Translations under genes and position numbers: made by a program
Assembly: GCF_001719125.1 (NCBI RefSeq)
Contig: NZ_CP017006.1
Coordinates: forward strand, 868,001-932,000
Direction: 5' to 3'
Length of the DNA stretch: 64,000 nucleotides
Source: Sulfolobus sp. A20
GTDB taxonomy: Archaea; Thermoproteota; Thermoprotei_A; Sulfolobales; Sulfolobaceae
Notes under the pieces: generated by a model
What the model saw: only the letters and a program-made list of their open reading frames with translations
Databases searched by the model: none
What the model was told of the DNA's origin: nothing
Shown here: positions 1 to 64,000 of the stretch, piece by piece
How the letters are laid out: each line of letters starts with the position of its first letter
How positions within the stretch are numbered: the stretch's first letter is position 1

Positions 1-213
1 GCTTTAGTCATATTACCATATGCTGAACGTGAGAGAACGGATCCCGCTGGTGCTGCAACTGCTATTGAAGTGATTAATACTATTCTTGGTATAAATGTTG
101 GTGTGAATGAACTTTATGAAGAGGCTAAAAAAATAGAAGAGGACTTGCAAAGACAAATGGAGTTATTACAAAAGGAACTAAGTAGGGGAAGTGCTGATAG
201 GGTTTATATGTAA
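1..213 (+). CDS. PAC2-family proteasome assembly/activator protein (C-terminal part)
   Basis: This is the last 70 codons of a gene that enters from the left edge. It has a Asp-Pro-Ala-Gly-Ala-Ala helix start, an Ile/Val-rich helix and a charged coiled-coil stretch, then ends in Arg-Val-Tyr-Met. The pattern matches the C-terminal end of archaeal PAC2-family proteins (PbaB/PbaA-like), which help assemble or activate the 20S proteasome. The final Val-Tyr-Met fits the HbYX docking motif (hydrophobic-Tyr-any residue at the very end) used to open the 20S gate. It converges with tgtA and overlaps its 3' end by 36 nt. The N-terminal part is outside the window, so family assignment is from the tail only. 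Confidence 0.7.
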   Translation, partial: ALVILPYAERERTDPAGAATAIEVINTILGINVGVNELYEEAKKIEEDLQRQMELLQKELSRGSADRVYM

Positions 214-1677
214 ATTAAGTTTCTTGCAATTAATAAATTCAACATTAGAATATTTATGATTAACTAGAAAGTTTATGATTTGGTTTTTCATATCTCTTAT
301 TACTTCCTCATTAACCTCTATTGGTATTTCAGACTGGGAAAACGGGAATGTATCAGAAATTCTTAATGGTATTAATCCAAAAAATGGAACTGCAATAAAG
401 ATATCTTGTGATATAATATTATTATAATATTCTTTTAGTATTTTCTCCTTAAAATCATAAAAAGTATCATTACCATCATAACAGATTATGGTTATTTTTT
501 CAAATTTTTTCTTATATCTAGTTAAATACCTCTTATGTCTTAAGATTTCTGGTCTTGATAGAGAGTCTTCGTTAAATAAAAATATACCTTTAGTATCTCC
601 CCTAATTCTAGGATCATATTTTTCTAAATATTCCTTATATTTAAGTAATCTTTTGAACGCGTTATAAGTCGCAGTGTGAGAAAATGCTTTTTCTTGTAAG
701 TATTCGAATAATCTGCCCTCCTTTATAGCTTGTTTAGTCGCGTTTATTTCTTCCTTTATCACGTATAAGTTGTGTAATGCCAATAATCTAATTCTCTCCT
801 TCTTGTCCATACTCATTAGCTCTCTAGGTGTATATCTTGAGCATATTGGACATGAGCAGGGAAAATAATCTAATTCTTCTAGTCTATGTACTCTAGATCT
901 TGTCATATACCTTCCATCTCTTGCATAAATTATATACGAGGCAGAATCAAACATGTCAACACCTAAAGCTACAGCTAACGGAATAATATGAGGTAAACCT
1001 CCTCCAAATAAATGGAATGGAACATTTCTACTTATTGCTGATTTAGCAATATAAATCATATCAATTATTATATCGTATCTATATTTTTCTAATAAGACTG
1101 TAGGGCTGCCTAACGCCGTAACTTTATATATGTTTTCGAAATTATTTAGTTGTGACGCAGAATAATGTACCAGATCTAAGAATCTTCCACCTTGTATAGG
1201 ATAAACCCAAATGATATCACTATCTTTAATAAATTTTTCAGCTTCTTTGGCTCTCTCTATAGTCTCAATCACAGTAGTTTTCGCATTTTCATAGTTTTCA
1301 GTGTTTCCAGTAGGAAGATCTAGGATTACTGCTATATCTGGCTTTATTTTTAGTTCGTAATTAATTATCTCTTCGTTATTTATATTAATATCTCCGTATT
1401 CCAATATTTGATATGCACCAGAATCCGTCATTATTATCATGTCTTCTGCATTAAGTTCTCTATGGATATTATTTTGTAAAAGTTTGTTTTTATAGAGTAT
1501 AAAGGCATTAGTAATAAAATTGCTAAACCCAACCTTCTTTATATCCTCGATTTTTATCTCATCTTTTAATATGTTTATTACGGGAAAAAATGCGGGTGTC
1601 TCTAAGTTGCCATGTGGGGTTTGTATGATACCTATTCTGGCAGCAAGATCTTGATATCTTACTTCAAATATAGTCAT
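178..1677 (-). CDS. tgtA: Archaeosine tRNA-guanine transglycosylase
   Basis: The enzyme exchanges guanine-15 in the D-loop of archaeal tRNAs for preQ0, the first committed step of archaeosine synthesis. Visible motifs are DSGAYQ (about residues 85-90, substrate-binding Asp), YPIQGGR (about 160), the FDSASY segment around residue 245 with the probable nucleophilic Asp, and the zinc site C-x-C-x2-C (about 275-280) completed by a His near 303. At 499 aa it is shorter than euryarchaeal TgtA of about 580 aa, so the C-terminal PUA domain is probably absent; this is inferred from length. Its start overlaps the SmAP stop as ATGA, indicating translational coupling in an SmAP-tgtA operon. Confidence 0.93.
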
Positions 1678-2114
1678 AGCCCTAATTCCTTTTTCTTTTT
1701 ATTTATATAATCATTGTATATGTCATATATTCTCTGAGCCATTGGTCCACTTCCTTCTACGCCATTCTGTGTTACCTTTATCTTGTCTAATATTGTTACT
1801 ACACCAGTTTCCTCATATACTTTTATATCACCTGGACGTAAGTTCAAGGATTTTTCTACAATTTCTGCAAATTCCCTAGGTTCAAATAGGGGAGGACTCT
1901 TAACTATTATTTCTGATATTAAATTTCCATTAATAATTAATTTATAGACAATATTATTGCTTTCATCTTTTGCATTAGTAAGACTAATTATAAATGGAGA
2001 CGTTTCAAATGCTGATAGTTGCCCAATATATGTCTTATTATTAGTTGTTTTTACAATAATTGTCTTATCAAGTAAACTATTTAATTCATTAACTACTCGT
2101 CTCCCACTACTCAT
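1674..2114 (-). CDS. Sm-like protein with C-terminal extension (SmAP3-type)
   Basis: The first 75 residues form an LSm domain: Sm1-type strands around [19 protein letters not shown] and an Sm2-like segment with Ile-Asn-Gly-Asn. Roughly 70 further residues follow, which is the architecture of the crenarchaeal SmAP3 proteins that form higher-order rings. The product is expected to be an RNA-binding ring protein in the cytoplasm. A strong GGAGGT Shine-Dalgarno lies about six bases before the ATG (on the complement of 2121-2126). It is divergent from rpo8 and translationally coupled to tgtA. A second, shorter SmAP sits at 18583-18846. Confidence 0.85.
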
Positions 2115-2162
2115 ATACTTATACCTCCAATAACGTTAATAAATCGAAACTTAAATAGTAAT

Positions 2163-2561
2163 ATGATGGAGATAAGGTCACAAGAAATAAATCTAGAATG
2201 TGAAATAAATGGAATAGATAAAGGAAGTTTGAAAAATCTATTGGTTGTTAAGTTAGTATGTAAAGACTTTAATATAAATTTTGATATATTAGAAAGTATA
2301 AATATATTTAAGGAAAAAGAGAAGGTGAAAGTATTTATCTCTAATACCAGACCACCTTATACGAAGGATGATTTTTGTGCTCATGGATATGTAGTAACAG
2401 AGCTGAAAGAAGGTTCATCCGAGCAGCAAAAATTCAGTGCAATCATATCATTGTTTGGCTTACTAGTTAAAATAATGGGCAAGGAGAGCTTCTTGAAAAC
2501 ATATGGCCTAAACGTGATGGATCATATCTATTTTTGTGTAAGAAAGGCAAATATCAGTTAA
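2163..2561 (+). CDS. rpo8: RNA polymerase subunit Rpo8 (RpoG)
   Basis: The 132-aa product matches crenarchaeal Rpo8, the orthologue of eukaryotic Rpb8 that is absent from most Euryarchaeota. Recognisable segments are an N-terminal strand with LKNLLVVKLVCKDFNINFD, the DDFCAHGYVVTELK stretch in the middle, and a C-terminal IMDHIYFCV-like end (here NVMDHIYFCVRKA). It is a peripheral, non-catalytic subunit of RNA polymerase. The gene stands alone between a divergent SmAP gene and the convergent proteasome gene, with a one-base gap to the latter. Two adjacent ATG codons open the frame; I kept the first as in known orthologues. Confidence 0.9.
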   Translation: MMEIRSQEINLECEINGIDKGSLKNLLVVKLVCKDFNINFDILESINIFKEKEKVKVFISNTRPPYTKDDFCAHGYVVTELKEGSSEQQKFSAIISLFGLLVKIMGKESFLKTYGLNVMDHIYFCVRKANIS

Positions 2562-2562
2562 C

Positions 2563-3153
2563 TTAATATGGTATAAAACTATCTTTATAATTACCATTTT
2601 TATCTATGATAGCTATATCTATTCCATCGCCTGATGTGACATCACGCTCTATTGAAGCTTTAATTGACTTAACTACTAATTCAGATGCCTGTTCTAATGA
2701 CATATCGTTTCTATATTCACTTTCTAAAACACCTATCGCTATTCTCGCTCCGGAACCTACTGCTGCGTAGGAATCTTCAATCAATGAGCCTATAGGATCT
2801 AATACGTATAATTGTGGACCTACTTGATCTACGCCTCCAAATAATATTTCTGAGATAAAAGGCATTACTTTATATTGGTATAGTATTACCGATAATAACT
2901 TCGCAGCAGCCTTTACTGAAATTGGTCTTCCATTCGTTATTTCATAATATTTAATTTCAACATTCATTATCCTAGTTAAGGTTTGTAAATCACCATAGAT
3001 CCCTGTGCCTGCTATCACAAACTTTCCAATCTTATTAACTTTTTTTGCTTGCTTACTTAATACATAACCACCATAACTTAATCTTCTCTCTGATCCTAAA
3101 ACTACCCCGTCGTTAACTTTTAATCCTACAGCTGTTGCAGGTAATTCTTCCAT
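2563..3153 (-). CDS. psmB: Proteasome beta subunit, probably non-catalytic
   Basis: This is an Ntn-hydrolase beta subunit of the 20S proteasome. It begins [16 protein letters not shown]; aligned with Thermoplasma beta (TTTVG) the position of catalytic Thr1 is Ala, while Glu17 and Lys33 equivalents (in SERR and AKK) remain. The conserved [12 protein letters not shown] and [10 protein letters not shown] motifs near the C-terminus are intact. Sulfolobales are known to combine one active and one inactive beta subunit, and this looks like the inactive one. The frame is open to 3177, but the ATG at 3153 gives the usual short propeptide and has a GGGT motif upstream. It follows hisS by about 30 nt and is likely cotranscribed. 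Confidence 0.9.
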
Positions 3154-3186
3154 ACGACTACCCGTTATAAAAATCATAAATGTGAC

Positions 3187-4485
3187 TTATAACATTTGTT
3201 TTAATGACTCTAATAATCTATCAATTGATGTTGTGACTTGCGTTTTGGTTATTAAGTTTCTTAATGTCACCGTCCTTTTTTCAAATTCGTTCTCTCCTAT
3301 AATGATTGCAATTTTAAAATTCTGAGAAGCATAATAGGGAATCAACTTAGAAAGAGGCTGATTCTTCATATTAAGCACTACTGTGTACCCCTCACTTCTT
3401 AGCAGGCTAGCTACTTTTACTGAATATGCAAGCAATTTATCTGAATCTGTAAGGTTAATTATAACGATTTTATTTGACTCTTGAAGATTAGTTAGGTTAA
3501 TAACCAATAAAGTTCTTTCAACTCCTATAGCAAATCCAATCGCGGGAGTAGGTATTCCTCCATATAATTCAATTAGTTTATCGTATCTTCCGCCTCCGGC
3601 TATACTAAATGTAACAGAAGGATGCGTAACCTCAAAGATAATCCCTGTATAGTATGCCAATCCCCTTACAAATCCTAAATCTATTTTGAAATTGAAATTG
3701 AGTGCTGATAAAAGATCTGCGATCCTCTGTAAATATTTAACATCCTCCTCTATAATCTTGAATTCTCTAAAATCCCTTCTTAATCCCTCAATAACATCCC
3801 TTAATTCATTACTATCAATTCCCTTTATGTTCAATAGGTTGTTTATTAGATTTATTGTGTTATCTCCCTCCTTTATATAATGAGTAAGTAAATCTATGGC
3901 TTCATCCTTTTTGCCCTTATCGATTAAGTGGAGAAGATGTTCTTGAATGTTATCTTCTAAGCCATAGTAGCTCATTAATCTTCTAAATATAGCTATATTA
4001 TTCAATTTCATATTTATATTCTGAGAAATATTAATTTTATCATAAAAATTATATAATAGGTCTATTATTTCTATATCTGATAATATCGAATTATCACCTA
4101 TTAATTCAACTCCAGCTTGCCTAAATTCCCTATATCTTCCATACTGTGGTTCATCATATCTATAAACTGTACCGAAATAATAAACTCTTACCGGTTTAGG
4201 CATTGATTGTAAACTTTCAACATAAGCTCTTGCTACACTAGGTGTAAATTCAGGTCTTAGAGCTACTTCTCTCCCTGCTTTATCCTTAAATACATACATT
4301 GTTTCCCTCAGTTCTTCTCCTCCTTTTAGAGCAAATAATTTGAAATCCTCAAGCACTGGGGATATTATCTCGCTGTACCCATATTTCTCTACTAAATTTC
4401 TGAAAATTGTCTCTATATATCTGATTTTTCTAGCCTCACTATCAATATAGTCTTTCATCCCTCTTACCGTTTCAAACTTGGGCAT
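3187..4485 (-). CDS. hisS: Histidyl-tRNA synthetase
   Basis: This class II synthetase charges tRNA-His. It shows motif 2 as YRYDEPQYGRYREFRQAG near residues 108-125, the histidine-binding LVRGLAYYTG segment, motif 3 in AIGFAIGVERTLL, and a C-terminal anticodon-binding domain with the PLSKLIPYYASQ block. The start MPKFETVRGMKDYI at 4485 matches the family; an upstream in-frame ATG at 4494 overlaps the stop of the preceding gene as ATGA, so coupling is possible with either start. It lies between an endonuclease-like gene upstream and psmB downstream in one minus-strand transcription unit. Confidence 0.95.
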   Translation of the reverse strand: MPKFETVRGMKDYIDSEARKIRYIETIFRNLVEKYGYSEIISPVLEDFKLFALKGGEELRETMYVFKDKAGREVALRPEFTPSVARAYVESLQSMPKPVRVYYFGTVYRYDEPQYGRYREFRQAGVELIGDNSILSDIEIIDLLYNFYDKINISQNINMKLNNIAIFRRLMSYYGLEDNIQEHLLHLIDKGKKDEAIDLLTHYIKEGDNTINLINNLLNIKGIDSNELRDVIEGLRRDFREFKIIEEDVKYLQRIADLLSALNFNFKIDLGFVRGLAYYTGIIFEVTHPSVTFSIAGGGRYDKLIELYGGIPTPAIGFAIGVERTLLVINLTNLQESNKIVIINLTDSDKLLAYSVKVASLLRSEGYTVVLNMKNQPLSKLIPYYASQNFKIAIIIGENEFEKRTVTLRNLITKTQVTTSIDRLLESLKQML

Positions 4486-4490
4486 ATGGA

Positions 4491-4892
4491 TCACTTAGTC
4501 ATTTTAATTTCAGACAAATTATAATACGTTACATCTCCATATTTATCTACAATAGAAATGACCAATTCTATGTTCATGTTTCTTGCTTGTTGTAATTTCT
4601 CTAAAATATATTTAAAATTTATTTTCTCATTTTCATTAATAACCAATACCAATGTTGATTTCTTATTCTTTTCTTTGATTATTAATGTTTTATCATCACT
4701 TTCTTCAACAATTTTTCCTCTTTGTCTTAAATCAATGTAAACATCTAATTTATCCCAACTTATTGAATTTAGTGGAAGTTCACTTAGCGTTTTAGTTGAA
4801 TAATTAATAATGAAATTGTATATTTTAGTTAGTTCACTTTCATTATCCTCACTCATTATGATCACTTTATCTAAGTTAGATATATTCATCAA
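4491..4892 (-). CDS. tRNA-splicing endonuclease-like structural subunit
   Basis: The 133-aa protein resembles the C-terminal domain of the archaeal tRNA-intron endonuclease EndA: VYIDLRQRGKIVEE corresponds to the family Y-x-DLR-x-RG block, and LVISIVDKYGDVTYYNL to the last strand pair. The catalytic Tyr-His-Lys triad is not recognisable, so it is probably the structural partner of the heterotetrameric crenarchaeal enzyme; the catalytic subunit must be elsewhere. Its N-terminal 45 residues are helical and unassigned. It is coupled to hisS (ATGA overlap) and divergent from tfb3, with only 28 nt between the two starts. Assignment rests on motif resemblance alone. Confidence 0.62.
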   Translation of the reverse strand: MMNISNLDKVIIMSEDNESELTKIYNFIINYSTKTLSELPLNSISWDKLDVYIDLRQRGKIVEESDDKTLIIKEKNKKSTLVLVINENEKINFKYILEKLQQARNMNIELVISIVDKYGDVTYYNLSEIKMTK

Positions 4893-4920
4893 AAAAAGTT
4901 ACTACTATAAATGAATAGTC

Positions 4921-5421
4921 ATGGTAGCTTGCCCTATATGTGGATCTATTGAGTTAATCTGGAATGAAAATCAAGGTGAAGTAGTATGTAGTTCTTGTGG
5001 CACCGTATTAGATAAAATTTACTATTTTAACCAAGAATTTTTCGATAAAGAAACTATAATATATGAAGGTTTTATGAGAAGCGAAATAAAGGATAAAGAA
5101 AGTAGAGTCGAAAAATTCATGAAAGAATCATTTAATAGGAAAATATCCGAATTTGAAATTATATTGAATAATATGTTAATTGACAAGAAATATAGAGAAA
5201 TCTATAATATACTATCGGAGGAAGGTCTTTTAGGTGGGTTAAAGGCTAAGACAAAAGTTGCACTTTTAATATACTTTAGATATTATCGTGATTCACAATA
5301 TTTGCATATATTACAGAAGTTTAATATTAAGAAGGAATTAATTTCCAAATATAAAAGGAAAATTGGATATCAAAAGATGACTCATTTAATCGATAAAATT
5401 AGCCAGATATCCGATCGATAA
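4921..5421 (+). CDS. tfb3: Truncated TFIIB-like factor TFB3
   Basis: The protein has an N-terminal zinc ribbon, CPIC at residues 4-7 and CSSC about 18 residues later, followed by about 120 residues rich in Lys, Glu and Ile with helical or coiled-coil character. It lacks the two cyclin folds of a normal TFB. This architecture and size (166 aa) match crenarchaeal TFB3, known in Sulfolobus as the activator of the DNA-damage response, which acts with TBP and TFB1 rather than binding promoter DNA alone. No Shine-Dalgarno is seen, so the mRNA is probably leaderless. It lies immediately upstream of thsB, which has its own promoter. Confidence 0.86.
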   Translation: MVACPICGSIELIWNENQGEVVCSSCGTVLDKIYYFNQEFFDKETIIYEGFMRSEIKDKESRVEKFMKESFNRKISEFEIILNNMLIDKKYREIYNILSEEGLLGGLKAKTKVALLIYFRYYRDSQYLHILQKFNIKKELISKYKRKIGYQKMTHLIDKISQISDR

Positions 5422-5431
5422 TAATGTAAGT

Positions 5432-5447
5432 TAAATTTTTATATAAG
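5432..5447 (+). promoter_or_regulatory. BRE/TATA promoter of thsB
   Basis: An A-rich BRE-like stretch followed by a TTTTTATATAAG TATA box lies about 35-45 bases before the thsB ATG. A transcription start about 25 bases downstream would give a short leader containing the GGTG Shine-Dalgarno at 5469-5472. The near-consensus match fits a very highly expressed chaperonin gene. Confidence 0.65.
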
Positions 5448-5479
5448 CTCTTTTTAAGAGAGAGTGGAAGGTGCGTAAA

Positions 5480-7156
5480 ATGGCAACCACGGCTACAGTT
5501 GCAACTACACCGGAAGGTATACCGGTTATAATTTTAAAGGAAGGTTCTAGTAGAACATATGGAAAAGAAGCATTAAGAATAAACATTGCAGCAGTTAAAG
5601 CGATTGAAGAAGCTTTGAAAAGTACTTATGGTCCCCGTGGAATGGATAAGATGTTAGTTGATAGTTTAGGAGATATTACAATAACAAATGACGGAGCTAC
5701 AATTCTTGATAAGATGGATCTACAACACCCTACTGGGAAGCTATTAGTTCAAATAGCTAAAGGTCAAGACGAGGAAACCGCGGATGGCACTAAGACGGCA
5801 GTAATTTTAGCTGGTGAATTAGCTAAAAAAGCAGAGGATCTTTTATATAGAGAAATTCATCCTACAATAATTGTTAGCGGATATAAAAAAGCGTCAGACT
5901 TTGCTTTAAAGACCATTGAGCAGATTGCTCAGCCAGTATCAATAAATGACACCGATACATTAAGAAAGGTAGCATTAACATCATTAGGTAGTAAAGCAGT
6001 TGCAGGAGCTAGGGAGTATTTAGCTGATTTAGTAGTTAAGGCTGTAACGCAAGTAGCTGAGCTAAGAGGTGATAAATGGTATGTTGATCTTGACAATATT
6101 CAAATAGTAAAGAAACATGGTGGAAGTATTAATGATTCTCAATTAGTTTATGGTATTATAGTAGATAAGGAAGTAGTTCATCCTGGTATGCCTAAGAGAG
6201 TAGAAAATGCTAAAATAGCCCTTCTAGATGCTCCGTTGGAAGTTGAGAAGCCAGAGTTAGATGCAGAGATAAGGATTAATGATCCAACGCAAATGCATAA
6301 ATTCCTTGAAGAAGAGGAGAACATATTAAAAGAGAAAGTTGATAAAATAGTTCAAACTGGAGCTAATGTTGTAATTTGTCAGAAGGGTATAGATGAGGTA
6401 GCTCAACACTATCTAGCTAAGAAAGGAATACTAGCAGTGAGAAGAGCAAAGAAGAGTGACTTAGAAAAGCTAGCTAGAGCTACAGGAGGCAGAGTAGTAT
6501 CTAATATTGATGAACTAACACCACAAGATTTAGGATATGCATCATTAGTTGAAGAAAGAAAAGTAGGAGAGGACAAGATGGTATTTATAGAAGGCGCCAA
6601 GAATCCTAAATCAGTAAGCATATTAATAAGGGGAGGCCTTGAAAGGGTTGTTGATGAGACAGAAAGAGCGTTGAGAGATGCGTTAGGTACTGTCGCTGAT
6701 GTAATTAGAGACGGGAGAGCCGTAGCGGGCGGTGGAGCGGTAGAAATAGAAATAGCTAAGGGATTAAGGAAATTAGCACCGCAAGTTGGAGGAAAAGAAC
6801 AATTAGCTATTGAAGCTTATGCTAATGCAATTGAGTCTCTAGTCATGATATTAGCAGAGAATGCTGGTCTAGATCCTATTGATAAGTTAGTACAGTTAAG
6901 AAGTTTACATGAGAACGAAAGTAATAAATGGTATGGATTAAATCTATTCACAGGCAATCCTGAAGATATGTGGAAATTAGGTGTAATTGAGCCAGCAGTA
7001 GTTAAAATGAATGCTATAAAGGCTGCCAGTGAGGCAGTAACGTTAATCTTGAGAATAGATGATATAGTAGCTGCAAGCAAGAAGGGCGGCGAATCTAAGG
7101 GAGCTGGAAAAGAAGGCGGAGCTAAAGAGGAATCTAAGGAGTCATCAGAAGATTAA
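5480..7156 (+). CDS. thsB: Thermosome (group II chaperonin) beta subunit
   Basis: This subunit of the double-ring group II chaperonin folds proteins in an ATP-dependent, built-in-lid cycle. Signature segments are [29 protein letters not shown], the long stretch of conserved equatorial residues near [10 protein letters not shown], and GLDPIDKL. The C-terminus is a Gly/Lys/Glu-rich tail ending SSED, typical of the Sulfolobus beta subunit (TF55-beta). The ATG at 5480 is preceded by GGTG with seven bases spacing; an in-frame GTG at 5471 overlaps that motif and is unlikely to be the start. Heat-shock control is known for the family. It converges with a HerA-type ATPase and overlaps its stop by four nt. 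Confidence 0.97.
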
Positions 7157-8781
7157 TAAATTTTTTTTATCTTTACAATAATCGGTATTTTTAAGCTTGG
7201 CGCACTTAATATAGCTTCACCCACATCTAGCTTATCGAGACTCTGGCTAAGTCTATCATCAAGCGAAAGTGAATCTTTGATTACCCTTTTATCGACGTCA
7301 GATTTTATGGTGTGGATTATCTTTATATTAGTGTTTTTTATAACATTCTGCGATATTAGTGAGGGAGATTGTGTTACAAAACATAAACCTATATTATATT
7401 TTCTAATTTCTGATACTAATCTATCTATAAATTCATTGCCATCTTTGTTGAAGTAGTTTTGCGCCTCATCTAATATTATGAACATTTTTTGTTTAGGCTT
7501 AGCCCTAATATAAACTTCAGTAATCATCTTTACTAGAAATAGAGCATATAATTTCCTTAACTTGACGTTAGTCAAAAAACTCAGATTTATTATAGTAGAT
7601 CTAGAAAAATTCTCTAGAAATTTAGATATTGAAGTATCTTCTGTGCTAAATAATTTTGATGCACTTTCTGAAAATAGAATGAATATCTTTCTTAGTAAAG
7701 CATATTTTACATCTCTGATCCAATAGGAGGTATCCTCTATACTGTTTAATATTTCTAAGATTCCTTCTAACGTAAACTTACCACTTTTTCTTAGCGCTAA
7801 TAATATTGTATATAATAAGAATCTTTGGGGATCAGTTAATTGTAGTACATCTCCAATTATATCTATCATATCTTCTACATTGAGATCTATAAGGGATAAT
7901 GGATTAATTCGTAATAGGTGACTTGCATCATAAACCATAAAATTATCTCTTAATTTCTCGGCGTATTCTCCATGCCAATCAAGTATCAGAACTCTTACTC
8001 CTTTTGAACTTAACTGGGTAGCTAAGACCATAGAAGTGTTAGTTTTGCCAGATCCAGTACTACCGAAAATTCCTATATGTCTTACAATGTCATCTAATCT
8101 TATTCCTACTTTTGATTTTGTTATTTTATAATCAGCTTCACCTAATTCAACGTCATAGTCTGAAGGAATTACGTTTATGTTAATTGGACTCTCGTATTCT
8201 ATCTCTGATATAGTTAAAAATGGATAATTAGTGCTTAAAAGAGGTATAGGCAAAGCCATATCTGATGGCTGAACAATTTTAAAAATTATATGAGGAGTCA
8301 CAGCACTAGCTAATGTCTGTAGGTTATTTATCTCATGTAGAAGTCTTTGAGTATTTATCTCTAATTCGCTTTTATTACATATATTATAAATTATGATTGA
8401 AGAGCCTAATTTATTCTTATTTATAGATGTTATTACTGCATACCTAAAGTCTGATTCTCTTCTCGCTATTGCAGTAATAAAGTTTTTGAACTCCGAATCA
8501 ATGTCAATTTTGCTGGTGCTAGCTTCGATTTTCCCTACTATCTTCATAGCTACCCCGTATATCACCTTTCCATCCTTATGGTCAATTACGAATAAATTAT
8601 TTCTTACCATATAATTGTTAAATTTCAATCCTATTCTTCTTCTAAATATTAATAAAATTATAAAAAAAGCTAGTATAGGTATAATTAACAGAAGAATATT
8701 TTCATTTAAAACATAATTATGAAATAATATTATAAATCCTAATATTATAACTAACAAAGGTCCAAGAATGTTATTTCTCAT
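7153..8781 (-). CDS. Membrane-anchored HerA/VirB4-type ATPase (DUF87)
   Basis: Two hydrophobic helices (about residues 5-22 and 28-46) precede a soluble HerA/FtsK-clade ATPase. Walker A is GSTGSGKT at about 240-247, Walker B is KMFIILDEAQ at about 432-441, and a TQSPSLIS sensor motif follows. The ILDWHGEY stretch after Walker A is typical of HerA and DUF87 proteins. Such ATPases pump DNA or protein, often as hexamers; the N-terminal anchor suggests work at the membrane. Substrate and partners are unknown. There is no adjacent NurA nuclease, so it is unlikely to be the repair helicase HerA itself. It lies upstream-adjacent to the Cgi121/Urm1 genes and close to tfb3; a second VirB4-like ATPase closes the window. 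Confidence 0.75.
   Translation of the reverse strand: MRNNILGPLLVIILGFIILFHNYVLNENILLLIIPILAFFIILLIFRRRIGLKFNNYMVRNNLFVIDHKDGKVIYGVAMKIVGKIEASTSKIDIDSEFKNFITAIARRESDFRYAVITSINKNKLGSSIIIYNICNKSELEINTQRLLHEINNLQTLASAVTPHIIFKIVQPSDMALPIPLLSTNYPFLTISEIEYESPININVIPSDYDVELGEADYKITKSKVGIRLDDIVRHIGIFGSTGSGKTNTSMVLATQLSSKGVRVLILDWHGEYAEKLRDNFMVYDASHLLRINPLSLIDLNVEDMIDIIGDVLQLTDPQRFLLYTILLALRKSGKFTLEGILEILNSIEDTSYWIRDVKYALLRKIFILFSESASKLFSTEDTSISKFLENFSRSTIINLSFLTNVKLRKLYALFLVKMITEVYIRAKPKQKMFIILDEAQNYFNKDGNEFIDRLVSEIRKYNIGLCFVTQSPSLISQNVIKNTNIKIIHTIKSDVDKRVIKDSLSLDDRLSQSLDKLDVGEAILSAPSLKIPIIVKIKKIY
7161..7168 (+). terminator. T-tract terminator after thsB
   Basis: Eight consecutive T residues begin four bases after the thsB stop codon, the typical archaeal intrinsic termination signal. 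On the other strand the tract encodes the Lys-Lys near the end of the HerA-like protein, so the signal is embedded in the convergent gene. Confidence 0.5.
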
Positions 8782-8802
8782 CGATCTGTTAACAAATATA
8801 AG

Positions 8803-9195
8803 CTATAGTGAGTCTATAGAAAGTAAAGAATTCTTAGTAAGGATTAATCTTTCTACATTGCTAGCTATTAAATTACTGGGTAATGGCTCATAAGGATACT
8901 TGCAGCATTCAATTAGATAAACTTTGTCTTTAGGCATGGAGTTAATATACATTATTACATCCTTAATTTGGACTTTATCCGTTAGTAGGAGTAAAAAATA
9001 TATTGAAGGATTTTTAACTCTATGATTAGAAGAGTTAAATAATATATAGCAAGCTTGATTTAATATATTATTTGAAGGTGTTTCTGGTAAGACTTGTGTT
9101 ATACAATTGTCAGTAATTTTAATCAGATCTTTATAATCTTCTCTACGAGACGATGATAGTTCTATTACTCTTACTCTTACCAATTTATCCACCAT
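8803..9195 (-). CDS. Possible KEOPS subunit Cgi121-like protein
   Basis: The 130-aa protein has a helical core NQACYILFNSSN followed by NPSIYFLLLLTDKVQIKDVIMYIN. This resembles the Cgi121 (PF08617) pattern in which a helix rich in Leu is followed by a QI-x2-A-type motif. Cgi121 binds the kinase Bud32 and recruits tRNA to the KEOPS complex that makes t6A. Similarity is modest and no other KEOPS gene is next to it, so the call is tentative. It overlaps the end of the Urm1 gene by 11 nt and is followed by the HerA-type ATPase 21 nt downstream. Confidence 0.42.
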   Translation of the reverse strand: MVDKLVRVRVIELSSSRREDYKDLIKITDNCITQVLPETPSNNILNQACYILFNSSNHRVKNPSIYFLLLLTDKVQIKDVIMYINSMPKDKVYLIECCKYPYEPLPSNLIASNVERLILTKNSLLSIDSL

Positions 9196-9436
9196 GATTA
9201 ACGGGTATTATTTCTATGATATCGTTTGGTTGAAGGTAGTTTGATTCTAACATTCTCCAGTCTTTTCCGTTAACTAAAATTATATATCCTGCTCTTATTT
9301 TGTTATTTCTATCAATTAATATACTTTTACCATTGTCTATTGAAGATAACGCTTCAAAAATCGAAGTTGCATTTATTTCGATCTCTCTCTTACCGATTTG
9401 AGATACTAAAGGTCCTTTAAGAACTATTTTTATCAT
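9185..9436 (-). CDS. Ubiquitin-like small modifier Urm1/MoaD family
   Basis: An 83-aa beta-grasp protein ending in His-Gly-Gly, the diglycine needed for adenylation by an E1-like enzyme. Conserved features are the N-terminal KGPLVSQIG strand, the VNGKDW turn and DIIEIIPVNHGG at the end. In Sulfolobus an Urm1 homologue is known that becomes conjugated to proteins and links them to the proteasome; MoaD-type sulfur carriers share the fold, so a role in molybdopterin synthesis or tRNA thiolation remains possible. It lies one nt after rps17e and overlaps the following gene, so the three are one operon. Confidence 0.75.
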   Translation of the reverse strand: MIKIVLKGPLVSQIGKREIEINATSIFEALSSIDNGKSILIDRNNKIRAGYIILVNGKDWRMLESNYLQPNDIIEIIPVNHGG

Positions 9437-9437
9437 A

Positions 9438-9680
9438 TCAAACCTCTTCAGTTTCTTCTAGCTTTTCTTCAGCCATAGGCAAGGTTTCTTTTTCTTTCAT
9501 TATTTTATAATATCTAGTCAAGTAACCAGCTAATCTATTTCTTACTTTTTTTGATTTTACGTCAACATACCTAATTACCAATTGCTTATTAGAACTGAAA
9601 TCATCCTTTATCTCATCTTTATATTTATTATACAATTCTCTTACTATTCTTTTTATATCTTTAGTATATATATTCCCCAT
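9438..9680 (-). CDS. rps17e: 30S ribosomal protein S17e
   Basis: The 80-aa basic protein starts [20 protein letters not shown] and contains [18 protein letters not shown], which are diagnostic of archaeal/eukaryotic S17e, a small-subunit head protein absent from bacteria. The acidic tail ([10 protein letters not shown]) is common in Sulfolobales. It follows the FBP aldolase/phosphatase gene by ten nt and precedes the Urm1-like gene by one nt. Confidence 0.95.
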
Positions 9681-9690
9681 TTAGGTCACC

Positions 9691-10839
9691 CTAATCTTGG
9701 GAGTCTTCTTTTGAATAAACGCTCGGTTTCACTTTGTACATATCGCTCTCCTTCTTAAATCTATTCTTTAGTTTTTCAATAACTAAAGGTAGGGTAGTAT
9801 ACTCCATCTCTTGAGGTTCAAGTCGATGAGGCATGAAGGGTCCATGTCTCCTCATATAATCGGTTATTAATAAGGCTGTTCTTCTGACTTCGTCAAATGC
9901 AGGATCATCAAATAGATCAGTAGGTCCAACTAATTTGCCGTTTTTAACATTAAAACCTAGTCCTATTAGCCTTGGGGGACCATCAAATCTCGTAGCTCTA
10001 GCGTCTCTTTGAGAGACTGGCATAATAGGTCCATAATGGCTACCCCTCATCCATCCGGGAACTAAGTAAGGAACTGTAAATGCTTCCAGAACCTCGCCTA
10101 ACGCAGGTAAACCGTGCTGAACTCTTACAATCATTACTGGATCATCTTTACCTACATACTTACCTGCTATTAAGTTAAGTCTTTCCACAGATACCACAGA
10201 GGCTTGCAGATTATCACTTTTTCTGTAAACTCTTCTAACAATATATCTACTGGGAGTACCTATTAATGCTAATAAATCATAAGTTTCCTCTGGCGTATTA
10301 AGAATAATTGACTCACCTTCATATACGTCAAGTACCTCAAATTTGAACCCATCATGCATAGTAGGGTCTATCACTAGCCCCGCTGTATTGAATGGATCGG
10401 CAAACATTTTATATAAAGGTAGGTTATAAGCTCCAGGTTCAGTTTTATCTGCCATAAATATTGCCAAGGGTTCTGAAGGTCTTTCGTCAAACTCAATCTC
10501 AGCTATACCAGGTCCCATTCCTTTAAGATTTCCAGAAAAGGAATCAGAGAGCAAATCTTGCCCGGCAGCATAAAGTCCCAATTCTTTTGCAGTCTTAGCA
10601 GCCTCCTTAAAGGCATTCCATGCTGTTTCATGAACTTTAGAGTCCAATTCTCCTCTACTATGTGTCATTATTAGTTGTAAATCATCTCCTACATAGGTGA
10701 TATAATAGTCAATGATCAATCCATTACGTTTTGCCTCAGCTAACACCTTATTAGCTACAGCTATTGTATCTGGGTGTACTACATGGTGTCCTGCAAGACT
10801 ACCTATGTCTGCCTTAATTACACTTAATGTGGTTTTCAT
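9691..10839 (-). CDS. fbp: Bifunctional fructose-1,6-bisphosphate aldolase/phosphatase
   Basis: This is the ancestral archaeal gluconeogenic enzyme that condenses triose phosphates to FBP and hydrolyses it to fructose 6-phosphate on one flexible active site. The N-terminus MKTTLSVIKADIGSLAGHH, with metal-binding Asp and His residues, and the YVGDDLQLIMTH segment are characteristic. The catalytic-loop region YLVPGWMRGSHYGPIMPVSQ (around residue 255) and DGPPRLIGLGF are also intact. Its 382 aa is the usual length. It is upstream in the unit leading to rps17e. Confidence 0.95.
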   Translation of the reverse strand: MKTTLSVIKADIGSLAGHHVVHPDTIAVANKVLAEAKRNGLIIDYYITYVGDDLQLIMTHSRGELDSKVHETAWNAFKEAAKTAKELGLYAAGQDLLSDSFSGNLKGMGPGIAEIEFDERPSEPLAIFMADKTEPGAYNLPLYKMFADPFNTAGLVIDPTMHDGFKFEVLDVYEGESIILNTPEETYDLLALIGTPSRYIVRRVYRKSDNLQASVVSVERLNLIAGKYVGKDDPVMIVRVQHGLPALGEVLEAFTVPYLVPGWMRGSHYGPIMPVSQRDARATRFDGPPRLIGLGFNVKNGKLVGPTDLFDDPAFDEVRRTALLITDYMRRHGPFMPHRLEPQEMEYTTLPLVIEKLKNRFKKESDMYKVKPSVYSKEDSQD

Positions 10840-10907
10840 AGTTTATATTAAGATAGTCACAACTAAAAATTTTGTTGAGTACTAATAAGGACGTAAATGG
10901 AAATAAG

Positions 10908-12710
10908 CTAATTAGACGCGGTTGCCATAGAATAGTATTCTCCTTTCTCCTTCTGCAACCTATCAAGATAACTTCCGAGCTTGTTTATTCTAGGTCTTCC
11001 AGTGTCAGGATCTCTTCTAAATGTTATGTCTAATTCCTTAAGAAACTCATTCATTCCAAATCTTAATGTAGATGGAGATGTCGCTATACCAAATTTTTGA
11101 GGCTCACCTTTAAAAACTATTAATCTGTCGGCTATATAGTCATGTATGGATAAGTCATGGTCTATTATGAATGTGACAGCTTTTCTTTCCCTTGTTACTC
11201 TCTTTATTGCCTTAGCTACAATGTATCTTTCCTCTACGTCAAGGTAAGACGACGGTTCATCAAGGACATATAGATCTGCCTCCTTAGCTAAAGTACTAGC
11301 CACATATAGCTTCTGAAGTTCACCTCCACTTAAGTCATTTACGTTAGACTCGAATAAAGTATGCAATCTAAGCCTCTTAATAACCTCCTCAAAGTACCAT
11401 GAAGAAGTTGATAAAGCATCTTTACTGACTGATTCAAGATACTGCTGAACCGTGCCATCGTAGTTTGGCAATATCCTTTGAGGTTTATAGGATAACACCA
11501 TTTTCTCTGGTGTTACACTTCCGTTATCAGTCTTTAGTTCTCCAACTAATATTCTTGCAAAAGTTGTTTTGCCGATGCCATTAGGTCCTAAGATCCCAAT
11601 TATTTCACCCTCTTTTGCATCACCTTTCTCTATTGACAGTTTAAATCCATCTAAGGCTTTACTCATATCGGTCCAACTAATTTTTATTTTAACATCCTTT
11701 GAGATATCTAAGTCCGAAAGTTCTTTCAACATAAATTTGATTTCATCCTTTCTTATTCTCATGTTTTCTGCTGGTAAGAAACCTTTTAAGAAATTATTAA
11801 TTCCTACCCTTGCCGAATAAGCCTTCGAAACTCTGCCATAAACTCCGCTTTCTCCATAGATTATGTGAATTATATCTGTTAAATAGTCTAGAACTATTAA
11901 ATCGTGGTCTACAACTATAACATATTTATTCTTAAGTAGTTCTTTTATTGTTTTAGCCATGTTAGTTCTCTCTTTAACATCTAGATATGACGAAGGTTCG
12001 TCGAAAATGTAGACATCAGCTTCTCTCAATATTGAAGCTGCTACTAATAACTTTTGTAATTCACCACCGGAAAGGAACTTTACGTCTCTTTCCCAAAACC
12101 CACTCATATTTAATAGTTCCTTTACTTCATCTTTTTTCCCTCTTTCATCTACCTTATCTAACACTTCTCTTACAATTCCCTTTAGAAATTTAGCAACATA
12201 TTCGACATATTGAATTTTATGTACAACTTTAAAGTTATTATTATAAACTTTGTTAAGGTAATTATATATCTCTTTTCCTTTGAATTTTGCTAATACTTCA
12301 TCTTTACCTAATTTTAAATTAGGATCACCAAAATTAGGCATAAGCTCCCCTGCAAGTATCTTTAAGATAGTAGTCTTTCCAGTCCCATTCTTACCTAATA
12401 TTCCGATAATAGTATCATTCTTTGGAGTAGGTATACCAAATAGTTTAAATCCATTGATTTTATATCTATGGACTACTTCGCCCTCTAATTCATCTGGTAA
12501 GTTAACAATAGTTATAGCTTCGTATGGACATTTTTTTACACAAATTCCGCAACCAATACACGTTTCCTCATAAATTACTGGTTTACCCTTAACTATTTCT
12601 GCTAATTCTATTGCCTTTCCACCCGATCTATCTATTGGGCAGAAATTGATACACTCTAAATTGCATTTATCTGGTTTGCAGTAGTCATAGTTTATTACAG
12701 CAACTCTCAT
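10908..12710 (-). CDS. Ribosome recycling ATPase ABCE1 (Rli1)
   Basis: Order of domains: two 4Fe-4S clusters at the N-terminus (C-x4-C-x3-C-x3-CP near residues 11-25 and CIGCGICVKKCP near 52), then two ABC ATPase cassettes and a hinge. Walker A motifs are GKNGTGKTT and GPNGIGKTT; both cassettes carry LSGGELQKL signatures and DEPSSYLDV Walker B/D-loop blocks. ABCE1 splits ribosomes after termination and acts in initiation. The 600 aa length is standard. It is separated by 68 nt from the FBP gene downstream and transcribed alone away from tRNA-Arg. Confidence 0.97.
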   Translation of the reverse strand: MRVAVINYDYCKPDKCNLECINFCPIDRSGGKAIELAEIVKGKPVIYEETCIGCGICVKKCPYEAITIVNLPDELEGEVVHRYKINGFKLFGIPTPKNDTIIGILGKNGTGKTTILKILAGELMPNFGDPNLKLGKDEVLAKFKGKEIYNYLNKVYNNNFKVVHKIQYVEYVAKFLKGIVREVLDKVDERGKKDEVKELLNMSGFWERDVKFLSGGELQKLLVAASILREADVYIFDEPSSYLDVKERTNMAKTIKELLKNKYVIVVDHDLIVLDYLTDIIHIIYGESGVYGRVSKAYSARVGINNFLKGFLPAENMRIRKDEIKFMLKELSDLDISKDVKIKISWTDMSKALDGFKLSIEKGDAKEGEIIGILGPNGIGKTTFARILVGELKTDNGSVTPEKMVLSYKPQRILPNYDGTVQQYLESVSKDALSTSSWYFEEVIKRLRLHTLFESNVNDLSGGELQKLYVASTLAKEADLYVLDEPSSYLDVEERYIVAKAIKRVTRERKAVTFIIDHDLSIHDYIADRLIVFKGEPQKFGIATSPSTLRFGMNEFLKELDITFRRDPDTGRPRINKLGSYLDRLQKEKGEYYSMATASN

Positions 12711-12854
12711 CTATAATCACCAAAAGTTTTTAAAAAGTGAATAAAACCTATGCAAGTCTAAAGTATAATTAGCCTCCCTTATATCTTTATTCTTCAAGAT
12801 GATATATTATTAAGTAGAAACTTTAGTAGTCTCAGATCTGCATTATTTATAGTA

Positions 12855-12932
12855 GGACCCGTAGCTCAGCTAGGATAGAGCGAAGGCCTCCGGAGCCTTA
12901 GGTCCCGGGTTCAAGTCCCGGCGGGTCCGCCA
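12855..12932 (+). tRNA. tRNA-Arg (anticodon CCG)
   Basis: A full cloverleaf can be drawn: acceptor GGACCCG/CGGGTCC, D-stem GCTC/GAGC, anticodon stem AAGGC/GCCTT with loop CTCCGGA giving anticodon CCG, T-stem CCGGG/CCCGG with TTCAAGT loop, discriminator G and an encoded CCA. No intron is present. It decodes CGG. The 5' side has an AT-rich TTTATA stretch and the 3' side runs into a T-rich segment. Confidence 0.95.
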
Positions 12933-13116
12933 TTTTTATAAAAAATCATAATACTAATTCTTGTTTAAATCTGTTAGAAAAGTGATTTTGTTCAGAATAT
13001 CGAAAGATATGATTAAAATAAAAGTTAACTGTTAAAAATGTTCTGCAAAATGCTTGTAGTTTGTGCTTGCACGTTAGTTGTTTATCTTTAATACTCTGTT
13101 TTTTAAAAGTTATATT
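12933..13116. other. AT-rich intergenic region between tRNA-Arg and the sugar-phosphate mutase gene
   Basis: A T-run directly follows the tRNA and could terminate it. The rest is AT-rich; I found no convincing ORF, C/D box pair or repeat. A promoter for the downstream gene is expected near 13080-13095, where TTTATCTTTAA occurs. Confidence 0.4.
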
Positions 13117-14484
13117 ATGGGGAAGCTATTCGGTACAGATGGAGTAAGAGGAGTTACGAATAGAGAATTAACATTAGAACAAGCTTTAAGACTTAGTAAG
13201 GCAATTGGAACATACTTTGGTAAGGGTTCCAGAATTTTGGTCGGAAGAGATGTAAGAGCTGGTGGAGATATGATAATGAAGGTAGTAGAAGGAGGGCTGC
13301 TGAGTACCGGTGTAGTGGTTTATGATGGAGGTATGGCTCCCACACCTACTCTTCAATACGCTGTGAAGACTTTGGGATACGATGGGGGTGTTGTAGTTAC
13401 TGCTAGCCATAATCCACCTGAATATAATGGTATAAAAGTTGTTTCTCCTCATGGTATAGAAATATCTAGGGAGGAAGAAAATAAAATTGAAGATATATAT
13501 TTTAATGATACATTTAATTCTGTAGAATGGAATCAATTAATTAATGATGTTAGGAGAGAAGAAAAAGTAATTGATGTGTACATAAAGGGTATATTGTCTC
13601 ATGTAGATGTTAATAAGATAAGAGAAAAGAGATATAGAATTCTTATCGACCCTGCTAATAGTGTAGGAGGTATAACAACTCCCATATTGGCTAGAGAATT
13701 AGGCTGTAAAGTATTCACGGTTAACGGTAATTTAGATCCTTTATTCTCTGCTAGGATGCCAGAACCCACTTTTGAGAGTTTAGCTGAAACAGCTAGAATT
13801 TCTAAAGAGTTAAACGTTGATTTAACTGTTGCTCATGATGGAGACGCAGATAGGGCGATATTTATAGATTCAAAAGGGAGGATACAGTGGGGCGATAGAA
13901 GTGGTACACTATTGTCATATTGGGCTTCTGTGAAAGCTCCAAATTTGCCTAAAAGGGTTTTTACTGCCGTTTCAAGCTCTAGCTTAGTTGAGGAATATTT
14001 AAGTAAGTTTAACATACAAGTTAAGTGGATAAAGGTAGGAAGTGTGGATATTGCATACGCCTTATTTAGGGAAGGTGGAGTAGCTGGGTTTGAAGAAAAT
14101 GGGGGTTTTATGTTTCCGCCCCATCAAGGGGTGAGAGATGGAGGGATGGCTTTCGCATTAATGTTAGATATGATGGCATCTGAGAATGAATCTTCATCTT
14201 CGCTGTTTGATAGGTTACCTACATATCATTTAATCAAAACCAAGGTAAAAATTACTGATAAAACTGATGCTCAAAATATATATCATGAACTAATAGAAAA
14301 ATATGGGAAATCAAGAAACGTAATAACTATTGATGGTGTAAAAGTGATTGATAAGGACTTTTGGTTCTTGGTTAGAAAGAGTGGAACTGAACCAATAATA
14401 AGGATATTAGTAGAGGCTAAAGATGAGAATTATGCAAAAGAATTAGCAAAAGAATTGGAGAAAATAGTAGGGTCTCTAGTATGA
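13117..14484 (+). CDS. Phosphohexose/phosphoglucosamine mutase (GlmM-like)
   Basis: The alpha-D-phosphohexomutase family is recognised by [10 protein letters not shown] at the N-terminus, the catalytic phosphoserine loop [11 protein letters not shown] (about residue 95), the metal-binding DGDADR loop, a sugar-binding GFEENGG motif and a C-terminal RKSGTEP phosphate-binding loop. It interconverts hexose or hexosamine 6- and 1-phosphates for nucleotide-sugar synthesis; a Sulfolobus member acts on glucosamine and galactosamine phosphates. An in-frame TTG at 13078 exists, but the ATG at 13117 begins exactly at the conserved MGKLFGTDG. It is coupled to trm112 (ATGA). Confidence 0.9.
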
Positions 14485-14864
14485 AATATAGGTTAATGGA
14501 TTTATTAGCATGCCCTATTTGTAAGCATTTCCCGCTAAGGCTATATGTATTTTCTGAGAAGAACGTAGAGAGAACCATTGAGGATAAGAAGCCTCTATGT
14601 GAGCTGTACTGTGCATTCAAAGTCTCTTATGTAAAGGAGTTAAAAGAAATACCACCTTGTGATGAATGTATTAAACACGAGATAGATAATGGATTACTTT
14701 ATTGTGAGTCATGTAAGAGGTGGTATCCAATAATTGATGAGATTCCTAGAATGTTGCCAGACAAACTAAGAAAAGAGGAAGAAGAGCTTAATTTTCTTAA
14801 GCAATATAAGGACAAGATACCAAAGGAAATATTAAATAATGGATTACCGTTTCGTTTAAAATGA
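14481..14864 (+). CDS. Trm112-like methyltransferase activator
   Basis: A small zinc protein starting [19 protein letters not shown], followed by a central insertion with Cys residues and a second ribbon half [18 protein letters not shown]. This is the Trm112 pattern; in archaea and eukaryotes Trm112 stabilises several methyltransferases acting on tRNA, rRNA and release factors. The Cys positions are near residues 11, 14 and 76, 79, plus extra Cys residues between. Its ATG overlaps the stop of the preceding mutase by four bases. Confidence 0.85.
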
Positions 14865-14894
14865 GCTTATTAATAAGTTTGAAGAGTATATAAT

Positions 14895-15326
14895 ATGGTG
14901 TCAATGGTGGAAAATTCATTTATAGGGAATTTAGATGAGTGGATAAAATTGCAAAAGAACCTACTAGCGACACTGAAAGATATGGAGAAAAAGGAACCAA
15001 CAGAAAATATGGATAGATTAGATTTAATATTAGCTTCGAGAACTGCCTTCCAACACATGATGAGAACTTTAAAGGCCTTTGATCAATGGCTACAAGATCC
15101 TATGGTAATAAAGCATATGCCTAGAGAGATGCTTGAAGATGTTAAAAATACGAGTTGGGAGTTATTACAAAGATTACTAGAATTAGATATTAGGCATACT
15201 AGTCAGTTTAGAGAAATGATAGCAAAGATGAGTAAAGAAGGAAAATTAGATCCATTAATATGGACTAGACCAGCTGGTGAAGAATATCAAGAGAGAGAAA
15301 GAAGAGGACCATTATCTACAATTTAA
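14895..15326 (+). CDS. DUF2153-type conserved helical protein
   Basis: The 143-aa protein is almost wholly alpha-helical, with [41 protein letters not shown] and a C-terminal [19 protein letters not shown] segment. I recognise it as a crenarchaeal conserved family (DUF2153-like) without known function. Two ATG codons, 14895 and 14904, are possible. It lies 30 nt after trm112 and is probably in the same transcript. No metal-binding or catalytic motif is obvious. Confidence 0.65.
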
Positions 15327-15349
15327 ATAAAAATATTAAAAATATTTTG

Positions 15350-15817
15350 TCATCTTCTTCTTAGTTTCATATCACTTTTTAACTTTAAGTTATATTCCTC
15401 ATCGATTGCAATTATTTTTGTTTTTATCTCATTGATTGCTTGATTCAGTTTATTTTTAAATTCCTCATCTAATTGATTCTTTTCTAGTACTTCCAATCCA
15501 TTATTGGAAACTGATATTTTTTTGTTAATACTATCAATTTCAATTAGTCCTAAATACAATAGTGATGTTAAATCTTCTTTAATCATAGGGCTGAATACGT
15601 TATTACCTATAATGTTGAACTGATATCCCAAATCTATCCCCTTTTGTTTTAATTCATAAAGAAGAGTTATAATCGATTTCTCAGTTAATTTACTCACTTG
15701 CTTTATAATATATAATAGTTGTAATTTTCTTTTATCCTCATTTAGCACACTGGGAGTAATAACTTGTTTAGATACTGTTTTAAGTTCTTTTGACTTTTGT
15801 TGACCAGGCTGTGACAT
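15350..15817 (-). CDS. Predicted winged-helix protein, unknown role
   Basis: The N-terminal 25 residues are polar and probably disordered (Gln/Lys/Ser). The body, residues 30-110, reads as a winged-helix fold: helices in KRKLQLLYIIKQVSKLTEKSIITLL, a recognition-type helix in MIKEDLTSLLYLGLIEID and a wing-like hairpin KKISVSNNGLEVLE. A Lys-rich helix ends the protein. It may regulate transcription or be a structural wHTH; no partner is evident. It converges with the DUF2153-like gene and is followed upstream by the HPS gene with a 30-nt gap. Confidence 0.6.
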   Translation of the reverse strand: MSQPGQQKSKELKTVSKQVITPSVLNEDKRKLQLLYIIKQVSKLTEKSIITLLYELKQKGIDLGYQFNIIGNNVFSPMIKEDLTSLLYLGLIEIDSINKKISVSNNGLEVLEKNQLDEEFKNKLNQAINEIKTKIIAIDEEYNLKLKSDMKLRRR

Positions 15818-15847
15818 AATTATTCCCTAAATATCATAATCCTTTAC

Positions 15848-16519
15848 TCACTTTAATATGTTAACTATCTCTTCAACTACCCTCTTTGGATCACTACTTT
15901 TGGTAATTGCGGTACCTACAACAAATATGTTTATTGGAAGGTCTATTAGATCAGCTATTTTCTCCTTGTTTAATCCACCGGCTACCGATATTATTGTGCC
16001 TAATTTAGATACTTTTTCAATTTCATTTTTAAGATCTATTGCAGATATATTTAATGTTCTTTGAACATCTAGACCTATATGAAATCCTATAATGTCAACT
16101 CCTAAACTCTTAATTTCTTTAGCTCTATCATAAAGATTTCTCACGTTTATTAGATCAGCTTGCACAACCATATCAAGTTCCCTAGCCTTCTTAACAGTTA
16201 ATTCAATAGTAGAGTTATGCATAATACCTAAAACTGTCATTATATCAGCTTTTCCTATTTTAGCTATCTCAACTTCCACATCTCCAGCATCAGCAGTCTT
16301 AGTATCTGCCAATATTATCTTATCAGGAGCCAGTTCCCTTAACTTCCTTAATCCTTCTATTCCAGCAGACTTTATTAACGGCGTACCAGCCTCAATGATA
16401 ATATTTTCAATATTTTTTACTTTTTCAACTATGTTTAATGCATCATCAATTTTTATGAAGTCAAGAGCTATTTGCAAATATCTCTGTTTTTGAAGTTTTT
16501 CTAATATTATGTTCCTCAT
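15848..16519 (-). CDS. 3-hexulose-6-phosphate synthase family protein
   Basis: A 223-aa TIM-barrel of the OMPDC/HPS superfamily. LQIALDF at the first strand and the [16 protein letters not shown] motif with the metal-binding Asp and Lys match hexulose-phosphate synthases rather than true OMP decarboxylases, which have DxKxxDI. The final strands carry SVAGGLN and FVVGTAIT. In archaea lacking the oxidative pentose phosphate pathway, HPS works in reverse with hexulose-6-phosphate isomerase to make ribulose 5-phosphate. The isomerase is not in the window. Transcribed away from pyrG. Confidence 0.8.
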
Positions 16520-16609
16520 TCAAGGTAGATTTTATAGTAGGAAGTACTTAAAGTAATTGACAAAGAATTTTTATTTCATCTAGGCGAATGCAAATTACTG
16601 TGAACATTA

Positions 16610-18208
16610 GTGGCTAATAAGTTCATAATTGTCACAGGCGGAGTACTATCTAGTGTAGGAAAAGGAACATTAGTAGCGTCAATGGGACTATTACTTAAGA
16701 GAAGAGGATATAACGTAACTGCAGTGAAGATAGATCCTTACATTAACGTTGACGCTGGAACTATGAATCCATATATGCACGGTGAAGTTTTTGTGACAGA
16801 TGATGGAGCAGAAACTGATCTAGATCTTGGACATTATGAAAGATTTATGGATATTAATGTAACTAAATTTAATAATATAACCGCAGGTAAAGTTTACTTT
16901 GAAGTAATAAAAAAGGAAAGAGAAGGAAAGTATTTAGGTCAAACTGTTCAAATAATTCCGCATGTTACTGATGAAATTAAAAATATGATAAGATATGCGG
17001 CAAATATTAACAATGCGGAAATAACATTGGTCGAGATAGGTGGAACAGTAGGTGACATTGAAAGTCTTCCGTTCCTTGAAGCAGTTAGGCAGCTAAGGTT
17101 AGAAGAGGAGGACAACGTAGTTTTTGTTCATATAGCTCTTGTTGAATATTTATCTGTAACTGGTGAACTTAAAACTAAACCGCTGCAACACAGTGTTCAA
17201 GAACTTAGGAGGATAGGTATACAACCAGATTTTATTGTAGCTAGAGCTATGTTACCCCTTGATAATGAAACTAAACGAAAAATAGCACTATTTACAAATG
17301 TTAAAATGGAAAACATCGTTTCTAGTTATGATGTTCAAACACCTTACGAGGTACCTTTAATTCTGGAAGAACAAGGTTTAATATCAAAAATTTTGAGTAA
17401 ACTTAAATTAGAAGATAAAGGTGTCGATTTATCAAGTTGGCTGGATTTTGTAAATAATGTTAAGGGAGTAAACAGTAATAAAGTAGTAAATATAGCATTA
17501 ATAGGGAAATACACTAAACTAAAAGATAGTTATATTAGTATAAGGGAAGCCATTTATCACGCAGCAGCTCAACTTAAGGTAAAACCAAACTTAATATGGT
17601 TAGAATCGACTGATCTAGAAAAGGCTGATAACATAGACGAGATTCTAGGGAAAGTCAACGGTATTATAGTACTGCCGGGATTTGGAAGTAGAGGAGCTGA
17701 GGGGAAGATAAGGGCAATTAAATTTGCTAGAGAGCATAATATACCATTTTTAGGAATATGTTTTGGTTTTCAATTAGCCGTAGTTGAATTTGCAAGGTCC
17801 ATAGGACTAAAAGGAGCAAATTCCACAGAAGTTGATCCTTCTACTCCTCATCCAGTAATTACTTTACTGGATAATCAAAAAAATGTAACCCAGCTAGGTG
17901 GGACTATGAGATTAGGATCACAGAAAATAATAATAAAGGAAGGCACTCTTGCTCACAAGTTGTATTCATCAAATGTTACATATGAGAGGCATAGGCACAG
18001 ATATGAAGTTAATCCTAACTATGTAGATATACTCGAAAAGAATGGGTTAATAATATCTGGTGTTAGTGAAAACGGTTTAATAGAAATTATAGAACTGTCA
18101 AACCATAAATTCTTTTTAGCTACTCAAGCTCACCCAGAGTTTAGAAGTAGACCTACTAAACCCTCACCAATATATCTGGGCTTTGTTAAAGCTGCTGCGG
18201 GTCTTTAA
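16610..18208 (+). CDS. pyrG: CTP synthase
   Basis: This enzyme aminates UTP to CTP with glutamine. The N-terminal synthetase domain begins with [17 protein letters not shown] (Walker-like loop) and contains [15 protein letters not shown]; the C-terminal glutamine amidotransferase domain has the catalytic Cys in FLGICFGFQ (about residue 385) and the His/Glu pair in TQAHPEF near the end. Length is 532 aa. The start is GTG at 16610. It converges on an ArsR-type regulator, overlapping its 3' end by 23 nt. Confidence 0.97.
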
Positions 18209-18476
18209 AAATTATTATAATTCTGTTATATTTAGGTTTAATTATCTTTTTAATACCTTTAATACCATTTTTATACTCTACTTCTATTAATCCTAAACTT
18301 TCAAGTTGAGACACGTGAGAGCTAACATTTCCCTTGCTCATCTTAAGTATGTTTGTAAGTTCTAATACGCTAGCAGGTTGTGTTGAAATTATCTTTAATA
18401 TCTGTATTCTAGTAGGTACTGATAACGCTTTAGTTATTTCGTATATTTGTTGTGGGTCTTCAATTACTAGATCCAT
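18186..18476 (-). CDS. ArsR-family winged-helix regulator
   Basis: The 96-aa protein has the ArsR/SmtB core: [15 protein letters not shown], then the helix-turn-helix [20 protein letters not shown], and a recognition helix leading to [15 protein letters not shown]. No Cys metal site is present, so the effector is unknown. The C-terminal tail is Ile/Lys-rich. Its end is encoded over the 3' end of pyrG. The upstream region (18477-18582) is shared with the divergent SmAP gene. Confidence 0.8.
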
Positions 18477-18582
18477 GTATATTATCTTAACAATAGAAGC
18501 TTTAATAAGGAATTACACGCTATACTATATAAGCTTAATAAGCAAGGGCAAAATTTAAATTTAAAAAATAAGGGGTGTTATT

Positions 18583-18846
18583 GTGCAAGCAAAAATAGAA
18601 AATCCGTTGAAGAGTTTAAGAACAGCAGTAAATAAGATAGTTTTAGTAAAATTGAAAGATGGCAGTGAATATATCGGAAAACTTGAACAAACAGATGGTA
18701 CAATGAATTTAGTTCTAAGAGATTGTACCGAAATTAGAGAAGGTACTTCTGAGCCAGTTGCTAAATATGGTAGAGTTCTAATAAGAGGGAGTAATGTGCT
18801 ATTCATTAGTGTAGATTATGAAACTATCTTAGCTAGTGGAAAGTAA
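18583..18846 (+). CDS. Sm-like archaeal protein (SmAP)
   Basis: An 87-aa single-domain LSm protein: Sm1 motif in [27 protein letters not shown] and Sm2 motif in [13 protein letters not shown]. It should form a heptameric ring binding U-rich RNA. The start is GTG at 18583 with AGGGGTG about seven bases upstream. It is followed by the SAM synthetase gene. Together with the longer SmAP at 1674-2114 it gives two of the three SmAPs typical of Sulfolobales. Confidence 0.93.
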
Positions 18847-18880
18847 ATTTATATTCAACACAGTTTATGGTAGATTCATA

Positions 18881-20095
18881 ATGAAGAATATAACTGTTCA
18901 ATTAAATCCCTTAGCGGATATAGAGAAATTGAGAGTAGAGTTAGTAGAGAGAAAAGGGGTAGGTCATCCAGATTTTATTGCTGATGCCATATCAGAAGAG
19001 GCTAGCAGGAAATTATCACTATATTACCTGAAGAGGTATGGTATAATTCTACATCATAATTTAGATAAAACCTTAGTAGTAGGTGGCCAAGCATCTCCAC
19101 GTTTCAAGGGTGGGGAAGTTATCCAACCTATATACGTAATAGTCTCAGGAAGGGCTACAACACAAGTAAAGACAGATGATGGAACTGATGAAATCCCAGT
19201 TGGTACGATTATTGTTGAGAGTGCCAAGGAATGGATAAAAGAGAACTTCAGATATCTAGAACCTGAAAAACATATCATAGTAGATTATAAGGTAGGTAAA
19301 GGATCAGCAGATTTAGTTGGATTATTTAACACTGGCAAGACGGTTCCATTGTCTAATGATACTAGTTTTGGTGTAGGATTTGCTCCTTTTACAAAGTTAG
19401 AAAGAATGGTATATGAGACAGAAAGATATCTTAATTCTAAACAATTTAAGATGAAATTGCCAGAAGTTGGTGAGGACATTAAGGTGATGGGTCTAAGAAA
19501 AGATAATGAAATAGATATTACAATAGCTATGGCAACCATCAGCCAATTAATCGAAGATATGAATCATTATATAAGTATTAAAGAGCAAGTGAAGAGCGAA
19601 ATACTAGATTTAGCCTCTAAAATAGCGCCAGAATATAATATTAGAGTTCATGTTAATACTGGAGACAAAATAGATAAGGGGATTGTTTATTTAACCGTAA
19701 CTGGAACATCGGCAGAACATGGAGATGATGGAATGACAGGAAGGGGAAATAGAGCTATAGGTCTAATAACTCCTATGAGACCAATGTCTTTAGAGGCTAC
19801 AGCTGGTAAGAATCCAGTAAATCATGTAGGCAAGTTGTATAATGTTCTAGCTAATTTGATAGCAAAGAAAGTATCTGAGCAAGTTAAAGATGTAAGGATA
19901 GTTCAAATTCAGATACTGGGACAAATAGGCAGACCGATAAATGATCCATTAATAGCAAATGTGGATATAGTTACTCATAGCGGAAATATTACAAGCGAAA
20001 CAGAAAATGAGATAAAAGGAATTGTAGATGAGATGCTAAGTTCCTTTAATAAATTAACTACATTGATTCTAGAAGATAAAGTTACACTCTTTTAA
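18881..20095 (+). CDS. mat: Archaeal S-adenosylmethionine synthetase
   Basis: The archaeal-type MAT makes SAM from methionine and ATP. It begins [20 protein letters not shown] and contains [15 protein letters not shown] (metal and ATP-binding), [10 protein letters not shown], and the [18 protein letters not shown] block near residue 280, followed by [17 protein letters not shown]. The frame is open from 18836, but the family start is the ATG at 18881, giving 404 aa. It ends in a 14-nt convergent overlap with the DUF460 gene. Confidence 0.96.
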
Positions 20096-21926
20096 GCCTG
20101 TTGTTTCTATACTCATCTACTATCCTCTTAAGATCTATAGTTTTTGATTTTTCCAGCTGATACTCCTTAAATAGTTTCTGAATATCATGTAGAACTTGTT
20201 TATCCATTATAACTATGTTTTTATCAAAATATTCCGCTATCTCAATTGATATCTTTTCCTCCATAATGTATAAGTTATTTCCATCATACTTAATATACTC
20301 ATAAGGCTCTTTATGAGATATTATTATCACTACCTCGTCATTAACTATTTTTCGTATGACCTCTTGTAGTTTTTCCATTTTATTTTCATATTCCTTAATT
20401 TTGTTCTCTAGTTTATTGATAGTATTATTTGCATTACTAAGTTGAAGAGTTAACTCATACACCTTTCTATCCCTCTCTAGATCTTTATTCACTTGTAACT
20501 TTATTTCATCAATCTTTTTAGTTAAATCTTCCTTCTCTCTGAGTAGATTATATATTATCTTCTTATAACTGGACACTTGATTTTTAAGATATAAATTTTC
20601 TTCTTTAAGCTTCCTTATTTGATTGTCATTAAATTCAATTATCTTATTATGAACATTCTTAATATTGTTATTAGTATTTATCTGCTCTTCTCCTTCTTTC
20701 TTTAATATATTATTTATTTCACTTTCTATGCACTCAGATACAGTATTGCCATATATTACACAATCATAAAGGCGATTTTCATCCACTATGTCAATATCTA
20801 ATCTTCTTAAGAAGCTATCTATTTGCCTTAATTTATTTTCAATGTTATTATATGCTTTTATTGCAGCAGCTAACGAATCTCTAATGTGAGGATTATCAAC
20901 TTTTATATTGTGAAAAATAGAGTACTCCTCGACAATTTTTTGCTTTTCCTCTAATGTTAGATTACGTTCAGGAATATAGAGAATAGCGTTAAACTTGCTA
21001 GCGATCTTTTTGACTGCATCTGGGATAGGATTCACGTCAGTAGCTACTATAATTGCCTTCCCTTCTTTAGATATAATCGATACTATTTCGTCCCTATCAA
21101 TATTTCTTTTTGAAATCAAAAGGACGGGATTCGAATATATATCGAGTATGGATACTCCAACCTCAGTCCCAGGATCTATCCCTACTATTAGTCTTTTTTC
21201 AGATTTTTTATCTTTAAACTCTATTTTGTTTTTATATATTGGTCTTATATCTACTACCACGTTATGGCTTTTTATTTTCCTCACTACTCCGTATAAACTT
21301 TCCCTAGGTGCGTATACTATAAACACAGCCCCTTCGATACCGGCTTTAGATCTTTTAACTATTAAATCATAATCGAATCCTTTAGAATTTAGTTTTTCTT
21401 TAATATCTCTCATAACTCTTAATAGCAAGCCCCTTATATGCCTTTTATACCTATTTTGGCTCATTCCACCTGGACCTAAAGCCCTACCTCTGGAGATTAT
21501 TATTTTAGTTCTTTTTTCCTCAAGTTTTATGCTAGTTCCAAAACCCCTCAAGGCTAATACAGCGTTAAGATAAGCCGTCTTTTGTGGGCTTAACTTACCT
21601 TGTATTTCATATCCTATTTCTCTCGCTAGTTCCTTGACTTCTTTAAATTCTCCATTGTTATAAGTAACTTGAACTATATTAGTATTAGGCGGCAGAAGTT
21701 TCAATACACTTATTATCGCTTTGTCATTTTCTCCTATTTCATATATATTGTCAACTGCTATTTTATCTGGTCTGTATTCCCAGCATAGCCTTATTAGTCT
21801 ACTTAATGTTACATTATCGGATTTTTCCAAGATTTTTTCATTTTCATCTAATATAACTATTGAATATGAAGGAGAGCCTTTAGATGGACTGCTCATAGGC
21901 TCAATGTCAATTCCTAATACTTTCAT
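20082..21926 (-). CDS. DUF460 protein: RNase H-fold domains plus coiled coil
   Basis: An archaea-specific large protein. The N-terminal [17 protein letters not shown] and a second [16 protein letters not shown] (about residues 248-263) look like the first strands of RNase H/RuvC-like folds, with acidic residues (D7, D253) at catalytic-type positions. Between them lies a Gly-rich [18 protein letters not shown] segment. Residues 430-560 are a long Lys/Glu/Asn-rich coiled coil. The function is unknown; a nucleic-acid role is inferred from the fold. It is translationally coupled to the preceding rio2 gene (4-nt overlap). Confidence 0.75.
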
Positions 21927-22795
21927 GTTATCCCTCTTACATATTTCATAACACTTTCTACTGAGTCATTAATTCCAAATTTTCTAAAAAACGATACAAT
22001 ATTATATATATCATTTCTAAGCATATCTTCTGAGTCAGAATCTATCGCTTGTGGCCAGTCAATTATTCTTATTTCATTTTGGTCATTAATTAGTATGTTA
22101 TAAGGACTTAGATCACCGTGAATAACCTTACATTCTGAAAATGCGATTCTCATAGTATATAAGATCTTGTCATAAATTTCCTTAGCGATATTCTCATCTA
22201 GATTATTAACTTCACGCAATTCTAAACCGTTTATGTACTCTATCGCAATAGCATTATATGCAAGTCCTAAAGGTTTTGGAACATACCCGCCATTATCACT
22301 CACACATTTTAGTGCTACATATTCTCTTTTTGCGTTTTCTACAGTTAACGATAACCAACTCTTTTCTCTTGCTTCTTTTCTTCCTTTTATCTTTTTATAA
22401 CTGTTTTTACCTATTCTATGAAATTTTATTGCAATTAAATTGTTATCGAAATCATATCCACGATAAACTATACTTTCTTTTCCCTCTCCAATTACAGTAC
22501 CGAGTTTATTTAGTATTTTATTGATATAAAGTATTTTTATGGCTAATATATCTAATCCAGAATATGTTAATTTGAATTCGTACTTTGTATTATTCTTATA
22601 TATTAATTTTAAATTAAGTAATTTTGTTAGAGCAAGTCTTAATTCATTTTCACTCCTCCTACCTAACATGCTCTGTAGCTTAGAATATGGTATAAATTCA
22701 TTTTCATCTTTTAAACTATAAATAATTTTTAGTATAGTATAGTCAAAAGGACCCACTAATGCGGCACGTTCTGCTATCGAAAGTCTCATTCTCAA
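21923..22795 (-). CDS. rio2: RIO2-type serine kinase/ATPase
   Basis: The N-terminal 90 residues are the winged helix specific to RIO2 (AALVGPFDYTILKIIYSL). The kinase domain has the flexible P-loop GEGKESIVYRG, the catalytic IHGDLSPYNILI loop with Asp, and IIDWPQAI as the metal-binding Asp motif. RIO2 acts in late 40S/30S ribosome maturation. Length is 290 aa, typical of archaeal RIO2. It is upstream of DUF460 and separated by 74 nt from the Rqc2 homologue. Confidence 0.93.
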   Translation of the reverse strand: MRMRLSIAERAALVGPFDYTILKIIYSLKDENEFIPYSKLQSMLGRRSENELRLALTKLLNLKLIYKNNTKYEFKLTYSGLDILAIKILYINKILNKLGTVIGEGKESIVYRGYDFDNNLIAIKFHRIGKNSYKKIKGRKEAREKSWLSLTVENAKREYVALKCVSDNGGYVPKPLGLAYNAIAIEYINGLELREVNNLDENIAKEIYDKILYTMRIAFSECKVIHGDLSPYNILINDQNEIRIIDWPQAIDSDSEDMLRNDIYNIVSFFRKFGINDSVESVMKYVRGIT

Positions 22796-22869
22796 ATAAT
22801 AATATACAGAATTGGATTATTATTTATTATGCTTATTACTATTCTTGTTAATCAGCTAGCTTTTAAAAG

Positions 22870-24687
22870 TTAAGTTGTCATTTGAATTTTATCGTTGTTA
22901 TGTAAATTGCTCACTTTGATAATTTTGCTCTTTCCAGGCAGTTTATCCATTATTTCTTCCTTTAGTGCATACAATCCTTTAGTATTTGGAAGAAGTCTTT
23001 GAAAGATTTTAATGATCTTCTCACTAATTTTATCTTTTTCATCATCTCCAGGCGAGACAATTACGTAATAATTGGTTCTAGTCTTGACGGCTTCCTCGCT
23101 ACCTACTATAACCGATATTTGATCGCTATTATTTAATATAATTCCTAACGCTAATTCTAACCTAACCTTATTTATGAAGTTCTTTTTACCATATATCATA
23201 AATGATCCTTTGCTAAGATATTCTCCAGTGGGAGGAGTCAATGAGACCTGATTTCCAAATACCCAAAAGACATCAACAGCACCTAGTCCAACTTTCCATG
23301 CCTTTGAATAGCAAGCGGCTATAATCGCGGCGTCATATAAGTCCTCATCACTAACTTGTTTACTTTCATCTAGTACCTTAATTATTGTAGCTGGAGCACC
23401 TACTATATCTGCGTGAAGAAAGATATCTTTTTCTTTCATATACTTCTTAACAATACTCTCATTTTGGCTGGCATCCTTACCTCCTATTACCAGAAGTCCA
23501 TTTCTCGTTATAGTCCATCTATATTTCTCGTACCATTCTTTTTTTCTTAAACTAATTTTTAACTCTTTCTTTCTTTCTATTTCTTCATTTTCCAGTATCT
23601 TTAGTCTTTCTTCCAGCTCCTTTAACGTTTCTATTGCTCTCTCAACTTTTCTTCTATATTCTTTCATCATCTCAAAATACTTCGATGCATTCTTAGCAAC
23701 TGATATTGTCGGGTCTACTTCTATCTCTATATTATCCACGTTGATCTTAATATTTCTCTTTTTCTCGTTTTTAGGTATCATTTGCTCTATTTCATATGAT
23801 CTGTGAAGTAATAATTCTCCTATCCTCTTAAACATCGCTTCCTTTTGCTCATATTCACTAATACTTTTCTTTAATTGTTCTATTGAGTTCAGGATTTTTG
23901 ATTTCTTTTCTAATATTTCTCTTGACTTCTTTTGTTCTAGTTCCTCTTGGGCTATAGTATAAAAGAAATCATCTAACGCGTCATTAAACTTTTCATAACT
24001 TTTACAATTATTAATCAAGAAAGGAATTACAGTTAAGTTATCTAGTATACAAGGTTTTATGTTTCCGTTTTTGATCTCTTCTTCCAATTTTCTTATCTTT
24101 TCCTTTATATCTTCTAAATTGTTTTTATTTACTTCTTTTACATCTAAGTAAATTAATACTTCCTGAGAAATCCCAAGCAATTTAGTTAAGTTCCCCTTCT
24201 TTAATAGTTTTTCCATCTCCTCATCGGATATCTGAGGTTTAGGCGGAGTAATGTATTGTTCGCCTAGAAATATTTTCCTATCTCTGAATTCTTTGTATTC
24301 TGTCGAGAATAGTATCTTGTTCTCGTTATCTGTTATTACTAGCAATCCCTTTGGTAAAAGTTCCACAATAAGTTTAATACCATTTTTCTTTAGTGTCATT
24401 ACTAATATTCTTTCACTATCTACTATGTTTACCTCAGAAATTACATTACCTCTTATTAACTCTCTTAACAGTATTGCCTTACCGGAAGAAGATTTAGGAT
24501 AGTTGTATCTCGTAAAGTTAATTCTTCTGCCGGGCTCTATTAATAACTCTTTATCTTTTCCATTGCAATATAATTTTATAATAAACGAGTTCTCGGCATT
24601 TTGAACTTCGTAGATATTATCTATTATGCAGTTCTCTAACTCGTTTTTATTTTCACGTAACCAAGCTAGTAGATCAAAGTAGGTCAT
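22870..24687 (-). CDS. Rqc2/NEMF/RqcH-family ribosome quality-control protein
   Basis: The architecture is NFACT-N (residues 1-160, starting MTYFDLLAWLRENKNELENC), a long coiled coil with Lys/Glu repeats in the centre, then NFACT-R with GGKDASQNESIVKKYM and DIFLHADIVGAPATII. Homologues bind stalled large subunits with peptidyl-tRNA and recruit tRNA for tailing. The frame is open to 24738 with three upstream ATGs, but the ATG at 24687 aligns with the family and lies 24 nt from a TATA box, suggesting a leaderless mRNA. It is divergent from a small membrane protein gene. Confidence 0.85.
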   Translation of the reverse strand: MTYFDLLAWLRENKNELENCIIDNIYEVQNAENSFIIKLYCNGKDKELLIEPGRRINFTRYNYPKSSSGKAILLRELIRGNVISEVNIVDSERILVMTLKKNGIKLIVELLPKGLLVITDNENKILFSTEYKEFRDRKIFLGEQYITPPKPQISDEEMEKLLKKGNLTKLLGISQEVLIYLDVKEVNKNNLEDIKEKIRKLEEEIKNGNIKPCILDNLTVIPFLINNCKSYEKFNDALDDFFYTIAQEELEQKKSREILEKKSKILNSIEQLKKSISEYEQKEAMFKRIGELLLHRSYEIEQMIPKNEKKRNIKINVDNIEIEVDPTISVAKNASKYFEMMKEYRRKVERAIETLKELEERLKILENEEIERKKELKISLRKKEWYEKYRWTITRNGLLVIGGKDASQNESIVKKYMKEKDIFLHADIVGAPATIIKVLDESKQVSDEDLYDAAIIAACYSKAWKVGLGAVDVFWVFGNQVSLTPPTGEYLSKGSFMIYGKKNFINKVRLELALGIILNNSDQISVIVGSEEAVKTRTNYYVIVSPGDDEKDKISEKIIKIFQRLLPNTKGLYALKEEIMDKLPGKSKIIKVSNLHNNDKIQMTT

Positions 24688-24705
24688 TGAAGTCTTTTTC
24701 TGCAA

Positions 24706-24716
24706 TTTTATATTTT
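24706..24716. promoter_or_regulatory. Bidirectional TATA box
   Basis: The near-symmetric TTTTATATTTT element lies 24 nt (centre to start) from the Rqc2 start at 24687 and 28 nt from the start of the divergent gene at 24739. Both distances fit leaderless transcription from a single TATA box. On the minus strand it is preceded by a purine-rich GGGAGA stretch like a BRE. Confidence 0.5.
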
Positions 24717-24738
24717 CTCCCATCATACAACTACACAT

Positions 24739-24990
24739 ATGGAAGTTGGAGATAAAATATTAGTTATGAGGACTATAATAGGTATAGCGTCTGGTATAAT
24801 ATCAACTTTCCTCACAACACCTCTTTATGTTTTATATTGCTTATTATTAGCTTATTTGATATCAGATATTATAGCAATATTTATATTTAAGCAGAAGAAA
24901 ATTTGGAATATACTTGGAAAAGGAACGGGCATATTTATTGCTGGTTGGTTCATTAGCTTAATAGTGATATATAATCTTTTGGTAAGATAA
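24739..24990 (+). CDS. Small membrane protein, EMC6-like
   Basis: An 83-aa protein with three hydrophobic stretches (about residues 11-27, 29-50 and 62-81) separated by a KQKKIW basic loop. Size and layout resemble the archaeal EMC6-like membrane proteins, related to a subunit of the eukaryotic ER membrane protein insertion complex; the resemblance is weak and by eye. Start is an ATG with a TATA box 28 nt upstream. It precedes the Mut7-C RNase gene by 36 nt. Confidence 0.5.
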   Translation: MEVGDKILVMRTIIGIASGIISTFLTTPLYVLYCLLLAYLISDIIAIFIFKQKKIWNILGKGTGIFIAGWFISLIVIYNLLVR

Positions 24991-25026
24991 TAATAAACTT
25001 AGTCTGAAGGTCTGGTGGTAAGATAA

Positions 25027-25572
25027 ATGCAAGCTCAGAAGTTTATTGTTGATGCTATGTTAGGGAGGGTCGCGAGATGGTTAAGAATTATGGGATATGA
25101 CGCTATATATAGTAATAAATATGAAGACTGGAAAATTTTAGAAATAGCTCAAAATCAGAATAGAATAATAATAACCAGAGATAGAAGTATTTACACTAAA
25201 TCGTTAAGAAGACACTTAAAGTGTATATTGTTGAGTCCAGATTCTGATATCGTGAAAGATCTTGCTTATATTGCTTATAAAACTAGGATAGATCTATCGG
25301 TTAACGTAAATTATACTAGATGTACTGAATGTAACTCAGTACTAGAAAAAATTGGTGAAAATAAGTGGATATGTCCTAGATGTAAGAAAAATTATTGGAA
25401 AGGAAGGCATTGGAGAACTATAGAAGAGATAATAATTAAAGCTAATAGCGAATTATTAAAATTGGAAGAAAAACATGATATCAGAAGGGCTAGTAACAAT
25501 ACAAGAACTGAACTTAGAAATAGGTCGAACTCTAATACAGATAGCAAGAAGGTCAATCTACGAGAAGTTTAG
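25027..25572 (+). CDS. Mut7-C RNase-domain (DUF82, PIN-like) protein
   Basis: The start [21 protein letters not shown] and [10 protein letters not shown] are the hallmark acidic motifs of the Mut7-C PIN-like RNase family (PF01927). A zinc ribbon follows: CTEC near residue 100 and CPRC near 118, then the conserved KGRHW motif. The last 35 residues (Asn/Arg/Ser-rich) have no family counterpart and are read from sequence that also encodes the N-terminus of AMMECR1 in another frame. A GGTGG Shine-Dalgarno lies about eight bases before the ATG. Substrate RNA unknown. Confidence 0.85.
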
Positions 25573-26155
25573 TTTAGATAAATTAAAATTAGATGATTAT
25601 AATAACCCAATATTAGATAAAAAAGGATTAGCTTTTGTTACTTTAGAAGAAATATATGATAATAGAACTGAATTAAGGGGTTGCATAGGCTACGTTGAAG
25701 CTGTAGCTCCGTTAAAGGAGATAGTGGCTTTAGCAGCTAAAGCTGCTGCTTTCTCTGATCCTAGGTTTAAACCATTAAGTAAAAATGAGTTAGATAAGAT
25801 AATAATTGAGGTAACTGTTCTGACTAAGCCAGAAGAAATTATAGTTAATGATAGATGGCTCTTACCTAAAGAAATCACAGTTGGTAAAGACGGTTTAATA
25901 GTTGAAAAAGGTATATTACATAGCGGGCTTCTTCTGCCTCAAGTAGCCAAAGAATATTGTTGGGACTCAGAAACGTTTCTAGCAGAAACATGTATTAAAG
26001 CCTCTCTAGAACCAGATTGCTGGCTTGATAAATCCGTTAGAATAAAGAAATTTAATGGGATAATATTCAGGGAAGCTAGCCCAAATTCTGATAATATTTT
26101 AGTAATTAACCCACAAAATGTTGAATGTAAAATAAAATCTTATCTCTTAGACTAA
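25475..26155 (+). CDS. AMMECR1-domain protein
   Basis: The family signature [14 protein letters not shown] (about residues 68-81) is intact, followed by [11 protein letters not shown] and a [12 protein letters not shown] strand pair; a [15 protein letters not shown] segment precedes the C-terminus. Length 226 aa is usual. AMMECR1 proteins are widespread in archaea and eukaryotes, biochemically unassigned and possibly linked to redox radical or RNA chemistry through their neighbours. The ATG at 25475 lies 98 nt inside the preceding gene with GGAAG upstream, so the pair is coupled. Confidence 0.9.
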
Positions 26156-26248
26156 TTTACAAGTTATATAATGGATAGAAAATCGTAGTAAAAGTAGAAA
26201 TACCTTTTTATTCTGCCACATTAAGGTTATATATACGGTGTTAAAGAA

Positions 26249-26953
26249 ATGGAAGAAGAATATGCAGAGTTATTTAGTGACGAAGTAAAAAATGCTTTAC
26301 AAGATGCTCTAAAGGATATGAAAAATAGTGTAGATGTATATGTTTTTATCGATAGTAGCAACGAAAATTGTCAGTATTGCAACGTAACAAAGAAATTTAT
26401 GCAGTTTGTAGCTGATTCAGCTCCGAAAGATAGTGATGGTCAGTCATTATTGAAAGTCCATATTATAGATAGGGCTGATGGTGACAACAAGTCCCTTTTC
26501 GAGAAATTCAGTATAGAACGTGTTCCGACAGTAGCGTTCTACGATGGTTATATCAGGTGGACTGGTGCACCATTAGGCGAAGAAATAAGAGCACTTGTAG
26601 AAACGATAGTTAGGCTTTCACAAGGGGAAAGTGGTTTAGGTGCTGAAACTATAGAAGCTATTAAGAATAAGATAAATAATAAAGTAGTAATAGAGACTAT
26701 AGTTACACCTTCTTGTCCATACTGTCCATATGCAGCATTAATGGCACACATGGTAGCTTTTGAATCATGCAAAGCAGGTAAGTGTAACGTTATCTCTAAT
26801 GTAGTTGAAGCTTATGAGAACCAAGATATCGCTGAAAAATATCAAGTGATGTCTGTCCCTACTATTGCCATAAATGAATCAGTTGAATTCATTGGAGTAC
26901 CTTATGAGGAGAATTTTATTAACTCAATTATTGAAAAACAAAAAGCAAGCTAA
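26249..26953 (+). CDS. Protein disulfide oxidoreductase (double thioredoxin fold)
   Basis: Two glutaredoxin/thioredoxin-like units in tandem: N-terminal active site C-Q-Y-C (about residue 47-50) and C-terminal C-P-Y-C (about 156-159), each followed by a cis-Pro in VPTVAFYDG and VPTIAIN. This is the PDO of hyperthermophilic archaea, which forms intracellular disulfides. Two more Cys (ESCKAGKC) lie beyond the second site. GGTG stands about nine bases before the ATG. Monocistronic between AMMECR1 and an RHH protein. Confidence 0.95.
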   Translation: MEEEYAELFSDEVKNALQDALKDMKNSVDVYVFIDSSNENCQYCNVTKKFMQFVADSAPKDSDGQSLLKVHIIDRADGDNKSLFEKFSIERVPTVAFYDGYIRWTGAPLGEEIRALVETIVRLSQGESGLGAETIEAIKNKINNKVVIETIVTPSCPYCPYAALMAHMVAFESCKAGKCNVISNVVEAYENQDIAEKYQVMSVPTIAINESVEFIGVPYEENFINSIIEKQKAS

Positions 26954-26996
26954 ACTCTTTTATTATTCTTTGGTTCTATCTATTTATTAGGGAGTA

Positions 26997-27698
26997 ATGA
27001 AAATCATAATGTTTAAACTTACAGATGAAGAATACAAAGAGCTGGAGGAAAGAGCACGAAGAGAAGGTTATGTATTAATTAATGATTTTATTAGATCATT
27101 GATTTTTTCGTCTCCTCAAAATTCTCAAATCAATCAATTTGATTTATCTAATCAGATAGTATCTAGATTAGAAAAAAAGATACAAGATATGATTAATCCA
27201 TTTACCTCTCAAATAGAAGATATTAAAGGTAAAATTGCTAATTTAACTGAGAGAGTCGAAACTTTAGAAGATAAAATAGGTGCAAGAGAGTCTCCAAAAG
27301 ATTCAGAGCCTAAAAAAGTTAAAAAAGATCTTGGTAATATCAGCAAGTCTTTGACTGCTAGCAATAGGGAGGGCACTAAGAAAACTGCTATGGACGTATT
27401 AAGGGAACAAGGAGCAATATTTGAGTCAGAATTGAAGTTAAATAATCCTGATGCCTTTTTTGATAAGTTGGAGAAACATGGTGCTATAATAATAGCTACC
27501 GATTCAGAGAGAATAGCTGTTGATCAGAATTTCATGGAAGAGTTTAAGAAAAAAATAAGCGAAATTCATACTTCAGATGAATTAGAGGCTCAAAAATATT
27601 TAACTAAGCAAGAATATAAATTATTTCAAAAGTTAAAGCAAAATAGTTTGATGTATTTCGATGCTACCACTAAATCTTGGAAGCTTCTAGTGAGTTAA
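26997..27698 (+). CDS. Ribbon-helix-helix protein with coiled coil
   Basis: The N-terminus [21 protein letters not shown] looks like the strand and first helix of a CopG-type ribbon-helix-helix, followed by [10 protein letters not shown]. Residues 55-100 form a heptad coiled coil ([24 protein letters not shown]), then a Lys/Ser linker. The last 110 residues are a compact alpha/beta region with [16 protein letters not shown] and repeated wHTH-like helices. It is probably a DNA-binding protein of unknown target. It converges with dcd and overlaps its 3' end by 29 nt. Confidence 0.6.
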
Positions 27699-28209
27699 AT
27701 CTCGGTAGTGTCACTCCTCTTTGTTTTTGATATTTACCTTGATAAGGATTTTCAACAGGCGTTAAAGTTCTCGCAAAAATTAGGTGTAGAAATCTTACAC
27801 TCTTTTTCATCTTTATTGGAATTTCTGAACCAACTACTTCTATAGTTAACTGTCCCTCAAAGCCGGCATCGACAATAGTTGGAGGAATAAATAACCCTAG
27901 TCTAGCAAAACTAGATCTTAAATTAACAAATGCCATTATGTCATTTGGAAGCTTTACATACTCTTCTGTAACTAGTAAAACATGTTCATGAGGGTTAATG
28001 ATAAATTCTTCTCCAGTTTCTTTCACAAAAAGTTGCGATATATTATCATCGTCTATGTTAAAAGGTTTATCCATTTTTTTAAATCTAGCAATTTCATTTC
28101 CAACTCTTAGATCAACACCGTTCTCTCTAATGCTATCTTGCCTTAACGGATCGATAATAATCCACCCTTTTTCTAAATAATATTTTAGATCTCTATCTCC
28201 TAGTATCAT
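27670..28209 (-). CDS. dcd: dCTP deaminase
   Basis: This trimeric enzyme deaminates dCTP to dUTP in thymidylate synthesis. [36 protein letters not shown] and the catalytic/nucleotide loop around [13 protein letters not shown] and [15 protein letters not shown] match the family; QRGVTLPRF is near the C-terminus. Length 179 aa is as expected for archaeal Dcd without the added dUTPase step. Gene-free sequence of about 190 nt lies upstream. Confidence 0.94.
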
Positions 28210-28403
28210 ATAGCTAAATTATTTTTGAGTATTTTTATAAGCTGAAAGGCATAGTAACAATCATTTTGTTAGGGAGAAAAACTAAAAATAAAAGGCGATA
28301 ATCAGAATAGAAATCGTATTCATTTGCTATTTTGCCCTATAGTACTATCTAAAACGGAGCGTTTACTTTATATACCAAAAATTATACTAATCATCTTACT
28401 TAA
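28210..28403. other. Intergenic region between dcd and tRNA-Lys
   Basis: AT-rich, with TATA-like motifs such as TTTATATACC at 28368-28378 about 30 nt before the tRNA, suitable for its promoter, and an AT-rich stretch next to dcd for the opposite direction. I see no ORF, repeat or paired C/D boxes in it. Confidence 0.4.
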
Positions 28404-29603
<1,200 letters not shown>

Positions 29604-29631
<28 letters not shown>

Positions 29632-30185
29632 AGAGAAATTACACCTAAGCCTAAAAATATAACGTCATATTTATTTGGCTTTATATTACTCTTGTAAGAA
29701 TACTTACCAAACAACTTTAAAGTATATGCATAATACAAATTTTCTGCAATCTTTATAATTTCTACTATGATCGGTAGTAATATCCTTTTTATATTAAAGG
29801 GACTTATTTTTCTTATTCTTGAATAGAACATAATTTTTTGTGTAATTTCGTAAAATAATGGATAATATGATAAAGCTATTACTACTAAAACTCCTTTTGA
29901 ACCTAGTAGATCCAAGATAGAGGATTTATCAGTATGATCACTTGCAATTAGGAAGAGGTTAATTAGTGTGAAAGCTCTTAACGTGTAGCTATAGATAAAA
30001 ACTTTGTGAAATGTCGTCAATATTACGAAGGATAGTATCGCTACTGCTATTTCTACAAAAATTACCGATCTCCTTTTATATAATACAGCTATGGTTAATA
30101 TGAATGGTATAACAAAATTATACAGTATACTTGATAAATATATGAAAATTGAAAATAAAATAATATAAAGAAATTTTGATTTCAT
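29604..30185 (-). CDS. ECF transporter transmembrane component EcfT
   Basis: A 193-aa integral membrane protein with about five hydrophobic segments. The cytoplasmic coupling region [20 protein letters not shown] near residue 125-145 carries the basic helices that contact the ATPase grooves in EcfT. Coupled by a 4-nt overlap to the S component gene upstream and overlapping the ATPase gene downstream, it is one operon. Sequence identity of EcfT is generally low, so context supports the call as much as sequence. Confidence 0.7.
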
Positions 30186-30736
30186 TTAACTATCCCTGAC
30201 TTTATTAAATAAGACGATATCTGATATGCTATGAATCCCATTAGAGCGCTTTCAGCGAACATTCCAATTGAGACTCCCACCCAAATATATAATGCAGTTA
30301 CTACTGGTGCAGGGACTTTAATCATATATAAGGCTAGTAGAGTACTTAGTATCCCTTCAAGACCTCCTGCTATTGTAGTGTAAATTATAACTGACTTTAA
30401 TGATCTATATCCCATAAATCTAGTTATGACTTCAACAATTATTGCTATAAGTAATAGTGGTATTGCTATGAACGGTAAGAAGCTAATTGTGTAAAGTACC
30501 GCGCTAATCAACCCTATAAGCAGGGGACCATATGTTCTATTAATGATTTGAATTCCCACTGAAATTATTAGCAGTGGGACTGTTAGATTTAATATAGGAT
30601 CAGCAAAAATATTTACAGCGTATAGTCCACTACTTAAAGCAATCGCAGCAGCTACAGCATAAGACGCTACTGAAAATATTGCAGCGTAAACAGAAGCTTT
30701 CTTTATTGACATGGTACTTTCATGTTTTCCATTCAT
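30182..30736 (-). CDS. ECF transporter substrate-binding S component, substrate unknown
   Basis: Six predicted membrane helices within 184 aa, Ala/Ile/Val-rich, with small residues in the first helix (AAIFSVASYAVAAAIALSSG) as in S components that bind ATPase-T modules through an Ala-rich face. It starts the operon with EcfT and fused ATPase. Vitamins such as thiamine precursors, riboflavin or biotin are family substrates; the sequence does not let me choose. An alternate ATG lies nine codons in. The next gene upstream is a thiamine-diphosphate-enzyme relative, 97 nt away. Confidence 0.65.
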   Translation of the reverse strand: MNGKHESTMSIKKASVYAAIFSVASYAVAAAIALSSGLYAVNIFADPILNLTVPLLIISVGIQIINRTYGPLLIGLISAVLYTISFLPFIAIPLLLIAIIVEVITRFMGYRSLKSVIIYTTIAGGLEGILSTLLALYMIKVPAPVVTALYIWVGVSIGMFAESALMGFIAYQISSYLIKSGIVK

Positions 30737-30832
30737 ATTATTAATAATATATATGATACGAAATAAAGTTAATGGTTGTTTAGTAATTTTCTTGATCGCT
30801 AAATAACTGATTAAGCCTAAAAAAGATTTATA

Positions 30833-32458
30833 TTAAATTCTAGGTAAAATAACAGATTCAAAGTCTGGATCAATTTTTACATTAATAACTTTTTTATCAC
30901 TCACTAGAGCTTTTTCTAATTCTTGAACACTACTTACTGTTATGCCATCAGTTTCCTTCATTAGTTTATCAATATCAATATTTATTTCAACTTGTGATTT
31001 TGATAATGTAGGAACGTCAGATTTAGAAGTGTCTAAATAATTTCTGCCGTTATCATTAATTATTATAATTTTCCCTTTAATATTGTTTAGCTTATAATGT
31101 AATAGTGAGATTGAATTGATAAATCCTTCCAAATCAGTTACACCTAAGGCCTTGCTTTCAGAGCCAATAACTCCACCTATTGCTATACCTCTTTCAAGTA
31201 ATGATTCGTTAGTATACCAGCTCTTTTTGGATTTGATAGGTAACCTTACAAAGTCAAAGGTAGTTGCACTAAGATCTATAAAGTATTTTTCAAAATTACT
31301 TGTTTTTCCTACTATATCAACTATGTCTATAGGCCATAGACTATCGTGCTTTCTTATGTTAGAAATACCTTTATTCATTTTACTTAGGGCTTCTGCTGTA
31401 CCTCTATTTATCTTATCTTTAATTTTGGTCTTTAGTTGGGTTAACAGTTCTTTAAGAAACAATCCAGTATCGGCAACAACAGGCACATGAGGCATATACA
31501 CCTTACCTATATCCTCTCCATCAACATTATTGTGCACTAATATTCCCTTATATTTTAGAGACCACCCTGCGGTTGAAAGTTGTGTAAATCTGGTTCCTAT
31601 TGCTAAAATCACATCAGCATTCTCTAAGATATAATTAGATGCTTCTGTACCAAAAGATCCTAAACCTTCACCTGCAAATAATTTATGGTCAGCTGGAATT
31701 ACTCCCTTAGCTTTAAATGTGGTGATAACGGGTATATCCAATAATTCAGCTAACTCAATCAAAGTACTTTCAGACTCACTTAATACTACTCCATAGCCAG
31801 CAATTATTACTGGTGTTTTTGAATTAAGTAGTAATTCAACTACCTTTGATACGGTATTTTTGTCAGGAGACTTCTTCTCCGGTTTCTGGCCGGAAGTGGA
31901 TAATGGATAAGCCTTAGCTTTAAATAGGTCTTCTGAAATTTCAACGTATGTTGGTCTTGGTCTATTGCTCAGTGCGTCCTTGTAAGCTTTCTCTATAGTA
32001 ATTGTAATTTCTTCGATGCTAATTACTCTCTCTCTCACTTTGGTTATTGGGGAGAAGATATTAGATAAGTCATCATTAGTTCTGAATTCGCCTACTCTGG
32101 CTCTCCCCACATCTTTGTGAGATCTAATACTTGATATTAGTAAAAGAGGCACTGATTCCATGTATGCTTGTGCCACTACGTTAACCGCTTCTGTTAGTTT
32201 TGAGCCTGGTATTTGAATAATGACTCCCGCTGTATTATTTTCTTGGGCATATGAATAAGCTAAAAGTGATGCATCTCTAGTGTTAAGTGAAATATCTATA
32301 TTTATATTATACTTTTGTAGCATCTCTTTTACAGTATTTGGTAAAGAATAAGTTGTGAATACTTTTTTTATTCCTATATCGTTAAGCACATAAGCTATTG
32401 CTTCTTCTCCTTTCATCTCTACGCCAACAGTTTCCTCTTTCCTTTTAACTTGACTCAT
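30833..32458 (-). CDS. Acetolactate-synthase-like thiamine-diphosphate enzyme, degenerate
   Basis: The chain has the three domains of ThDP enzymes: PYR (residues 15-170), central FAD/NAD-like domain with [12 protein letters not shown] and ILAIGTRF, and PP. The N-terminal conserved Glu that activates ThDP (normally in an H-E-x2-A motif) aligns with [14 protein letters not shown], i.e. it seems to be missing, and the C-terminal GDG...NN cofactor motif is reduced to VTDLEGF...INDNGRNYL. It may therefore be non-catalytic or have a changed reaction. It is transcribed alone next to the ECF operon. Confidence 0.75.
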
Positions 32459-32497
32459 AACGATAATTTAGGATGATCTTATTTTTAAATTTTTAAA

Positions 32498-32613
32498 AGC
32501 CGGGGGCGGGATTCGAACCCGCGAAATAACGGGTTTCTACTTTTAAACCACTGCGGCCCCTAGCGCTACCGATGGGCTGGTAGTGCCGCCTTAGACCGCT
32601 CGGCCACCCCGGC
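32498..32613 (-). tRNA. tRNA gene, class II-like with probable intron(s), anticodon unresolved
   Basis: Clear tRNA ends are present on the minus strand: acceptor GCCGGGG with CCCCGGC, box A TGGCCGAGCGG, and T-arm GCGGG-TTCGAAT-CCCGC. The part between D-arm and T-arm is far longer than in a mature tRNA and includes a hairpin CTACC/GGTAG and a possible variable-arm helix GGTTT/AAACC. GCC-GAG-type D-arm and a long variable region suggest Ser or Leu, but U33 and anticodon could not be placed with a single canonical intron. Discriminator would be T. Confidence 0.7.
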
Positions 32614-32669
32614 GTTACTAAATATATTTTTAATAAAACCTTATTTTAAAACTATGTGAGTGCTATACC

Positions 32670-33230
32670 ATGATACAGTTTTCTAAAATAGGGGAAATAC
32701 TTCATGAATTACAATCTTTGACAGATTTTGTAATAATAGGTGACACGATATTAGATTTACAGCTTAAAAGAAAAGGAACTGACAGTGATATTGATATATT
32801 TGTTTTAGGTATAAGTGTTTTGGTTGACGATGATGCTATACGAGATTTCGCATATCAAAGAGGCTGGGATTACGGTAGAACACCTATAGACACTCCAAGG
32901 TTATTCGTACCTGTAGATGATGATCAGCTTCAAATAGATTTATATGAGAATATACAAGATTTTTTTGTACCTAAAGAAATTATAGAAAACGCAATTGATA
33001 TAAAATTAGGAAATTATCAGTTTAAAACTGTAAGATTGGAAGATTATATTCTTCTTAAAGCTAATGCGTTTAGGGAAGAAGACGAGGATGAATTAAAAAC
33101 TATAGTATATCTTATAGGGGAAGGGAAATTAAGTGTAGATAAAAATTATATAAGAGAACATATAAAATTATTTGAAGAAAACAGTGAAAGTATAAAGGAG
33201 AGATTATCTTACATAGGAATAAAAATTTGA
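32670..33230 (+). CDS. Predicted nucleotidyltransferase
   Basis: FVIIGDTILDLQLKRKGTDSDIDIFVLG fits the GS/GD...DxD motif of the pol-beta-like nucleotidyltransferase fold, with the second acidic pair in TDSDIDI. A C-terminal helical region with LEDYILLKANAFREEDEDELK resembles the substrate domain of MNT/AbiEii-type enzymes (LEDYILLKA). A defence-type toxin role is possible but no antitoxin partner is adjacent: neighbours are a tRNA and L40e. Biological role unknown. Confidence 0.6.
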   Translation: MIQFSKIGEILHELQSLTDFVIIGDTILDLQLKRKGTDSDIDIFVLGISVLVDDDAIRDFAYQRGWDYGRTPIDTPRLFVPVDDDQLQIDLYENIQDFFVPKEIIENAIDIKLGNYQFKTVRLEDYILLKANAFREEDEDELKTIVYLIGEGKLSVDKNYIREHIKLFEENSESIKERLSYIGIKI

Positions 33231-33243
33231 AATTCAAAAAATA

Positions 33244-33414
33244 TTACCCTTTCTTTGTTGGTAATTCTTTCTTTTTAAGTCTTAGATTTGTACTATGACA
33301 CCTTCTACATTTAGTGGCTCTTATAGAGTTTAATGCACCGCATTTTCTGCATACTTTTTTCACAAAAACTCTTTGTTGAACTATCTGGAGTTTTGCAGGA
33401 TCATTAAGCGGCAT
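33244..33414 (-). CDS. rpl40e: 50S ribosomal protein L40e
   Basis: A 56-aa zinc protein read from the complement: [16 protein letters not shown] then [21 protein letters not shown] with C-x2-C...C-x2-C ribbon. This is the archaeal/eukaryotic L40e, whose eukaryotic form is fused to ubiquitin. The next gene downstream in the same direction is a distant tRNA; the divergent NusA-like gene starts 62 nt away. Confidence 0.95.
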
Positions 33415-33476
33415 TTATTTAACCCGACTATAACTATATTAGCTCATATTCATAAGTATTGCGGTAAACAGAGTGA

Positions 33477-33989
33477 ATGGAGATGAAGATTCCGCTGGAT
33501 CAGGTTTGCGTTAGAAGTGGACTTCTTTGCAACAGATGTCAAGGGTTAGTTGATGAAGGAGAGGTGCTAGACTATGAGATAGAAATAATGAAAATGTTGC
33601 TGGAACTTGAAGAGACGCAGTTTAAGGAATTGAGAGAATGTGTTTATCATAAAGCATACAAAGTTGATAATTTATTAATATTATTAGTCACTAGTAGTCC
33701 AGAGATGACTCAACAAAAATGGATTAAAATAGCTAAAATATTACAAGATAAACTAAATATAAAGGTAAGAGTGTTAGAGAAAACTAATAGCATAAAGAAT
33801 AGTGCAATTCAGTTACTTTCTCCAGCGAGAGTATTAGGGGTAAACACTGTGTGGATGCCTGATGGTTCTGTTCAGTATGTAATCAGAGTCTCAAAGTCTG
33901 AGCGTAAATTATTGCCGGCCGAGGCACAATTATTGGAGTCAGCTTTAACTAAAATCCACTCTACACCAGTTAGAATAAGGGTAGAGTGA
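33477..33989 (+). CDS. NusA-like KH-domain protein with zinc motif
   Basis: The N-terminus has paired Cys residues ([22 protein letters not shown]) and the rest resembles the tandem KH fold of archaeal NusA-like proteins, with [11 protein letters not shown] and [24 protein letters not shown] as strand-helix-strand units. It is likely RNA-binding and involved in transcription elongation or ribosomal RNA processing. It is coupled to aspS (GTGA overlap), so both are cotranscribed. Confidence 0.72.
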
Positions 33990-35281
33990 AATTGTTTAGG
34001 ACACACTTCATTTCGGAATTAAACGATAATTTAGATGGAAAAGAAGTAAAGCTAGCGGGATGGGTACATAATATCAGAAATTTAGGCGGAAAAGTGTTTC
34101 TGATACTAAGGGATAAAAGTGGCACTGTACAAGTTGTGGTAGAAAAAAGTAGTAAAGCATACGAAGTTCTCAATCAGTTATCATTAGAATCGGCAATCTC
34201 AATAACAGGTAGCGTTAAAAAGGATGAGCGTGCACCTAATGGAATAGAAGTTCATGCGAAAGAGATCAGTATTATTTCCGTTTCTAAGTCACCGTTACCT
34301 TTAGATGTTAGCGGAAAAGTTAAGGCCGATATAGATACAAGGTTAAGAGAGAGGTTATTAGATTTAAGGAGGCCTGAGATGCAAGCTGTATTGAAGATTC
34401 AATCTGTAGCAGTGAAATCATTTAGGGAAACTTTATATAAAAATGGTTTTATTGAAGTCTTTACACCTAAAATAATTGCAAGTGCTACTGAAGGAGGAGC
34501 CCAATTATTTCCAGTTATGTATTTTGGAAAAGATGCGTTTTTAGCTCAAAGTCCACAGCTTTACAAGGAATTATTGGCTGGCGCGATTGAAAGAGTATTT
34601 GAGATAGCTCCAGCTTGGAGGGCTGAAGAGTCAGATACTCCTTATCATCTTTCAGAGTTCATTAGTATGGATGTCGAGATGGCATTTGCTGATTACAATC
34701 AAGTAATGCAATTAATAGAACAGATTATGTATAATATGATAAACGATGTTAAACGAGAGTGCGAAAAGGAGTTGAAGGTATTGAATCATACATTACCAGA
34801 CGTAGCATTACCATTGCGTAGGATAACTTATTCTGAGGCTATAGAAATTTTGCAGAATAAAGGCTTAAATATAAAATTCGGAGATGATATAGGTACTCCG
34901 GAGTTAAGGTTATTAAATGAAGAGATTAAGGAGAACTTATACTTTATTATTGATTGGCCATGGCTTAGTAGGCCATTCTATACCAAGCAGAAGAGCGATA
35001 ATCCGCAACTAAGCGAGAGCTTTGATCTAATTTATAAATGGCTTGAGATCGCGTCAGGTAGCTCAAGAAATTATATTAGAGAAGTGTTAGAGAACTCACT
35101 TAAAGTTAGAGGACTTAATCCAACTAGCTTTGAATTTTTCTTGAAGTGGTTCGACTACGGTATGCCACCACACGCTGGATTCGGTATGGGATTAGCAAGA
35201 GTAATGTTAATGCTAACTGGTCTACAATCAGTGAAGGAAGTAGTGCCATTCCCAAGGGATAAGAAAAGATTAACGCCATAA
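33986..35281 (+). CDS. aspS: Aspartyl-tRNA synthetase
   Basis: This class IIb enzyme has an N-terminal OB-fold anticodon domain ([22 protein letters not shown]) followed by the catalytic core: motif 2 as [20 protein letters not shown] around residue 210, and motif 3 [16 protein letters not shown] near the C-terminus. Start is GTG at 33986. Length 431 aa is archaeal-type AspRS. Whether it also makes Asp-tRNA-Asn cannot be told from sequence here. Confidence 0.96.
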
Positions 35282-35299
35282 TTTTTTAAATTTAAAAAG
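35282..35299. terminator. Convergent AT-rich terminator between aspS and truD
   Basis: TTTTTT directly after the aspS stop and TTTTT (complement of 35294-35298) after the truD stop, in an 18-nt nearly palindromic AT stretch. It can serve as the T-tract terminator in both directions. Confidence 0.5.
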
Positions 35300-36418
35300 T
35301 CATGTAAATTTTCTTGGGTCTCCTCTTATTATTTCTCTTAGTAATACTGTGGCATACATTCCTCTGTCTATTGAGAAAGAAATTGTTATTGAATTATCAG
35401 ACACTTTTTCAATCTTAATATTTCTTATCTTCATGAATGCTTTTCTAACAAGATCTTTTAACGAAATTTTGAATTCTTTTAATTTAAAAAAATCTTTTTC
35501 TATCCCCTCAGTTAAATAAATTTCCTTGCATATTTCGTCACAATCATTATAATATATTGGTAATCTTATATATAATTTTTCCTTATCATTATATTTTTTA
35601 AGTTCATCCAATTTTCTCGAAAGATAAATGTTAAAGAGATAGCTCTGATATGCGTCAAGATATAATGATATCGGTATGAGGCTATTTTTTAATGCTAAGT
35701 AATAATTTCTAAATCTAATATAACTCTTTATTAATTTTTGCTCTTGTTTAAATTTTACTGATAACCTATTCAATGCTTCGTCAAATCTATCTTCTAAAAT
35801 TAATCTTCTAAATTGCCTCATTTCTTCTGACTCCGAGAGAAAAGGATAAGATACAATCGAATAGAAAGCGTTTTTCCAATCCCTTTTTAAAAGAAACTTT
35901 CCAACTACATGAGATATAGGCCTTCTAGATCCGAATCTTTGGTAACCTATAAAAGCTGGAAGAAATGGGTCTTTAGAAATTTCTTGAATTCTCTCTTTTA
36001 TTTCGTTTATATTATTTGTATTTATGGTTATTTTAAATATATTTCCTGTATGATTAAGTTTTTGAGATGCGAATCCTAAGAATTTTATTGAAAAATTCCC
36101 AGTATTATATTCTCTGATGAGTTCTATATTAACTTTTTTATTGTAAATTTCGATATAAATTAGTTGACTTGTTATCGCATTTGCGTCTTTAATCCCCAGA
36201 TACTTAATTTTATTTTTCAGAATTTTTTGGAGCTCATTTATCACCAAGAAATGATCAACTGATTTTTTATTAAGTAAATATACGGCATATTTACCAGTAT
36301 TTTCTCCCTTCCATTCCGTAGCAGGTTTATAATCTATCTCTTCCGTTACGGAGAAACCATCAGGCCTAGTAATGTTACCATCAAGTTCAGTCCAATTATC
36401 ATAATAATATCTTTCCAT
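35300..36418 (-). CDS. truD: tRNA pseudouridine synthase TruD (Pus7 family)
   Basis: This forms pseudouridine-13 in tRNA and related sites. The catalytic Asp lies in KYLGIKDANAITSQ (about residue 75-88), followed by NHTGNIFKI and the family-specific FIGYQRFGSRRPISHVVGK motif near 160. Length 372 aa. The gene converges with aspS; pth2 is 29 nt upstream in the same direction. Confidence 0.93.
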   Translation of the reverse strand: MERYYYDNWTELDGNITRPDGFSVTEEIDYKPATEWKGENTGKYAVYLLNKKSVDHFLVINELQKILKNKIKYLGIKDANAITSQLIYIEIYNKKVNIELIREYNTGNFSIKFLGFASQKLNHTGNIFKITINTNNINEIKERIQEISKDPFLPAFIGYQRFGSRRPISHVVGKFLLKRDWKNAFYSIVSYPFLSESEEMRQFRRLILEDRFDEALNRLSVKFKQEQKLIKSYIRFRNYYLALKNSLIPISLYLDAYQSYLFNIYLSRKLDELKKYNDKEKLYIRLPIYYNDCDEICKEIYLTEGIEKDFFKLKEFKISLKDLVRKAFMKIRNIKIEKVSDNSITISFSIDRGMYATVLLREIIRGDPRKFT

Positions 36419-36447
36419 TCCAATTGCTATATCTATTTCATGGGGAA

Positions 36448-36810
36448 TTATAGTAATTTTAGGTCACCAGTGATCAAATCTATAATATCATCAGGGGCTG
36501 GACCTATTCCTAAACAAGTTATTGTGCCGGGTTCTAACTGTGTTTTACCGGCGTCTTGAATTACGGTGGCAGGTAACATATATTCCTTAGCTTTTTTGAA
36601 TTTTTCCATCAGATCATTTAAACTTTCAACTTTGACAACTATTTTAGGCTGCCCTTGGTCTAACCACGAATTTAACCAATCCTTCCATCTCTCATTATTT
36701 GAATTTAGTATATTAAGTACCAAAGTTACTGCTGCATGTGCAACTTGAGCAGCAATTTTTCCCTTTCCCATTTTGATATCATTTCTAACTACGATAACCA
36801 TTTTAGCCAT
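36448..36810 (-). CDS. pth2: Peptidyl-tRNA hydrolase 2
   Basis: The 120-aa archaeal/eukaryotic-type hydrolase recycles tRNA from drop-off peptides. MVIVVRNDIKMGKGKIAAQVAHAAV is the diagnostic first strand and helix with catalytic Lys/His region; DAGKTQLEPGTITCLGIGPAP contains the catalytic Asp and the strand near the C-terminus. Divergent to the Zn-ribbon gene and upstream of truD. Confidence 0.96.
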   Translation of the reverse strand: MAKMVIVVRNDIKMGKGKIAAQVAHAAVTLVLNILNSNNERWKDWLNSWLDQGQPKIVVKVESLNDLMEKFKKAKEYMLPATVIQDAGKTQLEPGTITCLGIGPAPDDIIDLITGDLKLL

Positions 36811-36878
36811 TCAATATGGCGTCAATACCAAACACTTTTAAATTTTTGTTGAAGGTTAATAATGGGGTAAGGTTAAAC

Positions 36879-37076
36879 ATGTCAGTTAAGCTTAGTATAA
36901 GGGAAGAAGTAGAACCTCCAGTATGTTCAAGCTGTGGAAAGATAATACATCCTAGGGAAAAGGGCGTAGAATTTTACTGTCCTAATTGCGGAAAAGTGTT
37001 GATATGGAGAGATTTCATGTGTAGGAAGCAAGGTGTGGAATACACATGTCCTAACTGTGGCTTTACCGGCCCTTAA
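36879..37076 (+). CDS. Small two-ribbon zinc protein
   Basis: A 65-aa protein with C-x2-C pairs CSSC, CPNC, and CPNC plus single Cys (FMCRKQ) making two interleaved zinc fingers, like the archaeal zinc micro-proteins (HVO_2753 type) often found beside aEF1B. The frame is open from 36816, but the ATG at 36879, after GGGGTAAGG, gives MSVKLSIREEVEPP and is preferred. It is followed by aEF1B after 13 nt; function unknown. Confidence 0.8.
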   Translation: MSVKLSIREEVEPPVCSSCGKIIHPREKGVEFYCPNCGKVLIWRDFMCRKQGVEYTCPNCGFTGP

Positions 37077-37089
37077 TGGTGAATAAACC

Positions 37090-37365
37090 ATGGCAGATGT
37101 TTTAGTTGTGTTAAAAGTGTTCCCAGACAGTGATGAAATTAACTTAGATAATCTATATGAAAGTATAGGAGGTAAGTTACCTAAAGAGTATAAGATAATT
37201 AGGAAAGAAACTGAACCAATAGCTTTTGGACTTAATGCATTAGTATTATATGTTCAAATGCCGGAGCAGACTGAAGGCGGAACTGACTATTTAGAAGAAT
37301 TAGTAAATAATATTCAAGGAGTAAGTCATGCCGAAGTTGTAGGTATCACGCGTTTAGGATTCTAA
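37090..37365 (+). CDS. ef1b: Translation elongation factor 1-beta (aEF1B)
   Basis: The 91-aa guanine nucleotide exchange factor for aEF1A: MADVLVVLKVFPDSDEINLD, the PIAFGLNALVLYVQMPEQ segment and the C-terminal VGITRLGF are typical. It is cotranscribed with the small zinc protein. The cdc48 gene begins 64 nt downstream from its own TATA-like element near 37388-37398. Confidence 0.95.
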   Translation: MADVLVVLKVFPDSDEINLDNLYESIGGKLPKEYKIIRKETEPIAFGLNALVLYVQMPEQTEGGTDYLEELVNNIQGVSHAEVVGITRLGF

Positions 37366-37429
37366 TAAACTCTTTGGTACGTTAGCTCTTATATATCCTT
37401 TTTATGTTAAAATATTATGGAGATAAAAG

Positions 37430-39736
37430 TTGAGCACTAGTTCTGGTGAGGAACAGAAGCCACAGAGAAAAGAGCTTATACTCAAAGTAATGGAGGCTAG
37501 ACAAAAAGACGTTGGAAGAGGTAAGGTTAGGATTGATATTGATTTACTTTCTCAGATAGATGTTAGTCCAGGCGATGTTGTGGAAATAGAGGGAACAAGA
37601 AAGACTGCAGCTATAGCGTGGCCATTATCACCAGAGGACGCAGCGGGTGAGAAAGACATCATAAGAATGGATGGTATAACTAGAAAAAATGCAGGCGTTT
37701 CCATAGGAGATAAAGTTGTCGTAAGGAAAGCCATAGTTAAAGCAGCTAACATGGTTAAATTAGCCCCTTCTAATTTCTCAATTACTGTTGACCCTGGCTT
37801 CATAAGTTATGTGAAGAAGAGATTGAAGGAGTTTCCATTAGTTGAAGGCGACACAGTATTGATACCAGTTTTAGGTCAAGCTATTCCATTTACGGTTGTT
37901 CAAGTAAAACCAGCAGGTATAGTAATAGTTAATGATGAAACCATAATAAACATATCTGACAAGCCTATAGAACCTTCAAGATACCCAAGGGTCACCTATG
38001 AGGATATAGGAGGCATGAAAAACATTATAGAAAAAGTTAGAGAATTAGTAGAATTACCATTAAGACATCCAGAGCTATTCAAGAGACTAGGTATTGAGCC
38101 ACCTAAAGGGATACTGCTTTATGGTCCACCTGGTGTGGGAAAAACGTTATTAGCTAAAGCAATAGCGAATGAAACTGATGCTTATTTCACGTCCATAAAT
38201 GGACCAGAGATAATGAGCAAATTCTATGGAGAAAGTGAACAGAGACTAAGAGAGATATTCGAAGATGCCAAGAAACATGCTCCAGCTATAATTTTCATCG
38301 ACGAGATTGATGCTATAGCGCCAAAAAGAGATGAGGTAATTGGAGAGGTAGAGAGAAGAGTAGTTGCGCAATTATTAACTTTGATGGATGGGTTAGAGAG
38401 TAGAGGGAATGTGATAGTTATAGCTGCAACTAACAGACCTAGTGCTGTTGACCCAGCTTTAAGAAGACCTGGAAGGTTTGATAGGGAGATAGAAATACCA
38501 TTGCCAGATAAGCAAGGAAGGCTAGAGATTTTGCAGATACATACTAGGAATATGCCATTATCTAAAAGTGCAGATCTAGAGAAGTTAGCTGATATGACCC
38601 ATGGTTATACTGGAGCTGATCTATCAGCTCTAGTTAGAGAAGCAGCTATGAATGCTTTAAGAAGGTATTTGCCTAGAATAGATCTAAATCAAGATAAAAT
38701 TCCGCCAGAGATTTTAGAATCGATGGAAGTGAAAATGGAAGATTTCATAGAGGCATTTAAAGAGATAGTTCCTAGTGGATTAAGGGAAATATATATAGAG
38801 GTACCGGAAGTTAAATGGACAGACATTGGTGGGCTTGATGATATAAAGGAGGAACTTAAAGAAGTTGTAGAGTATCCATTAAAGTATTCTGAGGTTTATC
38901 AGAACTCTGGGATTGAACCTCCTAAGGGTATTTTACTATTTGGACCTCCGGGGACTGGTAAGACTATGTTAGCTAAGGCAGTTGCCACAGAAAGTGGGGC
39001 TAACTTCATAGCAGTTAGAGGACCAGAAATACTATCTAAATGGGTAGGTGAGAGTGAAAAGGCAGTAAGAGAGATCTTCAGAAAGGCTAGAATGTATGCT
39101 CCGGCTGTAATATTCTTCGATGAGATAGACGCTATAGCTCCTATAAGAGGAGTTTCTTATGATTCAGGAGTAACAGAAAGAATAGTGAATCAGTTATTAG
39201 CTGAAATGGATGGTATTGAAAAGTTAGAAAATGTAGTAGTAATCGCTGCGACGAATAGACCAGACATCTTAGATCCCGCATTATTGAGACCTGGAAGGTT
39301 TGAAAAGTTAATATATGTTCCACCCCCTGATAAGAAAGCCAGAATAGAAATACTAAAAGTTCATACTAGAAATATAGTTATAGGTGAAGATGTTAGCCTC
39401 GAGGAAATTGCAGAAAGAACAGACGGTTACACTGGTGCTGATCTAGCTGCTTTAGTCAGAGAAGCAGCCATGAGGGCGATTAGAGAAAGCATGAGGTTAT
39501 GTATAGATAAGACTAATGAAGTTTGTAAATCTAATGATGCGGAATGTAGGGATAAAGCTATGAGAGAGTGTATGAAGAGTAACGGAGTTAAAGTATCTCT
39601 AAAACATTTTGATGAAGCAATGAGGAAAATTAAACCATCGATAACTCAAGATATGATTCAATTCTATCAGAATTGGCTAGATAAAGCAAGGCAACAATTA
39701 CCTAAGACTGTAATAAGACCAAGTACATATGTGTGA
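37430..39736 (+). CDS. Cdc48/p97/VAT AAA+ unfoldase
   Basis: Domain order: N-terminal double-psi barrel and 4-stranded domain (1-190), AAA D1 with Walker A GPPGVGKT (about 232) and FIDEID, AAA D2 with GPPGTGKT (about 505) and FFDEID. Both rings have the R-fingers and GYTGADL sensor 2 blocks. It extracts and unfolds substrates for the 20S proteasome. A TTG start with GGAG upstream. Unusual: Cys at 691, 699, 706 and 714 in the C-terminal helical region, and a penultimate Tyr (STYV) at the end. Confidence 0.96.
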
Positions 39737-39974
39737 AAAAATGTGGAGAAGTATTCCTTTAAATCATGTAGTTTTAGAAAAGTTGAAGAAACATAACACT
39801 GTCAAGGATGAGGATTTATATAAGGAGGTAAAAAATTCAATAAATTATGATATATCTTTTGATGAATTTTTAAAAGTACTAATGTCTCTTGAGATGAAGG
39901 GTTATATATCTGTTTCCTTAATTAAGGAAAATACAAGAATGATAACATACCTAGGTGATAAGGAATCGGAGTAG
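39729..39974 (+). CDS. Small winged-helix-like protein between cdc48 and fen1
   Basis: 81 aa, helical, with [27 protein letters not shown], then [21 protein letters not shown] and a beta hairpin, the outline of a winged helix. I do not recognise a function. It overlaps cdc48 by eight nt and fen1 by ten nt, so it is translated in the middle of a cdc48-fen1 operon. GGTG within its end serves as Shine-Dalgarno for fen1. Confidence 0.65.
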
Positions 39975-41020
39975 ATTTAGCCGATCTAGTCAAAGATGTA
40001 AAGAGGAAGCTAGTGTTGTATGAGGTAAAAGGTAAAAAGGTAAGTATAGATGGGTATAATGCGTTATATCAGTTTTTAGCAGCGATAAGACAGCCTGATG
40101 GCACGCCTCTTATGGATTCTTTGGGAAGAGTAACGAGCCATTTAAGTGGTCTATTTTATAGGACGATTAATATTCTAGAAGAAGGTATAATTCCAATCTA
40201 TGTATTTGATGGTAAGCCACCTGAACAAAAGAGAGAAGAAATAGAGAGGAGAAGAAAACTGAAGGAGGAGGCTGAGAAGAAATTAGAGAGGGCAAGAACA
40301 GAGGGAAGGATTGAGGAAATTAGAAAGTATTCACAAGCCATTATTAAGCTTTCTAATGAAATGGTTGAGGAAAGTAAGCTATTGTTACAAGCTATGGGAA
40401 TACCTACAATTCAAGCTCCATCCGAAGGAGAAGCTGAAGCCGCTTACCTAAATTCATCTGGCTTTACTTGGGCCTCAGTAAGTCAAGATTACGATTCGAT
40501 ACTTTTCGGAGCTAATAGGCTGATTAGGAATCTAACTATCAGCGGTAAAAGAAAGTTACCGAATAAGGACGTTTATGTTGAAATAGAACCAGAAATAATA
40601 GAGACTGAAAATTTACTTAAGAAATTGGGAATAACTAGGGAGCAGTTGATAGATGTAGCTATTTTAATTGGAACGGATTATAATCCAGATGGTATAAAAG
40701 GAATTGGGCCAGAGAAAGCTTATAAGATAATCAAGAAATATGGGAAGATAGAAAAAGCAATAGAGTATGGGGAAATTCCAAAATCGCTTATAACTTTCGA
40801 TATAAACGAGATTAGAAAACTTTTTATGAATCCTCAAGTAATTAAGCCAGATAGAGAGTTAGAACTAGCCGAACCCGATGAAGAAAAGATTATAAAAATT
40901 CTCGTGAAAGATCATAACTTTAGTGAGGATAGAGTAAAAAATGGTATTCAAAGATTAACTAAAGCAATAAAGGAGCTGAAAGGGTTATCAAGGCAAAAAG
41001 GCTTAGATCAGTGGTTTTAA
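39965..41020 (+). CDS. fen1: Flap endonuclease 1, start codon ATC
   Basis: FEN1 removes 5' flaps in Okazaki fragment processing. The sequence reads [15 protein letters not shown] from position 39968, matching the family N-terminus MGVDLxDL; a stop precedes at 39959 and the codon at the initiator position is ATC, not ATG. GGTG at 39954-39957 is correctly spaced. The first ordinary start, GTG at 40013, would drop 16 conserved residues. Later motifs: SIDGYNALYQF, YVFDGKPP, APSEGEAEAAYLNSSG, SQDYDSILFGA, GTDYNPDGIKGIG, and a PIP-like QKGLDQWF at the C-terminus for PCNA. Confidence 0.88.
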   Translation: MGVDLADLVKDVKRKLVLYEVKGKKVSIDGYNALYQFLAAIRQPDGTPLMDSLGRVTSHLSGLFYRTINILEEGIIPIYVFDGKPPEQKREEIERRRKLKEEAEKKLERARTEGRIEEIRKYSQAIIKLSNEMVEESKLLLQAMGIPTIQAPSEGEAEAAYLNSSGFTWASVSQDYDSILFGANRLIRNLTISGKRKLPNKDVYVEIEPEIIETENLLKKLGITREQLIDVAILIGTDYNPDGIKGIGPEKAYKIIKKYGKIEKAIEYGEIPKSLITFDINEIRKLFMNPQVIKPDRELELAEPDEEKIIKILVKDHNFSEDRVKNGIQRLTKAIKELKGLSRQKGLDQWF

Positions 41021-41068
41021 GAATATTTGAAGATAAGCTTAAAGCTATTAAATCTAGTCTTTAAACTT

Positions 41069-41722
41069 GTGCAACTGAAGCACTATTTTCCTATTTTTGT
41101 TGATCTTTCAAACTTTAGAGTTCTAGTAGTGGGTGGCGGTAAAATTGGCAGTAAAAGAGCGTTAGAGTTTAGAAAATATGGTGCAAAAGTTGACGTTTTA
41201 AGTTTATCCTTTTCCGATGAATTGTATAACTCTGGTATAAATTTAATCAATAGCGACGCAAGGAATGTAAACTCTAATGACTTACAAAAATATGATATAA
41301 TTATAACGTGTACAAGCGATTTTAATTTAAATAAAGAACTTTGTGACTTAGCTAAGAGCTTAGGGAAACTCTGTAATAACCCTACAAATGTGGAAGACTC
41401 TAATTTTATAGTTCCTATATTTTATTCTGACGAGAATTATGAAATAGCCATCACGACAAGGGGTAAATCTAGTATTTTAGCGAAAGAGATCTTATCACAA
41501 ATTACAAAACAATTGAGAGAAAATATGGAAATAAAGAATTTACTAGACGCTATGTATAATGTTAAGTTAATGTTAAAAGATAACATAAAAGACTCATCAG
41601 TCAGATTTTCCTTATATCATGTTATTTATAACGATAGTATTTTTAGATCTTATGCATCTAAAGGTAATTTAGAGTATGCTTTAAAAAGAGCTGAGGAGAT
41701 AATAAATGCTTACAAACAATAG
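41069..41722 (+). CDS. Precorrin-2 dehydrogenase / siroheme synthase N-terminal type
   Basis: Begins [34 protein letters not shown]: a Rossmann fold with the GGGKIG nucleotide-binding loop typical of Met8/CysG-N. The [17 protein letters not shown] block follows near 120. It should oxidise precorrin-2 to sirohydrochlorin on the way to siroheme and, in archaea, heme. The GTG at 41069 starts at the conserved N-terminus; an upstream in-frame TTG at 41027 is less likely. It leads the tetrapyrrole operon and overlaps hemA by 17 nt. Confidence 0.82.
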
Positions 41723-43004
41723 TGATTTTACAGAAAAATACTGTGGTATTATTTTCTCATATAAGACCGTCGGTATGAGCAACCTTCATTTCTATTATTT
41801 CAGAGAGTCCGAGATAAAGACTTTATCGAAAATGATAAGTTCAGAGTTAACAATATTGCAAACTTGTAATAGAGTAGAAATTTATCTATATGGCGAGAAA
41901 GCTAAAGATTTAGTGAATAATTTAGTTGAATACTTAAATAAGATTCATAATAAACCAATTGGAAACGAAGGATTAGTGTTATGTGGTAGAGAAGTTATTA
42001 AGCATCTATTTCAAGTGGCAAGTGGGATTGATTCAATTTCAATTGGAGAATACGAAATTCTCTCTCAGTTGAAGTCAACTATAGAAATGTTTGAGAAGTT
42101 AGGAATTAGTGGTAAATATTTAAGAATACTTTTTGAAAGGGCTATTAAGGTTGGTCGAGAAGTTAGGGAGAAAACAAAAATTTCAAGGGGTAAGGTAGGG
42201 ATATATTCTCTAGCTGTAGAAGAAGCGAAAAAGCGAATTGGAAATTTAAATGATAAGAAGGTTGGTGTGATAGGAGCTGGTGAGATGGGTAACAAGATAG
42301 TTAGAATATTATATAATGAGAGAGTAACCGATGTTACAATATTAAATAGAACGTTAGAAAAAGCTAAAATTCTTGCGTCTAAATACGGTTATAAATATGA
42401 TAATTTTGACTTGGATAAGGTATTTAATTTTGATGTTGTGTTTGTTGCAATTGAAAATAACTTTGGTAACAAAATAATGCAGAACTATTCTAACACACTA
42501 ATTGTAGATATTTCAGTGCCTCCTATATTTTATGGAAATAACGTTATAACTATAGAAGATCTTGAAAAAGCCTCTCATGAAAATTTGAAAATAAGGGAAG
42601 AAGAAATAAATAAGATTAATGAGATTATTGATGAGAAGGTGAATCAGTTTATATATGATTACAAGAAAGAGATATATAGTGAATTTATCTCAAAAATAAT
42701 GAGAAGAGTGGAAGAAATTAGAAGAACAGAGGTCAGTAGAGCTTATAAAGAACTTCAGAATATTGGTATTAATAACGACGAAGTGTTGGAAATTTTGAAT
42801 TTAATGACGAATTCAATGTTAAAGAAGGTTTTTCAACCTCTATTTGATAACGTGAGAATGATAATTTTTAATGATGAAGAATCGATTAACTACATTAACT
42901 TCTTAATTGATATATTTAAAGATGGCAACTTTTCCGGTAATAAGACCAAGAAGATTGAGGAAAAACAAGTTAATAAGGGATCTAGTAGCGGAAACTCAGC
43001 TTAG
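41706..43004 (+). CDS. hemA: Glutamyl-tRNA reductase
   Basis: This reduces Glu-tRNA to glutamate-1-semialdehyde, the first step of C5 tetrapyrrole synthesis. The catalytic Cys is in [13 protein letters not shown] (C54), followed by [15 protein letters not shown] and a NADPH Rossmann loop [12 protein letters not shown], then the long dimerisation helix. The C-terminal tail ([18 protein letters not shown]) is low complexity and lies over hemB in another frame. Confidence 0.95.
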
Positions 43005-43932
43005 TAACACTGATCTAATATTACCTATTTTTGTTAAAGAGGGAATTAATGAACCTGAAGAAATCTCATCCATGCCAGGAGTAAGAAGATACCCCCTTAA
43101 TGATAAGCTTATAAATTTTATAGAGCAGAGTTATGAAAATGGTATTAGAAGTATCATCTTATTTGGGATTCCATCTTATAAAGATCATATAGCATCTTCT
43201 GCGTATGATAAAAATGGCATAATACAGATGGCATTAAGGATGATCAAGGAGACGTTCAAAGATAATTTAATTTTAATAACAGATGAATGCACAGACGAGT
43301 ATACTACGCATGGACATTGTGGTATAGTAAAGCAATGTAATTCGTCTTATATTATTGACAATGATGAAAGTTTAAAGGTTCACGCTAAGATAGCAATAAG
43401 TCAAGCGGAAGCTGGAGCAGATATAATAGCCCCTTCAAGTATGATGGATGGTGTAGTTGGGGCAATAAGAAGGGCTCTAGATGAAGCTGGTTTTTATGAT
43501 ACTCTAATCATGTCGTATAGCGTAAAGTATGCTTCAGTATTATATAGTCCCTTTAGGGACGCAGCTTACTCTAAACCAGCATTTGGAGATAGGAGAGGAT
43601 ATCAAATGGATCCAAGAAATGCATATGAGGGTCTTAAGGAAGCTAGACTAGATATTGAAGAGGGAGCTGATATTCTGATGGTAAAACCAGCCCATACCTA
43701 TTTAGATGTCATCAGAATAGTAAAATCTACTTTCCCTGAATATCCCCTTGCCGCCTATCATGTAAGCGGAGAATATAGTATGATAAAAGCTGCAGCAATT
43801 AACGGTTGGATCGATGAGAAGATGGTAGTTCTTGAAATAACTACAGCTATTAAGAGAGCCGGTGCTGATTTCATAATCACCTATTACGCGAATGATATAG
43901 CTAATTGGATAAAGGAAGGTGTACCATTTTGA
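42922..43932 (+). CDS. hemB: Delta-aminolevulinic acid dehydratase
   Basis: Makes porphobilinogen from two 5-aminolevulinate molecules. Starts [20 protein letters not shown]; Schiff-base lysines lie in MSYSVKYAS and [10 protein letters not shown]. The metal site is [14 protein letters not shown], with two of the three zinc Cys and Asp at the third. The ATG at 42922 is inside hemA by 83 nt. Its stop TGA overlaps the TTG start of hemL. Confidence 0.95.
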
Positions 43933-45188
43933 CGACTAGTGAGGAATTATGGGATGAGGCAAATCATCTTTTTGCTGGAGGAGTTAATAGCCCAGTTAGA
44001 GCTTCAGTAAAACCTTATCCTTTCTTTGTAGATAGAGGCAAAGGTGCATTTCTTTACACTGTGGATGGAAATAAATTAATTGACTATGTATTAGGTTATG
44101 GTCCACTAATTTTAGGTCATTCTCCAGATACAATTAAACAAAAAATAATAGAGCAAGTAGAAAAAGGTTGGTTATTTGGTACCCCTTCTAAAGCAGAGAT
44201 TGAATTGGCTAAAAAAATAATAAAACATATAGCTTCAGCACAAAAAGTAAGATTTGTCAATAGTGGAACAGAAGCCACGATGGCCGCAATTAGATTAGCT
44301 AGAGGTTACACAAAGAGAGATAAAATTCTAAAATTTAGCGGAAACTATCATGGAGCACATGACTATGTATTAGTTGAGGCTGGAAGTGCAGCAAGCGAGT
44401 ATAATATTATTTTATCCGACGGTATTCCAAAAAATATTGCGGAAATGGTTGAAATATGTGAGTATAATGACATAGAATGTGTAGATAAGAAAATAAGGAA
44501 AGAAGATATTGCAGCTGTAATATTAGAACCTATCATGGGAAATGCTGGTGTAATATTGCCAGACATTGAATTCCTTAAAGGGATAAGAGAGTTAACTAAA
44601 GCCTATGGCTCTCTTCTTATTTTTGACGAGGTAATAACTGGGTTCAGAGTAGATATAGGGGGTGCTCAAAAATTATTTCAAGTTTATCCAGATATTACTA
44701 CTCTAGGTAAGATAATTGGTGGTGGGCTTCCAATTGGTTGTATCGCAGGGAGAGAGGATATAATAGATAACTTCACTCCAGCTGGAAAGGTCTTTAATGC
44801 TGGTACATTTAACGCTAATCCTCTTTCTATGGTTGCAGGTATCGCAACTATAGAGGAGTTAGAGAAAGGGTATCCTTATAATATAGCCAATAAGGCAGTT
44901 AAAGCTATTGTAGAGGAATTAGAGACTATGATAAAAGTTAAACATAAGATAAATTATATCGCAAGTATGTTTCAAATCTTCATAGGCGTTGAAAATGTGA
45001 GGAATTATTCTGAGGCGAGAATGGCTAATAAGGAAACTTATATAAAACTCCATAATCTCCTACTGAAGGAGGGAGTATTTATACCACCTAGTCAATTTGA
45101 GACAATATTTACGTCTGCATCACATGATGATGATATTATAAATCAAACTATATATAAATTGAAAAAAATTATAAGTGAGTTAATTTGA
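43929..45188 (+). CDS. hemL: Glutamate-1-semialdehyde 2,1-aminomutase
   Basis: Class III aminotransferase fold. [13 protein letters not shown] at the N-terminus, [12 protein letters not shown] for PLP phosphate, [10 protein letters not shown] and the PLP lysine in [14 protein letters not shown] (about residue 260). Converts the HemA product to 5-aminolevulinate. Start is TTG at 43929 (TTGA overlap with hemB) with GGTG seven bases upstream; frame is open to 43905. Confidence 0.95.
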
Positions 45189-46069
45189 AAAAAATAAAAA
45201 TAGCTACTAGAGGATCTAGACTTAGTTTAATTCAAGTTGATATGGTAGGTCAAGCTTTAAATAAGTTAGGTATTGAGTATGATATAATCAAGGTGAAAAC
45301 CAAAGCGGATCTGTTCATGAATGAGCCATTATATAAATTAGGTAAAGGTGTTTTTGAAAGAGAAGTAAATGAAGCGGTTGTTAAAGGAGAGGCTAATGTT
45401 GCGGTTCACAGTATGAAAGATTTGCCTTCAGAGCTGCATCCGGATCTTGAAATATTTGGTGTATTAAAGAGAGACTCTCCATATGATGTTCTTATTTCAA
45501 AGAAGGGCATAAGAGAGCTGCAAAGCGGTGCAATAATAGGCACTAGTAGTTTGAGACGAAAGAATTTCATTACTTTCTTGAGGGGCGATATTATTGTTAA
45601 AGATCTTAGGGGTAATGTAGATACTAGGATTAAAAAATACCTTATGGGAGAATATAATGGCATAATCTTGGCTGAAGCTTCCTTATTACGTTTAAAAATA
45701 GATGTAACATACCATAGACTTAACGTATTTGATTTTACACCAGAACCTAACCAAGGGATAGTCGCTATAATAGGTAGGAAAAAAGATATTGAGCTAAAGA
45801 AAATGTTTGATGAGATCTCTGACTACGATACTTTAGACGAGGCCTTAGCTGAGAGAGAAGCTATTAATATCGTAGGAGGAGGGTGCCATTCACCAGTTGG
45901 TGTACTTTTCAGAAAATATGGGAAAGAGCTATTTGGCATAGCCAGTTATAGTGATGGAAAAAGGAAAATCACCGTAAGTATAAGTAAATCGAACGATCCA
46001 AAATTAGTTGGGAAAGAATTAGGTAACGCCTTGAGGAGAGAGATGAAGAATGAAGGTATTGTTTTTTAG
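45185..46069 (+). CDS. hemC: Porphobilinogen deaminase
   Basis: Polymerises four porphobilinogens to hydroxymethylbilane. [19 protein letters not shown] at the N-terminus, [11 protein letters not shown] and [11 protein letters not shown] in the middle, and [12 protein letters not shown] carrying the Cys that holds the dipyrromethane cofactor (about residue 240). TTG start coupled to the hemL stop (TTGA). Confidence 0.95.
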
Positions 46070-46754
46070 GCCCGAAAGTGATGGAGAAGATACTTATAAT
46101 TTTAATACTACAATAAATGGTATAGAAATAATTAATATTCCATTGTTTAAAGTAGAATGTATACAATATAACTTACCAGAAGACGTTGAAATGTTCGATG
46201 CCTTAGCGTTTACAAGTAGGAATGCTGTACGATGTTTTAAAGATGTCAACCTAATTAAAGATCTAAAAGTTTACGCTATAGGAGATGAGACGGCTATTTC
46301 TATTAAAGAGAGATTTGGTATATGTCCAATAGTTCCTAAAAAATTTACCAGTATGGAATTGGCTGAAAAAATACTTAGGGATGGAGTTAGGACTCTTATA
46401 GCTGTAAGGAGTAAATTAGCTAATAACGATATGAGAAAGACTCTAGAGAATAAGATTAGGTATATAGAAGTTTATGATTACGATTTATCTACAATATATA
46501 ATAATATAGAATTGGCTGGGAAGTTGATTAGTAATTGTGAAGTAGATGGGATTGCTATAACTAGTTCATCTATCGCAAGAGTTATTGCTAAATATATAAA
46601 TAAAGAATGTATGACAAAAATATTTAGTATTGGACCGGTTACTTCACGAGTTTTGATAGAGATTGTAGGCGAGGCAAAAATAATAGAGAGTAAAACGCAT
46701 TCTATATCTGGTATTTTAGAAACTATTGTTAAGGTGATGGGTAACAATGGATGA
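46050..46754 (+). CDS. hemD: Uroporphyrinogen-III synthase
   Basis: Closes and inverts ring D. The sequence is weakly conserved in the family, but [27 protein letters not shown] and [15 protein letters not shown] fit the two-lobed HemD fold, and position in the operon after hemC (20-nt overlap) supports it. 234 aa, ATG start. Confidence 0.85.
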
Positions 46755-47004
46755 CGTTAGGAGCTTAACACTTAAGGTTCTTCGTAGTATTGATCCAGAT
46801 ATAATCGAAGATACACTTCAAATTAAGTATTATCAAAGTTTTAAAGATAGATTTGATGTATTCGGTGAATTCCAAAATAAAATAGGGCTCTTTGAATTTG
46901 CTATAAGCTTCGATAAAAAGGGTAATCTAAAGAGAAAACATATAAATATGATAAGTCCTAAAAATTTGAGGAGTGATTTAGAGAAGAAGATTTATAAAAA
47001 ATAG
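46747..47004 (+). CDS. Small conserved-type protein at the end of the hem operon
   Basis: 85 aa beginning [24 protein letters not shown], followed by FDVFGEFQNKIGLFEFAISFDKKGN, a strand-rich charged middle, and a Lys-rich C-terminus. No family recognised. It overlaps hemD by eight nt and precedes the phosphatase-superfamily gene by ten nt, so it belongs to the same transcript. Confidence 0.6.
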   Translation: MDDVRSLTLKVLRSIDPDIIEDTLQIKYYQSFKDRFDVFGEFQNKIGLFEFAISFDKKGNLKRKHINMISPKNLRSDLEKKIYKK

Positions 47005-47014
47005 GTGCTTACTA

Positions 47015-48634
47015 TTGAAGATATTATTAGCGATAGTTGATGGAATGAGTTATCATATTTTTGAACAATTCAGATATAATTTATCTGATATAAATAAATT
47101 AGTAGAAGATGGCAGTTATGGCAAATTAGAGAGTGTTTTCCCAGCAATAACGCCCGTAGCTTTAGCCTCATTATTTACTGGCAAGTTACCCAAAAATCAT
47201 GGTGTTACGTCTCCGAAGATTTTTGTTAAGGGAAGTAGCCTTAGTAAGCCTTTATCAGCCTACAGTAGTTATTCGTTAAAAGCTGACCCAGTTTGGTACT
47301 TACTAGCAAAGAACGGCTATAAAGTAATAGTGCTTACTGCACCTCAAGCTCTTCCCGATAAGTGGAATATGAATAATTTAATATTATTTGATCCTTATAA
47401 AGCAAAAATCAAGGAATGCAGTAAAGGCTATATTATAAATCCTGGGGAGAATGATGTATTAGGCGTTAAGATTAGTGTAAAGATCGAAGGTAAGTATATT
47501 ATAAGACTTACTGATGTCGATAATAACACTCTTGAGTTTACCTTGGAAAAGAACGAATGGACAAAGCCTATAGAGATAACAATGTTATGTAAGGATAAGA
47601 GAGTTAAAGGTAATTTTAGATTAAAAGGTTTAGATAATTATATATACATGGCGCCTCCTTCATTTCTTACTACATTGTGGTCAAATAATTACAATTTAGC
47701 TGAAGAAGTTTGGAATAATGTAGTTTCACAGTATGGTATGCTTTTGGATGGAGATTATCTCTCGTTAAAGTCTAAAGTCATTACATTTAAGGAGTACTTT
47801 GAAACATTGAGGTTCGCTTATGAATTCTTTTACAATTATTCTCTTTATTTACTTGGTAAATATGATTGGGATTTCGCTATAACTTATTTACCTATAGTAG
47901 ATAACATTCAGCATCTTTTATATGGTGTGGACGATTCTAGATCATTGGATCATATTTTCGAAGTGTATAAGTTAGCAAGTAATTTTATTACTGCTCATAT
48001 ATCAGTGGCTGATAACATTATTATATGCTCTGATCATGGTATCAGAAAAGTAAAGAAGAGAGTGTACTTAAATAAGGTGCTTGAAAAACTTAATGTTTTG
48101 AAGGTTAATGGCGATAAAATAGATTGGAAAAGGACAAAGGCTTATTATGGAGGAGGCGGAATTGTAAGGATAAATCTTAGAAATAGAGAAAAATATGGAA
48201 TAGTAAATAAAAACGAATTTAGTAAATTGGTTAAATATATAACTTACAATCTAGAGAGATTAGAAGATCAAATAACAAGAGAGAAAATCCTAACTGTAAT
48301 ATATTCTAATGAATCTCCGGCTGGGGATAGAGAAGGAGATATAATAATAGCTGGGGTTAACCCGCGTTACTCAATATCTACAGCTATAGAGAAGGAAGAA
48401 ATATTGGAAGATGTAATACCATATTTTACTATTACGGCAGATCATGGATATTATAAGGACGAAGATATGGAAGGTATAGTCATATTTTATGGTAAGTTAT
48501 TTAGAAAAGGTAAATTAACTAATGCAAAAATAATCGATGTTATGCCAACAATTTTAAAAATCTTTGGAATTAATATTAAAGCTGACGGCAGAATTTTAAA
48601 CGAGGTTTTCAAAAATAGTTTTAATCATACCTAG
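47015..48634 (+). CDS. Alkaline-phosphatase-superfamily hydrolase (nucleotide pyrophosphatase/phosphodiesterase-like)
   Basis: LLAIVDGMSYHIF (first metal Asp), the nucleophile Thr in VFPAITPVALASLFTGKLPKNHG, and IICSDHGIRK and TADHGYYKDED metal His/Asp motifs show the alkaline phosphatase superfamily fold, closest to type I phosphodiesterases. An insert between residues 100 and 260 is unassigned. No signal peptide, so probably cytosolic. TTG start with GGTG upstream. Substrate unknown. Confidence 0.75.
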   Translation: MKILLAIVDGMSYHIFEQFRYNLSDINKLVEDGSYGKLESVFPAITPVALASLFTGKLPKNHGVTSPKIFVKGSSLSKPLSAYSSYSLKADPVWYLLAKNGYKVIVLTAPQALPDKWNMNNLILFDPYKAKIKECSKGYIINPGENDVLGVKISVKIEGKYIIRLTDVDNNTLEFTLEKNEWTKPIEITMLCKDKRVKGNFRLKGLDNYIYMAPPSFLTTLWSNNYNLAEEVWNNVVSQYGMLLDGDYLSLKSKVITFKEYFETLRFAYEFFYNYSLYLLGKYDWDFAITYLPIVDNIQHLLYGVDDSRSLDHIFEVYKLASNFITAHISVADNIIICSDHGIRKVKKRVYLNKVLEKLNVLKVNGDKIDWKRTKAYYGGGGIVRINLRNREKYGIVNKNEFSKLVKYITYNLERLEDQITREKILTVIYSNESPAGDREGDIIIAGVNPRYSISTAIEKEEILEDVIPYFTITADHGYYKDEDMEGIVIFYGKLFRKGKLTNAKIIDVMPTILKIFGINIKADGRILNEVFKNSFNHT

Positions 48635-48663
48635 TAAAGTATAAAGATAGAGGGTATTATACA

Positions 48664-50112
48664 TTGAATTTGCCATTGGTTTTAAGTAAAAGACATAGAA
48701 GAATAAGAAGTATAAAGGATTGTGAACCTGGACTTCCATATACTGAAATTATATCAAATGAAGGACAAAGGATCAACTTGTGTAAATCGCTCGAGTATAC
48801 CCAAGACAGTTCAAGAATTCCTTCGTTACCCATAAATAATGATGTAATTCATAGTAAACTGCTAAGGATGTTTCCGGAATTAGTAAAAATTTACTCAAAA
48901 CATATAATTAATTTACCAACTAAATTTATTCTTAATGAAAATGAGGTCTCTAAAGTTGAGGAAATTCGTGTTGATTCGTTAATAATTGGTGGTGGAACGT
49001 CAGCCTTAGGAGCGCTATCCGAATTATCAGGTAAGGAAAGAGTGTTAATGATAACTGCAGAGGTACTGGGTAACTTAAGAAACGAGAATATGCCATTACC
49101 CCAAACAAATAGAGAAGATTTCATTAAAATATTAAATAGTATTATTAAGGATAATAAAGATAAAATAATTGAAGGAATTCTTCTGGGCAAGTTTGACGAA
49201 GGAATAGCTTTTAGGACAAATGGCAGGATACTTATAGTTAATTCAAACAGAGTTTTCTTAGCTACTGGTGGTAGATATATTCCTCCGATCTTCTCTGGTA
49301 ATGACACGCCGGGGGTAATATCTAAGAACTTGTACTTCCGTTTAAGAGAGAAGATTAATAGAATAGAAGTAGTTGGCAATAGTGATGATGCGGTAAGAGT
49401 ATTATTGAGTGTTAATGACTCTAAAAAAATATTAATAAATAATGGTATATTATTTCTATCCAAGTATTATAGAGAGTTAATTGAGAGTATTGGTATAGAA
49501 ATTCTAAAAACAAAAACCTTAAGAGTACATAGAACAAGTGATGGATTACAGATTTTTACTGATGAAAAACAGTTTTATTCTGATGCTCTAGTTTATGCAG
49601 TGATTAAGCAGCCTAAAGTTGACCATGCTTATAATATCGGTCTGTCATACAGTTTTGATAAATATTTGCATATCTATATGCCTAATCACTCAATTGAGGG
49701 TAAAGCAAATGAAAATGTTTACATTATTGGAGGAATGAGGGGAATATCCGATGAATATACCTCCTTTCTAAGCGGGAAAGCTAGTGTGAATTCAAAGTAT
49801 CTAGACGAATTTATAGATAATATGAAAACATATAACTATATCTTCAATTATTATGATAATAGCTTTATTGTTAATTCGTCTCCATACTTATACGGAGATA
49901 GCGGATATGTTTGTGAATGTGAAGATGTAACATATGATCAAGTAAATAGGAAGATAAAAGATGGATTTAATAGTGTAGAGGAAATAAAAAGGGTCACCGG
50001 TTTAGGTACAGGAGAATGTCAAGGCAAAATTTGTACTTATATAGTGGGTAGTATTACTAAGTCTGAAAATCTGATAACTTTTAGATCCCCGTTGTATAGA
50101 TTGGTGATATAA
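48664..50112 (+). CDS. FAD-dependent dehydrogenase alpha subunit with BFD-like [2Fe-2S] end
   Basis: VDSLIIGGGTSALGALSEL (about residue 103) is the FAD Rossmann motif; RVFLATGGRYIPP and a second nucleotide site EVVGNSDDAV follow. The last 70 residues carry VCECEDVTYDQV and GLGTGECQGKICTYIVG, the four Cys of a bacterioferritin-associated-ferredoxin-type cluster. This resembles the alpha subunits of heteromeric sarcosine/proline/opine dehydrogenases. It pairs with the DAO-family gene one nt downstream. Confidence 0.78.
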   Translation: MNLPLVLSKRHRRIRSIKDCEPGLPYTEIISNEGQRINLCKSLEYTQDSSRIPSLPINNDVIHSKLLRMFPELVKIYSKHIINLPTKFILNENEVSKVEEIRVDSLIIGGGTSALGALSELSGKERVLMITAEVLGNLRNENMPLPQTNREDFIKILNSIIKDNKDKIIEGILLGKFDEGIAFRTNGRILIVNSNRVFLATGGRYIPPIFSGNDTPGVISKNLYFRLREKINRIEVVGNSDDAVRVLLSVNDSKKILINNGILFLSKYYRELIESIGIEILKTKTLRVHRTSDGLQIFTDEKQFYSDALVYAVIKQPKVDHAYNIGLSYSFDKYLHIYMPNHSIEGKANENVYIIGGMRGISDEYTSFLSGKASVNSKYLDEFIDNMKTYNYIFNYYDNSFIVNSSPYLYGDSGYVCECEDVTYDQVNRKIKDGFNSVEEIKRVTGLGTGECQGKICTYIVGSITKSENLITFRSPLYRLVI

Positions 50113-50113
50113 T

Positions 50114-51232
50114 ATGACGTTCTTAATAGTAGGAGCAGGTTCTCATGGTTTAAGTCTAGCATACCATTTAGTAAAGAAAGGATTTAATAAAAATGACATT
50201 TATATCGTAGAATGGAAACGTATAGGCTACGGTTCAAGTAGTAGGAACGCTAGTAGATATAGGTATCATTTTTACAGCAAGGAGAACGTTGAATATGCTA
50301 TAGATGCAATAAATTATCTAAAGAGACATTCTAAAGAATTAGTATATAATCCATTATTAGTTAGAACTGGCTATTTATGGCTAATAAAGAATGAGAGTTT
50401 ATATGAACAATTTAAGAAATTAGATGCTATATGGAAAGGCTACCATATTGGAGGTAAATTCATAGAATGTGAAAAATACAGATTTATAAAATTTGACGGA
50501 ATATGCTACTTAGCTCCTCAAGATGGTTCATTTCATCATGATTATATCCTATATAGCTATTATTATAGTATTAAGAATAGTGTTAATTTTATTTATGATA
50601 AGATAAGCTTAATACAAATAAATAACGGAAAGGTAAAGGGAGTTAGGCTTAGTAATGGAAAGGAGATTCATGTCGATAACGTAATAATTACTGCAGGCGC
50701 TTGGTCAAGCGAGCTACTTTCAACTGTAGGTATTAGTTTACCTATATATCCTGAGCTAAAAGAAATATATATAACAGAACCCTTAAGATACTTGATAGAG
50801 CCTCTAGTAATAGATCCTGAAAATCAGATATACTTCTCTCAGACTTTGAAAGGGGAAATAATTGGTGGATTAGAAGATAAGCGTGAATATGGCTTTCATG
50901 AATTTACAGTTTCGCTTAAAAATACAATAAAATATCTTAGATCATTGAAGGAGATCGTTTACGGAATAGAAGGAATTGGAATACTTAGAGGATGGTCTGG
51001 ATATTATGAGATGACGCCAGATAGTTCTCATATTATGGGTTTCTCAAATCATTGGCCCGAGGGACTTTACATAGATGCTGGGTATAGTGGACACGGTATG
51101 ATGTTTGCTCCTTTCTCCGGAAAAATTATGGCTGAGTTTTTAGCTGATAATGTTAAAAATAAATATTTGGATATTTTCTCCCCAGAAAGGTTCAATTTAC
51201 ATAGATTGATAAACGAGAATCTAGTAATTTAA
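50114..51232 (+). CDS. DAO-family FAD dehydrogenase beta subunit
   Basis: MTFLIVGAGSHGLSLAYHLVKKG is the N-terminal FAD-binding GxGxxG motif; ITAGAWSS and GGLEDKREYGF and the C-terminal DAGYSGHGMMFAP match the D-amino-acid oxidase/sarcosine oxidase family. Follows the alpha subunit by one nt, so the two form a heteromeric amino-acid or N-methyl-amino-acid dehydrogenase; substrate not predicted. Confidence 0.78.
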   Translation: MTFLIVGAGSHGLSLAYHLVKKGFNKNDIYIVEWKRIGYGSSSRNASRYRYHFYSKENVEYAIDAINYLKRHSKELVYNPLLVRTGYLWLIKNESLYEQFKKLDAIWKGYHIGGKFIECEKYRFIKFDGICYLAPQDGSFHHDYILYSYYYSIKNSVNFIYDKISLIQINNGKVKGVRLSNGKEIHVDNVIITAGAWSSELLSTVGISLPIYPELKEIYITEPLRYLIEPLVIDPENQIYFSQTLKGEIIGGLEDKREYGFHEFTVSLKNTIKYLRSLKEIVYGIEGIGILRGWSGYYEMTPDSSHIMGFSNHWPEGLYIDAGYSGHGMMFAPFSGKIMAEFLADNVKNKYLDIFSPERFNLHRLINENLVI

Positions 51233-51250
51233 CTTTAAAGTCCCTTATTT

Positions 51251-52261
51251 TTACGGCATATCTATAGCAATTTTACCTAAATTTTTAGAAATATAGTCGG
51301 CTAATTCTTTAGAATGTCCTTTTCTGCCTCCATCTGTAATTATGTATTTGGCAGAAGTATTTTCCACATAATATAGTAAATCATCAAAATCAGCGTGATC
51401 GCTGTAAGGTACCAAAAATGACTTTTCATCTATTTTTTTAATTAAGGTATTAAATTCCCATCCACTTAATAGAAAGTTAAAATGGGTTTTTCTTCGTCTC
51501 TTAAACTCATTAAAGTGAGAGAACTTTATATACCAATTGTCTCGTAATATTTCTTTAGTTTCACGATTATTCTCTTCAAATACATCTGTAATTTTAAACC
51601 CGTATTTTTTAACTATATTTGTGATCTTATATATCTTTCCATTAGTTATAAAAGGAGCGTCAATACCTAACTCTCTCAATTTTATCATTATCTCTTGTAT
51701 TTTTCCATGATAACCAAATATCTCAACTGGACCATGCATTAAAGCATCCCTTATATAATCAGCAAATAGTATTTCTATGTCTTCCTTAAAGGGCCTTTTG
51801 AATTCAGGTCTTCCGTACGTAGCCTCAATTATTAATATGTCTGGATTCAGTATTGGCGTCCCTTTACCTGGGTTCTTAAAATCGCCGGTATATCCTATTT
51901 GAAGACCATTTTTTAGCTCTATTAACACTTGAGCGGATCCTATAACGTGTTCAGCTCTTTTTAATGTTATATTTTCATCCTCAATGTTGAGTTTAATATC
52001 ATAGTTTACTCCAAAGGTTTTTCTTGGTGGTATCGAATAATCTAAATTCAAAATTTCAAGAGTTACTGAAGTCGCAATAATCCCTTGACAAATTCTTATA
52101 CTTTTCTCAAGATCTTTTATGTGATCTGCGTGAAAATGTGTAGCTACTCTGAATGGTCTATCGTGATGCCCATCTATCGTAAAATTATTTCCGACCAGTA
52201 TGGCTCCATTGGGAAGAATCTTTACAAGATCTCGAATATACACATTCAGACTATTATTCAT
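51251..52261 (-). CDS. Metallo-beta-lactamase nuclease beside DNA ligase
   Basis: The T-HFHADH motif (about residue 41) and GYTGDFKNPG, followed by PYSDHADFDDLL and C-terminal ITDGGRKGH, place it in the beta-CASP/SNM1-like MBL nucleases (exonuclease or mRNA 3'-end-processing type). It starts two nt after the DNA ligase stop, so they are cotranscribed. A DNA-end processing role is inferred from that partner. Confidence 0.82.
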   Translation of the reverse strand: MNNSLNVYIRDLVKILPNGAILVGNNFTIDGHHDRPFRVATHFHADHIKDLEKSIRICQGIIATSVTLEILNLDYSIPPRKTFGVNYDIKLNIEDENITLKRAEHVIGSAQVLIELKNGLQIGYTGDFKNPGKGTPILNPDILIIEATYGRPEFKRPFKEDIEILFADYIRDALMHGPVEIFGYHGKIQEIMIKLRELGIDAPFITNGKIYKITNIVKKYGFKITDVFEENNRETKEILRDNWYIKFSHFNEFKRRRKTHFNFLLSGWEFNTLIKKIDEKSFLVPYSDHADFDDLLYYVENTSAKYIITDGGRKGHSKELADYISKNLGKIAIDMP

Positions 52262-52263
52262 TA

Positions 52264-54078
52264 TTAAATATTAGCGTTTTCTTCTGACTGGCTAGTATCT
52301 ACCTTTTTCTTTAACTGTCTCTTATACATCTCTAAGATCTCTTCAGTTGTAGTAGCATCCTCTGGACCTTTATCTTCTCTCCATCTTATGAATCTAGGAA
52401 ATCTGATTGATAATCCAGAATCTTTAGCTATCATATCTTGGCAACATGAATGTAAGGGAGAGAGTGTTATCTCGGCACCTATTATTTCCGCTACATATAA
52501 TGGCTCTACCCACACGTCAGGCTCCATTTTAGAATTTACTCTAGGATGTTTGGTTTGCCTCTTTATCTCATTCAATTTCTTTTGTAAATCATCTAGTTGT
52601 TCATCAGAGAATCCACTAGCTACCTTGCATACTGAATCAAAAGTATCAGTGGATGGATTGTAAGCTGCCATCAATAATGAACTTAATTTTCCACCTCTTT
52701 TGCCTTTTCCGTAGAAACCTCCTATTACTACTAAATCTACCGTGTCAGCCATTTCACTCTGGTAGTCACGCTTTAACTTTATCCATAGCCATCCTCTAGC
52801 TCCAGCTTGATAAATCGAATCTTTACTTAAGGATTTAACCATCACCCCTTCTGTTCCATCAGATATTGCTTGATAAAAGAATTGTTTCAATACATTTACA
52901 TTATCCGTCATGATATGGTTAGCTATTTTTACTTTATCATTATTTTTTACAATAGCTTCTAAAATTTTCCTTCGATCTTGCAAAGGTCTATTAGTATAAT
53001 CTTCGTCGTTATATAGCATTAGGTCAAATAAAAACACGTTAACCGGGTAACTCTTAATAGCTTCATGAATATCAGATTTTCTCTTTCTATGCATTAGCTC
53101 TTGAAATGGTCTAATTTCTCCACTCTCTGGATCTATAGCTACAATCTCACCCTCAATTATGAACTTGTCTCCATCTATAAACTCACTAATGTAATCTACG
53201 ACATCTGGGTACTGTGAGGTTATGTTTTCTAATCTTCTGGAAAAGATATAGATTTTATTCCCATCCTTGTGTATTTGAGCTCTTTCCCCATCATATTTAT
53301 AGTCAACTAAGGCTAAACCACCAACTTTTTTCAATATTTCCTCTGGATCTGAGAGCCTTTCTGCTAACATTGGTCTAATAGGAATTCCTGCCTCAGGCTT
53401 GACAGTTTTTAATGCTTCAATGCCGTTTTCCATTAGAATTTTTGCAATGTTACCTAGGTCAGCTCTAACGTTATATGCTCTTTCTATTATTTCTGAATTA
53501 TTTTGCCCACCTCCAAATGCAATAGCTAAAGCATCTATAATTGTTGCATCACCTATTCCAACTCTTAGTCTGCCTTCAACGAATCTTACTAAGAATTTAG
53601 CTTCTAGTGGATCTGCCTTTTTTAGCAATCCAGCCAGTAACCTAATTTTTAAATCTCTACTGCCTTCGCCAGTTGTTAATGCTATCTTACTTAGCGTAGA
53701 GTAAGTTTCTTCTAGACTCAATCCTTCATCAGTTTTACCAGTATTCAGAAAACTTAAAATTGAAGAGGATTGTTGTTTACTCTTTAACATTCTAGCTACT
53801 TCTCCAAGATCTCCTAACTTTTTGTTTAAACCTTCTACTTCACTCTCTTTAACATTAGTAGCTATACTGATTGCCTTAATAAGGAATTTCTCTCCAATAC
53901 CTAATTCTGGATAACCCAAGAAGTCTGGCCATAATTTTCCTTGGATAATATAAATTACTTTGTCTACGTTTTCCTTGTCAGCCTTGCTTAACAGATCAGA
54001 GAGTAAGGCCGTTAATTGCAATCTTGAGGAAATTTTTTCCAATTTGTCAAAATAATCTGCGATAACTTTAAACTGCAT
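52264..54078 (-). CDS. lig: ATP-dependent DNA ligase
   Basis: Lysine adenylated in [13 protein letters not shown] (about residue 260) and [21 protein letters not shown], motif V in WIKLKRDYQ are all present, with the archaeal-specific N-terminal DNA-binding domain before them. 604 aa, usual for Sulfolobales replicative ligase. Acts with FEN1 and PCNA in Okazaki fragment maturation. Followed by an MBL nuclease gene. Confidence 0.97.
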
Positions 54079-54110
54079 AATACTAATTAGTTTGTGTGAC
54101 TTAATAATTT

Positions 54111-54166
54111 TTAAATGATGATACTCGGCAATTCTGAGATGTGAAGAATCAGAGTTACGCTGAAAA
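54111..54166 (+). ncRNA. C/D box guide sRNA
   Basis: In the 107-nt gap after lig: C box ATGATGA (54115-54121), 12-nt guide, D' box CTGA (54134-54137), three-base spacer, C' box GTGAAGA (54141-54147), 12-nt guide, and D box CTGA (54160-54163). Both guides are 12 nt, the canonical archaeal spacing. Each would direct 2'-O-methylation at the target base paired with the fifth guide nucleotide from the D or D' box. Targets not assigned. Confidence 0.82.
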
Positions 54167-54185
54167 ATTGGATATTTTCTTGTAT

Positions 54186-55103
54186 TTAATTTTTATTTAA
54201 AACATCTTTAACCGCTTTTCTTACTGCATCTTTAGAGGTAAGTTTTGGTTTCCAACCCAACTTTTTTATCTTAGTTATATCTAATAGCATAAACCTCACA
54301 TCACCGGGCCATCCTCTACCTTCTCCTGCGTCCTCATATATAATTTTAGGATTGACGTTCATCTCACTCATAACAATATTTGCTATTTCGTCCACAGTAA
54401 TCCAATCTTCATTTCCCACATTATATACATTAAAAGTATTATTATCCCTAGTTTCTAGTACGAAGAATGCTTCAATTAGATCATCTATGTAAAGGTAACT
54501 TTTTCTTTGCTTTCCATTCCCTAAGATTTTCAATACGTTAGGGTTACTCTTTAACTTATTTACGAAATCAATAATTACTCCATGCGTAACTCTGCCACCT
54601 ATTATATTAGCTAATCTAGTTATAATACTTTTAATACCATATTGCCTAGCATAATAATCCACTATATTTTCGCACAGTAATTTAAATAAACCATAGTTTG
54701 AGATGGGTTTTAATTCTGCTGTTTCTGGAGTTGGTATTATATTTGACTCTCCATATACTGTAGACGAAGAAGTAAAGATTACTTTTAGCGCATCTTTTTT
54801 CCTAGCCAGTTCCATAACATTCAACGTAACTCTTACATCTCTCTCAAAATGTTCTAAAATATTTGTCATTGACGACTTGACATCAGGGTGTGCAGCAAGA
54901 TGATAAAAAATTGCACCCTTTTCTATTTCGTTAAATTCATTCGTTATAGGTATCCTAAGATCATATTTCATAGTTTTAGCATCTCTATTTATATAATTTC
55001 CTAGGGAAAAGTCATCTATTACTACGACTTCTGAACCTTTTTTTATTAGATGGTCTGTTAAATGTCCTCCTATGTATCCTGCTCCTCCGAGAATAACATA
55101 CAA
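54186..55103 (-). CDS. NAD-dependent sugar epimerase/dehydratase
   Basis: SDR-extended family: [19 protein letters not shown] is the NAD loop, the catalytic Tyr/Lys in [13 protein letters not shown] with [10 protein letters not shown] before it. It acts on nucleotide sugars such as UDP-glucose/galactose, precise substrate open. The frame is open to 55130, but the TTG at 55103 starts at YVILGGAG and is the likelier start. Possible role in glycans of the S-layer or N-glycosylation. Confidence 0.82.
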
Positions 55104-55174
55104 AGTTAGATCACAGATGATTATTAGCATAATTATTTATTAAAGTAAAGGACGTGAAAGTTGTAACTTTCCAA

Positions 55175-55477
55175 TCAGTTATTCCTATTTTTCTCTACCT
55201 TAGCTACGATATTATTAAAAATTAACTTAATTGTATAATTCTTACTTTTTATTTTCTTTACTGAAATTATAAGATTTACCTTCTTGTCCCTAGGATACTT
55301 TTTATCTTTTATTATTATTGGGTCTAATCCCAGATTTTTTGATTCAGTTAAAATATCTTCTATGGTAATTTTATACTGGATTTTTCTAACTCTTCTACCT
55401 TTAGATCTGCTGTTTGATAAGAAATATGAAGGCCAAATAACTATTCTGTTTTCATCTTTAAGATCCCTTAGACTCAT
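55175..55477 (-). CDS. srp19: Signal recognition particle subunit SRP19
   Basis: NRIVIWPSYFLSNSRSKGRRVRK and LGLDPIIIKDKKYPRDKKV are the SRP19 7S RNA-binding segments. The start MSLRDLKDENRI at 55477 is used; an in-frame upstream ATG at 55507 extends the chain over S8e. It overlaps rps8e by 20 nt. SRP19 assembles SRP54 on 7S RNA for membrane targeting. Confidence 0.92.
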   Translation of the reverse strand: MSLRDLKDENRIVIWPSYFLSNSRSKGRRVRKIQYKITIEDILTESKNLGLDPIIIKDKKYPRDKKVNLIISVKKIKSKNYTIKLIFNNIVAKVEKNRNN

Positions 55478-55859
55478 CTCTAACCAACACTGCATTAATA
55501 ACTCCATCTTGACCTGGTCTAGACTTAACTATTGCAATGCCTGCTTCAGTTCTTATCTTAGCCCCTCTTATAATAATTCCTCTTCTAGCCAGCTCCTTAT
55601 TGGCAGGAGTTTCAATCACTTCTAATATCTTAACTTTCTTAGCAGTATTATTAGCAGGATCTATTAGGTTGGCAAAGCTTGCATACTTTAACCTCACTTT
55701 AAAATTACCACCTAATATTCTTTCTTTAACTCTCGTATCTTCAGATGAGATGGTAGTAAATGTAGGAGGGCTGCCAATTTCATATTTTCTCTTATCTCTA
55801 TTTTTTCCCTTTAACCCGCCAGATATTTTTCTATTGTCTGGGCCTTGATAAAATCCCAT
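55458..55859 (-). CDS. rps8e: 30S ribosomal protein S8e
   Basis: MGFYQGPDNRKISGGLKG begins the archaeal S8e; GNFKVRLKYASFANLIDP and IIRGAKIRTEAGIAIVKSRPGQDG follow. 133 aa, basic. Located between uppS (42-nt gap) and srp19 (overlap), likely one operon. Confidence 0.95.
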   Translation of the reverse strand: MGFYQGPDNRKISGGLKGKNRDKRKYEIGSPPTFTTISSEDTRVKERILGGNFKVRLKYASFANLIDPANNTAKKVKILEVIETPANKELARRGIIIRGAKIRTEAGIAIVKSRPGQDGVINAVLVRDESKGS

Positions 55860-55901
55860 AATTAACGCCGAGTTTAAAATCTAGATCACAAGAATAAAAA
55901 C

Positions 55902-56690
55902 TTAAGCCCCAAAGTTACGTTTTCTTTTTTGATATGATCTAATGGCTCTCCATAAATCTATTTTTCTAAACTCTGGCCAATAAGCTTCGCAGAAGAAGAG
56001 TTCTGAGTATGCTATATGCCACAATAAGAAATTACTTATTCTAACTTCCCCTGAAGTTCTAATAACCAGATCAATGTCTCCTAGTTCACTATCATAAAAA
56101 TACTTTCTAAATAACTCTTCATTTACATCTTCTTTCTTTATTTTTCCATCTTTGTAGTCTTTAATAATTTTTGTTACTGCATCTATAATTTCTTGTCGTC
56201 CACCATAACATATTGCCAAAGTTAATTTCCTTTTATAATACCTAGAGGTTTTCTCTATTATTTTATGAATGTATTGCTGCAACTCCAGTGGTAGTTTATC
56301 AAGCTTACCTATAGCATTAACTCTTATTTCATATCTATCGATTATAGGATCACTTAATAACTCCTCTAGTCCTCTCCTTATATAACTTAATACTATAGAC
56401 AGTTCCTCAGTGCTTCTCTTCTCACAGTTTTCAGTTGAAAGCGCGAATACAGTTATGTTTTGAATCCCTAGATTAAGTAACCAAATTAAAACTTCTTTCA
56501 ATTTCCTATATCCATAAAAGTATGCATCGCCAAGAGAAAGATTATTTAATCTAGCCCATCTTCTGTTTCCGTCTGGTATGATCCCCACATGCTTAGGTAG
56601 GGGCCCATCTTTTATTTCTCTCCATAATGTCATTTCATAAATTTTATATATCGGCCTTAAGACTAATCTTTTTAGCTTCTCTTTTGCCAT
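55902..56690 (-). CDS. uppS: cis-Polyprenyl diphosphate synthase (UPP synthase type)
   Basis: [14 protein letters not shown] contains the catalytic Asp in the IPDGNRR motif, followed by the GYRKLKEVL helix, [17 protein letters not shown] and the C-terminal [20 protein letters not shown]. It condenses isopentenyl diphosphate in cis to the polyprenyl carrier for N-glycosylation lipids. Overlaps lysK by 19 nt, so it is coupled with the lysine genes. Confidence 0.95.
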
Positions 56691-57715
56691 AACTCTTCTA
56701 TTGCTAGCATATACGTCTTTACACCTATATATATTTCATCCAAACTGATTTTTTCTTGATCTGTATGTTCTAAAGAAGAATTGCCAGGTCCATATCCTGC
56801 TATATTATAGCAGATCTTATTTAAAATGTTCATGTCACTAGTTCCTGCCTTTCTAACTAATCTAGGCTTAAGTTGTTGTTTTAATAAAGCTCTCATTAAA
56901 GATTTTACTACATCGTTATTTGTGCTTACTTTTACTGGTGGTGTTTCATCGATTACTTTAATTTCACACTCCTTAAAAATATTCTGAACTTCGTCAAGTA
57001 TTCTATCTCTATTATCATTAATAGCATATCTAATATCTAAGTGTAGATACACTTTAGAGGGGGTCACGTTAAATGTATCACCTGCATTTATAACTGTTGG
57101 GACAATTGAAACTTTATCGAATTTTTCGGGTGGTTTGTATATTTCTAATATTTTTTTAGAAATATCTACTATTAAATTATTTCTTGCTGAAGATGAGTGT
57201 TCTGAGTTACCATAGCATTGAATATCAAGTTGAATGGATCCTCTATACTCTATTACTATGTCAGTAGTATTTGTTGGTTCCCCTACTATACAATGTCTAT
57301 AGTTCGAGCTAAGGGAAACTAACTCTCTGGCACCTATGCTAGTGCTTTCTTCATCCGTGAGTGCAGCTACTGTAACTTTTATTCCTCTTTCATTAAGTAA
57401 CCATGCAGCTAAAATCATCCCTACTAGTGGTCCCTTCGCATCAACTGCTCCTCTTCCATAGATTGTCTCACCTTCTTCCTTAGGAGGTATGAAGCCAGGT
57501 ACTGTATCAACATGAGAGGCTAATAGTACATCTCCTTCGCCAAGTATAAAAGAATTTGATTTAGGTAGTATTTTTAGTTTTAAATTAAGTTGATTTGAAA
57601 TCTTCTCAAAAAATGCTGTTGAAGTCCTTTCATTTTTAGAGGGCGTGTAAATAGATAAAATATCAAGAAGTAACTCTTTTGCTTTCTGTTTCACTAATTC
57701 CTTTTCTTGCAGCAT
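56672..57715 (-). CDS. lysK: LysW-lysine/ornithine hydrolase
   Basis: M20-family metallopeptidase: [11 protein letters not shown] (metal His and Asp), [32 protein letters not shown] with catalytic Glu-Glu, and the C-terminal RKAGTSDMN. LysK releases lysine, and in Sulfolobus ornithine, from the LysW carrier. Its start overlaps lysJ by 53 nt in another frame. Confidence 0.92.
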
Positions 57716-58826
57716 CTGAAGCCCACTCCATATCTGCTTGTGTTATTAAATAAGGTGGTAAAAATCTTATAGTAGAAATTCCTGCCTTTAAGGATAAGAC
57801 CTTTTCGTCTTGGATTACCTTTATTGCTTGAGAGGGATTAAATCTGAGATCAATTCCGATCATTAATCCTAACCCTCTTATTTCTCTAACTGATTTAAAG
57901 TCACGTAATTTTTCTTCGAGTAATTTCATGAATAATCTACCTTTTTCTTCTGCTTGATATGGCACGTTTTCGTTTACGAGCACTTTACAAGATGCTGTAA
58001 CAGCAGCTGCTGCCAATGGATTTCCACCATAAGTCGAACCATGGTCGCCTTCTTCTAGTGCTTCACTTATCCATTCTGGTAAAAATACAACACTCACTGG
58101 AAATCCTCCACCTATTGCCTTTCCTGCCGTTAAAATATCCGGTTGGATGCCAAAGTGTTGATATGCCCATATTTTACCGGTTCTCCCAAAACCTGTTTGC
58201 ACTTCATCAATTATAAGTAGTGAACCGGTCTTTTGTGTTATTTCACGTAAACTTTTCATAAACTCTTGTTTAGCTGGTATTACTCCTCCCTCTCCTTGTA
58301 TTGGCTCTACGATAACCCCAGCTACCTCTTCATTTATTTGTTTTAATAAGTCTAAATTGTTATATTCCAAGAATTCGACTGGCGTTAAGAGAGGTTCAAA
58401 AGGTTCTCTATACTTCTTATTCCAAGTAACGGATAGTGCTCCTACTGTTCTTCCGTGAAAAGAGTTTTTAAACGCAATTATTTTCTTTCTTTTTGTCACC
58501 TTTCTCACTATTTTTAAAGCTAACTCTACTGCTTCAGATCCGCTATTTAGTAAAAATGCGTTATCTAGATTATCTGGCTTTACACGATCAAGTTCTTTTA
58601 TCATTTCCTCTCTTATCGGAGTATCAAATGCTGGTGATAATGTTACTATTTGATTAAGCTGCTTGGTTAAATATTCTATGACGGTCTTGTTTCTATGTCC
58701 AAGAAAAGCTACACCATGTCCTGCATGCATATCTAAATATTTTGTTCCATTAATATCCCATACATATTGACCTTCTCCTTTAACTATTTTTAGACCTCTA
58801 TCTTGATAAAACTTGAGAAGCTTCAT
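57663..58826 (-). CDS. lysJ: LysW-aminoadipate/glutamate semialdehyde aminotransferase
   Basis: Class III aminotransferase: [41 protein letters not shown] and the PLP lysine in [15 protein letters not shown] (about residue 236). It transaminates the LysW-bound semialdehyde to LysW-lysine or -ornithine. One nt downstream of lysX; 387 aa. Confidence 0.93.
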
Positions 58827-59678
58827 TCACCTTTTCACCCATTCAGCAATTTTCTTTAATAAAAATTCTGACAAATTAAAGTTATTTACTCTTACAGTAT
58901 TTTTATACTCCGGAACCCCATTCACTTCATCGACAATGTATCCTCTTTCCTTATCTTCAAATACGTCGATCCCTAGGAAAAATCCTCCTACTATTTTTTG
59001 TACTTTTAATGCAATTTCCCTAATCTCTTCATCTATTTTGAGAGGAAGTGCTTTAGCACCTAGAGCAGTGTTAGTTCTCCAGTTCCCCTCATTTACTCTA
59101 TATATTCCGACAGGAACTTCGTCTCCTATTACAAAAACTCTAATATCTCTATTAGGTTTATTTATGAATTCTTGTACATAAAATATATCTTTATACTTTT
59201 GGTTTGTAAATTCTTGATATTCTAAATAACTATATAAAGTATCAGCATTATCAGCCTTAGCTACCATCCTTCCCCAACTTCCTTCAACTGGTTTTACAAC
59301 AACTGGAAATCCAAGTTTCTTAGCATATTCTAACGCAGATATTCTATTAAACGCTACATAAGTTTTAGGAACGTTAATATTATGTTTTGATAATAAATAG
59401 GTTGTAAATATTTTATTTTCACATAAAATAAGATTATTATAATCATTAATCACATGGTAGCCCATCTGCTCTATTATAAAAGAAGTTACGAGGGCTCTAT
59501 TATGAGAGACGTTTCTTTGCAAAAAAATATCTATATCTTCATTTAATTTTAGCTCATTAGAAAAAAACACTGTATCCTTAGTATACAATGGATATAGCTT
59601 AAAACCTAACTTTTTACTCTCCTCGACTAAGTTTTTTTCCTCCCATCGCAAAATATCATACAATAATCCTATTCTCAC
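58827..59678 (-). CDS. lysX: LysW-alpha-aminoadipate ligase (ATP-grasp)
   Basis: ATP-grasp chain with [27 protein letters not shown] (nucleotide Lys, P-loop) and GIDVFE...[11 protein letters not shown] (metal binding). It attaches alpha-aminoadipate to the C-terminal Glu of LysW. GTG start overlapping the lysW stop as GTGA. An ArgX-type preference for glutamate cannot be excluded by eye, but the context with lysM is that of LysX. Confidence 0.88.
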
Positions 59679-59845
59679 TCTCCCCAGTCCTCGCCAACTT
59701 CTTCCGCTAATCTAAGATTTAATCTATTATTTTGCTTGATTATTTCTAATTGAGCGCCACACTCATGCTCTACAAGCTCTCCAGGTAACGCATCATCTTC
59801 TACACTTACATCTCCACCACATACTGGACATTTTAGGATTACCAT
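59675..59845 (-). CDS. lysW: Amino-group carrier protein LysW
   Basis: A 56-aa acidic zinc protein, [20 protein letters not shown] with a second half HECGAQLE, ending EDWGE. C-terminal Glu-Asp-Trp-Gly-Glu is the signature of LysW; its last Glu side chain carries the intermediate in lysine and arginine synthesis. Zinc ligands: CPVC, His and Cys. It leads the lysWXJK unit. Confidence 0.96.
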
Positions 59846-59911
59846 ATCAAGATCAGTTAGAGAGTATATGGTTTTGTGTTGAAAAACTTTTTAGTAATAA
59901 ATGGTACGTTT
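59846..59911 (-). promoter_or_regulatory. lysW promoter and candidate LysM operator
   Basis: The 66-nt gap between lysM and lysW is AT-rich. An 11-nt symmetric AAAAACTTTTT lies at 59882-59892, about 40 nt before the lysW start; Lrp-family regulators favour such AT-rich pseudo-palindromes, and LysM is known to act on this promoter in S. solfataricus. A CATATAC stretch near 59865-59871 is a possible TATA. Confidence 0.4.
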
Positions 59912-60340
59912 TTAGAACCATGTTCTAAGAATTATAGTACTATTAGTTCCTACTACACCTTGGATACTTCTAATCTCATCTATTGTTCTATTGATAGATG
60001 TGATGTTAGTTCCTCTAACTATTACTAAGATGTCATAGTCTCCAGTAGTTTCGTATACTACTTCTACTCCAGGTATTTTGGCTATTTTCTTAGATATTTC
60101 AGAAGTAGGAATTTGTGGGGTAGACTGAACCATAACCACTGCCCTTATTTCATTTTCCAATTCGTACTCAATGGTAAATCTTTTTATAATCCCCTGCCTT
60201 ACTAATTTTTCAATTCTTTTCCTAACTGCTGCTTCACTAACTTTCAGCTCCTTTGCTATTAATGTATATGGCGTTCTAGCATTCTTCTTTAAGATTTCTA
60301 ATATCTTTAAATCGCTATCATCTATACTAGGGCTAGGCAT
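59912..60340 (-). CDS. lysM: Lrp/AsnC-family lysine regulator LysM
   Basis: N-terminal HTH: DDSDLKILEILKKNARTPYTLIA, SEAAVRKRIEKLVRQGIIKRF; C-terminal RAM domain with VVYETTGDYDILVIV. 142 aa. LysM activates lysW transcription when lysine is low. It overlaps lysZ by eight nt and precedes lysW. Confidence 0.93.
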   Translation of the reverse strand: MPSPSIDDSDLKILEILKKNARTPYTLIAKELKVSEAAVRKRIEKLVRQGIIKRFTIEYELENEIRAVVMVQSTPQIPTSEISKKIAKIPGVEVVYETTGDYDILVIVRGTNITSINRTIDEIRSIQGVVGTNSTIILRTWF

Positions 60341-61127
60341 TTGTAATCACCGTCCCTTTTAGTTGTAAAGCATTACTAATAGGATTATCTTTCATTCCTG
60401 AAGCTATTATTACTTTTCCAATTCCATTTTCAATTGCTTCAGCACTCATTAAGAGTTTTCTATTCATGCCAGGTCCTATCTTAGATGCTAGTTCTCTAGC
60501 CTCCTCTGCCGTTAATTTATTGATCACCTTATTATCAACTAATACACCTTCTACATCTGATAGCATTACGAGAGTCTCAGGTTTAACGGCTTTACTTATA
60601 GCAAAAGCAGCTTGATCAGCATCAATATTTAGAGGTAACTTTTCCTCAATATCTAAAGCAAAAGGTGACAATATTATTGCATCAAATAACATAAGTAAAT
60701 TATTTATAACATCTCCTCTAATCTCCTTAACTTTACCTGTATAGCCACCATCAATTAATCGTTTTTTGCCCCTCTCATCAATTATAACTATTTTCTTTTT
60801 TCTTTCAGCAATTAGTAGTCCACCATCAACACCAGATATACCTATAGTGTTCTTTCCTAAGCTTAACAATTTCGATACTATCTGTTTATTTATAAGGCTC
60901 ATTGTCATAACATAAATATCAAGTTCTTCCCTACTCGTATACCTACTCTTGATACCCTCTGGAGAAGTTACAAATGTTGGTTCTATCCCCATTTTCTTAG
61001 AGTATTCTGTTACTATGTCTCCCCCTCCGTGTATTAGTATAAGCTTCTCCTTAATGTTTACAATATCATCTACTACTTTGTCTAGGGAATTTTTAACTAC
61101 TCTACCACCTATCTTTATTACAATCAT
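60333..61127 (-). CDS. lysZ: LysW-aminoadipate/glutamate kinase
   Basis: Amino acid kinase family (ArgB-like): VIKIGGRVV, LIHGGGDIVTEYSKKMG, NIDADQAAFAISKAV and MLSDVEGVLVDN motifs, and GPGMNRKLLMSAEAIENG at the C-terminus. Phosphorylates the LysW-bound alpha-aminoadipate. Followed by lysM and preceded by lysY with one nt gap. Confidence 0.93.
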   Translation of the reverse strand: MIVIKIGGRVVKNSLDKVVDDIVNIKEKLILIHGGGDIVTEYSKKMGIEPTFVTSPEGIKSRYTSREELDIYVMTMSLINKQIVSKLLSLGKNTIGISGVDGGLLIAERKKKIVIIDERGKKRLIDGGYTGKVKEIRGDVINNLLMLFDAIILSPFALDIEEKLPLNIDADQAAFAISKAVKPETLVMLSDVEGVLVDNKVINKLTAEEARELASKIGPGMNRKLLMSAEAIENGIGKVIIASGMKDNPISNALQLKGTVITNA

Positions 61128-61128
61128 C

Positions 61129-62187
61129 TTAACCAGGCCTCAAGGGTGCTATTTTTAAACCTTCATCCTCTTCAAATCCCATATTAATATTAAATGCTTG
61201 TACAGCTTGTCCTGCAGCTCCTTTCATTAGGTTATCAATTGCTGAAAACATAGTCAGTCTTAATACTCTTTTTTCCACTGCAAATCCCACGTCAGCAAAG
61301 TTACTGCCAATTACATATTTAGGGTCAGGATAAGGGTGTATGTTTCCTTTAACTACTCTTATGAATTTCTTCCCTCTATAGAACTCGGCTACTTTTTTCC
61401 ATATTTCAAGATCACTAATATCACTAGAGAGCCAACTGTGAGCAGAAGCCAAAGCACCTCTAACACTACTAACAGCGTGAGGAACAATACTAATCATAAT
61501 ACTGTCTTTAGCCAACCTAGATAGCTCTTGTTCTGCTTCAGCTGAGTGTCTGTGTCCTTCTGCTTCATAAGGTCTTATTGCATTCTGTCTCTCAGGATGA
61601 TGACTTCCTTCAGAGGGCTTAGCTCCACCCTCACTGCTACTTACTTTTACATCGCTTATAAACCTTTTACTTTCAGTTAATTTAGAGGCTACTATAGGTG
61701 CTAATGCTAATATCGTAGCAGTAGCATTACAACCCGGAGAAGCGATTAGCTTGGTGTTCTTTAGTTCCTCGTAATGTAATTCAGGTAAGCCATATACAGC
61801 TTTATCTAACAGATCTGGATAAGGATGTTCGATTCCATACCACATTTTATAAGCTTGAGGATCCTTCAGCCTAAAGTCGGCACTTAAGTCCACAACAGTT
61901 AGCCCTAATTCTAAGAGTTTCGGTACATAATTCATAGATACTCCATGGGGTAGGGCTAGAAATACTACATCTGCTTTCTGAGAAATTTGATCTATATCGA
62001 AGTTAGAGAAATTTTTTGAGATTAAACCTCTTAGGTTTGGGTGAACTAATGATATTGGTTTACCGGCATATTCCCTAGAAGTCACTAAACTTATTTCAGT
62101 TTTCGGATGAGTTACTAGTATTCTTAGTAACTCTCCTCCCGTATATCCTGAACCGCCTACTACTGCAACTCTAACTTTGTCTTTCAT
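61129..62187 (-). CDS. lysY: LysW-aminoadipate semialdehyde dehydrogenase
   Basis: ArgC-type reductase: VAVVGGSGYTGGELLRIL is the NADP loop, the catalytic Cys is in ASPGCNATATILAL (about residue 153), His in KVSSSEGGAKPSEGSHHPER region. 352 aa. Reduces the acyl phosphate made by LysZ. Divergent from a crenarchaeal hypothetical gene. Confidence 0.94.
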   Translation of the reverse strand: MKDKVRVAVVGGSGYTGGELLRILVTHPKTEISLVTSREYAGKPISLVHPNLRGLISKNFSNFDIDQISQKADVVFLALPHGVSMNYVPKLLELGLTVVDLSADFRLKDPQAYKMWYGIEHPYPDLLDKAVYGLPELHYEELKNTKLIASPGCNATATILALAPIVASKLTESKRFISDVKVSSSEGGAKPSEGSHHPERQNAIRPYEAEGHRHSAEAEQELSRLAKDSIMISIVPHAVSSVRGALASAHSWLSSDISDLEIWKKVAEFYRGKKFIRVVKGNIHPYPDPKYVIGSNFADVGFAVEKRVLRLTMFSAIDNLMKGAAGQAVQAFNINMGFEEDEGLKIAPLRPG

Positions 62188-62240
62188 TACTTTATGATTA
62201 ATAGTTTAGGTTATAAATAGTTTAATGCATATAGATATTT

Positions 62241-62672
62241 GTGATGAGTGTAAACATTGATGAGCTAAAGAAATTTTTAGAAAGTAAAATATCTGCTCTA
62301 CGAAAAGAGCTTGAATTCTATGAGTACTTGTTAAGTATATTAGAGTCTGGCTATGTTACATCTATCAAAGGTAATAAAGGTAGTATTGAATATATTAAGA
62401 ATAAAAGAGGTGAGGTGATAGCAGAAGTATACTATACCCCTCCAATGGCAAAATTTGTTATAAAGACTAGAATTACACTTAACAAATCCTATCTATCTGC
62501 TTTAAGTAAAATACTTGAATCCGAGAAAGATTTAAGTAAGATTGATTATACAATTGAAATGGATAAAAATGATATAAAAGAAATAGTTATAAAAAATGTT
62601 ACAAGTGAAATAGTCTATAATAAAATAAAAACTGGCGTCCAAACTATTCTAGAAAGGGCTTCTCAATTATAA
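62241..62672 (+). CDS. Conserved crenarchaeal protein with N-terminal coiled coil
   Basis: A 143-aa protein; residues 5-36 (IDELKKFLESKISALRKELE) form a coiled coil, followed by a strand-rich region with AEVYYTPPMAKFVIKTRI. No family function recognised. It converges with the CedB-like gene and overlaps its stop by six nt. Two ATGs open the frame at the start. Confidence 0.6.
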   Translation: MMSVNIDELKKFLESKISALRKELEFYEYLLSILESGYVTSIKGNKGSIEYIKNKRGEVIAEVYYTPPMAKFVIKTRITLNKSYLSALSKILESEKDLSKIDYTIEMDKNDIKEIVIKNVTSEIVYNKIKTGVQTILERASQL

Positions 62673-64000
62673 TAAATCAAGTTTCATTAAAATTGGTCTA
62701 GGATCTCCTAAGAACCTTATCAAAGCTTCACCTTTATTCAAGTACATTAATCTATTTCCTATTAGCTCATCATCTATCGAGGTGAACCTTTTAACTTCTT
62801 CCCAGAATTTTCTATCTCCATTATTCATGAATAATGCTAGACCTACGTTGTCTAAATAAATATTAGCTAACTCTCCTAAATCCTCTATGTTTTGGGTCGC
62901 CATAATTATTGATATGCCATGACCTCTTCCTCTCTTTATCAGATCTGCTACTATTGGGTAATCTTCGTTCTCTGCCTTAAGTATAGTCCATGCTTCATCA
63001 AGTACAATAAACACCTTAGGTATATCAAATACGTTATCTAACGAAATTTTATTATATATTTCATATAAGAAAGTATAAATTATGAGCCTTCTAATTTCTT
63101 CGTTTTTTATGGTTGTTAAATCAACTACATTAATCTCCTTCTCGTTAATGCTATTAACTAGTGGTATAAGATCTAGATCATCGAGAGCTGAAAGAATGTT
63201 TACAATTTTACTAATATAATATCTTAATTGAATGTCATCTATTTCATTAAAATACTTTTCCAAATCTTTCCATCTTAATCTATATCTTAATAGTCTGTTT
63301 TCTAATAATCTATTCAGATATGTATAAATTACGGATGATTGTAATTTAGTTAATCTGAACGAATTGTACAAAATTCTCTCTATTTGTAATAATCTTGCTG
63401 TAATAGGAATTACACCTTCATATAATAATCCCAATTTATACATCAAAGGATTTATAATATTAATTGGTACTCTATATTTTAAAAGCCTATACTTAATATC
63501 GCCTTTAATATCAAATAGTATTATTGTTCTATCATAAATTATGTTTAAAAGAGTGGAAAGGCGTATTAAGAACTCAGTTTTACCTGAGCCAGTTGGCCCA
63601 GTAACTAAAATATGAGTATTTTCACTCTCTGTTAAATTCCATAAAATTAAACTATTATTATCCAAATCCTTTCCCAATAGAACTCCATGATTCATCAAAA
63701 CGTGTTTAGGCTGTTTCTCTATAGAGAAAGGAGTGATATATGGTAATTGTAAAGGTAAAGCTACTTTAGTAGATAGGATCTTTTTGTCGAAAAAATTCTT
63801 CGTGAGTCCCTTTATCTCATTTATGCTGGCAAATCTACTTTTTATACCTAGACCTTCTAAACCTTGTTTGATAGTATTGGCAAGTGCTAATGCTTCCGAT
63901 TTATTTTTGGCGTTGATTATAACATATAATTCATATTTAAACGGGATTTCCTCTTTTTCTACTCTAGAGATTATATTCTGTATTAGTTCCAATTTTCTTT
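62667..64000 (-). CDS. cedB: VirB4/HerA-type DNA import ATPase CedB (5' end outside window)
   Basis: The frame stays open to the right edge, so only the 3' part is visible. Walker A GPTGSGKTEF, Walker B VFIVLDEAWTIL and downstream ATQNIEDLG are typical of VirB4/HerA ATPases, and the N-terminal beta region before Walker A is VirB4-like. Size, type and Sulfolobales location suggest CedB, the motor of the crenarchaeal DNA-exchange (Ced) system induced by DNA damage. The TTG at 63990-63992 is not needed as a start. The membrane partners CedA/A1/A2 are not in view. Confidence 0.72.
   Translation of the reverse strand, partial: RKLELIQNIISRVEKEEIPFKYELYVIINAKNKSEALALANTIKQGLEGLGIKSRFASINEIKGLTKNFFDKKILSTKVALPLQLPYITPFSIEKQPKHVLMNHGVLLGKDLDNNSLILWNLTESENTHILVTGPTGSGKTEFLIRLSTLLNIIYDRTIILFDIKGDIKYRLLKYRVPINIINPLMYKLGLLYEGVIPITARLLQIERILYNSFRLTKLQSSVIYTYLNRLLENRLLRYRLRWKDLEKYFNEIDDIQLRYYISKIVNILSALDDLDLIPLVNSINEKEINVVDLTTIKNEEIRRLIIYTFLYEIYNKISLDNVFDIPKVFIVLDEAWTILKAENEDYPIVADLIKRGRGHGISIIMATQNIEDLGELANIYLDNVGLALFMNNGDRKFWEEVKRFTSIDDELIGNRLMYLNKGEALIRFLGDPRPILMKLDLL

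Follow-up and report, generated by a model that had tools for sequence, protein, structure and literature searches.

A Sulfolobaceae relative of thiamine-diphosphate enzymes that lacks the activating glutamate and may have adopted a non-catalytic role

What does the fold of a thiamine-diphosphate (ThDP) enzyme do once the activating glutamate is gone? The question is raised by a 541-residue protein encoded on the minus strand at 30833..32458 (stop codon included) of the 64,000-nucleotide stretch of DNA analyzed here, referred to throughout as the window and forming part of a 2,688,317-base contig that is itself the entire assembly. By sequence, the protein is related to the ThDP decarboxylases and acetolactate synthases. 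Pfam recognizes TPP_enzyme_M (the TH3 domain, PF00205) at E 1.3e-38 and TPP_enzyme_N (the PYR domain, PF02776) at E 2.6e-13, and TPP_enzyme_C (the PP domain, PF02775) is absent from the matches up to E 0.1. Both PF02776 and PF00205 are matched in all 24 orthologs scanned and PF02775 in one of the 24 (E 0.0062); relatives score 128-134 bits against TPP_enzyme_C (3 of 3 scanned). Along the minus strand, the open reading frame begins with an N-terminal tail (residues 1-13, 32420..32458), which has a 12-letter consensus (letters not shown), is near-invariant among orthologs and is mostly missing in relatives. There follow a PYR domain (residues 14-185, 31904..32419, the Pfam match spanning 15-120), an unusually conserved PYR-TH3 linker (residues 186-202, 31853..31903), a TH3 domain of the R, nucleotide-binding type (residues 203-338, 31445..31852), which is the best preserved of the three, and a shortened PP-like domain (residues 365-541, 30836..31366). 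The best curated family matches are to acetolactate synthases and their kin and all fall far under the cut-offs: the best by score, IlvB (TIGR00118), reaches 158.9 bits against a cut-off of 538.35, and the glyoxylate carboligase model NF008431 reaches 140.1 bits against 791. The top sequence relatives in the PDB are BbmA, plant AHAS and glyoxylate carboligase.

The protein is carried by 29 of 31 genomes of the thermoacidophilic archaeal family Sulfolobaceae and by 28 of the 28 near-complete ones; the two genomes in which it is missed, G149 and G155, are 79% and 71% complete. No internal stop falls within the match in any of the 29. When 398 genomes were drawn from the phylum, the 19 Sulfolobaceae genomes among them all matched with values no worse than 1e-254, and the best match after these stood at 1.4e-66. 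Outside the family, 39 genomes match at 1e-40, and the ten proteins read all carry the glutamate. In a tree of 13 of the 29 orthologs with 18 relatives, the orthologs group as a single clade with full support (100/100), and the stem leading to them measures 1.57 changes per column; a set of archaeal acetolactate-synthase relatives (L029, L059, L090-L094, L096 and L097), together with L002, shares a fork with that clade (93/99). A profile alignment of 24 of the 29 orthologs finds six loci when searched against genome contigs, and the single protein finds none. Named orthologs belong to Metallosphaera, Aramenus, two Sulfolobales archaea and one metagenome-assembled genome labelled Euryarchaeota. 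The copy in this last record ('Euryarchaeota archaeon', L075) is 53% identical and resembles those of Metallosphaera, so that this record is probably mislabelled or a mixture. The plasmid search returned only four haloarchaeal records, with 31-32% identity over about half of the query. Within the genomes sampled, the protein is single-copy and restricted to the Sulfolobaceae. Open-access literature yielded, among the matches listed, no paper that treats the protein or reports a Sulfolobaceae pseudoenzyme with the ThDP fold, and a term search of the main text of the S. islandicus essential-genome paper (PMC6249222) gave no hit. A second divergent archaeal group, represented by MJ0663 of the Methanococci, is described in PMC5311999.

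Alignment places T60-R61 (minus strand, 32276..32281, codons 32281-32276) at the site of the activating glutamate (standard position 51) and its neighbor, as the sequence-only reading had proposed from the window's protein. Not one of the 29 orthologs has Glu or Asp there. Instead, position 60 is occupied by eight residue types (V in 8, P in 6, T in 5, A in 5, I in 2, and L, G and M in one each), and the site therefore looks unconstrained. The equivalent residue is Glu in all 15 relatives compared, which were drawn from the window's genome, the order and the phylum and comprise 18 aligned sequences minus the three most divergent (L005, L006 and L007). L005 and L006 also retain Glu; in L007 (L007:1471-2946), a ThDP-enzyme paralogue of the window's genome, Asp replaces it. 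According to passages in PMC3534367, 94% of ThDP decarboxylase superfamily members have Glu 51 and 3% have Val; the Val is characteristic of glyoxylate carboligases, which are singled out there as the exception and are functional without the activating glutamate. Loss of the residue is a fixed trait of the family and not the peculiarity of one odd sequence. Whether the glutamate had simply shifted by a few positions, a possibility that the earlier reading had raised against itself, receives a divided answer: two residues on, an acid is common (D in 12 and E in 12, thus 24 of 29), but the remaining orthologs have G (4) or T (1).

A second expectation, that the cofactor-binding GDG/NN pattern is eroded, proved right for its first glycine and too sweeping for the rest. 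The superfamily positions concerned are Gly 443, Asp 444 and Asn 471, with Gly 443 of the GDGX motif present in 98% of members and Gly 27 of the S-pocket in 91% (PMC3534367, in part). In the window's protein, the motif aspartate (standard D444) corresponds to D442 (31133..31135, minus strand) and is kept in 28 of 29 orthologs; the metal-ligand asparagine (standard N471) corresponds to N468 (N468-D469, 31052..31057, minus strand) and is kept in 27 of 29, with D469 present in all. The residue preceding the aspartate is T or V in 29/29 orthologs and G in 14/15 relatives. Spacing between Asp and Asn is 26 residues in 25 of 29 orthologs, 25 in three and 23 in one, against 26 in 15/15 relatives, and the stretch from W414 to the aspartate has shrunk to 27-29 residues from the 33-34 found in relatives. 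S-pocket Gly 27, mapped here to residue 38, is never Gly in the 29 orthologs and is Gly in 11 of the 15 relatives. Other superfamily positions are intact: Ala 58, Pro 94, Gly 219, Asp 280 and Gly 286, mapped here to A67, P104, G221/G223, D282 and G288, are each kept 29/29. Since two paralogues of the same genome that do bear the glutamate also deviate in this motif (GDL in L002, TDG in L004), loss of the motif glycine alone is not decisive. As judged from the alignment, the metal ligands mostly survive and the turn before them is lost. Their survival would leave room for non-catalytic binding of ThDP or of another diphosphate, and is the main result that speaks against calling the protein simply dead. 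It would also fit a protein with ThDP binding intact.

Where selection acts is informative as well. In seven of nine ortholog pairs dN/dS lies between 0.02 and 0.17, the other two pairs being saturated in dS; the gene is under purifying selection. Mean pairwise column identity among orthologs is 0.80 in the tail, 0.61 in PYR, 0.795 in the linker, 0.70 in TH3 and 0.45 in PP, while the same measure for IlvB of the Sulfolobaceae gives 0.81 in PYR, 0.65 (0.649) in the linker, 0.81 (0.805) in TH3 and 0.86 in PP. The PP domain, the most conserved part of IlvB in these organisms, is thus the least conserved part of the orthologs. Conserved positions common to orthologs and relatives number 23 in TH3, 10 in PYR and 6 in PP; those lost number 6, 10 and 15, respectively; and the 71 newly conserved ones are distributed over PYR (23), TH3 (20), PP (10), the tail (10), the linker (6) and the hinge (2). 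These shared, lost and gained counts rest on different thresholds and are not fractions of one set. Nine polar residues are invariant, each in 29/29: T400, D402, R405, D469, D481, R112, S113, D116 and R121. By alignment, some of them appear to fall within the stretches from which relatives build their cleft. The herbicide site P197 of AHAS lines the active-site channel. In the profile alignment, S113 falls on P197 of Arabidopsis AHAS, which is the site of the P197T mutant named in the title of PDB entry 7tzz; as far as the alignment goes, this supports a rebuilt cleft.

An AlphaFold model built from seven sequences is of middling quality (pLDDT 64.8, pTM 0.47). Foldseek matches it to three-domain ThDP enzymes at E values down to 2.9e-30 with TM about 0.5 and rmsd about 16 Å, and a second structural alignment recovers AHAS, glyoxylate carboligase and pyruvate oxidase over nearly the full length, with Z about 22-24 and rmsd of 13-15 Å. 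The model retains an alpha/beta remnant of the PP domain. The model thus supports the predicted three-domain fold and not the packing of the domains.

The sequence-only reading had also looked to the neighborhood, where an ECF-type transporter seemed to hint at thiamine. Such genes do lie at 28444-30736, all on the minus strand: a putative S component (30182..30736), so named from its place beside T- and A-type genes; a putative T component (29604..30185), assigned by position and matching no family; and a double ABC ATPase (28444..29631). Their adjacency to the ThDP-fold gene, however, is a feature of one genus. An S component is detected in 30 of 31 Sulfolobaceae genomes, including G149 and G155, in which the ThDP-fold protein is missed, and is undetected in G147 (93% complete), which holds that protein. 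Among the 28 genomes with both, the two genes are adjacent in 7, at least 15 kb apart in 19 and on different contigs in 2 drafts; all seven adjacent cases come from the window's genus and make up 7/7 of its genomes, with the two matches some 95-140 bases apart. Because adjacency is confined to a single genus, it was rejected as a functional link with the transporter. For the S component itself, Pfam finds no credible family in the 21 members scanned (the best, Trep_Strep, at E 0.0054 in 2 of 21, and none for the window's own), a profile search of the PDB returned nothing up to E 10, and a single-sequence model is poor (pLDDT 58.1). Rfam at gathering thresholds finds three tRNAs only in the window. 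In four of eight loci viewed outside the genus (L034, L035, L041 and L073), the ECF set lies near an epimerase-type gene and away from the ThDP-fold gene. In L060, from the same genus as the window, the ECF genes sit between the ThDP-fold gene and an epimerase. C11/C12, which we take to be SRP19/S8e, adjoin the ThDP-fold gene in both L068 and L069, with no ECF genes between. ThiN proteins are found in every Sulfolobaceae genome, three in nearly every one, and those of about 313-329 residues we read as regulators; other genes therefore probably take care of thiamine synthesis and perhaps of its regulation.

What, then, does the protein do? The reading that we favor, with chances that we would call even, is that of a neofunctionalized, probably non-catalytic ThDP-fold protein with a ligand-binding regulatory or scaffold role. 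This agrees with the earlier suggestion of a non-catalytic binder or regulator, or of a changed chemistry, which would fit the loss of the glutamate, the degraded PP domain and the mostly kept metal ligands, and would fit the purifying selection and the new conserved residues as well. The protein would descend from a ThDP enzyme of the acetolactate-synthase/hydroxyacyl-CoA-lyase type in which ylide chemistry was most likely abandoned and the protein retained for another job. Its three-domain body would still fold and assemble, and the TH3 pocket, the rebuilt cleft or both would hold a nucleotide or diphosphate ligand without turnover, the cleft being made up of D442/N468 with the metal, of T400, D402 and R405, and of R112, S113, D116 and R121. 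The protein may thus bind a metal-diphosphate or a nucleotide. The surface formed by the tail and the linker would relay the state of the ligand to a partner, and the role would then be a regulatory one. More narrowly, and only tentatively, we picture a non-catalytic sensor whose cleft, rebuilt around the kept metal site, takes another metal-diphosphate or nucleotide ligand and whose basic tail signals to the partner.

Several other accounts have to be weighed against the favored reading. The catalytic residues are lost, as they would be in a decaying pseudogene, but the reading frames are intact with no stop in any of the 29 matches, dN/dS stays at 0.02-0.17 and new residues have become conserved; this account is refuted, and we give it practically no credence. 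Perhaps the protein is still a working ThDP enzyme whose activation dispenses with Glu, like that of glyoxylate carboligase. This is unlikely but has points in its favor: D442 and N468 are kept at mostly normal spacing, glyoxylate carboligase stands in the top row of the second structural alignment (tied with many), and Val, the commonest residue at position 60, is also the residue of glyoxylate carboligases in the relevant passages of PMC3534367. Yet position 60 wanders over eight residue types and is not fixed, the first glycine of the GDG motif is gone from all orthologs, conservation is lowest in PP, and NF008431 scores far below its cut-off. Were the cleft instead the seat of a new, ThDP-independent chemistry, one would look to the nine invariant polar residues and to the nearly invariant D442, which do favor such an enzyme; the PP half as a whole evolves fast, however, and the ten family loci contain no recognized gene partner that would suggest a pathway, so that we consider it improbable.

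Active sites in the ThDP-enzyme fold form between subunits, and the protein might accordingly be an inactive subunit that pairs with an active ThDP paralogue and regulates it. The well-kept TH3 domain and the six further matches in the window's genome (E <= 0.001) would suit such a partnership. Against it, G148 keeps the protein although its best IlvB match is only 30% identical, and IlvB therefore cannot be the obligate partner there; elsewhere IlvB identity is 75-92% in 27 genomes and 71% in G119, and G154 has two fragments. We regard this pairing, too, as improbable. More doubtful still is a ThDP sensor that works with the adjacent ECF transporter. The fold, the adjacency in every genome of the one genus and, in the single case of L073, a Phos_pyr_kin gene at some 3 kb from the ECF genes would be in its favor; the separation of the two genes in 19 of the 21 further genomes that have them both (the last two being drafts with the genes on different contigs), the presence of the protein in G147 with no S component detected, the epimerase-type neighbors of the ECF set and the ThiN complement all count against it.

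Among known systems, IlvB, encoded by a separate gene (L003) in the window's genome, shares the domain order, the fold and the TH3 pattern; the ThDP-fold protein differs from it in lacking the glutamate, in its altered GDG motif and in its shortened PP domain. The nearest relatives by sequence score, at 27-30% identity, are the nine archaeal acetolactate-synthase relatives that share the fork in the tree; all nine have both an EPxxGFM-type glutamate motif and the motif aspartate, and Pfam finds a full PP domain in L029 and L091, the only ones scanned. The 2-hydroxyacyl-CoA lyases and oxalyl-CoA decarboxylases rank highest with the model in Foldseek, level with AHAS, but are catalytic enzymes, unlike the protein proposed here; we know of no Glu-less clade among them. 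Glyoxylate carboligase, with a similar model Z, also lacks the activating glutamate, but its family has Val throughout (PMC3534367, in part) where 8 of 29 orthologs have it. Inactive enzyme paralogues do serve as regulators. One is yeast Thi3, and another is the trypanosome prozyme, which follows the proposed principle on an unrelated fold.

A clade that has lost the glutamate, mostly kept the metal ligands and persisted in 28/28 near-complete genomes is a natural test of the fold without its chemistry, in a group with workable genetics. It also bears on gene naming, as score-based annotation would easily label this ThDP-fold gene an acetolactate synthase.

The gene probably has its own promoter. 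A tRNA gene lies upstream at 32498..32613 (minus strand, Rfam 39.3 bits), is probably intron-containing and is missed by ARAGORN, probably because of the intron. In the gap between its 3' end and the start codon (32459..32497, minus strand), a TATA-like, AT-rich segment can be made out by eye some 20-32 bases ahead of the ATG. The same tRNA 3' end recurs, again by eye, in 21 of 24 upstream regions; it lies about 35-55 bases ahead of the start and is separated from it by AT-rich sequence. Divergent from the ThDP-fold gene is a DUF2204 nucleotidyltransferase-type gene (32670-33230, by Pfam), which adjoins it in eight of the ten family loci besides the window (not in L067 and L069). In seven of the ten (L060-L066) it is followed by the same run of genes, which we take to be aspartyl-tRNA synthetase, TruD, Pth2, EF-1beta and Cdc48, and it is treated here, provisionally, as part of a conserved housekeeping block. 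The epimerase of the window lies apart, at 54186-55130. It belongs to a segment at 54186-62187, with further genes that are presumably SRP19/S8e, UppS and lysine-pathway genes, which is more than 20 kb away here and adjoins the locus in related genomes such as L060 and L063; this suggests an inversion or a move in the window's genome. At the far end of the ECF set, a tRNA-Lys gene (28404-28498, plus strand) runs into the 3' end of the reading frame for the double ABC ATPase on the opposite strand. The last 17 or so codons of that frame are antisense to the tRNA, and it is 395 residues long against 366-373 in the four relatives L060, L071, L072 and L073.
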